From the IMG/VR virus record IMGVR_UViG_3300046616_000136, positions 1 through 39,549 of that record: a stretch of DNA of 39,549 bases; one strand, written 5' to 3'. The notes under the pieces were generated by a model, which did no database searches, was not told the DNA's origin, and saw nothing but the letters and a program-made list of their open reading frames with translations. How positions within the stretch are numbered: position 1 is the stretch's first letter; each line of letters starts with the position of its first letter. Source of the stretch: a virus. Made by a program: the position numbers and the translations under genes. Of this stretch, positions 1-39,549 are shown piece by piece.

Positions 1-49
1 AGGCGGGTACCCCCCATTCCCTTTTTTCGGTTCCTGAGGAGGTGCCCGC
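1..49. other. Left genome terminus, candidate cos half-site and terS leader
   Basis: The first seven bases, AGGCGGG, are the exact reverse complement of the last seven bases of the window, CCCGCCT. Joined, the ends give a perfect 14-bp palindrome. A C-run and a T-run follow, then the ribosome site GAGGAGG ahead of the first gene. Position beside the terminase, with an HNH gene on the other side of the junction, fits a cohesive-end site. The overhang cannot be defined from sequence alone. Confidence 0.5.
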
Positions 50-334
50 ATGGCCGCTAAGCTGCGCGTCGCCTCTGAGGTGGACGCCCCGAAGAAGCCG
101 AAGACTCTCGCCGAGGCGGTCGAGTCGGGCACCTATCTGGAGATCCTTGAGGCGCAGCAGCGTGAGATTGCGTCGACGGTGGGTGAGGAGCGGGGGCCGG
201 CGAAGGCAGCGTTGCATCGGCAGCTTGCTCTGATCTCGAAGGAGATTGAGCAGCTTCGGATGGCTGGTACGGACGACGACTATTCGGTGGTGGCTCAGAC
301 GGACGATGAAGCCTGGGACGGCACCGGCTACTGA
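50..334 (+). CDS. Putative terminase small subunit
   Basis: A 94-aa protein with a strong ribosome site (GAGGAGG) ahead of ATG 50. It is charged and probably mostly helical (segment LEILEAQQREIAS, about residues 31-43, then a second Lys/Glu-rich helix around 60-70). The call rests on size, its place as the first gene, and the 29-nt overlap with the large terminase. Small terminases bind the packaging site and load DNA into the motor. No clear helix-turn-helix is visible, so the identity comes mainly from context. Confidence 0.7.
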   Translation: MAAKLRVASEVDAPKKPKTLAEAVESGTYLEILEAQQREIASTVGEERGPAKAALHRQLALISKEIEQLRMAGTDDDYSVVAQTDDEAWDGTGY

Positions 335-1793
335 CCGTAGGCCGTTGTCGGCTGTTGCGCGGCATGTTGTTGCGCCGTCGGGCATCGCGTCTACCGGGTG
401 GCCGATGGTGCGCGACACCTGTCACCGTCTTGGGTGGGGTTTCGACGGGTGGCAGGACGGTGCGGGCCGGCTGATTCTGGCGAAGCGTGCTGATGATTCG
501 TACGCGGCGGACACGGTGCAGATCAGCATTCCTCGTCAGGTCGGTAAGACGTACCTGATTGCTTGCATCATCTTCGCGCTTTGTCTGACGCACAAGAACT
601 TGACGGTGATCTGGACTGCGCACCGGAAGACCACTGCTGCTGAGACTTTCGCGCAGTTCGATGGGATGGCTCAGCGGCCGAAGGTTGCGGCGCACATCTT
701 GCAGGTGCTTCGCGGCAAGGGCGACGAGAAGATCCTGTTCAAGAACGGGTCGCGGATTTTGTTCGGCGCCCGAGAGTCAGGCTTTGGCCGTGGCTTCACC
801 GGCGTTGATGTCCTGGTGTGTGATGAGGGTCAGATCATGACTGAGTCGGTCATGGAGGACATGGCGGCGACACAGAATGTGGCCCCAGACCCGTTGTTCT
901 TCCTGATGGGCACCCCGCCGCGCCCCAAGGATCCTGCCGAGACTTGGTTGCTGTTCCGTGATGAGGCGTTGTCTGGTGAGTCTGAGGCGACGTTGTATAT
1001 CGAGACGAGCGCGGATCGTGGCGCCGATCCGATGGACCGGAAGCAGTGGCGTAAGGCTAACCCGTCGTTCCCGCACAGGACGACCGAGCGGGCGATGCTG
1101 CGGTTGCGGAAGAAGCTGAAGAATCCCGACAGTTGGAATCGTGAGGCGCTGGGGATTTACGACGAGTTCGTGAAGCAGTTCTCACCGTTCAACGGGGCGT
1201 TGTGGGCCGACTGTGGCGACTACGGCCCCCCGAATGGGGCGAAACCTTCTGCCCTTGCGGTGGACATGTCCCATGCCCGCGAGATTTCGGTAGAAGGCTG
1301 CTGGCTAGAGGCCGACTCGGCGCACGTCGAGGAACTTTGGGCGGGCACTGATGAGGCCGCGGCGATCGAGTGGGTTGCTGATGCGTGGCAGCGCGCCGGC
1401 CGCCGAGTTCCGGTGGTGATCGACGGCATGAGCCCCGCTTCGACGATGGTTGAGGGTTTGCGGGCGCGTCGCGTGAACGTGCATGTCGGTTCGGCGGGGG
1501 ACATGGCGAAGGGGTGCGGCTTGGTCGTGTCTGACCTTGAGTCGGGCCGACTCACGCATGCAGACCAGGAATCCGTTAACGACGCGCGCGATGGTGCCCG
1601 TAAGCGGGGCATAGGAACCGCTGGCGGGTGGGGTTTGGATCGTCGCGACCCGGCCGTGAACATCGCACCGATGGTGGGCGTCGTGCTGGCGCGCTTGGGT
1701 GCGTCGCTGAATCAGAAGCCAAGTAGCAGCACTAGCAGTCGCACCGCGAGGGCGAGCACAGGACGAACGTCCACAACCAGAGAGGGGCGGTGA
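306..1793 (+). CDS. Terminase large subunit (packaging ATPase/nuclease)
   Basis: A 495-aa packaging motor. The N-terminal ATPase has a Walker A-like SIPRQVGKT at about residues 74-82 (Lys81) and a Walker B VDVLVCDEG at about 167-175, followed by MGTPPRP, typical of the coupling motif region. The C-terminal half carries the RNase H-like nuclease with acidic positions in LAVDMS, VVIDGM and LTHADQE. The frame is open from GTG 246, but ATG 306 inside terS gives the usual length and removes a low-quality Arg/Trp-rich extension. It cuts and translocates concatemeric DNA into proheads with the portal encoded next. Confidence 0.95.
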   Translation: MKPGTAPATDRRPLSAVARHVVAPSGIASTGWPMVRDTCHRLGWGFDGWQDGAGRLILAKRADDSYAADTVQISIPRQVGKTYLIACIIFALCLTHKNLTVIWTAHRKTTAAETFAQFDGMAQRPKVAAHILQVLRGKGDEKILFKNGSRILFGARESGFGRGFTGVDVLVCDEGQIMTESVMEDMAATQNVAPDPLFFLMGTPPRPKDPAETWLLFRDEALSGESEATLYIETSADRGADPMDRKQWRKANPSFPHRTTERAMLRLRKKLKNPDSWNREALGIYDEFVKQFSPFNGALWADCGDYGPPNGAKPSALAVDMSHAREISVEGCWLEADSAHVEELWAGTDEAAAIEWVADAWQRAGRRVPVVIDGMSPASTMVEGLRARRVNVHVGSAGDMAKGCGLVVSDLESGRLTHADQESVNDARDGARKRGIGTAGGWGLDRRDPAVNIAPMVGVVLARLGASLNQKPSSSTSSRTARASTGRTSTTREGR

Positions 1794-1797
1794 GGTA

Positions 1798-3264
1798 GTG
1801 ACGCAGTTTGACACGCTCACCGTTCCCGGCCTGACGGATGATGAGCAGCGGACCCTGAACCGTCTCGCGGGAGAGCTTGCGGCCCGGGCTGGTTCCAACC
1901 TGTTGCGGCAGCGGCTGTATGACAACAAGGAGACGTCGCGCCGAATCGGCGACACCATCCCCGTTCAGTACTTCAAGATGGGCATTGCCCTGGGGTGGAC
2001 GGGGAAGGCTGTTGACTCCCTTGCGCGCCGCTGCAACCTTGACGGGTTCGTTTGGGCCGACGGAGATCTCGACGCGCTGGGTGCTCGGCAGGTTTGGGAC
2101 GATAACCACCTGAGCTCCGAGATCAACTCGGCCAAAGTGTCGTCCCTCATCCACGGTCCGGCGTTCTTGGTGAACACGGTTGGGGTTGAGGGCGAGCCGA
2201 AGTCGTTGGTGCACGTCCGGGACGCTTTGAGCGCCACGGGCACGTGGAACCCACGACGCAGGCGCCTCGATGAGGTGTTGTCTGTCACGAACCGTGACGA
2301 GAACAACGCGATCACGGGGTTCGTGCTGTACCTCGATGGGCTAACCATCTCGGGCGTGAAGTCGCGCGGCTCGTGGACTGTGGATCACCAGGACCACCCG
2401 TGGGGAATGCCGGTTGAGCCCTTGGTCTACAAGCCTCGCGTGGGGCGCCCGTTTGGTTCGTCGCGGATTACGCGGCCCATTATGGGGCTTCAGCGTCAGG
2501 CCGTCCGGTCCCTGATTCGCCTCGAAGGCCACATGGACGTGTACTCCTACCCGGACTTCTGGCTGCTCGGCGCGATGGCTAAAGACATCAAGGGCGAGGA
2601 CGACGCGAACGTGGCTGCGATGGCTGCTGCGCTAGGCCGGATTCGTGGGATCCCGGACCTGCCTGTTGATGATCCGAATGCGCGTGACAGCAACCTTGAC
2701 CGGGCCGACATCAAGCAGTTCCCAGCTTCTGCTCCCACCCCGAACTTGGCCACCTTGAATGCCTTGGCGAAACTGTTTGCCCGTGAGGCGAACTTGCCTG
2801 ACTCCGCGGTGGCCATCACCGACATGGCGAACCCCACGTCGGGTGAGTCTTACGACGCGTCGCAGTATGAGCTGATCGCGGATGCTGAGGGTGCCGTCTC
2901 TGACTGGTCCCCAGCGGTCAAGCGTTCTCATTTGAGGGCGTTGCAGATCGTCAATGGTGAGACTGACCCTCCGCCTTCGTGGGCTTCCATTGAGCCGCGT
3001 TGGCGCGATCCTCGTTACACCTCGAAGGCCGCCTTGGCTGACGCCGGCCTGAAGCAGATTCAGGCCGTCCCTTGGCTGGCTGAGTCTGAGGTTGGTCTGG
3101 AGCTGCTTGGGCTGGATGCTCAGCAGATCCGGCGCGCGCTCGCGGATAAGCGCCGGATGGCTGGGCGTGGGGTGCTGGATGTGCTGCGTCAGGCGGTGAG
3201 CGATGGCAACACCAGCGGAGGCGCGGGAAGCCCTGGCGGGCCTGACAACACTGGCGCAGCGTGA
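1798..3264 (+). CDS. Portal protein
   Basis: A 488-aa protein starting at GTG 1798, four bases after the terL stop, behind a purine-rich ribosome site. Length, position between terminase and MuF-like gene, and N-terminal pattern (about residues 10-60, then a long alpha/beta core with a helical C-terminal half) fit the SPP1 gp6-like portal family seen in actinophages. Portals form the dodecameric DNA channel at one capsid vertex. The last 62 nt overlap the next gene and encode a Gly/Ser-rich tail, which is normally disordered. Family assignment is from overall pattern rather than a catalytic motif. Confidence 0.9.
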   Translation: MTQFDTLTVPGLTDDEQRTLNRLAGELAARAGSNLLRQRLYDNKETSRRIGDTIPVQYFKMGIALGWTGKAVDSLARRCNLDGFVWADGDLDALGARQVWDDNHLSSEINSAKVSSLIHGPAFLVNTVGVEGEPKSLVHVRDALSATGTWNPRRRRLDEVLSVTNRDENNAITGFVLYLDGLTISGVKSRGSWTVDHQDHPWGMPVEPLVYKPRVGRPFGSSRITRPIMGLQRQAVRSLIRLEGHMDVYSYPDFWLLGAMAKDIKGEDDANVAAMAAALGRIRGIPDLPVDDPNARDSNLDRADIKQFPASAPTPNLATLNALAKLFAREANLPDSAVAITDMANPTSGESYDASQYELIADAEGAVSDWSPAVKRSHLRALQIVNGETDPPPSWASIEPRWRDPRYTSKAALADAGLKQIQAVPWLAESEVGLELLGLDAQQIRRALADKRRMAGRGVLDVLRQAVSDGNTSGGAGSPGGPDNTGAA

Positions 3265-3889
3265 CCTGCTGTCGCTACGTCCCGCACTTGAGGGGCTGTC
3301 GGCTGAGGGTGCGCGCGATGGTCTGCTCGAGGTTCTGCCGGCCCTAGGACTTCAGTATGGGGACGCCGCCGCGGCTCTGGCTGCGGACTGGTACGAGGAT
3401 GTGCGTGACGAAGCTGAGGCGAAGGGCCGTTTCGAGCCGATCCTCGCTACGGAACCTGACGAAGGACGGTGGGAGTCGCTGGCGCGGTGGGGAACTGACC
3501 CTCTGTTCCAAGCCTCACCGAATCTGGCTGCGGCGTTGGCTCTAATTGCTGGTGGCTTGCAACGTTCGATCGCGGATCAGCATCGACTGACCATCGTCGA
3601 GTCGTCGATCGCAGACCCTGCCGCGTCGGGTTGGAAGCGTGTCGGCGTGGGGGCGAACTGCGGGTTCTGTCGAATGCTGATTGACCGAGGTCACGTCTAC
3701 ACCGAGGCCGGCGTGACGTTCCGGTCTCACGATCACTGCAACTGTGCCGCTTCACCGTCCTTCGCTGACAACGTCGTGAAGGTTTCCACGGAGCCATACC
3801 GGCAGTCCCAGCGTGAACGTTCTGACGCCACGAAGGCGAGGGACAACGCCCGTGCGAGGGCGTTCATCGCCGACAAGTACGGCAACTAG
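3203..3889 (+). CDS. MuF-like minor capsid protein
   Basis: A 228-aa protein starting inside the portal gene (62-nt overlap). Its C-terminal third has the Cys/His cluster CGFCRMLIDRG followed by FRSHDHCNC at about residues 152-182, a hallmark of the phage Mu F-like/capsid-maturation family. The N-terminal part is helical. Such proteins sit inside the head near the portal and assist assembly or are ejected with DNA. No toxin or protease domain is fused here, unlike in some longer relatives. Confidence 0.85.
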   Translation: MATPAEAREALAGLTTLAQRDLLSLRPALEGLSAEGARDGLLEVLPALGLQYGDAAAALAADWYEDVRDEAEAKGRFEPILATEPDEGRWESLARWGTDPLFQASPNLAAALALIAGGLQRSIADQHRLTIVESSIADPAASGWKRVGVGANCGFCRMLIDRGHVYTEAGVTFRSHDHCNCAASPSFADNVVKVSTEPYRQSQRERSDATKARDNARARAFIADKYGN

Positions 3890-3953
3890 ACCACCCGGAT
3901 CAAACGGGTTTACGCCTACGCGCAGCGGTCAATGCGCGGTCGATGGAGGAACC

Positions 3954-4454
3954 ATGTCCGACGCAGCTATCCCAGAGGGCGGCAACACCGACAGCGGAGA
4001 CACGCCCGCCGCTGACGAGTTCAAGCCGATCACGTCGCAGGACGACCTGAACAAGGTCATCTCGGATCGCATCAAGCGAGTCGAGGCCAAGTTCGGCGAC
4101 TACAAGGACGTGAAGGCAAAGGCCGCTCGTCTCGACGAGATCGAGGCCGCGAACCAGACGGAAGCCGAGAAGGCAGCCAAGAGGGTCGCGGAGCTCGAGG
4201 CCGAACTCAACAACACCCGCCGTGACTCGCTGCGACTGAAGATCGCCAGCGCCAATGGCATCACCGATGCGGACGACATCGACCTGTTCCTCACTGGCAC
4301 CGACGAAGAGACCTTGACCAAGCAGGCCAAGCGACTCGCAGAGCGGACCGCCGACCGCAAGAAGCAAGGCAATCGTGTGCCCAACGAGGGCACCAACTCA
4401 CCTTCCGTCGAGGGCGAAGGACTGGAAACGGTCCGCGCACTGTTCGGCGGTTAA
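3954..4454 (+). CDS. Scaffolding protein
   Basis: A 166-aa, highly acidic and Lys-rich protein with ribosome site GGAGGA ahead of ATG 3954. Residues about 25-130 are predicted continuous coiled coil (DEIEAANQTEAEKAAKRVAE region), and the N-terminus is disordered and rich in Gly, Asp and Pro. Composition, coiled coil and position directly before the capsid gene are diagnostic of siphovirus scaffolds, which template prohead assembly and are then lost. No protease motif is seen. Confidence 0.88.
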   Translation: MSDAAIPEGGNTDSGDTPAADEFKPITSQDDLNKVISDRIKRVEAKFGDYKDVKAKAARLDEIEAANQTEAEKAAKRVAELEAELNNTRRDSLRLKIASANGITDADDIDLFLTGTDEETLTKQAKRLAERTADRKKQGNRVPNEGTNSPSVEGEGLETVRALFGG

Positions 4455-4472
4455 CCCGAAAGGAGTATGGCT

Positions 4473-5390
4473 GTGGCCATCCTCGCTACGACTGGCATCA
4501 CCCTTCCCAAGAACATCGCCAAGGGCATGTTCTCCAAGGCCCTCGAGGGCTCCGCTGTCGCCGCCCTTTCGGGCGCCGAGCCGCAGGAGTTCGGCGAGGT
4601 TACTCACATGACCCTGACCGGCCGCCCGCGCGCCGAGCTCGTTGGTGAGGGTGTCGCCAAGAGCCCGACCAACGCCACCTTCGGCACCAAGGTCGTCACC
4701 CCGCACAAGTTCCAGCTCACCATGCGGTTCAACCAGGAAGTCAAGTGGGCCGACGACGCCTACCAGCTCGGCGTCCTGAACACCCTCGCCAGTGAGGGCG
4801 GGCTTGCCCTGTCCCGCGCTCTCGACCTTGGCGTGTTCCACGGCATCAACCCGCTCGCAGGCACCGCCGCGGCAAGCATCGTCGTTGGCGACCGGATCGG
4901 GACCACGACCAACTCGGTCGAGATCACGACCGGCACCCTGACCACGCCCGACACCGTGATCGAGCAGGCCGCCGGCCTGGTCATCGCCGACGGGTACATC
5001 CCCAACGGCATCGCCTTCGACCCGACCTACGCGTGGACCGTTGCGACGGCCCGCTACAGCGACGGCCGCAAGAAGTACCCGGAGCTCGGCTACGGCTCGA
5101 ACATCACCTCGTTCGAGGGCCTGAACGCGTACTCCTCGAGCACCGTGTCCGGTCTGCCGGAGGCGAGCGCCAACAGCAACATCAAGGCCATCGTCGGCCA
5201 GTGGGACCTGCTGCGCTGGGGTGTCCAGGTGAACGTGCCTGTTGAGGTCATTGAGTTCGGCGACCCGGACGGCCTCGGCGACCTGAAGCGCCAGAACCAG
5301 CTCGCCCTCCGCCTCGAGGTCGTCTACGGCTGGGGCGTCATGGACCTTGACGGCTTCGCAACCGTCAAGGACGCGGTGGCCAACGTCTGA
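4473..5390 (+). CDS. Major capsid protein
   Basis: A protein of about 305 aa of the HK97-fold type: long N-terminal arm, Gly/Thr-rich middle and a C-terminal beta segment ending with VVYGWGVMDLDGFA. It shows the strong C-ending codon bias of a highly expressed gene. ATG 4467 is only one base after the ribosome site AGGAG, too close to be used, whereas GTG 4473 (two codons later) is 7 nt away, so I prefer GTG. It forms the icosahedral shell around the scaffold encoded upstream. Confidence 0.92.
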   Translation: MAILATTGITLPKNIAKGMFSKALEGSAVAALSGAEPQEFGEVTHMTLTGRPRAELVGEGVAKSPTNATFGTKVVTPHKFQLTMRFNQEVKWADDAYQLGVLNTLASEGGLALSRALDLGVFHGINPLAGTAAASIVVGDRIGTTTNSVEITTGTLTTPDTVIEQAAGLVIADGYIPNGIAFDPTYAWTVATARYSDGRKKYPELGYGSNITSFEGLNAYSSSTVSGLPEASANSNIKAIVGQWDLLRWGVQVNVPVEVIEFGDPDGLGDLKRQNQLALRLEVVYGWGVMDLDGFATVKDAVANV

Positions 5391-5539
5391 TGGGTCGCTT
5401 TCGCAACCTTCAGACGGGTGTCGTTGTGAGCGTTGACGACAGCAAGGACGGCCGGTTCGAGCAGGGCTACGAGCCTGCTGACGCCGAGCCCAAGAGGGTG
5501 CCGGCCAAGAAGGCCGCGCCCGCCAAGTCCCAGAAGTAG
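5390..5539 (+). CDS. Small basic head-region protein (DUF7302-like)
   Basis: A 49-aa gene whose ATG overlaps the capsid stop (TGATG). It begins MGRFRNLQTGVVVSVDD and ends in a Lys/Ala/Pro-rich tail. A short protein with an F-x-N-x-x-T-G-x-x-V-x-V start is regularly found right after the capsid gene in actinophages and I recall it as DUF7302. The role is unknown; the basic tail could contact DNA or the capsid. Translational coupling to the capsid gene implies co-expression. Confidence 0.75.
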   Translation: MGRFRNLQTGVVVSVDDSKDGRFEQGYEPADAEPKRVPAKKAAPAKSQK

Positions 5540-5555
5540 AAGGAGGGGGTGACCC

Positions 5556-6041
5556 GTGGCGACCATCATTGAAGTGACGGACCTGCCTGCGGCGCTGCAG
5601 AGCGACGAGATGGCAGCAGTCATGGTGGCCGGCGCGAACGCGCGGGCGTCACGGGTTGCCCCCTGTCTCACCTGGGATGGCACGGTTGAGGACCAGCCGG
5701 AACCGACCGCCGACCAGTTGGCGGAGGCGAAACTGGTTCTGATCGGCGCTGTGCGTCGCTGGGTCGACGCTGGTGCTGGGGCTTTGCAGTCGCAGACCGC
5801 TGGCCCGTTCGCGCAGACCGTCGATACCCGGCAGCGCACCGGGTACAACCTGTGGCCTTCCGAGATCACCAACCTGCAGGCCATTTGCAAGACGTCCGGT
5901 TCTGGTTCGCGCGAAGCGTTCTCGCTGGACACGTACTCCCCCACTTCGAGCCACCTTCCTTGGTGCTCGCTCATGTTCGGCGCCCTGTACTGCTCCTGTG
6001 GTGTTGACATCGCAGGTGAGCCGATCTTCGAGCTCGACTGA
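5556..6041 (+). CDS. Head-to-tail adaptor
   Basis: A 161-aa protein starting at GTG 5556 behind AAGGAGGGGG. It begins with acidic helices (residues about 8-30, 49-70) and has a beta-rich end. Position directly after the capsid block and the 1-base stop/start overlap with the next gene match the adaptor (gp6/gp15-like) that binds the portal after packaging. No motif is unique; the assignment is from conserved gene order and helical N-terminus. Confidence 0.75.
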   Translation: MATIIEVTDLPAALQSDEMAAVMVAGANARASRVAPCLTWDGTVEDQPEPTADQLAEAKLVLIGAVRRWVDAGAGALQSQTAGPFAQTVDTRQRTGYNLWPSEITNLQAICKTSGSGSREAFSLDTYSPTSSHLPWCSLMFGALYCSCGVDIAGEPIFELD

Positions 6042-6385
6042 TGTTCGCGCACGGCGAGCCGGTCGTTTTCGTCTCCCCGACGGTGGTCCTGAACGACTAC
6101 TCCGGTGAGGTCGAAGGCGAGGACTGGGACACCCCCGTCACCGAACTCTCAACGACGTGCGGGGTTGAACCGATCGCGTCTGAGGAACCGCCACAGGACG
6201 GCCGGCAGTCCGTGATTGTGGGGTACCGCCTGTACTTCGACCACATCGTCGAGATTGACCCGGACTGGCGTTGCGTGGTGCGTAACAGCCCACTGCGGGT
6301 CCAAGGCCGCGCCGCGGACTGGCGTTCGCCCTTCACTGGTTGGGCTCCTGGTTCCGTTGTTGAGGTGAGGTGGACTGATGGCTAG
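6041..6385 (+). CDS. Head-to-tail stopper
   Basis: A 114-aa, beta-rich protein whose ATG overlaps the previous stop (TGATG). It contains GYRLYFD at about residue 61 and ends with VVEVRWTDG, a pattern seen in head-closure/stopper proteins (SPP1 gp16/HK97 gp7-like). It would cap the portal-adaptor channel. The order adaptor-stopper-gp10-like-tail terminator is the standard siphovirus order, and the assignment leans on it. Confidence 0.75.
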   Translation: MFAHGEPVVFVSPTVVLNDYSGEVEGEDWDTPVTELSTTCGVEPIASEEPPQDGRQSVIVGYRLYFDHIVEIDPDWRCVVRNSPLRVQGRAADWRSPFTGWAPGSVVEVRWTDG

Positions 6386-6662
6386 CAACCGCCTGCGCAT
6401 GAATCGTGCAGGCCTGCGAGAGCTGTTGAAGTCCGACGGTGTGCGCGACATGTTGACGCCTCGTATGGAGCGTGTTCTTGAGGTTGCGCGTGCCGACCCG
6501 CACGACGACACGTTCGCTTACCAGAACGGGTTGCAGATCCGGCAGGACACCACTGACCGGGTCGCTGTCCGGGTTGTTTCTACCGACTACAAGGGCCACA
6601 TCCTCGAGGCGAAGTACGGCATCCTGGGCCGCGCCCTTGACGCGGCTGGGGGTAAGCGGTGA
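6378..6662 (+). CDS. HK97 gp10-like neck protein
   Basis: A 94-aa protein with an N-terminal helical segment (LRELLKSDGVRDMLTPRMERVLEVA, within residues 14-38) and an end LEAKYGILGRALDAAGG, the classic pattern of the HK97 gp10-like family that lies between stopper and tail terminator. It overlaps its neighbours by 8 and 4 nt. The role is neck/tail completion, and the exact position in the virion is not settled for the family. Confidence 0.78.
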   Translation: MASNRLRMNRAGLRELLKSDGVRDMLTPRMERVLEVARADPHDDTFAYQNGLQIRQDTTDRVAVRVVSTDYKGHILEAKYGILGRALDAAGGKR

Positions 6663-7063
6663 GTTGGCAGCCGGCCGCGGTCATCTTCCCCGACATCGAA
6701 CTTTGGGCCACCGCGTACCTTCGCGCCGCGCTGGGTGACCGTGACGAGCCGTTCGCGTCCAACGTTTACGTGTCGAACGCGAAGCCGTCCCAGAACAAGC
6801 CGCGGATCGTCGCGGTCCGTCGTGATGGTGGCCCGCAGCGTGGCCTTTTCGATTTCCCGCGCTTGACGGTTCGGGTTTGGGCGGACAAGGAGCGGGACGC
6901 GTCGGATCTGGCGCGTCTGGTTCAGGCGTTGCTGGTCAACGCCCCCGGTAATGGCCCTGTCGTGGCCGCTGAGGTCCTGTCCGGCCCGCAAGGCATACCC
7001 GATGACTCGCAGCCCCAGAAGGTGCTGTCCGTCGAGTTTCAGACCAGGGGCACCAGCCTCTAA
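6659..7063 (+). CDS. Tail terminator protein
   Basis: A 134-aa protein starting at GTG 6659 in a GTGA overlap. It begins with a helix (IELWATAYLRAAL) followed by alternating beta strands (LTVRVWAD and VLSVEFQTRG), fitting the tail-terminator/neck fold. It would stop tail-tube polymerisation and join tail to head. It immediately precedes the major tail protein, as usual. Confidence 0.8.
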   Translation: MSWQPAAVIFPDIELWATAYLRAALGDRDEPFASNVYVSNAKPSQNKPRIVAVRRDGGPQRGLFDFPRLTVRVWADKERDASDLARLVQALLVNAPGNGPVVAAEVLSGPQGIPDDSQPQKVLSVEFQTRGTSL

Positions 7064-7077
7064 CCGCACCACCAACT

Positions 7078-7095
7078 CCGCTGCGCGCACAGCGG
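7078..7095. repeat. Small inverted repeat before major tail gene
   Basis: CCGCTG (7078-7083) pairs with CAGCGG (7090-7095) around a 6-nt loop, in the 84-nt gap between tail terminator and major tail protein. There is no T-run. It could be a weak attenuator, a processing hairpin, or chance. The ribosome site ACAGGAGGAA of the next gene lies downstream. Confidence 0.35.
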
Positions 7096-7147
7096 GATCC
7101 CACCCAAACCGGCGTACCAACGCCAACCCTTCACAGGAGGAATCCCG

Positions 7148-7675
7148 ATGGCGCTTGACTCCGCCAATGTTCGCGTTGCCGTCACTGGCGAGATCAGTGT
7201 CGGCGCTACCGCAGCTGCAGCCCCCACCACCGTCTCGAGCACCCTGACTGGGTTCTCAGGTCTCGGGTATGTTTCCGAGGACGGCGTCACTGAGACGCGG
7301 GAGCGCAGCACCAACGACATCAAGGCTTGGCAGAACGCGGACACTGTCCGCACCGTTGTGACGGAGGCGAACCTGTCGTACACGTTCCGCCTCATCGAGA
7401 CCAACGCCGACACCCTGGAGCTGTTCTACGGCGTCACGGGTGAGGACGGAATGGTCGTCGTTCCCGCGGCGACGGGTGGGCGTAAGTCGTTCGTCATCGA
7501 CGTGGTCGATGGCACTGAGCTGCTTCGCATCTACATCCCGCAGGGTGAGGTGTCCGAGGTCGGCGACGTCGTGTACGCGTCCGGTGAAGCCATCGGCTAC
7601 GAGGTCACCGTTCGGGCTTACCCCGACGTTGACCTTGAGGGTTCGGCGCAGATCTTCTCCTCGTCGCTGGCCTGA
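7148..7675 (+). CDS. Major tail (tube) protein
   Basis: A 175-aa protein with a near-consensus ribosome site (AGGAGG) and ATG 7148. It is Thr/Val/Gly-rich and beta-dominated with no signal peptide, and shows the motif GLGYVSEDGVTET and the end SAQIFSSSLA. Position between tail terminator and frameshifted chaperones, strong translation signals and the terminator just behind it (7683-7723) mark the tube protein, made in many copies. No C-terminal Ig-like domain is fused. Confidence 0.88.
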   Translation: MALDSANVRVAVTGEISVGATAAAAPTTVSSTLTGFSGLGYVSEDGVTETRERSTNDIKAWQNADTVRTVVTEANLSYTFRLIETNADTLELFYGVTGEDGMVVVPAATGGRKSFVIDVVDGTELLRIYIPQGEVSEVGDVVYASGEAIGYEVTVRAYPDVDLEGSAQIFSSSLA

Positions 7676-7682
7676 TCCAAGC

Positions 7683-7723
7683 CACCGGGGCGGGTCTCTG
7701 CGCGGAGCCCGCCCCGGTGTTTC
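7683..7723 (+). terminator. Strong hairpin terminator after major tail gene
   Basis: A perfect 12-bp stem, CACCGGGGCGGG (7683-7694) with CCCGCCCCGGTG (7708-7719), has a 13-nt loop and is followed by TTTC. The stem is very GC-rich and the T-run short. Partial termination here would give more tube protein than chaperone and tape measure. Confidence 0.85.
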
Positions 7724-7767
7724 ACCTCATCCGCGCAACCCATCCGCGCAACTAGAAGGGCACGCGC

Positions 7768-8013
7768 ATGTCTGACGTCTTCGTTTACAAGACCACCGAT
7801 GGGGAAATCAAGATCCCCTCGTTCGACCACATCCCCGGCCGGCTCATGCGCCGCCACCGCCGCCGCGAGGAACTTGACTTCGTCTACAGCATCCTTGAAG
7901 ACCTGCTGGACGAGGCCGAACTGGACAAGCTTGATGCACTAGACCGTGCCCAGCAAGAAGACCTGTTCACCAAGTGGCAGAAGGCGGGAAAGAGCACGTT
8001 CCCCCAATCCTGA
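7768..8013 (+). CDS. Tail assembly chaperone, short form (gpG-like)
   Basis: An 81-aa acidic protein with basic patch MRRHRRREE (about residues 28-36) followed by long acidic helices. It is the zero-frame product. A slippery heptamer near its end lets some ribosomes move to the -1 frame and make a longer fusion. Such chaperones coat the tape measure while the tube polymerises around it and are absent from virions. Position between tube and tape measure genes is diagnostic. Confidence 0.85.
   Translation: MSDVFVYKTTDGEIKIPSFDHIPGRLMRRHRRREELDFVYSILEDLLDEAELDKLDALDRAQQEDLFTKWQKAGKSTFPQS
7986..7992 (+). promoter_or_regulatory. Programmed -1 frameshift site GGGAAAG
   Basis: In the zero frame the codons read gcG-GGA-AAG, a canonical X-XXY-YYZ slippery heptamer seven codons before the stop. 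A -1 shift continues as GAG-CAC-GTT into the open frame that ends at 8378. The predicted fusion is 75 codons from the short form plus 128 from the extension, 203 aa in all. Confidence 0.88.
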
Positions 8014-8378
8014 CGCTCCTCGACACCATCGAGGAGCACCGCGGGGCTTTCGAGTACGACTGGCGCAACCGCTTCCACGTAGGGCTTGACAGTGTCCCGG
8101 AAGTCATGGGCTGGGGTGAGGCGTGGCGCCTGTTTGAGCGGTTGGCCACCGACCCTTCCTCCCAGGTTGGGGCCGCGCTGGCGGGGTGGAATTTTCCCCT
8201 ATCGCGTGAGGGTCTGGCCCTGTCTGACCTGTTCGACGTCAACGCTCGCGCGCACTTCAAGAAGCCCAAGCCGTACATCCGGCCGTGGGACGAGAAGCCG
8301 CGGAAGTTCGGCAACCGCAGCCTGACAAAGGCTCAGTTCATCGCGCTTCGGGCGCAAGCGCAGCAGAACAACAACTGA
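7992..8378 (+). CDS. Tail assembly chaperone, frameshift extension (gpT-like)
   Basis: This frame has no ribosome site of its own at a sensible position and is reached by the -1 shift from 7768. The extension starts EHVPPILTLLD and is helical, with WGEAWRLFERLA typical of the downstream half of actinophage chaperones, ending in a Gln/Asn-rich tail. The full product is expected to run from 7768 to 8378 and to be made at a low, fixed ratio to the short form. The stop is 10 nt before the tape-measure start. Confidence 0.85.
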   Translation, partial: EHVPPILTLLDTIEEHRGAFEYDWRNRFHVGLDSVPEVMGWGEAWRLFERLATDPSSQVGAALAGWNFPLSREGLALSDLFDVNARAHFKKPKPYIRPWDEKPRKFGNRSLTKAQFIALRAQAQQNNN

Positions 8379-8388
8379 AGGGGGCGTC

Positions 8389-10446
8389 GTGGCTGAAGTC
8401 GCATCTGCCTATGTGTCCCTGCTTCCCTCGCTGCGCGGGTTCGGGTCACGTTTGTCCCGCGAGTCGGCACCTGTGCTGGACCGGGCAGGCAGGGACGGCG
8501 GGAAGCGGCTCGGCGACGGCATGTCCCGTTCGTTCGCTGGCGCCACCAAGCGGTTGTTCGCCCCGGTCGCTGCAGGTCTGGCAACCCTTGGCGCTGCGTC
8601 GTTCTTCAAGGACGCCATCCAGGGCGCTTCGGACCTGAACGAGGCCGGCACCAAGGTTGAGGCCATCTTCGGCAAGGCCGGGAAGGCGATGGTCGACTCG
8701 TTCGCGGGCAAGGGTGCGAAGGCTTTGGGGCAGACGCAGCTTGCGGTGTTGAACGCGTCGGCGACGTTTGGCACGTTCGGCAAGGCCGCTGGTTTGTCGG
8801 GTAAGGATCTGGCGAAGTTCTCCACGGGGCTTGCTGGGTTGTCGACGGACTTCTCGTCGTTCTTCAACACTTCACCGGAGACGGCTGTTGAGGCAATCGG
8901 TGCAGCGTTGCGTGGTGAGTCTGAGCCGATTCGCCAGTTCGGGATCCTGCTTGACGAGGCGTCGCTGAAGGCTGAGGCCATGCGCCTCGGGCTGCTGAAG
9001 CCGACCAAGGACACCTCGAAGATCATGTCGGCGCAGGCACGGTTGTTGTCGTCGCAGCAGAAGTACAACGACGTGGTCGAAAAGTCGGGCAAGGGCTCCG
9101 TTGAGGCGATCAAGGCGCAGGCGTCGCTGGGTTCCGCGCAGGCCGCCTTGGCGAAGGCCACGAGCGGGACTGTTGGGCCTCTGACGCAGCAGCAGAAGAT
9201 CCTCGCCGCGAACTCGTTGATTTACAAGCAGTCGAGGGACGCTCAGGGCGACTTCAAGAAGACGTCGGCAGGGTTGGCGAACCAGCAGCGGATCCTGTCC
9301 GCGCAGTTCAAGGACACCCGCTCATCGCTGGGTAAGCAGCTGCTACCGGCTGCGGTGAAGTTCACGACGTCCCTGAACGACCGGATGCTCCCCGGCCTCA
9401 TCGGCGTCGGGAAGTTGCTGTTCAAGGGCGACTTCACGAAGGGCCTGGGTAAGGCGTTTGGTTGGGCCGAGGACTCTCGCCCGATCGACTTCCTGTTCCG
9501 ACTGCGCGATGGGTTCTTGAAGGCCCGGGACGTAGTGAAGGCGTTCGTTGATGGTCTCCGCGGCGGGTCCGGGTACGCGTCTGACGGTTTGGAGCGGGTC
9601 GCGCAGGCTGGGATCCGCGTGGGCAACTTCATGTCCGCGGCTGGCGCCAAGGCGCGGCAGTTCGGCGGCTGGTTGAAGAACGACCTTTGGCCGGCGCTGA
9701 AGGAGGGGTGGAAGACCATCCTCCCTGGCGTCCAGTCCGCGTTCCAGATCCTCACGGGTAAGAACGGGTTTGGTGGTGGCACCGGATCGTTCAAGGGCCT
9801 CGGGGACATCATCACCGGCCTAGTTATCCCAACGCTTGCCAAGCTGATCCGGGTCTGGTTGCCCTTGGCGGCGTTCCAGATCAAGACCCTCATCACCGCG
9901 GTGCAGGCGGTGATTGCTGGCTTCCTAGGGCTGAAGAACGCGGTTGCTGGTGTCGCCGTTTCGTTGCTTCGGAACTTCGCGGACATCTCTGGGGGGTTTG
10001 GTGTCTTCCTTGCCGCCCTGGCGAAGGTGCCCGGTTTTGCGTGGGCGAAAGCGGCGGCCACTGAGCTTGGGAACGCCGCGAACAAGGCTCGGGCGTTGGC
10101 TGACGCCATTGACGACCTTGACGGCAAGGAAGCCACGATCCGGCTGAACATGAAGGCCGTTCAGGGTCGCATCAAGGTTGGCGACGAGCTCGTGAATATT
10201 GGTATGCGCGCGAGGGGCGGCCCGGTTCGTGCCGGCCAACCGTACGTGGTTGGTGAGAAGCGGCCGGAACTGTTTGTGCCGAACCGCTCGGGGAAGATCA
10301 TCCCGCAGCTCCCGTCGGGTGACGCGCCTACTGGTGGCGGTGGCGTGACGCAGAACTTCAACGGCCCGATCATGCCTCGTGACTATGGGGACTTTGAGCG
10401 GCAGATGGAAGCGAAGCGCCGGCAGGCCGCGTTGGTGACCACCTGA
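8389..10446 (+). CDS. Tape measure protein
   Basis: A 685-aa protein starting at GTG 8389 behind AAGGGGGCG. It is Ala/Gly/Lys-rich and helical, with a start ASAYVSLLPSLRGFG typical of actinophage tape measures and hydrophobic segments at about residues 475-545 that probably insert into the membrane at DNA entry. The end NFNGPIMPRDYGDFERQME is also family-like. At about 1.5 angstrom per residue the length implies a tail of about 100 nm. No lytic transglycosylase or peptidase domain is visible, so wall-binding functions may sit in the hub gene downstream. Confidence 0.95.
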   Translation: MAEVASAYVSLLPSLRGFGSRLSRESAPVLDRAGRDGGKRLGDGMSRSFAGATKRLFAPVAAGLATLGAASFFKDAIQGASDLNEAGTKVEAIFGKAGKAMVDSFAGKGAKALGQTQLAVLNASATFGTFGKAAGLSGKDLAKFSTGLAGLSTDFSSFFNTSPETAVEAIGAALRGESEPIRQFGILLDEASLKAEAMRLGLLKPTKDTSKIMSAQARLLSSQQKYNDVVEKSGKGSVEAIKAQASLGSAQAALAKATSGTVGPLTQQQKILAANSLIYKQSRDAQGDFKKTSAGLANQQRILSAQFKDTRSSLGKQLLPAAVKFTTSLNDRMLPGLIGVGKLLFKGDFTKGLGKAFGWAEDSRPIDFLFRLRDGFLKARDVVKAFVDGLRGGSGYASDGLERVAQAGIRVGNFMSAAGAKARQFGGWLKNDLWPALKEGWKTILPGVQSAFQILTGKNGFGGGTGSFKGLGDIITGLVIPTLAKLIRVWLPLAAFQIKTLITAVQAVIAGFLGLKNAVAGVAVSLLRNFADISGGFGVFLAALAKVPGFAWAKAAATELGNAANKARALADAIDDLDGKEATIRLNMKAVQGRIKVGDELVNIGMRARGGPVRAGQPYVVGEKRPELFVPNRSGKIIPQLPSGDAPTGGGGVTQNFNGPIMPRDYGDFERQMEAKRRQAALVTT

Positions 10447-10895
10447 TGGCGCGCACCGTTCGGGTTCGCGACCTTGCCGCGGTCCTTCTTGTTGAGCTTG
10501 CGCTCGAGGCTGACGGCACCGGCTACGAGCTTGATATTGACGGCGTCAGTCCTGGGCCTACGGTTTGGCGCCGTCAAACCAGCACGTCCCCGTGGATCGA
10601 CGGGTTCTCCGACGGCACGCTCACGAAGGACGGGCGGTCGTTCCAGATCACGTTGCGCGTGGTGGGTGCGTCGAACGTGCAGGTTGAGACGTTGCTTCAG
10701 GATCTTCTCGCCGCGGTGGAACTGCCCGCGTTCTTGCTCGAGGTTGAGGTCGACGGCGTTGGCACGACTTGGCGTGCGAGTTGCGCTGACTCGGCGTGGT
10801 CGTGGCTGTCGACGGAGATGGTCTACACGTACCGCACGGTCCAGCTGACCATTCCTGTGCAGCCGACTCCGACGATCACTGGATTGGGTGGCTGA
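10446..10895 (+). CDS. Minor tail protein, probable distal tail protein
   Basis: A 149-aa, beta-rich protein in TGATG overlap with the tape measure. It has alternating strands with Trp-rich positions (SPWIDGF, TWRASCADSAWSW). Position directly after the tape measure is where the distal tail protein, the ring joining tube and tip, is normally encoded. It is shorter than typical Dit proteins (about 250 aa), so it may be a minimal Dit or half of a two-protein ring with the next gene. Confidence 0.6.
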   Translation: MARTVRVRDLAAVLLVELALEADGTGYELDIDGVSPGPTVWRRQTSTSPWIDGFSDGTLTKDGRSFQITLRVVGASNVQVETLLQDLLAAVELPAFLLEVEVDGVGTTWRASCADSAWSWLSTEMVYTYRTVQLTIPVQPTPTITGLGG

Positions 10896-11281
10896 TGTTC
10901 GGTCCTGATGTTGAGGTGAACGCGGCTCTGGATTCGCGGTTTCATTCTGGCCCGACGCGTTACGTGTTGTTGTCGTCGACGTTGCCGATCGTTGGTGTCA
11001 GCGGGTATTCGGGTGTGACTGAGCCTGTGGGTTATGCGCGGGTGTCGGTGTCGCCTGGTTCGTGGTCGTCGGCTGTTGGTCGGGCGACTGAGGTGACTGT
11101 GGACCTGCCTGATTCGGCGGCTGACCTTGGGGTGTTCCCGTACTGGGGTCTCGCGTCTGCTTCGTCTGGGGGGACGATCCTGTGGGCTGGCGAGTTCGAC
11201 GAACCGCTTGTGCTCGAGGACGGCACCAACAACATCAGTGTCACTTTGCGGGTTGAGTCGCCCGCCTCGTTCACCGACTGA
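10895..11281 (+). CDS. Minor tail protein
   Basis: A 128-aa beta-rich protein, ATG overlapping the previous stop (TGATG). It has repeated Val/Ser/Thr strands and the sequence LWAGEFDEPL near residue 96. No family is recognised. Context (tape measure, this pair, then hub) suggests a structural component of the tail tip. Codons are richer in T-ending forms than in the head genes, hinting at a separately acquired tail-tip block. Confidence 0.6.
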   Translation: MFGPDVEVNAALDSRFHSGPTRYVLLSSTLPIVGVSGYSGVTEPVGYARVSVSPGSWSSAVGRATEVTVDLPDSAADLGVFPYWGLASASSGGTILWAGEFDEPLVLEDGTNNISVTLRVESPASFTD

Positions 11282-11325
11282 CCCAACCCTGTTTTCAATC
11301 CCGTTCGGACACAAGGAGTTCCATC

Positions 11326-11742
11326 ATGGCTGTTGTTCACCTCTCCACTGCTGCTCAGAACGCTGCGGCTAAGGCTGTGGGTGACCTTGTCGACGCTGAC
11401 GCGGGCGCCGGCAAGCTCCTCATTTATGCGGGCACGATCCCGACGAACGCGAACACGTCGATTGGTGCGCAGACGCTTCTGGCGACTGTGGACTTGGCGA
11501 CGACCGCGTACGGTTCGCCGTCGACTGGCACGATCACGGGCACTGACCCGGCGTCTGTGAACGCGGTTGCGACGGGTACGGCGTCGTTCTTCCGCCAGAC
11601 CGACAACTCGGGTGACGTGGTGATGGACGGTGACGTGACCGCTACTGGTGGTGGCGGCACGATGCAGCTTTCGTCGGTGTCGATTGTGTCTGGGGGGGCT
11701 GTTGACATCACGGCGTTGACGATCACGATGCCTGCTTCGTAA
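11326..11742 (+). CDS. Minor tail protein (Ala/Thr/Gly-rich)
   Basis: A 138-aa protein with ribosome site AAGGAG and ATG 11326. It starts with a short helix (STAAQNAAAKAVGDLVDA) and continues as Thr/Gly-rich beta strands with repeated GTxTG-like steps. No signal peptide. Similar small proteins between the tape measure and the receptor-binding genes are common in actinophages. The function is inferred only from position. Confidence 0.6.
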   Translation: MAVVHLSTAAQNAAAKAVGDLVDADAGAGKLLIYAGTIPTNANTSIGAQTLLATVDLATTAYGSPSTGTITGTDPASVNAVATGTASFFRQTDNSGDVVMDGDVTATGGGGTMQLSSVSIVSGGAVDITALTITMPAS

Positions 11743-11795
11743 GGCCCGTTCGCCCCTGGTTGTTGTCGTCCGTGATCTTGCCGTGAGGGGTGCCC

Positions 11796-14700
11796 GTGTC
11801 CTACTCGTCTGCGGTGCTGGCGCTCACTCCTAGCGCGTTCTGGAAGCTTGACGAGCACCCCGCTTACGCCGTTGATGCGGGCGGTGGGTTGCCTTGGTCG
11901 TACGCGGCGGGTGTGACTGTTGGCGGGTCCCCGTTGTCGTCCGATGGTGGCACGTCGGTGCACGGTTCGGGGTCGGCTCCGATTGCGTCGTTCTCGTCGG
12001 TTCCGTCTGGGCTGAGTGGGCAGAACGTCACGATCGAGGCGTGGGTCACGATCCCCGCTGGCAACGTCAACGGCCCCATTGTTGACATTGGTACTGACGC
12101 GAACGGGTGGGAGGTTGGCGTCGGTGGGACGACGCTCGATAACACCGGCAAGCAGCTGATCCTTGTCACTAACGGCATCGCCTGGAACCCGTCCGGTTAC
12201 ACGTTCACGACCGGCACCCATCACCTCATGGTGGTCCGTGGCACGGGTAGCGCGATCACCTGTTACGTGGATGGTTCGTCGGTTGCGACGCTGAGCTTGT
12301 CGACCCCGGTGGCGGCGACGTCGTTGATGGCTGTTGGTGGTTCTGCCAGCCGCGCGTTGTCTTCGACGGTGCAGGTCGACAATGTTGCGCTGTTCGCTTC
12401 GGCGTTGTCGTCGGGTCGGGTGACGGCTCACTACAACTCCGGTTCGGGTGACAACGCCGCGGTTCTGGCTGACTCGCCGGTTGCGTTCCTGAAGTTTGAC
12501 GAGTCGAGCGCGTCAGGCGACTCGGGCACCACTGCTGCTGACTCGTCGGGCAACAGCCGGACGCTGACGCACACAAACTCGCCTGCCTTCGGGTTGCCGT
12601 CCCTGCTCGGCGACGGGTCCGGTTACTCGGTCTCCTACACGGGCGGCTCGTCGCACTTCTCGCAGATCGCGTCAGCGTCGTGGATGAACACGAACTACGC
12701 GGCTGGCGTGGTTCGGGCGAAGCCTTCGTCTGCGTCCCTGTCGGGTGACCAGTACATCGCTGGCCGTTGGGTGAACGGTGGGAACCTGTCGTGGCTGTGG
12801 TACTTCCACAGTGGTGTCGCGCAGATCATCATTTGGGCGGGCGGGGCTCAGCGCACCGCGACTGGTGCTACGACCCTGACCGCTGGGGTGAACTACACCC
12901 TTGGCTGGTCGTACGACGGCACCACGTTGAAGGTTTACGTCAACGGCGCCGTTGACGGATCCAGCTCTTACACGGGCACCATCGCCACTGGCACTTCGAC
13001 GCTTGAGGTGGCCCGAGCTGCTGGTGCGGTGTACGGCACCGTGCAACTGCAGGGCCTTGGGATCTTCCCGGCCGCGCTGTCGGACTCGGACCACGCGGCT
13101 GTGCATGCGGCTGCGATCGCGTCGGGCAATGACCGCACGGGCACCGTTGCTGTCACCCTGCCCGCGTTGACGTCGAGCGTCACCGGCACAGCGACCCCGC
13201 CTGGCGTGACGGGCGCTGTTGCGGCGACCCTCCCGTCTTTGACGGCGTCTGCGGCTGGCACGGTCCTGAACCCTGTCACCGGCACTGTCGCTGCCACGCT
13301 GCCTGCGCTGTCGTCATCGCTCACGGGCACACACACCAGCAACGACCAGATCGGTACGGTCGCCGCAACTCTGCCGGCGCTGACTGCTGCCATCGTTGGT
13401 GACTACGTCCCGGTCCCTGTCACCGGAACCGTTGAGGCGACCCTCCCGGCTCTCACTGGGTCCGTTGACGCGCTGACCGGTGTCATCGGGTCTGTTGCCG
13501 CGACCCTGCCGGCGTTGTCGGTTGACGTTGTCGGTGTCATCACCATCACCGGCACCGTCGCCGCTACCCTGCCTGCGTTGTCGGCGCAGATCGTGGACGC
13601 TGGCGCGAACCGCACCGGCACCATCACCGCGTCCCTTCCTTCCCTGACCGCTGGCGTTGTCGGCGCTACCCCGTCGACTGCTGCTGGCCCGTGGACTGCT
13701 GACCTGTCCGGCCGCACCCTCCTGCCGTTCACCACGTCCGGTGCCGCGAACTCGTCCCCGCCGCTGCCTGTGGCGCCGCCCGGCATCGTCGAGCGCACGA
13801 TGTACCGCCGCTCCAAGATCGTTCCTGACCTGCGCACCATCGAGGGCGTCATCGTCGACCCCACCACGAACCAGTTGCGCATCCCGGACCACATCTACGA
13901 CGCCCTGCCTGAGGTTGTCGAGGAGGTCGGCGTCCCGCACGTCCTGTTCCGCGGCGCAACCACCAGCGTCCGCGACGTCACCTACTGGCGCGGCGGCATC
14001 ACCAAGATCCTCAGCGACCGCCGCGAAGAGCCGTTCGGCGACGCGACGTTCTCGTTCGAGCTCCCTTTGGTGTCGAGCATGGACCTGTGGCCTGTCGAGG
14101 ATGACGACCCGCTTTTCTTCATGATCAACCGGGCGAACGTGTACCTCGAGCTGGTGAAGTCTGACGGTTCACGGCGACCCATCTGGACTGGTCATGTCGT
14201 GGCTCACGAGACCGGCAACAGTGAGACCGAGCCCACGAAGGTCATTCAGTGTGTGGGGTCGATGTTCCAGGCTGCGACGGACCGGATGCGTCCGCCGCCG
14301 TTCTTGGACCCGACGGACATTGGCACGCTGATGTCGAAGGCTTTGAATGGGGTTGCGAGCCGCAGGTACCCGCTGCTTTCTGCGCCGGCTACGGGGATCA
14401 TGTCTCGTCAGCGTGGGTCGTGGGCGGAGTCACCGCTGGCGTATGTGCAGGGTTTGTTGGCGACGGCGTGGACCGTGGACGGTCGGCAGTGGACTGTCGC
14501 GAAGGTCAAGGACTCGGTGCGGACGTACGAGATCCGGCAGAAGAACACCGACCCTGAGTGGACTGTCACCAACGGTGCGCGTGGCGTGTCTGTTGACCTG
14601 ACGCGTGATGAGTCGACGATCCGTAACGTCATCTTCGGGCACGGTGTGGGTCCTGACGGCAACGCGTGGTTCAACACGCACTACCCGAACCTGCACGCGG

Positions 14701-15926
14701 ACACCGCCCCTGCGTACCCGTTCTCTGACCCTGGTGATGTCATCAGTGTTGGCACGACTGACGGTGACACCACGTCGGGTCACGGGGTGACGGATTGGCA
14801 GCGTCGCGCGCAACAGCTCGGGTACAAACTCGCCATTGATGGCGTGTTCAACACGTCCGACTCAAAGGTGGCGCGCACCATTCAGAAGCGTTACGGCGCC
14901 TCTGTCGATGGTGTCGTGGGGCCGCAGACGTGGAACGCCACCTTCGCTGTTGGCGCTAACGGTGGCGACCTGTCCGGGGTTGTCCGGCTGCCTCTTGCTG
15001 CGGACCCGCGGACGCAGCGGTACGTGTACAACGCTGACGGGTCGGTCGCTGGGGCTAACCCAGGCTTTGAGGTCAACGTCATCACGTACGCCGACGACGT
15101 GGACTTCGGTACGGGCATCACCCGCGCTGAGGGTTTGGTGTCGGCGCAGCAGATCATTGACCGTGAGGCCACGGCGGGTCTGACCGGTCGGATCGTGTTG
15201 ACGCAGGACCCGGTTGAGGGTTGGCGGGGTGACATTGCGCCCGGTGAGAAGTTGACCCTGGTTGGGTATGAGGGCGCTGACCGGGTGTTGCATGTCACGG
15301 CTGTTGAGCGGGATTGGCAGTCGGGTGCGGTGACGCTTGACGTTGATGAGAAGTCGCGGGATGCGATCACGTTGGCGCAGATCCGGACCCGCGATAAGGA
15401 GGCGCGTCGTGATCCTGCGCGCCGGCCGGGTAACCCGAATAAGCGGTCGCGGTTGGACACGGATCAGGTTGTGCCGTTTGACGGCGAGTCTGGTGCTGGT
15501 GTCATCCCACGGCTGGCTTTGTACGGCGGACTGTGGAGTGTTATCCGGATTCCGGTGTCTGAGACCGGGCGTGTGGCGAAGATGCACCTTGAGGCTGGGT
15601 CGCCGTTCGCGATCGCGTTCTTCGGCGCACCCGTCACCCCGGCTCACTTGCGGTCGTACGTGGGTAACCCGTTGACGTCGGACTCCCCGTTCCAGCCTCA
15701 TGAGGCGGAGTTGGACAAGCTCTGGTTCGTTGAGGGGTTTGGTCAGAAGGGTCAGCGGTGCGGTTACTACCCCGGTTCTGAGGTTGACTCGAACCCGTTC
15801 ACTGGGGTGGAGGAGCAGGGCGGGTTCGAGTACACGTCGAACCGGCCGCCGTGGTTGTGGGTCGCCATGTATGCGGCGTCGTCGTGTTTCTTGGAGGGGT
15901 ACATCTACCCGGACACGGTTGTCTGA
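11796..15926 (+). CDS. Tail hub/receptor-binding protein: LamG x2, TLPAL repeats, PG-binding domain
   Basis: A 1376-aa modular tail-tip protein. Residues about 1-215 and 220-450 are two LamG/concanavalin-like sugar-binding domains, each opening with a related motif (SAFWKLDE, VAFLKFDE). Residues about 446-625 hold eight copies of a G-T-V-A-A-T-L-P-A-L type repeat. A tail-hub domain follows from about 660, interrupted near 997-1050 by a peptidoglycan-binding type-1 domain (AIDGVFNTSD, VDGVVGPQTW). GTG 11796 is 5 nt after GAGGGG and fits better than GTG 11790. It likely binds wall glycans and forms the base of the tail tip. The domain order is unusual. Confidence 0.85.
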   Translation: MSYSSAVLALTPSAFWKLDEHPAYAVDAGGGLPWSYAAGVTVGGSPLSSDGGTSVHGSGSAPIASFSSVPSGLSGQNVTIEAWVTIPAGNVNGPIVDIGTDANGWEVGVGGTTLDNTGKQLILVTNGIAWNPSGYTFTTGTHHLMVVRGTGSAITCYVDGSSVATLSLSTPVAATSLMAVGGSASRALSSTVQVDNVALFASALSSGRVTAHYNSGSGDNAAVLADSPVAFLKFDESSASGDSGTTAADSSGNSRTLTHTNSPAFGLPSLLGDGSGYSVSYTGGSSHFSQIASASWMNTNYAAGVVRAKPSSASLSGDQYIAGRWVNGGNLSWLWYFHSGVAQIIIWAGGAQRTATGATTLTAGVNYTLGWSYDGTTLKVYVNGAVDGSSSYTGTIATGTSTLEVARAAGAVYGTVQLQGLGIFPAALSDSDHAAVHAAAIASGNDRTGTVAVTLPALTSSVTGTATPPGVTGAVAATLPSLTASAAGTVLNPVTGTVAATLPALSSSLTGTHTSNDQIGTVAATLPALTAAIVGDYVPVPVTGTVEATLPALTGSVDALTGVIGSVAATLPALSVDVVGVITITGTVAATLPALSAQIVDAGANRTGTITASLPSLTAGVVGATPSTAAGPWTADLSGRTLLPFTTSGAANSSPPLPVAPPGIVERTMYRRSKIVPDLRTIEGVIVDPTTNQLRIPDHIYDALPEVVEEVGVPHVLFRGATTSVRDVTYWRGGITKILSDRREEPFGDATFSFELPLVSSMDLWPVEDDDPLFFMINRANVYLELVKSDGSRRPIWTGHVVAHETGNSETEPTKVIQCVGSMFQAATDRMRPPPFLDPTDIGTLMSKALNGVASRRYPLLSAPATGIMSRQRGSWAESPLAYVQGLLATAWTVDGRQWTVAKVKDSVRTYEIRQKNTDPEWTVTNGARGVSVDLTRDESTIRNVIFGHGVGPDGNAWFNTHYPNLHADTAPAYPFSDPGDVISVGTTDGDTTSGHGVTDWQRRAQQLGYKLAIDGVFNTSDSKVARTIQKRYGASVDGVVGPQTWNATFAVGANGGDLSGVVRLPLAADPRTQRYVYNADGSVAGANPGFEVNVITYADDVDFGTGITRAEGLVSAQQIIDREATAGLTGRIVLTQDPVEGWRGDIAPGEKLTLVGYEGADRVLHVTAVERDWQSGAVTLDVDEKSRDAITLAQIRTRDKEARRDPARRPGNPNKRSRLDTDQVVPFDGESGAGVIPRLALYGGLWSVIRIPVSETGRVAKMHLEAGSPFAIAFFGAPVTPAHLRSYVGNPLTSDSPFQPHEAELDKLWFVEGFGQKGQRCGYYPGSEVDSNPFTGVEEQGGFEYTSNRPPWLWVAMYAASSCFLEGYIYPDTVV
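13134..13670 (+). repeat. Eight in-frame TLPAL-type repeats
   Basis: Eight degenerate units of about 20-30 codons, each with G-[TS]-[VI]-x-[AV]-[TS]-L-P-[AS]-L followed by a variable Ser/Val/Gly stretch. DNA identity is partial (for example recurring ACCCTGCC and GTCACCGGCAC), so they diverged under protein-level selection. They form a linker or stalk between the LamG modules and the hub domain. Copy number may vary among related phages. Confidence 0.8.
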
Positions 15927-16795
15927 TGCCGTGGTCTGAGTGGCAGCCTGGCCCTACCGCGATCAGGGCGTTCAGCAAGTACGCGATCGGGTGGCTCAAC
16001 TACGGCGGGGCGCTCGACAACGGTTGGTACACGGTCCCCACCAAGGCGATCGAGCTCTATGCGAGCGCCCTCGACGGCGGCACAAGCGACAACCCATACG
16101 GTGCAGTCGAGCACGTCGAAGGCGCCGTCTACTTCATCGTTGGCGACAGTTGGAAGACCGACCGCGACTGGTTCCCCGTAACCCTCTTGGGGCTCGAGGA
16201 AGGCGTCGACTACGGCCTGCGACCCGGCCGCACCGAGTTCGACGATGACGCGTACGTCGAGTACGAGTCCGACGGCGACAACACGGTCACTGAGGAGTTC
16301 AAACCGCTGCTGCGTTACACGGCCGGTTCCATCGGCGGTGGTGAGGGCGCGGCCCACGACGGTGATGGGCTGTGGGAACTCGGGTACATCGCCAACCCGC
16401 CCTTGCCAGTGCAGACGTCGGACGGTGCCGAGTTCAGCGTCGAGTCATGGCCTGGCATAGGGACCGTGTTCGCGTCAGGTGGCGTCGAAGCAACCAACAC
16501 CAGCCACTCAGCCGAGTTCCCTGCCGGGTTCTCCACTGCCAGCGCGCTCCACGTCACGGCCACCATGTCCGGGACCCCGCCCCTGGTGGGCGAATCGGCT
16601 TCTGCTGAGTCCGCACAGTTCACGATCGGGTCGCCGTCGTTCCGATACCAAATGCCGCGCTGGCGGTACTGGATCCCCCGCGACCTCCCCCTAAGACAGA
16701 AACAACGCAACGACGGACTCGCACTCCGAGGCGCACCCTCCTGGCGCAACAAGCAATCCCGCCAAGCCACCAACGCCTGGCGCTCCTACCTCTAA
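15926..16795 (+). CDS. Minor tail protein
   Basis: A 289-aa protein whose ATG overlaps the hub stop (TGATG). It starts with aromatic-rich sequence (AIGWLNYGGALDNGWYTV), is beta-rich through residue 240, and ends with a basic tail rich in Arg, Trp and Gln (RWRYWIPRDLPLRQKQR). No family recognised. Coupling to the hub gene suggests a tip component. The frame extends upstream to 15851, but the TGATG start is favoured. Confidence 0.65.
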   Translation: MPWSEWQPGPTAIRAFSKYAIGWLNYGGALDNGWYTVPTKAIELYASALDGGTSDNPYGAVEHVEGAVYFIVGDSWKTDRDWFPVTLLGLEEGVDYGLRPGRTEFDDDAYVEYESDGDNTVTEEFKPLLRYTAGSIGGGEGAAHDGDGLWELGYIANPPLPVQTSDGAEFSVESWPGIGTVFASGGVEATNTSHSAEFPAGFSTASALHVTATMSGTPPLVGESASAESAQFTIGSPSFRYQMPRWRYWIPRDLPLRQKQRNDGLALRGAPSWRNKQSRQATNAWRSYL

Positions 16796-16841
16796 CGACC
16801 TCGCAGGGAGGCCGGACACCCCCAACACAAGGGGATCCCCC

Positions 16842-16877
16842 ATGACACAACCACCCAGGCGGGAGACCACACCTTGA
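16842..16877 (+). CDS. 11-codon leader ORF before TTG-started gene
   Basis: ATG 16842 opens an 11-codon frame (MTQPPRRETTP) whose TGA stop (16875-16877) overlaps the TTG start at 16874 of the next gene (TTGA). An AAGGGGAT ribosome site lies just upstream. Translation of this leader could feed the weak TTG start by reinitiation. It may also be chance; no conservation can be tested here. Confidence 0.3.
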   Translation: MTQPPRRETTP

Positions 16878-17053
16878 GCCCCAAGGCCCTCACCGCCATC
16901 GCCTTCGTCATCGTCGGCCTCCTGGCAATCGTGATTGTCGTAGGCCTCGCCCAAAAAACCCTCGATGCCACCGGCATCGCCGTCGCCCTCTCCTCCACGC
17001 TAGCCGGGATCGTCGGAGGAATCCTGCTCCGCGAGAGGGGCAAAGGACCATGA
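16874..17053 (+). CDS. Small two-TM membrane protein, possible holin-like
   Basis: A 59-aa protein starting at TTG 16874 (GGGAG 9 nt upstream). Two hydrophobic segments, about residues 6-25 (AFVIVGLLAIVIVVGLA) and 33-51 (IAVALSSTLAGIVGGILL), flank a short polar turn, and the C-terminus is basic (RERGKGP). It is the first of several small membrane proteins before the endolysin, so it may act in lysis, but its order relative to the r1t-like holin (18600) is undetermined. Stop overlaps the next ATG (ATGA). Confidence 0.65.
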   Translation: MSPKALTAIAFVIVGLLAIVIVVGLAQKTLDATGIAVALSSTLAGIVGGILLRERGKGP

Positions 17054-17553
17054 GCCAATCCCAGCTCATCCTGCTAGTCGCCGTCGGCTCCTTCACCGTC
17101 GGCGTCCTCGTCGGAATCGTCCTCGACGACGCACGCGACCAACTCCGAGCCTCCCGCACCGAGAGGAACACCATGCCCCGCAGCGAATCCCGCGCCTCCG
17201 TGTGGCTACTCATCATCGTCCTCGCCCTCAACGTTGTCGTGTCCGGGCTGCTCATCAAAACCCGCATCGACACCGCAAACGTCGCAGCCCGCCAGTCCAC
17301 CTTCACCAAGTGTGTCGCCGACTACAACCAGAAGTTCTCCACCGCCTACCGCGCACGCCTCGCACCATCCGCCGCCGCAACTGAGGCGCTGGACAGGGTC
17401 ATGGCGTCTGTCGCACAATCCGACAAGGAAGCGTTCACCGCCGCCCTGCAGTCGTACGTTGACCTTCGCACCAAGGCCAAGGCGTCGCAGGTGGCGAACC
17501 CGTACCCACCCCTGCCTGACGACTACTGCGGCCCCGTGCCGGGAGCGAAGTGA
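17050..17553 (+). CDS. Membrane protein of the lysis region
   Basis: A 167-aa protein with a TM segment at residues about 5-25, a basic loop, a second TM at about 52-69 (WLLIIVLALNVVVSGLL), then an approximately 95-residue helical domain with two cysteines (KCVADYNQ and DDYCGP). The C-terminal domain is likely outside the cytoplasm if the N-terminus is inside. Possible roles are spanin-like accessory, lysis regulator or superinfection factor. Unrecognised. It overlaps both neighbours by 4 nt. Confidence 0.65.
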   Translation: MSQSQLILLVAVGSFTVGVLVGIVLDDARDQLRASRTERNTMPRSESRASVWLLIIVLALNVVVSGLLIKTRIDTANVAARQSTFTKCVADYNQKFSTAYRARLAPSAAATEALDRVMASVAQSDKEAFTAALQSYVDLRTKAKASQVANPYPPLPDDYCGPVPGAK

Positions 17554-17828
17554 ACTCCCTCGCGGACTGGATCCGCCTCGCCAACATCTTCCTCGCAGGC
17601 GGGTCCCTGTTCGTGCTGCTCCTCACGTTGATGCGCCGCTGGGACACCCTCACGCCCCGCATCCGACGTATCGGCGCCTCGTGCGCGCTGATCCTGTTCG
17701 TCATCGCGTACGGGTCCGGTGAGGCCCTGTCCTCCGACGTCCCGCCCGGTGTGCGGGCCGTGATGATGCTCGTCGCGTTGGCTGCGCTCGTCGGGTCGCT
17801 GCTCTGGCACTTCGACGAAGGCCTCTGA
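17550..17828 (+). CDS. Three-TM membrane protein, lysis region
   Basis: A 92-aa protein in GTGA overlap. Hydrophobic segments are at about residues 10-27, 43-58 and 67-86, with Arg-rich loop MRRWDTLTPRIRRIG between the first two. Size and topology resemble phage holins or holin-like proteins; similar proteins often precede actinophage endolysins. Whether this or the r1t-like protein at 18600 forms the lethal hole cannot be decided from sequence. Confidence 0.65.
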   Translation: MNSLADWIRLANIFLAGGSLFVLLLTLMRRWDTLTPRIRRIGASCALILFVIAYGSGEALSSDVPPGVRAVMMLVALAALVGSLLWHFDEGL

Positions 17829-17868
17829 CCAACCCCCACCCGGAAACCCGTGAAAGGGGTTCACAGTC

Positions 17869-18591
17869 ATGCCCGGAGAATGGCGCGTCGCGAGCTCACT
17901 CAACACCCTGCTCAACCAGATCAACGCCGCACACCCGAACCGGTCCAAAGCCGCCGACGGGTCCATCGGAGACGCAGCCCACGCCGCATCCGTGTCCGAC
18001 CACAACCCGGACGCTAGGGGTGTCGTCCGCGCTAGGGACTACACCCACGACCCGGCGCACGGGTTCGACGCCCACGCAATGGCAGACCGCATCGTCGCCT
18101 CCCACGACCCGCGCATCAAGTACGTCATCTCAAGGGGCCGCATCGCCTCCGCCACCGTCAACCCCTGGCAGTGGCGCAAGTACACCGGGGAGAACCCGCA
18201 CAACCACCACGCGCACGTCTCAGTCGTCGCCGACTCCCGCGCCGACAACACCCGCCCCTGGCACATCAGCAGCGCCCCCGCATCCTCCGTTCCGAACCTT
18301 GGCGGCGGCAAGTACCTCACCGTCGACGGGATCTTCGACACCGGCACCTGCAAAGTCCTGCAGAAGTACCTCGGCGTCAAACCCACCGGGGTCTGGGACG
18401 CCACCACCCGCAAAGCCATGCAGCGGTGGGTTGGCGCAACCCCCGACGGGATCGTCGGCCCGGACACGTGCCGCCGCCTCAACGTCAAGGTCGGCCGCCC
18501 CGACCTCGGACGCACCTGGACCCGAGACACCACGCGTGCGCTCGAGGCCTACATCAACCGACGCATACGCAACGGAACCTTCAAGGCATAG
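17869..18591 (+). CDS. Endolysin: M15-type peptidase plus peptidoglycan-binding domain
   Basis: A 240-aa lysin with AAAGGGG upstream and ATG 17869. Residues about 1-130 form an M15/VanY-like zinc peptidase: SDHNPD (His45), ARDYTHD (Asp57) and the end motif HNHHAHVSV (His114/His116) give the expected H-D-H set for cutting peptide cross-links. A Ser/Pro linker follows, then repeats of a peptidoglycan-binding fold (residues about 145-235, VDGIFD and PDGIVGPDTC). No signal peptide, so a holin must release it. The binding domain resembles the one inside the hub protein. Confidence 0.92.
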   Translation: MPGEWRVASSLNTLLNQINAAHPNRSKAADGSIGDAAHAASVSDHNPDARGVVRARDYTHDPAHGFDAHAMADRIVASHDPRIKYVISRGRIASATVNPWQWRKYTGENPHNHHAHVSVVADSRADNTRPWHISSAPASSVPNLGGGKYLTVDGIFDTGTCKVLQKYLGVKPTGVWDATTRKAMQRWVGATPDGIVGPDTCRRLNVKVGRPDLGRTWTRDTTRALEAYINRRIRNGTFKA

Positions 18592-18599
18592 GAGAACCA

Positions 18600-18947
18600 G
18601 TGTTCACCCTCAGCTTCTGGCAGGACCTCGCAGTCCGCGCCGTCAAGACGTTCGCCCAGACCCTCGCCGCACTCCTCGTCGCAGATGGCACTGACCTTCT
18701 GAGCACCGACTGGGGTGGTCGCCTGTCGATCGCGGGCATGGCAGCTCTCGTGTCTTGCCTGACCACCCTCGGGTCCGGTGCGCTCGCTGGCACCCCCGCC
18801 ATCGGTGAGGCCGTCACCCCCGACGACCTCGTCCAGTCCTACACCGACGAGTCCACCCCCACCGGTGTCGTCGCAGGACCCGCGTCAGCAGTGACCACCG
18901 GGTTCCCCGTGCAGCCGCCCGTGCCCGCCGACTTCGGCGACCTCTGA
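18600..18947 (+). CDS. Holin, r1t-like
   Basis: A 115-aa protein starting at GTG 18600, ribosome site AGGAGA 7 nt upstream. It begins MFTLSFWQDLAVRAVKTFAQ, the typical opening of r1t-type actinophage holins, with hydrophobic segments near residues 16-27 and 41-62 and an acidic, Pro-rich tail. It would permeabilise the membrane for the endolysin encoded just upstream. The long upstream extension of this frame lies inside the endolysin gene and is not used. Confidence 0.82.
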   Translation: MFTLSFWQDLAVRAVKTFAQTLAALLVADGTDLLSTDWGGRLSIAGMAALVSCLTTLGSGALAGTPAIGEAVTPDDLVQSYTDESTPTGVVAGPASAVTTGFPVQPPVPADFGDL

Positions 18948-18948
18948 C

Positions 18949-19008
18949 ATGCGCCGCCTCATCGACGCCCTCGTCGACGCCGTCCGCAAGATCCTCGGGA
19001 AGGCTTGA
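18949..19008 (+). CDS. 19-aa amphipathic peptide ending ILGKA
   Basis: ATG 18949, one base after the holin stop, opens MRRLIDALVDAVRKILGKA and then TGA. On a helical wheel Arg/Asp/Lys fall on one face and Leu/Ile/Val on the other. It sits in a tightly packed lysis region. Below usual annotation limits, and no ribosome site is evident, so translation would depend on coupling. The role is unknown; a membrane-active accessory peptide is one inference. Confidence 0.45.
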   Translation: MRRLIDALVDAVRKILGKA

Positions 19009-19009
19009 G

Positions 19010-19045
19010 ATGCGCGCCCTCCTGTGGATCCTCGGCAAGGCCTGA
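19010..19045 (+). CDS. 11-aa peptide MRALLWILGKA
   Basis: ATG 19010 starts one base after the previous stop and encodes 11 residues before TGA, three bases before the next gene. It shares its ending ILGKA (DNA ATCCTCGG-AAGGC-TGA) with the preceding 19-aa peptide, so the two look like a shortened duplication. It may be a real micro-peptide or a relay for translational coupling to the secreted protein at 19049. Confidence 0.35.
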   Translation: MRALLWILGKA

Positions 19046-19048
19046 CCC

Positions 19049-19471
19049 ATGCTCCGCCGGGGTCTGGCGCTGATCGTCCTCGTCGCAGGGGCCATCCTCA
19101 CAGCCCCCGCACCAGCGCAAGCCGAGTCGCGCTCCTACTACGGGTGCACCTCATCCAGCGTCCCCGCCCTACACATGACAGCCACCCGCATCTGGTACTC
19201 CACCGGCAAAACAGCCATCTACGCCTCAGCAACCCAGTCATACAAGCAAGTCATCAGCTTGAAGCCCGACGTGGTGTGGACGTTCAACCGTTTCGAGTCA
19301 TCAGGTCTACAGACCCGGTATTCGCAGCCAACGCAATGGGGCAGCAGCAGCAACCCCATCTCAGGTAGCGCCCGCTGGGTGTACGTCTACTGGACCGGCC
19401 GCAACTCCGGTGGCGGCACGTACTCGACGTACTGCCGTGCCGCTGTCGGAACGGGTGCTGTCGGTGTTTGA
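19049..19471 (+). CDS. Secreted protein with signal peptide, lysis region
   Basis: A 140-aa protein. MLRRGLALIVLVAGAILTA then PAPAQA gives a clear Sec signal with cleavage near residue 25. The mature part is Ser/Tyr/Thr-rich, beta-like, with two cysteines (GCTSSS near residue 33, YCRAAV near 130) that may form a disulphide bond. No enzyme motif seen. Placed between holin and tail fibre, it could modify the cell surface or block re-adsorption late in infection. Unrecognised family. Confidence 0.65.
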   Translation: MLRRGLALIVLVAGAILTAPAPAQAESRSYYGCTSSSVPALHMTATRIWYSTGKTAIYASATQSYKQVISLKPDVVWTFNRFESSGLQTRYSQPTQWGSSSNPISGSARWVYVYWTGRNSGGGTYSTYCRAAVGTGAVGV

Positions 19472-19511
19472 CGAGGACGACGGCGACACCATCCACCGCG
19501 GCCGAGAGTAA
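19437..19511 (+). CDS. Possible 24-aa ORF
   Basis: GTG 19437 inside the end of the secreted-protein gene opens a 24-codon frame (MPLSERVLSVFDEDDGDTIH...) ending TAA 19509-19511, three bases before the next GTG. The acidic composition looks protein-like, but there is no ribosome site and the frame is short. It may only couple translation across this junction. Confidence 0.25.
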   Translation: MPLSERVLSVFDEDDGDTIHRGRE

Positions 19512-19513
19512 CC

Positions 19514-19648
19514 GTGCCGACCACGGCCAGCGACAAACAGGTCCTCGCCGTCTGCGCCGGCGCTGTCGTGATCGGCGTGACCTTGCTAGGTCTCGGCTGC
19601 TGGCTCATGCCGTTACGCACACTCCGCCACGCCTGGCGCAACCGCTAA
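19514..19648 (+). CDS. 44-aa single-TM protein
   Basis: GTG 19514 with GAGAG upstream encodes a 44-aa protein with one hydrophobic segment (VLAVCAGAVVIGVTLLGLGCW, from residue 10) and a basic tail MPLRTLRHAWRNR. It has the positive-inside layout of a small bitopic membrane protein. Unrecognised; it may belong to the lysis set or to membrane remodelling. It is easily missed because of its length. Confidence 0.55.
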   Translation: MPTTASDKQVLAVCAGAVVIGVTLLGLGCWLMPLRTLRHAWRNR

Positions 19649-19694
19649 ACGAACACCGCGTCTTGCAGGGGACGCCAACCACAGGAGACCCCGC

Positions 19695-20981
19695 ATGACC
19701 GACTACCCCGACTTCCGCGTCGTCGACGCCACCACCGCCCAACTCGTACCGCTCCCTCCGTACCCCGACGTTCAGCCCTCACCCGTCTACGACGACACCG
19801 CACTCAAGGCCGAGCTAGCCGAACTTCGGGCGCGCGCAGACGACGACGAAGACGAGGAAGCAAGATCGCGGATCGCCGCGCTCGAGGCGCGACCCACGGG
19901 CACCGGAACGACAACTGTCGTGGGGTCGAACAAGACCCCCTTCAACTCCCTCGGCGCCGACGACACCCAGCGCTTCGCCACCCTCGCCGCCAAGATGAAG
20001 GCGGGGTGGACAGGCGAGGTGGAGTTCGAGTTCCGCAACCACAACTGCCCTGTCCAAATCCCCACCGCGCCCGGACGCTGGACGGGGTGTAGCACCCGCG
20101 CCTTCGAGTACAGCAAGGCCCCAACCATCACCTACACCGGCCCGTCCGGTACGTCAATGTTCGTGCTCTACAAGAACTCGGGCTACTCCTACCCGACTAA
20201 CGGTGTCTCGCGTGACTTCAACGCGCGTGGCATCCAGTTCAACGCGGGCAACGACAAGGACTTCATGCCTCCCGCGCCGGGTGGCTTCGACGGCAACTAC
20301 GTCCAGTGGTACTACTCGTTCCCGGACTGCTCGTGGGTGGGCTGGCGGAACATCTTCAAGGGCTGGGGCGACGGTCTCGACCTCCCCGGTTTCAACAACT
20401 TCCAAGCGATGTCGGCGGCCACGCCCCTGATCCTTGGTGGGTCGGAGCAGAAGTGGTTCCTCACGGGCGGCTTCATGGACTCGAACAACCCCACGTGGAT
20501 GGCTGCCGACCTGCCGTTCATCGAGTGCTCGATGTCCAAGTCGGTCATCGGTTCGGCCATGATCTCGGCACGGCGCAAGTCGTACCAGCTCAAGGTCACA
20601 TACGGGCACGGCACCCGCTGCATCGGGACCGAGTTCGACTCCCCCGACAGCGACCCGACCACGGGGTATCAGGTGCGGTTCGTCGGGTCCGCAACCAACT
20701 TCAACTTCGGCCTCTGCTCCTTCAAGGGTGGCCAAGGGATCCAGGCGCAGTCCGGTGCTACCGAGATCGGCGTGGGGTCCTGCTCGTTCGCGAACAACCG
20801 GGGACTTGCACGTCTCGAGTCCGGGTTCACCGGCGTCCTAAAGTGGGGCGTCGACAACACGTACGGCAACTGCCCCCGCGTCATCTACGCCGCCCGCAAG
20901 GAACAGGTCATCTGCCTCGACCCCACAGTTGAGGTTCGCTCCCTTGACGGTGCGACCGTGCTGCAGGCCAAGTCCCGCTGA
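19695..20981 (+). CDS. Tail spike/fibre, beta-helix type
   Basis: A 428-aa protein behind ACAGGAGA. Residues about 30-70 form an acidic coiled coil (LKAELAELRARADDDED), then a Gly/Thr linker and a long domain rich in Gly, Asn, Phe and Trp with repeated short strands (for example WTGEVEFEFRNHNC and SFANNRGLARLESG), as in right-handed beta-helix spikes. It likely trimerises and recognises or degrades a cell-surface glycan. Its site beyond the lysis genes, just before the attP-side cargo, is typical of exchangeable receptor-binding genes. No catalytic residues can be assigned. Confidence 0.72.
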   Translation: MTDYPDFRVVDATTAQLVPLPPYPDVQPSPVYDDTALKAELAELRARADDDEDEEARSRIAALEARPTGTGTTTVVGSNKTPFNSLGADDTQRFATLAAKMKAGWTGEVEFEFRNHNCPVQIPTAPGRWTGCSTRAFEYSKAPTITYTGPSGTSMFVLYKNSGYSYPTNGVSRDFNARGIQFNAGNDKDFMPPAPGGFDGNYVQWYYSFPDCSWVGWRNIFKGWGDGLDLPGFNNFQAMSAATPLILGGSEQKWFLTGGFMDSNNPTWMAADLPFIECSMSKSVIGSAMISARRKSYQLKVTYGHGTRCIGTEFDSPDSDPTTGYQVRFVGSATNFNFGLCSFKGGQGIQAQSGATEIGVGSCSFANNRGLARLESGFTGVLKWGVDNTYGNCPRVIYAARKEQVICLDPTVEVRSLDGATVLQAKSR

Positions 20982-20997
20982 CCCGACACACCAGATC

Positions 20998-21036
20998 GGC
21001 CCCCATCCTCATCTCGAGGGTGGGGGCCTTTTCCTT
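20998..21036 (+). terminator. Intrinsic terminator ending the late operon
   Basis: GGCCCCCATCCTC (20998-21010) pairs with GAGGGTGGGGGCC (21016-21028), 13 bp with one G-U pair, a 5-nt loop, then TTTTCCTT. It stops rightward late transcription. The stop codon of the convergent leftward gene (21035) lies inside the T-run. Confidence 0.93.
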
Positions 21037-21322
21037 ATGCCGTCGCGCCGGCTAACCGTTCCCGCCCAGCACCCTTCACGCACACCAGGTGCACCTTCCC
21101 CGATGGCAGCGCGGCCGGGTCCAACGGGGTGACCTTGCGCGCTGCCTCGTCAATCACGAACAGATCCAACCCCGCCGCCGCCAGCTCGTCCACGAACCCC
21201 GGCTCGCTGAACCTCGCGAACAACACCACATCCGCCGCCGCCGTGACCGTCCGCATCGCGTCAGCCACCACGGCAGGGGTCACTGCGTCCACGTCCAACC
21301 TCATCACCGTCACGTCGCTCAT
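21035..21322 (-). CDS. Hypothetical protein, last gene of leftward cargo operon
   Basis: A 95-aa protein, ATG at 21322. Val/Ala-rich with alternating helices and strands (VVLFARFSEP, LDLFVIDEAA, KVHLVCVKGAG), probably a small alpha/beta fold. No family recognised. It follows the two-TM protein after an 11-nt gap, converges with the late operon and ends in its terminator. The ribosome site is weak. The longer open frame to 21493 is antisense-like sequence and is not used. Confidence 0.55.
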   Translation of the reverse strand: MSDVTVMRLDVDAVTPAVVADAMRTVTAAADVVLFARFSEPGFVDELAAAGLDLFVIDEAARKVTPLDPAALPSGKVHLVCVKGAGRERLAGATA

Positions 21323-21333
21323 GGCGCCCGAGG

Positions 21334-21543
21334 CTACCCGCTGCTGTCGGGGAAGTACTTGATGACGGACGTCACCGCAGATGCGAACCCGATGACCACA
21401 CCCACGCCAGCGACGGACATGGCCACCCACTCGGAGCGTGAGATTGGGCGCTTGCCCGTGTCGAACCAGTCGAGGCCGTATTGGCTGCCCCACAGCATCA
21501 TCACGATCCCGAGGATGCCTGCACTGATCACGACAGCGATCAC
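21334..21543 (-). CDS. Two-TM membrane protein
   Basis: A protein of about 69 aa, starting at GTG 21543 (GTGA overlap with the upstream stop) or GTG 21552. Two hydrophobic segments: IAVVISAGILGIVMML at the N-terminus and VAMSVAGVGVVIGFASAV at about residues 39-56, separated by an aromatic/polar loop (SQYGLDWFDTGKR). It would sit in the host membrane of a lysogen. Possible superinfection-exclusion role by location only. Confidence 0.6.
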   Translation of the reverse strand: MIAVVISAGILGIVMMLWGSQYGLDWFDTGKRPISRSEWVAMSVAGVGVVIGFASAVTSVIKYFPDSSG

Positions 21544-21920
21544 GGGCGCCACTCGTCCCGGTAGTCAGCGTGGTCCGCGTACGGCAGTGCGAGCAGGCAC
21601 AGGGTGGGACACGGCCAATCGTCCTTCATGTCGTGTACGCACCCCTCGAAGCCCTCGTCGTAGGCGTGCGACTCCACGATCCGCCGCTTGGCCTCGCACT
21701 CGGCCAGCACCCGGGCAGGATCGTGACGGGCGATATGCGACGCCTGTGCTTCGGTGTGCCCGCCCTCGTCATAGACGATCATGTTGTCGCCCTCGATCCG
21801 GCACTCGTCGGAAGGGTGAGAGCCGGTGGACCACCTGCCGTCGCCGTCGTCACGTGCCTGGTTTGCCACCGTCTCGTCCTCGGCGATGCGTGCCAGCAGG
21901 AACTCAGTCAACGTCGTCAT
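21540..21920 (-). CDS. DUF6221-like protein
   Basis: A 126-aa protein, ATG 21920. It begins MTTLTEFLLARIAEDET and contains HIARHDPARVLAECEAKRRI and, near the end, LLALPYADHADYRDEW. These two blocks match what I know as DUF6221, a family frequent in actinobacterial genomes and their phages, function unknown. The upstream Arg/Cys-rich 63 residues of the open frame lack a start context and are excluded. It overlaps a 33-aa gene by ATGA. Confidence 0.8.
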   Translation of the reverse strand: MTTLTEFLLARIAEDETVANQARDDGDGRWSTGSHPSDECRIEGDNMIVYDEGGHTEAQASHIARHDPARVLAECEAKRRIVESHAYDEGFEGCVHDMKDDWPCPTLCLLALPYADHADYRDEWRP

Positions 21921-22018
21921 ACGAAAATCACGCGCCCTCCAATAAGGATGATCGCTGCAAGGTACCCGACGGGCAGCAGCATCAACATGAGCGAGAACCT
22001 GCCCCGACGCCTGCGCAC
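21917..22018 (-). CDS. 33-aa basic membrane peptide
   Basis: GTG 22018, two bases after the previous stop, encodes MRRRRGRFSLMLMLLPVGYL followed by AAIILIGGRVIFV. Four arginines then one TM segment give a typical small membrane peptide. Its TGA overlaps the ATG of the DUF6221-like gene (ATGA), a sign of real coupling in this compact operon. Function unknown. Confidence 0.55.
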   Translation of the reverse strand: MRRRRGRFSLMLMLLPVGYLAAIILIGGRVIFV

Positions 22019-22020
22019 GG

Positions 22021-22158
22021 TCAGAACCGGGTGGGTAGCACGAACGTCTCAAGCAGGTGCGACTCCGCAACCTTCTGACACTGCTCCAACGACCCCCGAA
22101 ACACCACACGCGCGCACGACGGGTTGACCAGGATCACCGTCATAAACCGCATGTTCAT
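22021..22158 (-). CDS. 45-aa hypothetical protein
   Basis: ATG 22158 has GAGGAG 6 nt upstream, one of the best ribosome sites in this operon. The product starts MNMRFMTVILVNPSCARVVF, then a helix SLEQCQKVAESHLLE. It is a small beta-alpha type protein, not recognised. The overlap with the preceding gene is ATGA. Confidence 0.6.
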   Translation of the reverse strand: MNMRFMTVILVNPSCARVVFRGSLEQCQKVAESHLLETFVLPTRF

Positions 22159-22364
22159 GAGCGCTCCTCGGTCCATTCGGCGCGCAGGCCGACGAGAACG
22201 GTCCACGGATCCCGCTGGCTGCCGTTGTCCCACTCGATTGCTGAGAGCGTGGCGTGGGCCGGCAGTCCGGTGATCCAGTCGGTCAGCGCGCGATCCGCGG
22301 TCAACTGCAGGTGTTCACCGTCGCCTTCGGTGCGGAACTCGGCCGAGCACTTCACGGTGGTCAC
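22155..22364 (-). CDS. 69-aa hypothetical protein
   Basis: GTG 22364 overlaps the upstream stop (GTGA). The protein is acidic and beta-rich (VKCSAEFRTEGDGEHLQL, then WTVLVGLRAEWTEE). No known family, signal peptide or TM segment. Tight coupling on both sides supports expression as part of the leftward cargo operon. Confidence 0.6.
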   Translation of the reverse strand: MTTVKCSAEFRTEGDGEHLQLTADRALTDWITGLPAHATLSAIEWDNGSQRDPWTVLVGLRAEWTEERS

Positions 22365-22630
22365 GCCGACACCTTGACCTCGCCGTAGTGGAACGCGAAG
22401 TCCAGAGCCAGGAACTCAAACGCGTCCTCCACACTCACGAACGGCGCCGACCCAACAAACCGGCGACCATCCAACGGCACCGCCTCAAACCCCACCGCAT
22501 AGTCACCAACCACGCGGCCGATGAAGTGGCCACCGGACAAGCCGGCCCACTCGTTGCGGCCCAGCTTCACGTAAGCGACCTGATCGGTGACCGGATTGGT
22601 GAAATCCTGGCCGTTGCTGGTTCCTTCCAC
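22361..22630 (-). CDS. First gene of leftward cargo operon, hypothetical
   Basis: An 89-aa protein starting at GTG 22630, seven bases or less from AGGGGGAG. It has mixed beta/helix character (VAYVKLGRNEW, VEDAFEFLALDFAFHYGE) with no known motif. The open frame continues upstream to 22744, but that part reads TTDQKVRGSNPFGR, the usual false translation of a tRNA-Arg end, and is excluded. The start lies 47 nt beyond the tRNA-derived attP core, on the strand that would be read from the host tRNA promoter after integration. Confidence 0.68.
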   Translation of the reverse strand: MEGTSNGQDFTNPVTDQVAYVKLGRNEWAGLSGGHFIGRVVGDYAVGFEAVPLDGRRFVGSAPFVSVEDAFEFLALDFAFHYGEVKVSA

Positions 22631-22661
22631 GACTCCCCCTGAGAGGTATTCGTGCAGGTCA
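22628..22661 (-). promoter_or_regulatory. Leader of cargo operon, shared with the Imm gene
   Basis: Reading leftward: an ATACCT box, then AGGGGGAGTC and GTG. The same AGGGGGAGTCGTG, preceded by ATACCT, occurs before the leftward gene at 39171. ATACCT could be a -10 element giving a very short leader. GCAGGTCA (22654-22661) also has an inverted copy at 22763-22770. Confidence 0.5.
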
Positions 22662-22795
22662 CCGCATGTTTTCCTACTGGTGCGCCCGAAGGGATTCGAA
22701 CCCCTAACCTTCTGATCCGTAGTCAGAACGTTTGTTAGACTCACCTGTAGGAGACGTGCTCCTGACCTGCTGGTTTGTACGCTCAGGATATCCTG
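22654..22795. other. attP: attP region with tRNA-Arg(ACG) 3'-half core
   Basis: The core, 22678-22727, is the reverse complement of the end of a bacterial tRNA-Arg: TCTGACTACGGATCAGA (anticodon ACG), then the T-arm GGTTCGAATCC-type segment, ending GGGCGCACCA. No 5' half is present, so it is an attachment core, not a tRNA gene. Flanking elements: GCAGGTCA (22654-22661) and inverted TGACCTGC (22763-22770), AGGAG-ACGTG-CTCCT (22749-22763) and the palindrome CAGGATATCCTG (22784-22795), which are candidate arm sites for integrase or Xis. Integrase starts at 22847. Confidence 0.92.
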
Positions 22796-22846
22796 TGCAT
22801 ACTCTGAGGATAGGTGACGGGATTGGTACAGTCAAGAGGGGATGAC

Positions 22847-24073
22847 ATGGTGCGTCAGAAAAAGCGGCGGCAGTACGGCTCCGGGTCCATCTACCAACGG
22901 GCCAGCGACGGCCGATGGATCGGCAAAATCCAAGCAGGCTGGACCGCCAGCGCCACCCGCCGAACCATCACCGTATCCGCGACCACCGAAGCCGAAGCCA
23001 AACGTCGCCTCGAGCTCAAGAAGCAGGAGATCGCCAGGGAAGGCGTCCCCGACGCTGGCCGGCGCAACCCCTCCGTCAAGGTCTGGATCGACGACTGGCT
23101 CCCCATGTACGCCCGAACCGCACGCCCCAAGACCTACGCCTCCGCCGCGTCAGCGCTCCGCCAATGGGTCATGCCCACCATCGGACACAAGAAGCTCGAA
23201 CACCTCACCCCCGCTGACGTCCGCGCAGTCCGCCTCGCAGTCGAGAAGGCGGGCAAGTCACAGTCGACCGCCTACGCCGCCCACTCCGCCCTGCACCGCC
23301 TCCTCATGGCCGCACGACAGGAGGGCATCAACGTGCCCGTCAACGTCACCGAGACGCAAGCACCAGGCAAGCGACCCTCTGACCGGCAGGCCATCCCCAC
23401 TGACGAAGCCGTGGCCCTGCTCGACGCCGCCGCGGACGAACTAGAGGGCTCGAGGTGGGTGGCTGCCCTGCTCGAGGGCATGAGGCCGGCTGAACGCCTC
23501 GGGCTGACGTGGGACGCCATCGACTTCAAGGAGTCCGAGGTCGACATCTCCTGGCAACTGCAACCCCTGCCCTACATCGACCCGAAGAACAAAGCGCTCG
23601 GGTTCCGCATCCCAGACGACTACGAAGCCCGGCACCTGATCCACGCCTACCACCTCACCAGGCCGAAGACGTCCAAGGGCCAGCGCATCGTCCCTATGGT
23701 GCCGTGGCTCGCCGCGTCCCTGTCAGCGTGGCGCGACATGGCCCCCGTGAACCCGTGGGGGCTTGTCTGGGCCACCATCGACCAACGACCCGGCCGCGGC
23801 AACGCAACCCCGCTACGGGCGCCCGACGACCTCGCCGCGTGGAAGGCGTTACAGGACCGGGCCGGCGTGAAGCACCCGACCGGGCGGCACTACACCGCCC
23901 ACGAGTGCCGCAACACCACCGCGACCTTGCTGTTCGAGGCTGGGGTCGACGCCAAGGTCATCACCCAGATCCTCGGGCACTCCTCGATCGTGACGAGCCG
24001 CGGATACCAGACGGTCAGCCGAGAAGTCACCCGCGACGCGATGGAGCGGGTCGCCAAACGCCTCGGCCGCTAA
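22847..24073 (+). CDS. int: Tyrosine integrase
   Basis: A 408-aa site-specific recombinase. ATG 22847 has AAGAGGGG upstream. N-terminal arm-binding domain (residues 10-60, GSGSIYQRASDGRW), core-binding domain (about 75-170), catalytic domain with Arg213 (GMRPAERLGL), His352-x-x-Arg355 (HECR), His378 (LGHSS) and the nucleophile Tyr387 (SRGYQTVS). The set is complete, so it should be active. It lies next to attP and reads away from it. Its stop overlaps a short convergent gene by 4 nt. Confidence 0.97.
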   Translation: MVRQKKRRQYGSGSIYQRASDGRWIGKIQAGWTASATRRTITVSATTEAEAKRRLELKKQEIAREGVPDAGRRNPSVKVWIDDWLPMYARTARPKTYASAASALRQWVMPTIGHKKLEHLTPADVRAVRLAVEKAGKSQSTAYAAHSALHRLLMAARQEGINVPVNVTETQAPGKRPSDRQAIPTDEAVALLDAAADELEGSRWVAALLEGMRPAERLGLTWDAIDFKESEVDISWQLQPLPYIDPKNKALGFRIPDDYEARHLIHAYHLTRPKTSKGQRIVPMVPWLAASLSAWRDMAPVNPWGLVWATIDQRPGRGNATPLRAPDDLAAWKALQDRAGVKHPTGRHYTAHECRNTTATLLFEAGVDAKVITQILGHSSIVTSRGYQTVSREVTRDAMERVAKRLGR

Positions 24074-24225
24074 CCGCAGTCCGGATCATGCCGCTCGCAC
24101 TCTCGAAGCACCTCGGCCGGTTCGCGGTGGACCGAGTGACACGCTGCCCGGAACTGCTTGAGCGTGAGCATGTGCACGATGGCCCTGCAGACCCGTCGCC
24201 AGTCGAGTAGTCCTGATGCGTCCAC
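24070..24225 (-). CDS. 51-aa protein downstream of repressor
   Basis: GTG 24225 is 7 nt after AGGGGAG; an ATG at 24243 would add six residues. The product (helix DWRRVCRAIVHMLTLKQFRA, then REPAEVLRECERHDPDCG) is compact, Cys- and His-containing (three Cys in the GTG form) and helical. It follows the repressor on the same strand after about 60 nt and converges with integrase. It may be part of the lysogeny transcript. No family recognised. Confidence 0.55.
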   Translation of the reverse strand: MDASGLLDWRRVCRAIVHMLTLKQFRAACHSVHREPAEVLRECERHDPDCG

Positions 24226-24285
24226 GGTGACGCTCCCCTCCATAGGTGCGGCTATAGGGGGGACAACTAGACGCAGCGCGTTTCG

Positions 24286-24546
24286 TTACGGGCTGTCCTG
24301 CTCGTACTCGCTGGCACTGGCTTCAGCTGCGGCCAGAAGCATGCTGGCTCGCACGTCCAAGACGTCGGCTATGGCGATGAGCACCTTCATGGGCACGTCA
24401 CGGGTGTAGGTGCGGAAGTACGTGCGGTAGGCGGAGGGGGATACGCCGGCCGCGTAGGCGAGCTCTGAGTGGGTCATGTCGCGGCGGCTCATGAGTGCGC
24501 GGATCTCAGCGGCGAGGGCTCGCTGCACTGCTGCGTCGGTGGGCAT
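24286..24546 (-). CDS. Immunity repressor-like HTH protein
   Basis: An 86-aa protein with a lambda/Xre-type helix-turn-helix at about residues 24-46 (MTHSELAYAAGVSPSAYRTY) and a helical C-terminal extension. It lacks a peptidase domain, so a RecA-cleaved switch is not expected. It is transcribed divergently from the Cro-like gene across a region with a 16-bp palindrome. This layout identifies it as the likely lysogeny repressor. A GTG start at 24594 is possible but ATG 24546 gives the normal HTH length. Confidence 0.8.
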   Translation of the reverse strand: MPTDAAVQRALAAEIRALMSRRDMTHSELAYAAGVSPSAYRTYFRTYTRDVPMKVLIAIADVLDVRASMLLAAAEASASEYEQDSP

Positions 24547-24694
24547 GTGCAACAAGGTAGCGCTCAGAATGAAACAGGGGCTAGTTCCAGACACACCTAT
24601 ATTCGTGCGTAGGTGATGTTGCGTAAGCCATTCGGATGAGAATAGTGGGCGCAGGTACTTGCTTTCGTTTCAAATGAAACGTAATGTGACTCGC
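24547..24694. promoter_or_regulatory. Repressor/Cro divergent control region
   Basis: A 148-nt gap between divergent HTH genes. It holds a perfect palindrome, CGTTTCA-AA-TGAAACG (24666-24681), just before the rightward start, and a half-site TGAAAC at 24570-24575 near the leftward start. A possible rightward -35/-10 pair is TTGCGT and ATAGTG with 17-nt spacing, and a TATAGG-like box (reverse strand) faces the repressor. The spacing suggests operators that control both promoters. Promoter calls are tentative. Confidence 0.7.
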
Positions 24695-24922
24695 ATGAAC
24701 CCGACACCCACCCCCGACGGCCTCGGCCAGATGGTGGCCAAGCGGCTGAACGAGGCAGGCATCACCCTCCGCGAAGCCGAACAGCAGACAGGCATCGCCC
24801 TCGCGACGCTCCACCGCCGACTGCGCAACGGGTCATTCACCCTGAGCGAACTCAACGCCGTCGCGGACCTACTCAACACCACCTCATCCGCACTCCTGGC
24901 CGACTACGAGGCCGCGGCATGA
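24695..24922 (+). CDS. Cro-like HTH protein
   Basis: A 75-aa DNA-binding protein with HTH at about residues 23-46 (TLREAEQQTGIALATLHRRL). ATG 24695 has no ribosome site and may be read from a leaderless mRNA; ATG 24674 would lie inside the palindrome and give a 7-residue extension. It is the first gene of the rightward early operon, divergent from the repressor, hence Cro-like. Its stop overlaps the next ATG. Confidence 0.78.
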   Translation: MNPTPTPDGLGQMVAKRLNEAGITLREAEQQTGIALATLHRRLRNGSFTLSELNAVADLLNTTSSALLADYEAAA

Positions 24923-25116
24923 CCCGCGTCGCCCTCCACATCAAGGAAGCAGCCGACGCGGTCGGCGTCAGCGTCGGCACCCTGCGACGCGCCCTCCACC
25001 AGACCAAGACGGGCGTCTACCCGCCACCCATCGCCGGCAAGAAGGACAGCAAGGGCCGCATCACCATCAGCGTCCGCGAGCTCGAGCGCTGGCACGACTC
25101 CCTGGACGACGCATGA
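24919..25116 (+). CDS. MerR/HTH_17-type DNA-binding protein, possible excisionase
   Basis: A 65-aa protein with a winged-helix start (LHIKEAADAVGVSVGTLRRA, residues 6-25), a basic mid-section (PPPIAGKKDSKGR) and ISVRELERWHDSL, typical of excisionase-like HTH_17 proteins. Close position to int/attP and first place in the early operon fit an Xis or an early regulator. ATGA overlaps on both sides. Confidence 0.72.
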   Translation: MTRVALHIKEAADAVGVSVGTLRRALHQTKTGVYPPPIAGKKDSKGRITISVRELERWHDSLDDA

Positions 25117-25412
25117 ACTTCCACGTGTACCGCGCGTACAACCGGCAGGGAGTTCTCCTCTACGTCGGGCAGTCGATCGACATTGAGGGTCGGATGCGTA
25201 CTCACGCGAGGACGTCTCCGCTCTGGTGGCGTGACGCGGCGCGGGTGACCTTCGAACCATTCGCCACACGCGAGGAAGCGGTCGCCGCGGAGGCCGCAGC
25301 GATTCGGTCTGAGTTCCCTCGCTGGAACGTCATGCACCGGTCTCCCAACCACCCGGACGGGCGAGCCGTGATGGTCGTCGACGTCGTCCATCGATTCCAC
25401 CAGTCCGCCTGA
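25113..25412 (+). CDS. GIY-YIG domain protein
   Basis: A 99-aa protein: VYRAYNRQGVLLYVGQSIDI (residues 4-23) is a GIY-YIG-type start with Tyr pair and Gly, Arg27 follows in EGRMRTHA, and Glu lies in REEAVAAEAAAIR (about 54-66). These match the small GIY-YIG nuclease fold. It has no DNA-binding extension, so it may be a compact nuclease of the recombination set rather than a homing enzyme. It is coupled to the HTH gene by ATGA. Confidence 0.75.
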   Translation: MNFHVYRAYNRQGVLLYVGQSIDIEGRMRTHARTSPLWWRDAARVTFEPFATREEAVAAEAAAIRSEFPRWNVMHRSPNHPDGRAVMVVDVVHRFHQSA

Positions 25413-25467
25413 TCGTCCCCGGTCGTCTCCAACCAACGGGGCGGCCGGGTGACCCCCACATAGAAGC

Positions 25468-25499
25468 GCCCTCCCGCGCTGACACGCATCTGGGAGGGC
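25468..25499 (+). repeat. Inverted repeat in the only gap of the early operon front
   Basis: GCCCTCCC (25468-25475) pairs perfectly with GGGAGGGC (25492-25499), loop 16 nt, in the 110-nt gap after the GIY-YIG gene. There is no T-run. It might be an antitermination or attenuation site that separates the switch genes from the remaining early genes. Confidence 0.5.
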
Positions 25500-25522
25500 T
25501 ACTACGGAAAGAGAGTACCGCG

Positions 25523-25705
25523 ATGGACCGCACCACAGCAATCACCTACGAGGGCCGTCACCGCGCGACCTTGTCGAAGGATGGCGTCCTCGCCCTGGCA
25601 GAGCACCTGCACCGGGGCCAGCGCCGAGACCGACGGGCGGCTCTGTTCGGCTACCGCTACACCCCGCGTCACAGTGCCGCGCACCGTGAGCAGGTGTCGG
25701 AGTGA
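25523..25705 (+). CDS. 60-aa basic hypothetical protein
   Basis: ATG 25523 with GGAAAGAGAG upstream. A short basic protein with helix KDGVLALAEHLHRGQRRDRR and aromatic end FGYRYTPRH. No family. Stop overlaps the next GTG (GTGA). Small basic early proteins may bind nucleic acid, but nothing specific is visible. Confidence 0.6.
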   Translation: MDRTTAITYEGRHRATLSKDGVLALAEHLHRGQRRDRRAALFGYRYTPRHSAAHREQVSE

Positions 25706-26166
25706 GTACCTACGAGCCGGGAACCGTGGCCGTTGCCACCATCGACGGCGAGCAGGTCCGCGTCTCTCGATTCCGTGATGAGGGATGGATGCTGCTGACC
25801 GACCCCGACTACTTCTGGCCGGACGACGGCAACGCCCCGGTCACCGACGTCCGCCCCCTCGTGGTGCTAGACCTCGACGGCGGGGAGGCGAAGGAACTCG
25901 CCGACTACCTCAGCGGCGTCGACATGCATCTCAGCATCGGCGACCGGCTCAACATCTCGCGCCAGATCCTCCAGCAGACGAAGCCGCCGCGCATCCTCGA
26001 GCCGGGACTGTGGGGCATCGTGACCGCGCGCGAGGAGAACGCCATCACGGAGCACGACTGGGTGCACTTGCCGACTGGCGCGTGGGCATCCCTCGGGGGC
26101 TCACGACTTAGCACGTGGCGCAACCTGATCGACCCCACCCTCATCCGCGAGGGGGTGTCGTCATGA
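25702..26166 (+). CDS. Hypothetical early protein
   Basis: A 154-aa protein starting at GTG 25702. Acidic, with beta-rich first half (TVAVATIDGEQVRVSRF, MLLTDPDYFWPDD) and a second half repeating a similar layout (GLWGIVTAREEN, DWVHLPTGAWASLGG). It may hold two small SH3-like barrels. Not recognised. 4-nt overlaps on both sides. Confidence 0.6.
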   Translation: MSTYEPGTVAVATIDGEQVRVSRFRDEGWMLLTDPDYFWPDDGNAPVTDVRPLVVLDLDGGEAKELADYLSGVDMHLSIGDRLNISRQILQQTKPPRILEPGLWGIVTAREENAITEHDWVHLPTGAWASLGGSRLSTWRNLIDPTLIREGVSS

Positions 26167-26510
26167 CACTCCTGATCGAGGGTGCGCGCCCCGTGTGGGC
26201 CATCAGCGGAACCCACGGCATGGACGCGTGGATCGTGGTTGACGGTGACGACGTGTGCCTCACGTCGGAGGACATCGCGGGCGCACGCCGGGAGTTGGAG
26301 TCGCCGGACAACGTGTCCGGGTTGGCGCCTCTGGGTCCGGTGTTTGTGGATGAGTCGCAGCTGACGGCGATCCTGCACGGGCCGGCGTTGGATGACTGCC
26401 GGTGGTGTTCGGGTCCTGGTTTGGTGACTGTCGAGGGCGTGCTGGTGTGTCCGGGGCACGCGGCTGGGTTTGGCATGGCGGAGTCCGAGTCGATGGAGGC
26501 CGCCCGATGA
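26163..26510 (+). CDS. Hypothetical protein with a zinc-ribbon-like end
   Basis: A 115-aa protein, ATG 26163 in ATGA overlap. N-terminal beta-rich part (WAISGTHGMDAWIVVDGDD) and C-terminal CRWCSGPGLVTVEGVLVCPG followed by His, a CxxC-x(13)-C-x2-H pattern that probably binds zinc. Codons shift from C-ending to G/T-ending in the middle, so the C-terminal part may have a different origin. Role unknown. Confidence 0.6.
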   Translation: MTLLIEGARPVWAISGTHGMDAWIVVDGDDVCLTSEDIAGARRELESPDNVSGLAPLGPVFVDESQLTAILHGPALDDCRWCSGPGLVTVEGVLVCPGHAAGFGMAESESMEAAR

Positions 26511-26722
26511 GCGTCCCACTCGACCTGTCTACCGAAGACCTCCGCAACCTCGCATCGGCCCTCGAAGCGTTCGCCAAGGCAGCCAACAACTACAACGTCA
26601 TGATCGGCGGTTACGGCGACATGAACGTGACGGTGGTCAGCGGCGAGGACGCGACGGTCATCAAGGTCGCGTGGGACTCGGACCTTCAGCAGTACCGCAT
26701 CGACGACTGGATCGGCTCATGA
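26507..26722 (+). CDS. 71-aa acidic hypothetical protein
   Basis: ATG 26507 in ATGA overlap. N-terminal helix (LSTEDLRNLASALEAFAKAA) followed by beta strands (MNVTVVSGEDATVIKVAWD) and acidic end. No family. It directly precedes the surface protein gene. Confidence 0.6.
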   Translation: MSVPLDLSTEDLRNLASALEAFAKAANNYNVMIGGYGDMNVTVVSGEDATVIKVAWDSDLQQYRIDDWIGS

Positions 26723-27453
26723 ACCGCCTGACCGCGGTCACGGTCCTGACTGCCGCGTCCATCGCCTTCGCAGCCCCCGCGTTCGCAACCAAGGGCCACG
26801 ACAAGCCCGCGGTGTGTCACCCGAAGGCTGGCGGGTGGACGTTGATCTCACCCGATAAGGCCAGCAGCCACATCGACGAGGTCACGGGGCTGCCGAAGCA
26901 CGAACACCAAGGCCGGGTGGACGTGTACGCCACCAACGGTTCCTGCCCGCCCATCACCCCGACACCCACAGCCACAGGAGGCACACCATCAGCAACCCTG
27001 ACGCCATCTTCGACGACGACCAGCCCGTCAAGTTCGACAACAAGCTCATCGACGACGTCCGCGCCGCCTTCGTCGTCGAGCACCAGCCCCCCGTCACCGT
27101 CGCAGACCTCCTCGACGCCAACGCCGACCGCTCCAACTACGAGCACTACCTCGCCCTCCGTCGAAGCGCCGATAACCCGACCGTCGCATCCTTCCTCCGG
27201 CTCGTCGAACTCATCGCCGAGCGCCACCTCCACGACCAAGCCCTCGCCCGCCTCTCCCCGGAGGAACGCACCGAGTTCGACCGTCGCACCGCCTGAGCAC
27301 CTGGCCTACACCGGGGGCGAGCTCAGTGACGCCGCGTACGTGGCCCTGTTCCTACTGTTCGTCGGCGCAATCCTCGGCGGCTTCGGGTGGCTCCTGTCCC
27401 GCAAGCCCAAGCCTGCCGACCCGACCGAGACAGACGGCGAGGACCAGTCATGA
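26719..27453 (+). CDS. Predicted LAxTG sortase-anchored cell-wall protein
   Basis: A 244-aa surface protein. Sec signal at residues 1-23 (cleavage AFA-TK), a small folded domain (about 24-78) with two Cys (33, 76) and His-rich PKHEHQGR, a 110-residue Ser/Thr/Pro stalk (about 79-192), LAYTG at 195-199, a TM segment (about 206-227) and basic RKPK. LAxTG is the signal of class E-type sortases in high-GC actinobacteria; no sortase is encoded here, so the host enzyme would attach it. Sitting in the early operon, it could mask receptors or exclude other phages. A second protein-like frame overlaps the stalk. Confidence 0.8.
   Translation: MNRLTAVTVLTAASIAFAAPAFATKGHDKPAVCHPKAGGWTLISPDKASSHIDEVTGLPKHEHQGRVDVYATNGSCPPITPTPTATGGTPSATLTPSSTTTSPSSSTTSSSTTSAPPSSSSTSPPSPSQTSSTPTPTAPTTSTTSPSVEAPITRPSHPSSGSSNSSPSATSTTKPSPASPRRNAPSSTVAPPEHLAYTGGELSDAAYVALFLLFVGAILGGFGWLLSRKPKPADPTETDGEDQS
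26988..27296 (+). CDS. Overlapping -1 frame ORF with possible AUC start
   Basis: Inside the stalk of the surface protein, the -1 frame is open for 102 codons with almost all third positions G or C and a normal soluble composition: acidic start (NPDAIFDDDQPVKFDNK), then helix FLRLVELIAERHL and LSPEERTEFDRR. AGGAGG stands 6 nt before ATC 26988; there is no ATG, GTG or TTG. Either AUC initiates, as in infC-like cases with AUU, or this is an ancestral gene whose start was lost when the stalk frame took over. It is real-looking but unproven. Confidence 0.45.
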   Translation: MSNPDAIFDDDQPVKFDNKLIDDVRAAFVVEHQPPVTVADLLDANADRSNYEHYLALRRSADNPTVASFLRLVELIAERHLHDQALARLSPEERTEFDRRTA

Positions 27454-27638
27454 GCGCGGTCCTCGGGTGGTGGTTCGCGCTGTGCATGGTCGGCGCTCTC
27501 TGTGCCGACGTGGCGATCGTTCGTGACTCCTGGAAGCGCGGATGGATTGCGCTGGCTGCCTTCGGTTCGTTCGCCGCCATGTGCGCCGTCGTGGGAATCG
27601 CGTTCCTCGCAATCGCAGTCGTCGGCGGTGCGTCATGA
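27450..27638 (+). CDS. Two-TM membrane protein
   Basis: A 62-aa protein, ATG 27450 in ATGA overlap with the surface protein. Segments LGWWFALCMVGALCADVAIV and, after a basic loop (RDSWKRG), WIALAAFGSFAAMCAVVGIA span the membrane. Translational coupling to the surface protein suggests a joint envelope function. No family recognised. Confidence 0.65.
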   Translation: MSAVLGWWFALCMVGALCADVAIVRDSWKRGWIALAAFGSFAAMCAVVGIAFLAIAVVGGAS

Positions 27639-27955
27639 CTGCCATCGCCGACGCATCCGGTGACGCATCCGCCCTGTGGCCCTGGCACGTCTGGGCGCTC
27701 ATCGCCATCCTCACCGCCGCCATCTACGCCGTGTGGCGGATCCTCGACTCTAAGCAACCCTTCCCCACCCCGAAAGCCGAACCCGAACCCACCGGCTGCA
27801 ACGCGACCAACCCGCACCGCATGCTCCCCACCGCGACCGGGTGGAGGTGCGCCAACCAGTGCGGCGAGGCCTGGTACATCGACCCCACCGACGCACTCGC
27901 CACCGCCGACCTCGCACTCTGGGAAATCGAAAACGACTGGCAGGTCGAAGCATGA
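27635..27955 (+). CDS. Single-TM protein with Cys pair
   Basis: A 106-aa protein, ATG 27635. TM at about residues 17-36 (HVWALIAILTAAIYAVW) followed by a Pro-rich linker and a cytoplasmic-like domain with CNATNPHRM and CANQCGEAWY, a possible zinc knuckle, then acidic helix. It is the third envelope protein in a row and overlaps neighbours by ATGA. Unknown role. Confidence 0.62.
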   Translation: MTAIADASGDASALWPWHVWALIAILTAAIYAVWRILDSKQPFPTPKAEPEPTGCNATNPHRMLPTATGWRCANQCGEAWYIDPTDALATADLALWEIENDWQVEA

Positions 27956-28254
27956 CCCGGCCCAAGCTCCTCGACGAGATAAGCGCAGAACTCACACGCC
28001 AGGACTCCCTGTGGGGAGAACAGAACCACCCAGACGGGACAGGTGGTCCAGTCCGCCGACAAATGGCCAACGCCCAACGGGACCTGTGCGAACTCAAAGC
28101 ACAACGTGGCGAAGTCACGTACCGCGACATCCTCGCGGAAGAGGTTGCCGAGGCATTCGCAGAGTCATACCCAACGCGCCTGCGCGAGGAGCTAATCCAG
28201 GTCGCAGCCGTCGCCGTTGCGTGGATTGAGGCAATCGACCGGAGCAATACATGA
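27952..28254 (+). CDS. MazG-like NTP pyrophosphohydrolase family protein
   Basis: A 100-aa all-helical protein. DEISAELTRQDSLWG, then DILAEEVAEAFAES (EExxE-like) and REELIQVAAVAVAWIEAID match the small all-alpha NTP-PPase/MazG-like proteins common in actinophages, which hydrolyse nucleoside triphosphates or alarmones. Catalytic Glu/Asp positions are partly visible (EE at about 72-73, Asp near the end). ATG 27952 in ATGA overlap. Confidence 0.62.
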   Translation: MTRPKLLDEISAELTRQDSLWGEQNHPDGTGGPVRRQMANAQRDLCELKAQRGEVTYRDILAEEVAEAFAESYPTRLREELIQVAAVAVAWIEAIDRSNT

Positions 28255-28496
28255 GCGACAGTGAGAGCAGGCGAGCACACCTGCGACAGCTGCTTCACGG
28301 CTGCGACCAGATGCCAGCAATTGCCAACGATCGCGCTCGCATAGGAGAGGCCAAGTTCACCGACAAGCGCGACACGGCATGGACAGCACGCGACCTTGTG
28401 AGCCTGTCCCGTCCGGGTCCGCGCGACCCGTTCTGGTGGGAGCTCCAGTGGCCGCGGACCACTTACCAGCCGCCGTCGACTGGGGTGTTGTTCTGA
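28251..28496 (+). CDS. 81-aa hypothetical protein
   Basis: ATG 28251 in ATGA overlap. Basic/helical first half (SRRAHLRQLLHGCDQM) and a Trp/Pro-rich end (DPFWWELQWPRTTYQPP). No known family. It immediately precedes the exonuclease and may be a recombination accessory, from context only. Confidence 0.58.
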   Translation: MSDSESRRAHLRQLLHGCDQMPAIANDRARIGEAKFTDKRDTAWTARDLVSLSRPGPRDPFWWELQWPRTTYQPPSTGVLF

Positions 28497-29182
28497 TGAC
28501 CCTTCACACGTTCCCCGAGCTTGAGCAAGGCAGCCCGGAATGGCTTGACGCGCGCCGTGGACTACTCACCGCGTCCGTCATCGGGCAACTCATCACCCCG
28601 TCCACGTTGAAGGTCGCGGACAATCCGAAGTCACGCGCCATCGTTGCAGAGCTCGCCGCGGAACGGATCACCGGCTTCACGGACGACCACTACGCATCTG
28701 ACGACATGGTGCTGGGCCACGACGTCGAGCCCCACGCGATCAAGGCGTACGAGAAGTACACCGGCAACCCGGTCACGACGCTCGGATTCATGATCCGCGA
28801 AGAGCCGGTATTCAAACTGGGATGCAGCCCTGACGGTCTCGTCGACGACGACGGCATGGTCGAGTGCAAGTCACGCCGGCCGAAGAAGCACCTGCAGACC
28901 GTCCTCGAGGGCTCAGTTCCCGCGGAGAACGTCGCCCAGTGTCAAGCCTCGCTGTTCGTGTCCGGCCGCGACTGGCTCGACTACGTGTCGTACTCGGGCG
29001 GGCTCGAGCTGTACATCGTGACCGTCACCCCAGACCAGGCCTGGTTCGACGCAATCGCTGCTGCCGCAACCCAATTCGAGCTGGCCGTCACACAGATGGT
29101 CGACACCTACACCACGCGCGTCAAGGGCCTCCCCATGACCGAACGCATCGACTTCAATCGAGTGGAGCTGAACCTCGCATGA
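28496..29182 (+). CDS. YqaJ/lambda-type exonuclease
   Basis: A 228-aa 5'-3' exonuclease of the YqaJ recombinase family. Motifs in order: SPEWLDARRGLLTAS (residues 13-27), LGHDVEPHAIKAYE (73-86), GCSPDGLVDDDGMVECKSRR (109-128) with catalytic Asp113, Glu123 and Lys125, and QCQASLFVSGRDW. It resects double-strand ends to leave 3' single strands for annealing. It is followed without gap by a protein in the place of an annealing partner. ATG 28496 in TGATG overlap; the longer frame is not used. Confidence 0.92.
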   Translation: MTLHTFPELEQGSPEWLDARRGLLTASVIGQLITPSTLKVADNPKSRAIVAELAAERITGFTDDHYASDDMVLGHDVEPHAIKAYEKYTGNPVTTLGFMIREEPVFKLGCSPDGLVDDDGMVECKSRRPKKHLQTVLEGSVPAENVAQCQASLFVSGRDWLDYVSYSGGLELYIVTVTPDQAWFDAIAAAATQFELAVTQMVDTYTTRVKGLPMTERIDFNRVELNLA

Positions 29183-29826
29183 GAGTAACCATCGAAAAGA
29201 AGACAGACCAACTCAACTACGAAGACTTCCTTGGCGGCATCACCCGCGTTGTCACCATCGCCGGGGTCAAGGCCGGCACCAAGGAGCAGCAGTACGACAT
29301 CGCCCTCGAAGGTGACAAGCGCGTCTGGCGTCCCGCCGTGACCGTGTTGAAGCTCCTCGTCGCAGCGTGGGGTGACGACGCAACCGAGTGGGTAGGACGC
29401 AGGGCGATGCTCTACGGAGATCCGACCATCACCTTCGGCCGGGATCGTGTTGGTGGGATTCGCGTTTCGCACCTGTCGCACATCGCGGGGACCGTCACTG
29501 CCAACCTGACCGAGACGCGCGGCAAGCGGAAGATCCACACCGTCGAACCACTGCCTGACGCGCCCAAGCCCGAACCCGTTGACCAGTTGACCGACCGCAC
29601 GCGCCGCCAAATGTTCGCCCTGTTCAACGAGCTCGGCATCAACGAGGCAGACCAGTACGCCGGCATCGCCCACGTCATCGGCCGCCCCATCCAGTCACGC
29701 GCCGAACTCACCGAAACCGAGGGAGCGCAGGTCGTGACCCGTCTCAGGGTCAAGAAGGCGGAGAAGGACGCAGGCGCCGCACCCGTCGAGCCCGGACTGT
29801 TCGAAGGCGGCGAGCCCGGTGAGTGA
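29179..29826 (+). CDS. Recombination partner candidate (SSAP/ssDNA-binding position)
   Basis: A 215-aa protein in ATGA overlap with the exonuclease. Residues 1-125 are beta-rich with basic patches (GVKAGTKEQQYDIAL, YGDPTITFGRDRVGGIRVSH) and could form an OB-like fold. Residues 140-195 are helical (RTRRQMFALFNELGI, GAQVVTRLRVKKA), like helical tails of annealing or replication proteins. I do not recognise RecT, Erf or Redbeta. Conserved pairing with YqaJ in actinophages suggests a partner, possibly single-strand binding. Confidence 0.6.
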   Translation: MRVTIEKKTDQLNYEDFLGGITRVVTIAGVKAGTKEQQYDIALEGDKRVWRPAVTVLKLLVAAWGDDATEWVGRRAMLYGDPTITFGRDRVGGIRVSHLSHIAGTVTANLTETRGKRKIHTVEPLPDAPKPEPVDQLTDRTRRQMFALFNELGINEADQYAGIAHVIGRPIQSRAELTETEGAQVVTRLRVKKAEKDAGAAPVEPGLFEGGEPGE

Positions 29827-30364
29827 GAAAGGCGACCCGTGGGCCGCGTATCCCAAGACACTCGACATCGCCGACCATGAGATTGAGTACCTCCGGGAAT
29901 ACGTCGCTCAGCGAACAAGGCGTGTCGGCGAATGCATCGAGTGGATTGGTCAGACCAACGTCGGTGGCCGCGGAATCGTCAACCTTCCCAGAGAGGGCCG
30001 GCCTGCCAGGCGCAGCTACTACGCATACCGCGTCACGTGGTTCCTTGCCCACGGGCACATTCCCCACACCATCGAGGTGTGCCACTCCTGTGATAACCCG
30101 CTGTGCGTGAACGTCCAGCACCTGTTCCTGGGCGATCACGTCCAGAACATGCGCGACATGGTCGACAAGGGCCGTCATGGGGTCTCCAACTTCACGATGG
30201 CGTTCCGCCTCGATGCGGTGGCTGAGTGGGACTCGGGTAGGTGGGAGAGCCGACGCGCCCTCGCGCGCCACCTCGGGATCTGGCACACCACGCTCAACAA
30301 ATGGATCGACGGTAAGCACGTCGCTTTCCCTGAGCTTCGTAACCGCCCGAAGGTGGCGAGCTGA
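29819..30364 (+). CDS. HNH endonuclease with C-terminal HTH
   Basis: A 181-aa protein, GTG 29819. VCHSCDNPLCVNVQHLFLGD followed by HVQNMRDM (residues about 85-115) is the HNH_3-type core with catalytic His and Asn/His ligands. The end (ESRRALARHLGIWHTTLNKW) is a helix-turn-helix. It resembles free-standing homing endonucleases inserted between replication genes. It shares layout with the HNH gene at 38154 but sequence differs. Confidence 0.88.
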   Translation: MSEKGDPWAAYPKTLDIADHEIEYLREYVAQRTRRVGECIEWIGQTNVGGRGIVNLPREGRPARRSYYAYRVTWFLAHGHIPHTIEVCHSCDNPLCVNVQHLFLGDHVQNMRDMVDKGRHGVSNFTMAFRLDAVAEWDSGRWESRRALARHLGIWHTTLNKWIDGKHVAFPELRNRPKVAS

Positions 30365-31110
30365 TGGCAATGGACCACGCCAAGGTGCGCCGCAACATCT
30401 GGGCCGACGAGGACTTCCGAGACCTGCCCGCGATGTCCCAGTGGCTTTACCTGTACGTCATCACCAGCCCAACCCTCTCGTACTGCGGGGTCGCGGACTG
30501 GCGGCCGGCCCGCATCGCAGCCACCACCTCGGACCTGTCAGCGATCGACGTGGAGGTCGCGGCGGTTGAGCTCGAGATGGGCCACTACCTCGTCATCGAC
30601 CGCGACACCGAGGAGGTTCTGGTGCGCTCCTGGGTGAAGCACGACGAGCTCATGGACCGCTGGAACATGGCTGCAGCGATGACCAGGACTTACGCGCAGG
30701 TTGCGTCGAAGGTGTTGCGGGGCGTCATCGTTCACGAGCTGATCCGGCTCAAGAAGGACCGCCCGGACCTCAAGGGTTGGCCCCGCGGCGACGTCGTGAA
30801 GGTGATGAAGAAGCCGTCGATCGCCCCTGAGGATGCCCTGTCGGAGGTGCGTCCTAACGATGCACTTTGCCCCAAGGAACGACCCAAGGATCAACCCTCG
30901 GACCGACCCAACGATCAGGCCACGGATCGAGGTGGGGAACGAGGCAAGGATCGACCCCCGCCTACTACCTCTACCTCTACCACTACCAACTCCCCGCCGA
31001 AGAAATCACCTTCCAAGGTCACCTCACCAGCGAGCCGGGTCGCCAAGGCAAGGGCCGATGAGTCGAGGTTGGCGGAGGTTCGCGAGCGGGCTGACAGGGA
31101 GGCGTCATGA
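30364..31110 (+). CDS. Replication initiator/replisome organiser-like protein
   Basis: A 248-aa protein. DHAKVRRNIWADEDFRDLPA (residues 4-23) with SQWLYLYVI is the typical start of phage winged-helix replication proteins. The middle part (VHELIRLKKDRPD) is helical and the C-terminal third is a disordered, charged region rich in Arg-Pro-Asp/Lys repeats. Four repeats of about 20 bp in the gene (30881-30960) may be initiator binding sites, as in lambda O. It likely loads host replicative helicase. No helicase or primase motifs are present. Confidence 0.78.
   Translation: MAMDHAKVRRNIWADEDFRDLPAMSQWLYLYVITSPTLSYCGVADWRPARIAATTSDLSAIDVEVAAVELEMGHYLVIDRDTEEVLVRSWVKHDELMDRWNMAAAMTRTYAQVASKVLRGVIVHELIRLKKDRPDLKGWPRGDVVKVMKKPSIAPEDALSEVRPNDALCPKERPKDQPSDRPNDQATDRGGERGKDRPPPTTSTSTTTNSPPKKSPSKVTSPASRVAKARADESRLAEVRERADREAS
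30881..30960 (+). repeat. Iteron-like 20-bp repeats inside initiator gene
   Basis: Four consecutive units of 20 bp carry the core AAGGATC, AACGATC, ACGGATC and AAGGATC. Flanks recur as GACCC and GACCGACCC. Units start at about 30881, 30901, 30921 and 30941. At protein level they give Arg/Pro/Asp/Lys repeats. An origin embedded in its initiator gene is known from lambda; here it is inferred. Confidence 0.5.
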
Positions 31111-31295
31111 GTGACCCCGACCTGACGCCGGCTGAGGTTCACGACCGGATTGCGTGGTTGAAGGACCGGGCGCGTGAGGGTGCGGACAGGTTGCACGCCC
31201 GAGCTGCTGTGAATGACGCGAGGAAGCCGCTGTTGACGGATGCCGAGTCCGCGGCCATTGCCCGTAAGCGAATTGATGAAGGGAGAACGCCATGA
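31107..31295 (+). CDS. 62-aa helical acidic/basic protein
   Basis: ATG 31107 in ATGA overlap. Helices DLTPAEVHDRIAWLKDRARE and LTDAESAAIARKRIDEG. No family. It could be a small regulator or assembly factor for the replication set. Confidence 0.58.
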   Translation: MSDPDLTPAEVHDRIAWLKDRAREGADRLHARAAVNDARKPLLTDAESAAIARKRIDEGRTP

Positions 31296-31546
31296 GTGAG
31301 CCGAGAGGTATCCGTCTTCTCAGCCCGGAGCAGTTCGCGTCAATGCCTGAGACGGCGAGGGCTACGCGCCGTGCGCATTGGGCGGGGATTATTCGGGGGT
31401 TGCAGCATGAGCAGGACCGCCGTTATCACTCAGCCGCGCACATCCTGGCGCTCGAGGTGACGTGCAAGGAATCGCATTGCAAGGCGCACGCGCTGTCCGG
31501 GACTGGCCTGTGTGCGCAGCACTTGCACAAGGTGCGTGCGGCATGA
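31292..31546 (+). CDS. 84-aa protein with Cys/His cluster
   Basis: ATG 31292 in ATGA overlap. Helical N-terminus (SPEQFASMPETARATRRAHW), then CKESHCKAHALSGTGLCAQH, a C-x4-C-x(10)-C-x2-H cluster that likely binds zinc. Unknown. It is coupled to the WhiB gene next. Confidence 0.6.
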   Translation: MSEPRGIRLLSPEQFASMPETARATRRAHWAGIIRGLQHEQDRRYHSAAHILALEVTCKESHCKAHALSGTGLCAQHLHKVRAA

Positions 31547-31866
31547 GCTGGCGTACGCCGTGCGTTGACGACCCGGAGTTGTGGACGTCGAAAAACCCCG
31601 ACGAACGCCTCACCGCTTTGAACGCGTGCATGACGTGCAACCGACTCGCAACCTGCGCAGCAGAAGCCAAAGCCGACCCTGACGACCGGATTGGTGTGCG
31701 TGGCGGGACCGACTGGACCGTCTCCAAGCACACGGGGCTGTCGTTGGCGCCCGTGCAGTGTCAGAACGCCCGGTGCCGGCGGACCATCCCGCAGCACGCG
31801 ACGGGTGGGCGGCGGAACTTCTGCAACGACAAGTGCCGATCAATCGCAAGAACCGAGGCCGCGTGA
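31543..31866 (+). CDS. WhiB-family regulator with extra zinc finger
   Basis: A 107-aa protein. Cys7, Cys29, Cys32 and Cys38 (CMTCNRLATC) are the four Fe-S ligands, and GVRGG with Trp58 is the WhiB turn. WhiB proteins bind a [4Fe-4S] cluster and the primary sigma factor and are confined to actinobacteria and their phages. Residues 73-98 add CQNARC and FCNDKC, a second zinc-finger-like unit not usual in WhiB. It may redirect host transcription or bind DNA directly. ATG 31543 in ATGA overlap. Confidence 0.9.
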   Translation: MSWRTPCVDDPELWTSKNPDERLTALNACMTCNRLATCAAEAKADPDDRIGVRGGTDWTVSKHTGLSLAPVQCQNARCRRTIPQHATGGRRNFCNDKCRSIARTEAA

Positions 31867-32237
31867 TGACCCGGCACATCCTGACCATCACCGCACCCGC
31901 CCCGTTCATCCGATCCAACGACCACACCCATTGGCGGAACCGGCACCAGCTGACCGCAACCTGGCGCGCCGTTGCGGCGTTGCAAGCCCGTCGCTTGCCC
32001 GTGTTCGGCGCTGGTCCGGTGCGCATCACGGCGGTGGTGCACCGGGATGACAAGCGCCTTTACGACCTTGACGGGATCGCTCCGACGGTTAAGGCGTGTA
32101 TCGACGGGCTCAGGGACGCGGGACGGCTTGACGAGGACAACTGCCGGGTCATTCCGGAACTCACCATCCGACATGGGGAGCAGTGGGCTGATGCCGCGCT
32201 GGTCCTGGTTATCGAAACGATCGAGGTAGCAGCATGA
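31866..32237 (+). CDS. RusA-like Holliday junction resolvase
   Basis: A 123-aa protein with YDLDGIAPTVKACIDGLRDA (residues 66-85) then GRLDEDN; Asp67, Asp69, Lys76 and Asp89 are the expected metal/catalytic positions of RusA. It opens TITAPAPFIRSNDHTHWRN, also family-like. It resolves four-way junctions from recombination-dependent replication before packaging. ATG overlaps the WhiB stop. Confidence 0.9.
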   Translation: MTRHILTITAPAPFIRSNDHTHWRNRHQLTATWRAVAALQARRLPVFGAGPVRITAVVHRDDKRLYDLDGIAPTVKACIDGLRDAGRLDEDNCRVIPELTIRHGEQWADAALVLVIETIEVAA

Positions 32238-33268
32238 GCCAGAACACCCCCGAGGACGCGCCAGAATCCACGGAGACGGCCCCGCAGCCAGATTCCGACC
32301 ACACCCCCGCCCCCGACGTTGACACGGCTGGTGAGGCGCTGGTGCAGCAGATCGCGGAGGCGATCGAGTCTCAGTGCCTGGGTCTGGCGAGTGGCGGCTA
32401 CGACTGGACGGACGCTGCCCGGGCTGTTCTGCCGTTGGTCGAGGCGCAGGTCGCGTACCACCGCGACATCGAGGCCGCCGGTTGGAGGTCGCGCGCTGAG
32501 GATGCCGAGGCGCGGGTCGCACCACTACGAGACGAGGCTGCTCGCCTCAACGGGGCGTGGCGTCGCTCCGACAAGGCGGCGAACGAGGCCCTTCGGCACG
32601 TCGCCAGCCTCACACGGGCGCTCGCCGAGAAGCCATACCAGAGCGACGTGGACAGCGAGACCGCCCGTGCTGATGCCGCCGAGTCTGCGTTGCGGCAGGT
32701 CCGTGAAGACCTGACCGCGCTGGCGGAGCGACTAGAGGCCGAGCCTTTCGTCGGAGGTGCGACAGAGCGAGCGGCCCGCGACATCCGAGCGATGCTCCCC
32801 ATCGGCACCTACCACACGCCCGGCTGGCCCTGTGGCGGACAGATCAAGTGTCCCGCCTGTTGCGCCAACAACCACGGCCCAACGTGCAACCCGGATCGCG
32901 GCTACTGCACCTGTGGCGCAGATGGCATGCCGCGGGTTGGGGCAGCGGACACGCAACCCGAGGGGGCAGGCGACGAGAAGCGTTTCCTGCGCTACCAAGC
33001 GGCCGTGCATTCCGCATACGACTCCGACACAGAGGTCAGCGAGCAGGAGTGGGATGACCGGGTCGTGCGCGCCGTCATGGCTGTTGCCGACCAAGAGCGC
33101 GCCACCCCCACGGCGGGTGGCAAGGTCGACACCGCACCCGAGGCGGGCAAGTGCTGGCGACACGACTATGGCCACCGCGAATACGTGTGCCGCTGCGACC
33201 CGCCACGCGAGGGCGACACCGGCATGGACCCCGCTGATACCGCACCCGAAAGCGGGGAAGGGCGATGA
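32234..33268 (+). CDS. Large hypothetical protein, coiled coil plus Cys-rich regions
   Basis: A 344-aa protein, ATG 32234. Acidic disordered start (about 1-35), helix/coiled coil at 75-175 (AEDAEARVAPLRDEAARL and following), a Cys-rich zinc-binding region (CGGQIKCPACCANNHGP then CNPDRGYCTCG, about 200-230), and a second Cys group near the end (CWRHDYGHREYVCRC). Similar composite proteins occur in early regions of actinophages but have no assigned role. No enzyme motif. 4-nt overlaps both sides. Confidence 0.65.
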   Translation: MSQNTPEDAPESTETAPQPDSDHTPAPDVDTAGEALVQQIAEAIESQCLGLASGGYDWTDAARAVLPLVEAQVAYHRDIEAAGWRSRAEDAEARVAPLRDEAARLNGAWRRSDKAANEALRHVASLTRALAEKPYQSDVDSETARADAAESALRQVREDLTALAERLEAEPFVGGATERAARDIRAMLPIGTYHTPGWPCGGQIKCPACCANNHGPTCNPDRGYCTCGADGMPRVGAADTQPEGAGDEKRFLRYQAAVHSAYDSDTEVSEQEWDDRVVRAVMAVADQERATPTAGGKVDTAPEAGKCWRHDYGHREYVCRCDPPREGDTGMDPADTAPESGEGR

Positions 33269-33546
33269 GCGCCACCGTCCGCGCAACCCGAGCCCAGGAG
33301 CGACGCAGGCAGATCGCGTTCCGGTTCGACCGCCACCCGTACTACTTCCCGGCTTGGTTCGAGCGCGCGCTGTGCATCGTCGTCGGTCGCGGCCACACGC
33401 CGATCCACTCATGGCCGAGCCGCATCCCTCAGTGCGCCTGGTGCGACGCGAAGGTCCCCGCCAACGCGCCCGACACCATGCCACGCGACTACCGCCCTGC
33501 CCCGTCTGGTGAGGCTGCCGAACCCACCACCACGGACGGTGCGTGA
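33265..33546 (+). CDS. 93-aa protein with HNH-less zinc pair
   Basis: ATG 33265 in ATGA overlap. Basic N-terminus (RATRAQERRRQIAFRFDR), aromatic HPYYFPAWF, then CAWCDAK, a single CxxC pair. Might form a zinc-linked dimer. Not recognised. Confidence 0.58.
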   Translation: MSATVRATRAQERRRQIAFRFDRHPYYFPAWFERALCIVVGRGHTPIHSWPSRIPQCAWCDAKVPANAPDTMPRDYRPAPSGEAAEPTTTDGA

Positions 33547-33713
33547 TGCCAGGAGACCAGCCAGACGAGATCGGCGCACCCCAACTCATCCCGTTGTGTT
33601 CCCACCACCGAGCCGTCGTGTACCAGCTTGAGCAAACCGACCACATCGGCGACCGCGAATCCGAACGAGTCGCCGCCCAAATGAGGCGCCAATGCTGCGG
33701 GCGCATCCAATGA
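33546..33713 (+). CDS. 55-aa hypothetical protein
   Basis: ATG 33546 overlaps the preceding stop (TGATG). Protein has LCSHHRAVVYQLEQTDHIGD and an end RRQCCGRI; Cys and His may bind metal. The start of the following gene repeats 13 nt from its own end (AATGAGGCGCC twice, near 33681 and 33709). Confidence 0.55.
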   Translation: MPGDQPDEIGAPQLIPLCSHHRAVVYQLEQTDHIGDRESERVAAQMRRQCCGRIQ

Positions 33714-33886
33714 GGCGCCTGACCATCAGCCTCGACATCGCATTCGGCAAAGACGAACCCGCCGAAGAACCGTACGAACCGGGCCAACTCGGATCCGCAG
33801 ACACCCAAACCGAACGCCGCCACTCAGACGAACACGCAACCCGCCAAGTCGGGTTCGGCACCGGCATCCCCTGGGAAGACATCTGA
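33710..33886 (+). CDS. 58-aa acidic hypothetical protein
   Basis: ATG 33710 in ATGA overlap; the frame also opens at 33692 but coupling favours 33710. Begins MRRLTISLDIAFGKDEPAEE and is acidic and probably disordered in the middle. No family. Confidence 0.55.
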   Translation: MRRLTISLDIAFGKDEPAEEPYEPGQLGSADTQTERRHSDEHATRQVGFGTGIPWEDI

Positions 33887-34071
33887 TGACCCGCGACGAA
33901 CGACGCGCCCTCTACGACGCCGCCATCCGCTACCTAGGCGACTGCCAACTCAACCCCAACGCCACCGAAACCGACATCACCACCGCAACCGCCGCCGTCA
34001 AACGCGCCGAACAAGCACTACGCGGCACACCAGGAACCCTCCTAGGCATCACCAGGAGAAAGGCGCCATGA
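33886..34071 (+). CDS. 61-aa helical protein
   Basis: ATG 33886 overlaps the previous stop (TGATG). Two helices (RDERRALYDAAIRYLGDC, ITTATAAVKRAEQALRG) and a basic end. Unrecognised. Confidence 0.55.
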   Translation: MTRDERRALYDAAIRYLGDCQLNPNATETDITTATAAVKRAEQALRGTPGTLLGITRRKAP

Positions 34072-34253
34072 ACTACGTCATCTGGTGCGGCCTCTGCGGA
34101 AACGTCCGAGTCGACCGGCACGGCGAACTGTGCGTCCTCTGCGTCGGCGAAATCGAAGCCCTCGTCAACCCCATCAGACACCCCCCAACCAAACCACGCC
34201 CACCCATCGGAGTCCGCATCCTCAACAGGATCACCGGAAGGAACGCAACGTGA
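34068..34253 (+). CDS. 61-aa zinc-ribbon protein
   Basis: ATG 34068 with AGGAGAAAGG upstream. CGLCGNVRVDRHGELCVLC (residues 7-25) is a CxxC-x(12)-CxxC ribbon, followed by a helix and a basic Pro-rich tail. Likely nucleic-acid or protein adaptor; no family named. Confidence 0.6.
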   Translation: MNYVIWCGLCGNVRVDRHGELCVLCVGEIEALVNPIRHPPTKPRPPIGVRILNRITGRNAT

Positions 34254-34861
34254 GCGACAACTACGAGTTGACCGGAGCCATCCGCAGATCACTGACGAGC
34301 ATTAGAGACAACTACGACGCCGCGCTCGAGCCGGCTAGGCGCGGACACGGGTCACAGGTGAAGGCCAGCAAGGAGCCGCCCATGCCCATCAGCGCCCACA
34401 TCCTTGACGTCCGGATCGACGCGTTCCACGACCTGCACTACTGGTGCTCATTCATCCTGGAGAACATGCGCGGGGCCGAAGGTGCTGCACTCGCGACTCA
34501 CGTCGAACTAACGGTCGACGGGATGACCTCATTCGTGAACACGTGGGCAGACCGGATCGTCACCGACTTCCCCGACGACGGCGAGAACCTGCGCAAGGAG
34601 GTCGCCAAGCACGCGCGGAGCCTCTCGGGGATCGTCCAAGAGACCGGGGTTCGCAAATTCCCCATCGGCGGATGCCCCGAACACGGCACAAGCGACATGG
34701 GCGAAAGGATCCCCTGCCCTGGCGAGCTCCGAGCCATGCTGCGCAAGGACGACGACATGCTCCCGTCTGAGGTTGCCTGCTCGGTCGACACCGAACATCG
34801 TTGGCCCGCAAGGGAATGGATGCAGTTGGGGCGCCGGATAGTCACGGAAATGACCGGGTGA
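34250..34861 (+). CDS. Hypothetical protein, last of coupled early operon
   Basis: A 203-aa protein from GTG 34250 (GGAAGGAA upstream, GTGA overlap). Helical, with VDGMTSFVNTWADRIVTDFP and Cys pairs GGCPEHGTSDMG and IPCPGE. The second half looks like an HTH-plus-zinc layout found in several actinophage proteins of unknown role. The open frame to 34085 is in the previous gene and not used. Confidence 0.6.
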   Translation: MSDNYELTGAIRRSLTSIRDNYDAALEPARRGHGSQVKASKEPPMPISAHILDVRIDAFHDLHYWCSFILENMRGAEGAALATHVELTVDGMTSFVNTWADRIVTDFPDDGENLRKEVAKHARSLSGIVQETGVRKFPIGGCPEHGTSDMGERIPCPGELRAMLRKDDDMLPSEVACSVDTEHRWPAREWMQLGRRIVTEMTG

Positions 34862-34884
34862 CATGAGACTATTGACATGAAGTA

Positions 34885-34913
34885 CCCCCGCGCAGAGGCG
34901 AATCTGCCGGGGG
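34885..34913 (+). repeat. Stem-loop before GIY-YIG-type gene, with 13-codon leader
   Basis: CCCCCG (34885-34890) and GCAGA (34892-34896) pair with TCTGC (34903-34907) and CGGGGG (34908-34913); C34891 is bulged. A 13-codon frame from ATG 34877 (MKYPRAEANLPGA) runs through it. It ends the coupled early operon and could terminate or attenuate, though no T-run follows. Confidence 0.5.
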
Positions 34914-34937
34914 CTTGACCGACTACGAGGAGTCGAT

Positions 34938-35369
34938 ATGCAACAGGCTACAGGCGATGAGGGGATCTGCGTCTTTCCGAGATGTGCAGAAGCCGAAACG
35001 CAGCACGTCGGACTACCAATCTGCGACCGGCACATCGCTAAGGTCTACCGACTTGCCACCATGCTCATCAACGACGCCATACCTCAAGCAGCTGTCGTGA
35101 ACGAGTCATCCAGGATGCCCAAGATGGACACCCGCGGTGCCATCTACTTCATCCGGCTCGGCTCGTTGGTGAAGATCGGATTCACGACCAACCTGGCGCA
35201 GAGACTGAAGCACGTTCCCCATGAGGAGGTGCTGGCCGTCACGACAGGATCCATGCGCGACGAGAAGGCGCTGCACGCTCAATTCGCACACCTCAGGCAG
35301 TACGGCGAATGGTTCCGGCAAGGACCCGACCTTCTGGGCCACATCGAGTCACTGGCCAGCGCCGCGTGA
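34938..35369 (+). CDS. T5orf172/GIY-YIG-type nuclease domain protein
   Basis: A 143-aa protein, GAGGAG upstream of ATG 34938. Residues 1-45 have three Cys and a His (CVFPRCAE, LPICDRH), probably zinc-bound. Residues 66-135 match the T5orf172 (GIY-YIG clan) pattern: AIYFIRLGSLVKIGFTTNLA, Arg in QRLK, and EKALHAQFAHLRQYGEWF. This domain is common in phages with unclear role. Confidence 0.8.
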   Translation: MQQATGDEGICVFPRCAEAETQHVGLPICDRHIAKVYRLATMLINDAIPQAAVVNESSRMPKMDTRGAIYFIRLGSLVKIGFTTNLAQRLKHVPHEEVLAVTTGSMRDEKALHAQFAHLRQYGEWFRQGPDLLGHIESLASAA

Positions 35370-35533
35370 CGTACGAGTGGTTCACCCTCAATGAGATCGC
35401 CAAACTGCGCGGGCTGACCTACGACTATGTGAAGAACCTTGCGTCCGTTCACCAGTGGCGGCGAACCAACACGAGCCCGAAGCGATACCACATCTCTGAC
35501 GTGATGGAAACGCTAGGATCTGCCAAAAAGTAG
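35366..35533 (+). CDS. 55-aa HTH protein
   Basis: GTG 35366 in GTGA overlap. FTLNEIAKLRGLTYDYVKNL (residues 6-25) is a MerR/excisionase-like HTH, then RYHISDVMETLG. A small DNA-binding regulator; an excisionase role is possible but it is far from attP. Confidence 0.68.
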   Translation: MTYEWFTLNEIAKLRGLTYDYVKNLASVHQWRRTNTSPKRYHISDVMETLGSAKK

Positions 35534-35728
35534 ACAGATGTGACACTTGCGTAGTACGCTGCGCGTAGCGTGTTTACCATCCCTCGGGAGCGGTAACACG
35601 CGTCCAGCCCTAGCCCCACCGGACTTCGCCTCTGGCCTGTATCTGGTGGGGCTTTGTGCTGCCCGTAGTGAACCCCCATCGGTCGACCCCACGCTCACGC
35701 CTGAGGGTCCACACGAGAGGTGCCTCCC
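35534..35728 (+). promoter_or_regulatory. 195-nt gap with operator-like palindromes and two stem-loops
   Basis: Contains GCGTA-G-TACGC (35549-35559) overlapping ACGCT-gcgcgt-AGCGT; a stem GCGTGTTTACC (35568-35578) with GGTAACACGC (35592-35601), one bulge; and a perfect 9-bp stem AGCCCCACC (35612-35620) with GGTGGGGCT (35645-35653) followed by TTTG-like bases, a likely terminator. No open frame of note. It may be a promoter with operators followed by an attenuator or a short RNA, ahead of the HTH gene at 35729. Confidence 0.6.
35612..35655 (+). terminator. Possible intrinsic terminator/attenuator
   Basis: Nine-bp perfect stem AGCCCCACC/GGTGGGGCT with a 24-nt loop, followed by TTGTGC after the stem's final T. 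The long loop and short T-run make it a moderate terminator. If functional it stops transcripts starting near 35550 before the HTH gene. Confidence 0.5.
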
Positions 35729-35965
35729 ATGGCGCTCGCGGACCGCATCACCCAGCCCAAACCTGAGAGGGTCCACGGACTGCCCTGTTCGGTCGGCCGG
35801 CTCCTCGAAGAGCTCCCACCCGACGAGGCTGCCGCGTTGCAGCACATGCTCAGCAACGGGTGGTCCCAGACGCAGATCTACGAGGCATTGAAGGCTGAAG
35901 GTCACGTTGTCGGGATGCAAACCCCGAATCGCCACAGGTCGCGCGCTTGCCGGTGCTTCGCATGA
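35729..35965 (+). CDS. HTH DNA-binding protein
   Basis: A 78-aa protein, GAGAGG upstream of ATG 35729. LPPDEAAALQHMLSNGWSQT then QIYEALKAEGH is a helix-turn-helix, ending NRHRSRACRC, a Cys/Arg end typical of small actinophage HTH proteins placed before a metallophosphoesterase-like gene. It may bind the palindromes just upstream. Overlaps the next gene by ATGA. Confidence 0.72.
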   Translation: MALADRITQPKPERVHGLPCSVGRLLEELPPDEAAALQHMLSNGWSQTQIYEALKAEGHVVGMQTPNRHRSRACRCFA

Positions 35966-37173
35966 GCCTTGCTGAGTCCGTACGCAGGGTCGGCAGCATC
36001 GAGCGTGAGCACTTGGCGAACAAGGGCCGCGTTAACGTCACCCCTGAAGGTGGCGAGTTCGTAGACGTCGCCCTAGACGCCCCGATCACGGCCGATGACT
36101 GGTCCCGCATCTTCAACATCTTCCAGTTGGACCCGACCGAGTTCGAGGTCGTGGACGACACGGTTCGCATGTCGACTTGGCAGCAGTCCGCCAGCGACGG
36201 CAACGGTGGGCGCGACCTGGTGCAGCTGTATTCGTACTCTGCCCGGTTCACCCGAAAGGCGAAGGCGCGCTTGTCTGACGCCGAGATTGCTGAGCGTCGA
36301 AAGGCAGTCCAGTCGTGGAAGATCCCGTCAAAATCCTTGCGCAATCGCAAGCCTTCTGACGCGCAGGTCGCTGCGGTCATCAACCTGGCGGACATTCAGG
36401 GCGGCAAGTCCGAAGGCGGCGGTGTCGCAGCCACCCTGAAGCGGCTCGAGGACGGCCTGCAGAACGTTGACCGGTGGCTCGACCGCATGATCGGCGACTA
36501 CAACATCAGCGAAGTCGTGCTCGTCAACAACGGCGACCCGATGGAAAACTGCGCCGGCAACTACGCCGCCCAACTGTTCACCGTCGAGCTCAACCACCGC
36601 GGACAAATGAACTTCGTCCTGGACGTGTGGGAGCAGTACGCCAAGCACCTGTTCCCCCAGTTTGAGCGGGCACAGTTCGTCAGCGTGTTGTGCAATCACG
36701 GCGAGTTCGGGCGCATGGGCTCAGCCAAGTCACAGACGTCCGACTCGGACAACGCTGGCGGGTTCCTCGCCGAAACACTCCGCCGTGTCCTAGACCGGCC
36801 TGAGTTCTCCCACGTCCAGTGGACCATCCCGCACGACGAAATGAACGTGTACGCGGACGTTGCTGGTGTGCCGATGGCGTTCAACCACGGCCACAAAATC
36901 CCGGGCTCAGACGCCGCAGGGTTCGAGAAGTGGCTCAACGGTCAAGTCCGCGGCGACCACAACGCGCACGCCGCACGGATCTGGCAGACCGCGCACCGTC
37001 ACCACTTCGCCGCCTGGGACATGGGCAGTTGCAGCGTATTCCAAGCGCCCAGCCTTGACGGCGGTTCCAAGTGGCTCACCGACATGACGGGTCGCTACTC
37101 ACGCTCAGGGATCCTGGCGTACCTCGTTGGTGAACATGCGCCCTTAGGTTGGTCCGACATGGCGTTCCTGTGA
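35962..37173 (+). CDS. Metallophosphoesterase-like protein
   Basis: A 403-aa protein. Residues 1-130 are an N-terminal domain with basic helices. From 140 a calcineurin-like metal site can be traced: LADIQGGK (Asp144), VVLVNNGDPMEN (Gly-Asp 191-192), VLCNHGEF (Asn245-His246), FNHGHK (His309, His311) and AHRHHF (345-348). The first motif reads DIQ rather than DxH, so one ligand is changed. Such proteins in actinophages are thought to act on nucleic acid, unproven. ATGA overlap with the HTH gene. Confidence 0.75.
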   Translation: MSLAESVRRVGSIEREHLANKGRVNVTPEGGEFVDVALDAPITADDWSRIFNIFQLDPTEFEVVDDTVRMSTWQQSASDGNGGRDLVQLYSYSARFTRKAKARLSDAEIAERRKAVQSWKIPSKSLRNRKPSDAQVAAVINLADIQGGKSEGGGVAATLKRLEDGLQNVDRWLDRMIGDYNISEVVLVNNGDPMENCAGNYAAQLFTVELNHRGQMNFVLDVWEQYAKHLFPQFERAQFVSVLCNHGEFGRMGSAKSQTSDSDNAGGFLAETLRRVLDRPEFSHVQWTIPHDEMNVYADVAGVPMAFNHGHKIPGSDAAGFEKWLNGQVRGDHNAHAARIWQTAHRHHFAAWDMGSCSVFQAPSLDGGSKWLTDMTGRYSRSGILAYLVGEHAPLGWSDMAFL

Positions 37174-37229
37174 TGTTGCACCGCGCTGCCACGAAACCAC
37201 CGGTCCTGTCGCACCAGGACGCAACATGA
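37173..37229 (+). CDS. 18-aa coupling ORF
   Basis: ATG 37173 overlaps the previous stop (TGATG) and its TGA overlaps the next ATG (ATGA at 37226). It encodes MLHRAATKPPVLSHQDAT. It may serve only to relay translation to the next gene. Confidence 0.35.
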   Translation: MLHRAATKPPVLSHQDAT

Positions 37230-37402
37230 TCGTTGATGGCGTCCCGTACACGGCCGCTCAGATCCGCGCCCTGGTAGCGACAGTGCGCCGGCTCGAACTG
37301 AAAACGGCTGAGCTCACGGACACGCTCGCACTCAGGTCTGCCGCGCTCAACCGGGTCGCCGCAGAAAACGACCGGTTGCGTGAAACCTGTAAGCCCTTAT
37401 AG
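37226..37402 (+). CDS. 58-aa coiled-coil protein
   Basis: ATG 37226 in ATGA overlap. After VDGVPYTAAQ a long heptad pattern (IRALVATVRRLELKTAEL, then NRVAAENDRLRE) gives a parallel coiled coil. It probably dimerises, perhaps with the upstream metallophosphoesterase-like protein. No family. It ends at the edge of the structured gap. Confidence 0.6.
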   Translation: MIVDGVPYTAAQIRALVATVRRLELKTAELTDTLALRSAALNRVAAENDRLRETCKPL

Positions 37403-37787
37403 GGAACCTGCAACACCCCCCGAGCAATACAACGCACCTGACCCATCGTTGGGCGCGTTCTATTGCACCCCATTCGTCCACCGCCGTGCCGACACACATA
37501 GAGGGCCACGAGCCACAGAGCGGCAAGTTGCGGTGGCGCAAGAGTCCTCGCTACCGAGGATGTGCAAACGCCACGGCTCAATGCACAGGCTGGGACTAGC
37601 GCCGTCGCAGCCTCCCGTGGTCATAGCGCGTGCGGGGCCTGATCTGCCAACGCGGTGACGGCCCCGCACGGCACTGATGTCGCGTTCCCGCAACGTCAGT
37701 GCCAACCCGCAACCCAACGTGACCCAAGCCGACGGCCTAGGAAGACCGCCGACCAAGTGTGCTACGGCACCCAAGCTCGGAGAAACC
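37403..37787 (+). ncRNA. 385-nt gene-free gap with four strong stem-loops; candidate structured RNA
   Basis: No convincing gene. Four hairpins lie in a row: A, GCAATACAACGC/GCGTTCTATTGC (37424-37466, one mismatch, inner CCCA/TGGG); B, GTGGCG/CGCCAC (37533-37574) with inner TCCTCG/CGAGGA; C, GTGCGGGGCC/GGCCCCGCAC (37630-37669); D, GGCACTGATGT/ACGTCAGTGCC (37670-37703, one G-U). C and D touch and could stack. A further weak pair AGGCT/AGCCT lies between B and C. None has a T-run, so simple terminators are less likely. No known RNA class is recognised; an ncRNA, a replication/packaging element or an attenuator are possible. Confidence 0.55.
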
Positions 37788-37970
37788 ATGGACCGCGACA
37801 CCCTCACCAACAACATGCTCCGAGCCGGCCGCCAATGGGCAGTCCTCGTCGCAATGGGCGACTACGACCAAGCCCGCGAACTCGCCGACGAAATCACCGG
37901 CTACTCCGCCGCCCTCGACCGCATCGACAACCCCTGGAACATCCTCAAAGGCTCCCCCGAGCATGGCTAA
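37788..37970 (+). CDS. 60-aa hypothetical protein
   Basis: ATG 37788 with CGGAGAAA upstream. Helical (LTNNMLRAGRQWAVLVAMGD, then ARELADEITGYSAALDRID). No family. First gene after the structured gap. The open frame to 37677 runs through hairpin sequence and is not used. Confidence 0.6.
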   Translation: MDRDTLTNNMLRAGRQWAVLVAMGDYDQARELADEITGYSAALDRIDNPWNILKGSPEHG

Positions 37971-38157
37971 GCACAGCCTCCTCCACCGGGCCGACTGCGA
38001 AGCCTCAGGGACCGCCGAACAATTCGCTGCCGCCCTCAAAGACGGCCACGAACCAGTCTTCCTCTGCGCACACCACACCGACAAACACACCGCATGGCTC
38101 GACGCCAACGAGTGGACCATCGTCATCCTCAACGAGAGAGCGCCGGTGCCCGCATGA
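37963..38157 (+). CDS. 64-aa hypothetical protein
   Basis: ATG 37963, 8-nt overlap with the previous gene. HRADCEASGTAEQFAAALKD then FLCAHHTDKHTAW; one Cys pair and three His may bind metal. Unrecognised. Confidence 0.58.
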   Translation: MAKHSLLHRADCEASGTAEQFAAALKDGHEPVFLCAHHTDKHTAWLDANEWTIVILNERAPVPA

Positions 38158-38648
38158 TGGTTGACACCCTGCCCCGCCGCTTGTGGGCCAAGGTGGTTCG
38201 GACCAACAACGGATGCCTCGAATACGCCGGCGCCCACAACGCATTCGGTTACGGCATCATCCGCGCAAGGCGCGACGATGGCATGCACACGATGGTCGCC
38301 ACACACCGCGCAGCCTGGACCGTCACACACGGTCCCATCCCCGAGGGTATGCACGTGCTTCACCGCTGCGACAACCCGCCTTGCTGCAACCCCGACCACT
38401 TGTTCCTAGGCACAGACGCCGACAACATGTCCGACAAGTGCGCTAAGGGCCGGCAGTCTCGCGAGTTCGATCTGCCGCAAACCAAACTCTCCGACGTCGA
38501 GGTCGCCGAGCTTCGTCACGAGGTCGCCGAGCTTCGTCACGAGTACGCCACTAGCGGCCTCTCGCAGTACGCGTTGGCCCGCAAGTACGGGATCAGCCAG
38601 CCGCACGTCAGCTACATCGTGAACCACAAGGTCAGGAGCGCGGCGTAA
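38154..38648 (+). CDS. HNH endonuclease with HTH tail
   Basis: A 164-aa protein, ATG 38154 (or 38157). HRCDNPPCCNPDHLFLGTDA followed by DNMSDKC (residues about 66-95) is the HNH_3 core. The C-terminal HTH (GLSQYALARKYGISQPHVSY) would bind DNA. Two identical 21-bp units (38499-38540) duplicate EVAELRH between the two domains. It parallels the HNH gene at 29819 and is probably a mobile, free-standing endonuclease. Confidence 0.88.
   Translation: MMVDTLPRRLWAKVVRTNNGCLEYAGAHNAFGYGIIRARRDDGMHTMVATHRAAWTVTHGPIPEGMHVLHRCDNPPCCNPDHLFLGTDADNMSDKCAKGRQSREFDLPQTKLSDVEVAELRHEVAELRHEYATSGLSQYALARKYGISQPHVSYIVNHKVRSAA
38499..38540 (+). repeat. Perfect 21-bp tandem duplication
   Basis: Two identical adjacent 21-bp units starting GAGGTCGCC and ending TTCGTCAC encode EVAELRH twice. 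Perfect identity implies a recent slippage event. It adds seven residues, two turns of helix, between the HNH core and the HTH. Confidence 0.97.
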
Positions 38649-38830
38649 TGGTCCTTGAGGTCACCATCGGCGAATCCATCTGCATCCGCATGGACGACGG
38701 CATCGAAGACTCACGCCCCGTACCCGAACAGGTCGAGGACTACCTCACCCGCATGTCTAGGGCGGCAGTCAAGACGTACACCGACATCCCCACCAGCTCC
38801 ATGATCGGCGGGGACGACGACGAAGGCTGA
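38648..38830 (+). CDS. 60-aa acidic hypothetical protein
   Basis: ATG 38648 overlaps the HNH stop (TAATG). Strands EVTIGESICIRMDDGIED, then helix EQVEDYLTRMSRAAVK and an acidic end. No family. Confidence 0.58.
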   Translation: MVLEVTIGESICIRMDDGIEDSRPVPEQVEDYLTRMSRAAVKTYTDIPTSSMIGGDDDEG

Positions 38831-38837
38831 CCGGTGG

Positions 38838-38945
38838 GTGTGCGAACTCTGCGGCACACGGTTCGTAGTCCCAAGCCTTGCCCGCGAATGCGAAGAACGG
38901 TGCCTCAGCGAGGCGGGTACTGCTGATACTGAGGCTGCTGGTTAA
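38838..38945 (+). CDS. 35-aa zinc-finger-like peptide
   Basis: GTG 38838 opens MCELCGTRFVVPSLARECEE followed by RCLSEAG, with CxxC-x(13)-C-x4-C. The pattern looks protein-like, in particular CELCGTRF. There is no clear ribosome site; coupling to the stop at 38830 is possible. It ends by overlapping the 3' end of the leftward Imm-type gene (38905) by 41 nt. Confidence 0.5.
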   Translation: MCELCGTRFVVPSLARECEERCLSEAGTADTEAAG

Positions 38946-39171
38946 CCGCAACCAGGTTGTGCGAATTCAACGACATCACCAACGCAACCAACCAACCAAC
39001 AACCGTCCACCCAAGCAGCACCGTGAGCCAGAAGATGCCCCAAGTGTTCCGCTTACCCCTCGTAGCGGCCACAGCCCACGGCAGGGTGTAGCCCAACGTC
39101 AACACCGTCACACACCAACTGACGATCGTCGAGATTGGGCGCGGCTTCTTATCGGTAACGGTGACGCTCAC
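38905..39171 (-). CDS. Superinfection immunity protein (Imm-like)
   Basis: An 88-aa membrane protein on the minus strand, GTG 39171 behind GGGGGAG. Two TM segments (about 14-36 and 47-68) bracket YTLPWAVAATRGKRNTWGIF, and LGWTVVGWLVALV closes the second. This pattern matches the superinfection immunity family (PF14373, T4 Imm-like), whose members block DNA entry of related phages. The C-terminus is Gln/Tyr/Pro-rich. It is the only leftward gene in the right arm, with the same leader as the attP-side cargo operon, so expression in lysogens is likely. Confidence 0.78.
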   Translation of the reverse strand: MSVTVTDKKPRPISTIVSWCVTVLTLGYTLPWAVAATRGKRNTWGIFWLTVLLGWTVVGWLVALVMSLNSHNLVAVNQQPQYQQYPPR

Positions 39172-39206
39172 GACTCCCCCTCAGGTCAGGTATCAGACCC
39201 CAGCAG
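39169..39206 (-). promoter_or_regulatory. Leader of Imm-like gene, shared with cargo operon
   Basis: Reading leftward: GATACCTGACCTG, then AGGGGGAGTC and GTG. Identical AGGGGGAGTCGTG with an ATACCT box nearby occurs before 22630. The GACCTG element is found near both. A -10-like ATACCT would give a short leader; no strong -35 is evident. Confidence 0.5.
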
Positions 39207-39231
39207 GGTAGGACAGAACGGCAGGCTGCGA

Positions 39232-39513
39232 GTGGCGAATCGGAATACCACCATCCGCGACAGACACCGCACCGTCCTACGACGAGGCGAACCACCATGC
39301 GCGCTCTGCCTCAAGCCCATCGACTACGCGCTCAAGTACCCCAACCCCTGGTGCTACGTCGTCGACCACATCCTGCCCGTCATCAAGTTCCCCGAGCTCG
39401 AGCACGACATCACCAACAAGCAGCCAGCTCACAACACGTGCAACCGCGAAAAGTGGGACAAGCTCGAAGCCGAAACAGGATCGCGCACGTTCGTTACGTC
39501 GCGAACCTGGTAG
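39232..39513 (+). CDS. HNH endonuclease next to terminase
   Basis: A 93-aa protein from GTG 39232. CALCLKP (residues about 24-30), VVDHILPVI (with catalytic His) and HNTCNREKW complete a Cys-zinc HNH domain. HNH proteins beside the terminase are common in cos-type siphoviruses and stimulate specific cos cleavage with the large subunit. The longer frame upstream (to 38878) overlaps the leftward Imm-like gene and lacks a start signal; 39232 gives the usual size but its ribosome site is weak. Confidence 0.88.
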   Translation: MANRNTTIRDRHRTVLRRGEPPCALCLKPIDYALKYPNPWCYVVDHILPVIKFPELEHDITNKQPAHNTCNREKWDKLEAETGSRTFVTSRTW

Positions 39514-39549
39514 GGGGAGGGTCACCCCTCTCACGTCGCGCTCCCGCCT
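39514..39549. other. Right genome terminus, cos-side repeats
   Basis: After the HNH stop: hairpin GAGGG-TCAC-CCCTC (39517-39530), a direct repeat ACGTCGCG (39496-39503 and 39533-39540) and the final CCCGCCT, inverse of the first seven bases of the window. These could be terminase/HNH recognition elements around a cohesive end. Confidence 0.5.

Follow-up and report, generated by a model that had tools for sequence, protein, structure and literature searches.

Locus and its two reading frames

The sequence analyzed was the 39,549-base IMG/VR virus record IMGVR_UViG_3300046616_000136, the whole of which we refer to as the window. Its portal protein is nearest to those of Gordonia, Mycobacterium, and Propionibacterium phages, and its exonuclease is nearest to those of Microbacterium and Arthrobacter phages. 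Window positions 26163 to 28254 contain a series of small genes with ATGA-type start-stop overlaps. Among them is a gene for a putative surface protein with a Ser/Thr/Pro stalk (frame A), which is in a tight operon, with ATGA overlaps with its neighbors at both ends. A second frame (frame B) is nested beneath the stalk. The features of the locus, and the corresponding features in three related phage contigs described below (L228, L229, and L235), are as follows.

26719-27453, + strand: frame A, an ORF for a 244-amino-acid surface protein (ATG at 26719, TGA at 27451-27453), with homologues in L228, L229, and L235
26719-26787, + strand: signal peptide MNRLTAVTVLTAASIAFAAPAFA, assigned by inspection
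26791-26952, + strand: small Cys/His ectodomain (CHP..SSHIDE..DVYA..CPP), present in L228 and L229 too; L235 has another
26953-27300, + strand: Ser/Thr/Pro stalk of frame A, 78% Ser/Thr/Pro across the overlap
26976-26981, + strand: AGGAGG, a Shine-Dalgarno-like site for frame B, with a duplex energy of -10.3 kcal/mol
26988-27296, + strand: frame B, a nested -1-frame gene of 102 codons plus TGA, for a small acidic protein that is predicted to be helical and has no signal peptide
26988-26990, + strand: ATC, the proposed frame B start; ATG is at the corresponding site in L228, L229, and L235
27093-27290, + strand: conserved C-terminal core of frame B (VTVxxLLD ... SFxxI ... LxPxxRxxFxRR); the homologous part of L228 is predicted to be helical (pLDDT 84 to 96)
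27294-27296, + strand: frame B stop TGA, which each of the four phages has directly before LAxTG
27301-27315, + strand: LAYTG sortase-type sorting motif (LALTG, LAYTG, and LAHTG in the homologues)
27331-27396, + strand: transmembrane segment of the sorting signal, assigned by inspection
27397-27450, + strand: charged tail of frame A, assigned by inspection

By inspection, the order of signal peptide, stalk, LAxTG motif, transmembrane segment, and charged tail is the same in all four phages. Residues 195 to 219 of frame A also gave a weak match to the NCBIfam LAVTG anchor (NF058582; E value of 0.024, below the cut-off). This architecture is shared with LPXTG/LAXTG sortase-anchored proteins (NF041528, NF058582, and PF00746), but here the protein is phage encoded and its stalk carries a second gene. 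Frame A would be anchored to the wall by host secretion and a host class-E-type sortase, and its architecture suggests that the stalk holds the small ectodomain off the cell.

The original prediction, made from the window alone, was that the frame under the stalk is open for 102 codons from the ATC at 26988 to the TGA at 27294-27296, with AGGAGG 6 nt before the ATC. Both statements proved accurate, and the frame is also open for 43 codons further upstream of the ATC. Its composition had been described as normal for a soluble protein, but it is better called acidic, with a net charge of -8 and no Met, Cys, or Trp. Frame B proteins are acidic in all four phages (net charge of -8 to -16), and none has a signal peptide, which suggests that the protein is cytoplasmic.

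In an AlphaFold2 model of the L228 protein that drew on only three sequences, residues 72 to 142 formed helices (pLDDT 84 to 96) and most of the N-terminal half was at low confidence. Folded by itself, the window protein had five helices and a mean pLDDT of 66. The C-terminal approximately 70 residues are therefore predicted, with good model confidence, to be a helical domain. Fold searches found no relative among solved or viral structures, and searches of Pfam, PHROGs, and PDB sequences gave weak matches only. The N-terminal region is shorter in the window than in L228 and L229. In L228 (positions 405 to 836), the N-terminal half of frame B has a Cys/His-rich motif, CHERAEHWHHHESDDYYCH, and L229 has its own version, CDERAEHWHQHGDEYCH. 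This motif, which might bind metal, is missing from the window protein.

What the stalk codons explain

Frame B could be a by-product of the stalk codons, which would force C into position 3, leave the frame open, and yield protein-like text rich in Asp, Val, Leu, and Ala. Two features of the window sequence are fully explained in this way. The near-total G/C third positions noted in the original prediction are real, with a frame B GC3 of 0.90. However, stalk codon position 2 becomes frame B position 3, so the stalk sets this value: it equals the GC content of stalk codon position 2, and it was invariant in 5,000 stalk-synonymous resamplings. Because the Ser, Thr, Pro, and Ala codons of the stalk have C at position 2, the high GC3 is not evidence for a gene. 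The open frame is not evidence either, because it was open by chance in 16 to 33% of the resamplings (P = 0.16 to 0.33 given the stalk amino acids, depending on the null). Simulated stalks also yielded text superficially like frame B, and its amino-acid pair statistics showed no excess over the null.

The frame B codon score had a z of 3.1 to 3.2 against synonymous nulls, compared with a z of up to 2.95 (standard deviation of 1.27) for the same off-frame of ordinary window genes. The signal beyond chance from the window genome alone was modest. For comparison, we took 17 stalk windows of sortase substrates from actinobacteria and scored their -1 frames. Their maximum was 0.23, versus 0.20 to 0.51 here, and the stalks of these chromosomal proteins did not have a gene-like -1 frame, which argues against a simple by-product. 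Even so, the single-genome statistics were indecisive, and our main argument comes from homologues instead.

The converse idea, that the stalk composition results from reading a gene one base off, was partly upheld. Such a reading would be expected to give 52±4% Ser/Thr/Pro, which explains a good part of the stalk but not the 78% observed. This suggests one way in which genes and spacers may share DNA: a gene rich in C at position 3 gives approximately 50% Ser/Thr/Pro one base off and so provides a ready-made stalk.

We surveyed 1.7 Mb of GC-rich actinobacterial and phage DNA for similar stretches. Open frames of at least 150 codons contained a total of 164 windows, each 80 codons long and with a Ser/Thr/Pro content of 60% or more, and many of them resemble off-frames of ordinary genes. 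Such off-frames are easily mistaken for stalk proteins, and low Ser/Thr/Pro purity is a warning sign. The frame A stalk, at 78% across 100 codons, is above nearly all of the windows surveyed.

Conservation of both frames in related phages

Homologues were not easily found. Two single window proteins, P0001 and P0002, had none in INPHARED phages or IMG/VR, and P0001 had none in genome contigs. P0001 and the ectodomain also had none in 395 actinomycete genomes each. A syntenic search with the exonuclease and MazG-like neighbors yielded about 110 loci, but tblastn of the 80-odd viral ones found neither frame. Apart from the MazG-like gene, the small genes at 26163 to 28254 had no relatives in the fetched syntenic loci. 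Relatives were found in two other ways. A degenerate DNA pattern for the ectodomain led to L228 and L229, and alignment of the frame B protein led to L235, in which the ectodomain differs. All three are IMG/VR phage contigs, making four loci in all, each from an uncultured phage. A profile of the alternative frame, run over the collected loci, revealed no frame B locus beyond these four. (A weak match in L241 was rejected because it resembles a LuxR-type regulator.)

All three relatives have a frame B homologue under the stalk. The window protein is 45% identical to that of L228 across 69 amino acids (E value of 6e-11) and 46% identical to that of L235 across 68 columns. The L228 and L229 proteins are 44% identical across 144 columns (E value of 1e-22). 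The original prediction of overprinting, or double coding, would be undermined by homologues that keep one frame only or by a lack of frame B conservation. Neither was seen among the three homologues. In addition, their frame B similarity exceeded what their stalks alone would produce, as follows.

For the null, we held one sequence's stalk amino acids constant, took codons from the other sequence at matched residues with a set probability, and drew the remaining codons from codon usage. The statistic was the frame B Smith-Waterman score. Scores were 115 versus a null of about 40 to 41±12 for the window and L228, 86 versus 36±9 for the window and L235, 225 versus 82±21 for L228 and L229, 131 versus 53±11 for L228 and L235, and 104 versus 51±10 for a fifth pair. 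Therefore, frame B similarity was above the null in five of the six pairs (z of 3.9 to 5.4). The exception was the window and L229 (35 versus 31±5), which had no significant similarity on their own. In controls, off-frames of the nonoverlapped N-terminal part gave z values of -1.4 to 2.2, and the third frame gave -0.9 to 2.9.

We also did the reverse test by keeping the frame B protein and resampling its codons. The resampled stalk frame was 51 to 54% Ser/Thr/Pro, compared with 71 to 78% observed, so the stalks exceed the frame-B-only expectation (z of 5.1 to 7.8). Furthermore, the stalk frame stayed open in only 3 to 5% of these resamplings, and in the phages the anchor is in frame. Frame B similarity above its null, together with stalk Ser/Thr/Pro content above the frame B expectation, indicates that both frames are under selection.

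Two other comparisons were less clear. Fourfold stalk sites within the overlap did not have clearly higher identity than those beyond it, so the signal comes from where the changes fall and not from reduced divergence. Alignments guided by the stalk protein gave weaker permutation signals for the window pairs, because low-complexity stalks align poorly.

Overprinting is easily claimed from composition, above all in GC-rich low-complexity off-frames, but here the claim survived the homologue test. An explanation by stalk codons alone is now very improbable. It does not account for frame B similarity among the four loci, which exceeds that of stalk-only nulls and of the controls, for the ATG in three relatives and the conserved TGA, or for the discovery of L235 through the frame B protein itself. 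These comparisons indicate that frame B is not a by-product of base composition. Four divergent phages retain both uses of this stretch, and we therefore think it very probable that frame B is a genuine gene, conserved and overprinted on the stalk of a predicted wall protein that the phage encodes.

L235 also differs from the window in an informative way. Comparison of L235 positions 5579 to 6349 with window positions 26719 to 27453 revealed that the ectodomain has been exchanged, whereas the stalk, nested gene, and anchor have been kept. This suggests a modular display cassette common to otherwise different phages.

Proposed start of frame B and possible roles of the two proteins

The original prediction raised the question of whether relatives have ATG at the start site, and L228, L229, and L235 all do. 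In each, the next base is G, and so the stalk reads TGG. This accounts for a Trp in each of their stalks that would otherwise seem out of place (TTTW, TTTW, and TSTW). Upstream of the ATG, frame B has an in-frame stop after three open codons in L228 and five in L235, which places the predicted start of these two at the ATG. The same facts bear on a different idea, that -1 frameshifting within the stalk, at the C-run around 27090 for instance, produces a secreted, unanchored hybrid of ectodomain and frame B. A run of six Cs does precede the conserved core within the stalk, and a hybrid would be without LAYTG. However, each relative has a candidate ATG start of its own, closely preceded in two cases by an in-frame stop, and this makes frameshifting highly unlikely.

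The window has ATC at this site, and the base that follows is A. An ATG, GTG, TTG, or CTG there would put TGA into the stalk, and ATA would put TAA into it. Therefore, ATC and ATT are the only near-cognate starts that the stalk allows. The Shine-Dalgarno energy is -10.3 kcal/mol in the window, whereas the relatives range from -5.3 to -6.6 kcal/mol and the median for window gene starts is -7.4 kcal/mol. AGGAGG occurs 11 times on the + strand of the window, and three other copies precede likely ATG or GTG gene starts. The stronger ribosome site may offset a weaker start.

The seven strongest start codons in E. coli gene calling include AUC, and an E. coli overlapping coding sequence with a putative AUC start is on record (PMC12350097). 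AUA, which is similar to AUC, supports up to about 1% of AUG initiation (PMC12864459). On balance, we favor AUC as the frame B start codon in the window, although with some reserve. Because it is a weak start, the frame B protein could be scarce or absent in this phage.

Absence would fit another explanation, in which frame B is real in the relatives but is not made in the window phage, where the ATG has been lost and a fresh pseudogene lies under a living stalk. The ATC where relatives have ATG is compatible with this, as are the shortened N-terminal region and the sizeable chance that the frame would stay open under the stalk anyway. On the other hand, the identity of the window protein to those of L228 and L235 is far above the null, the Shine-Dalgarno site is stronger than that of any relative (the opposite of decay), and ATC is one of just two starts that the stalk tolerates. 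We consider a pseudogene unlikely. Our preferred explanation is that frame B is made as a separate protein by internal initiation on the same mRNA, from ATG in the relatives and most likely from AUC in the window. If so, this is a clean natural case of a second frame dictating the permitted start codons. Gene finders normally annotate just one of two such proteins.

The closest familiar arrangement is that of embedded two-component phage spanins, such as lambda Rz/Rz1, which are nested genes in which +1 and -1 phases both occur (PMC6139136). As in Rz/Rz1, one phage gene lies within another but is read in a different frame, one of the two proteins is secreted and rich in disorder-promoting residues (Rz1 is Pro rich), and selection keeps both. 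However, spanins act together to disrupt the outer membrane of Gram-negative hosts. In the present case, the host is probably Gram positive, the outer gene encodes a predicted sortase-type wall protein, and overprinting is confined to its stalk. The frame B protein lacks an export signal, and the cassette is beside repressor and exonuclease-side genes. An i-spanin/o-spanin pair was rejected, because frame A has a C-terminal LAYTG and transmembrane segment and frame B has neither a signal nor a lipobox. Neither frame matched a spanin in PHROGs or Pfam. Viral overprinted genes in general (reviewed in PMC8227390) likewise have a second frame nested on the same strand, and the nested E. coli ORFs, including the one with a putative AUC start, indicate that non-AUG starts are possible (PMC12350097). 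What differs here is that four divergent phages support both frames and that the dual coding itself explains the exclusion of an NTG start.

We lean slightly toward the nested gene being older than the stalk. A fold is predicted for it, in contrast to the low-complexity stalk. A shift of one base in reading such a gene would immediately yield about half Ser/Thr/Pro, and the ectodomain has been exchanged while stalk, nested gene, and anchor stayed together. Among the loci searched, none had just one of the two frames.

The phages carrying this dual-coding cassette are temperate and probably actinobacterial. The cassette is between the integrase, repressor, and excision-type genes and the exonuclease gene, and from this position, both proteins probably act on the host early in infection or during lysogeny. 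More speculatively, and we would not press the point, the surface protein might act in superinfection control or lysogenic conversion and the nested protein in host takeover or antidefense. It is a still more tentative idea that dual coding forced the AUC start and so set a low, fixed ratio to the surface protein, with the two acting as inner and outer arms of one host-control system.

A separate observation concerns window positions 22679 to 22724. These 46 bases match attachment/repressor regions of mycobacteriophage Bipper, Gordonia phage UmaThurman, and an M. abscessus prophage at 95 to 100%. The shared stretch includes gggattcgaacccc, which resembles the 3' portion of a minus-strand tRNA gene. 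Therefore, it is probably the attP core adjoining the integrase gene.
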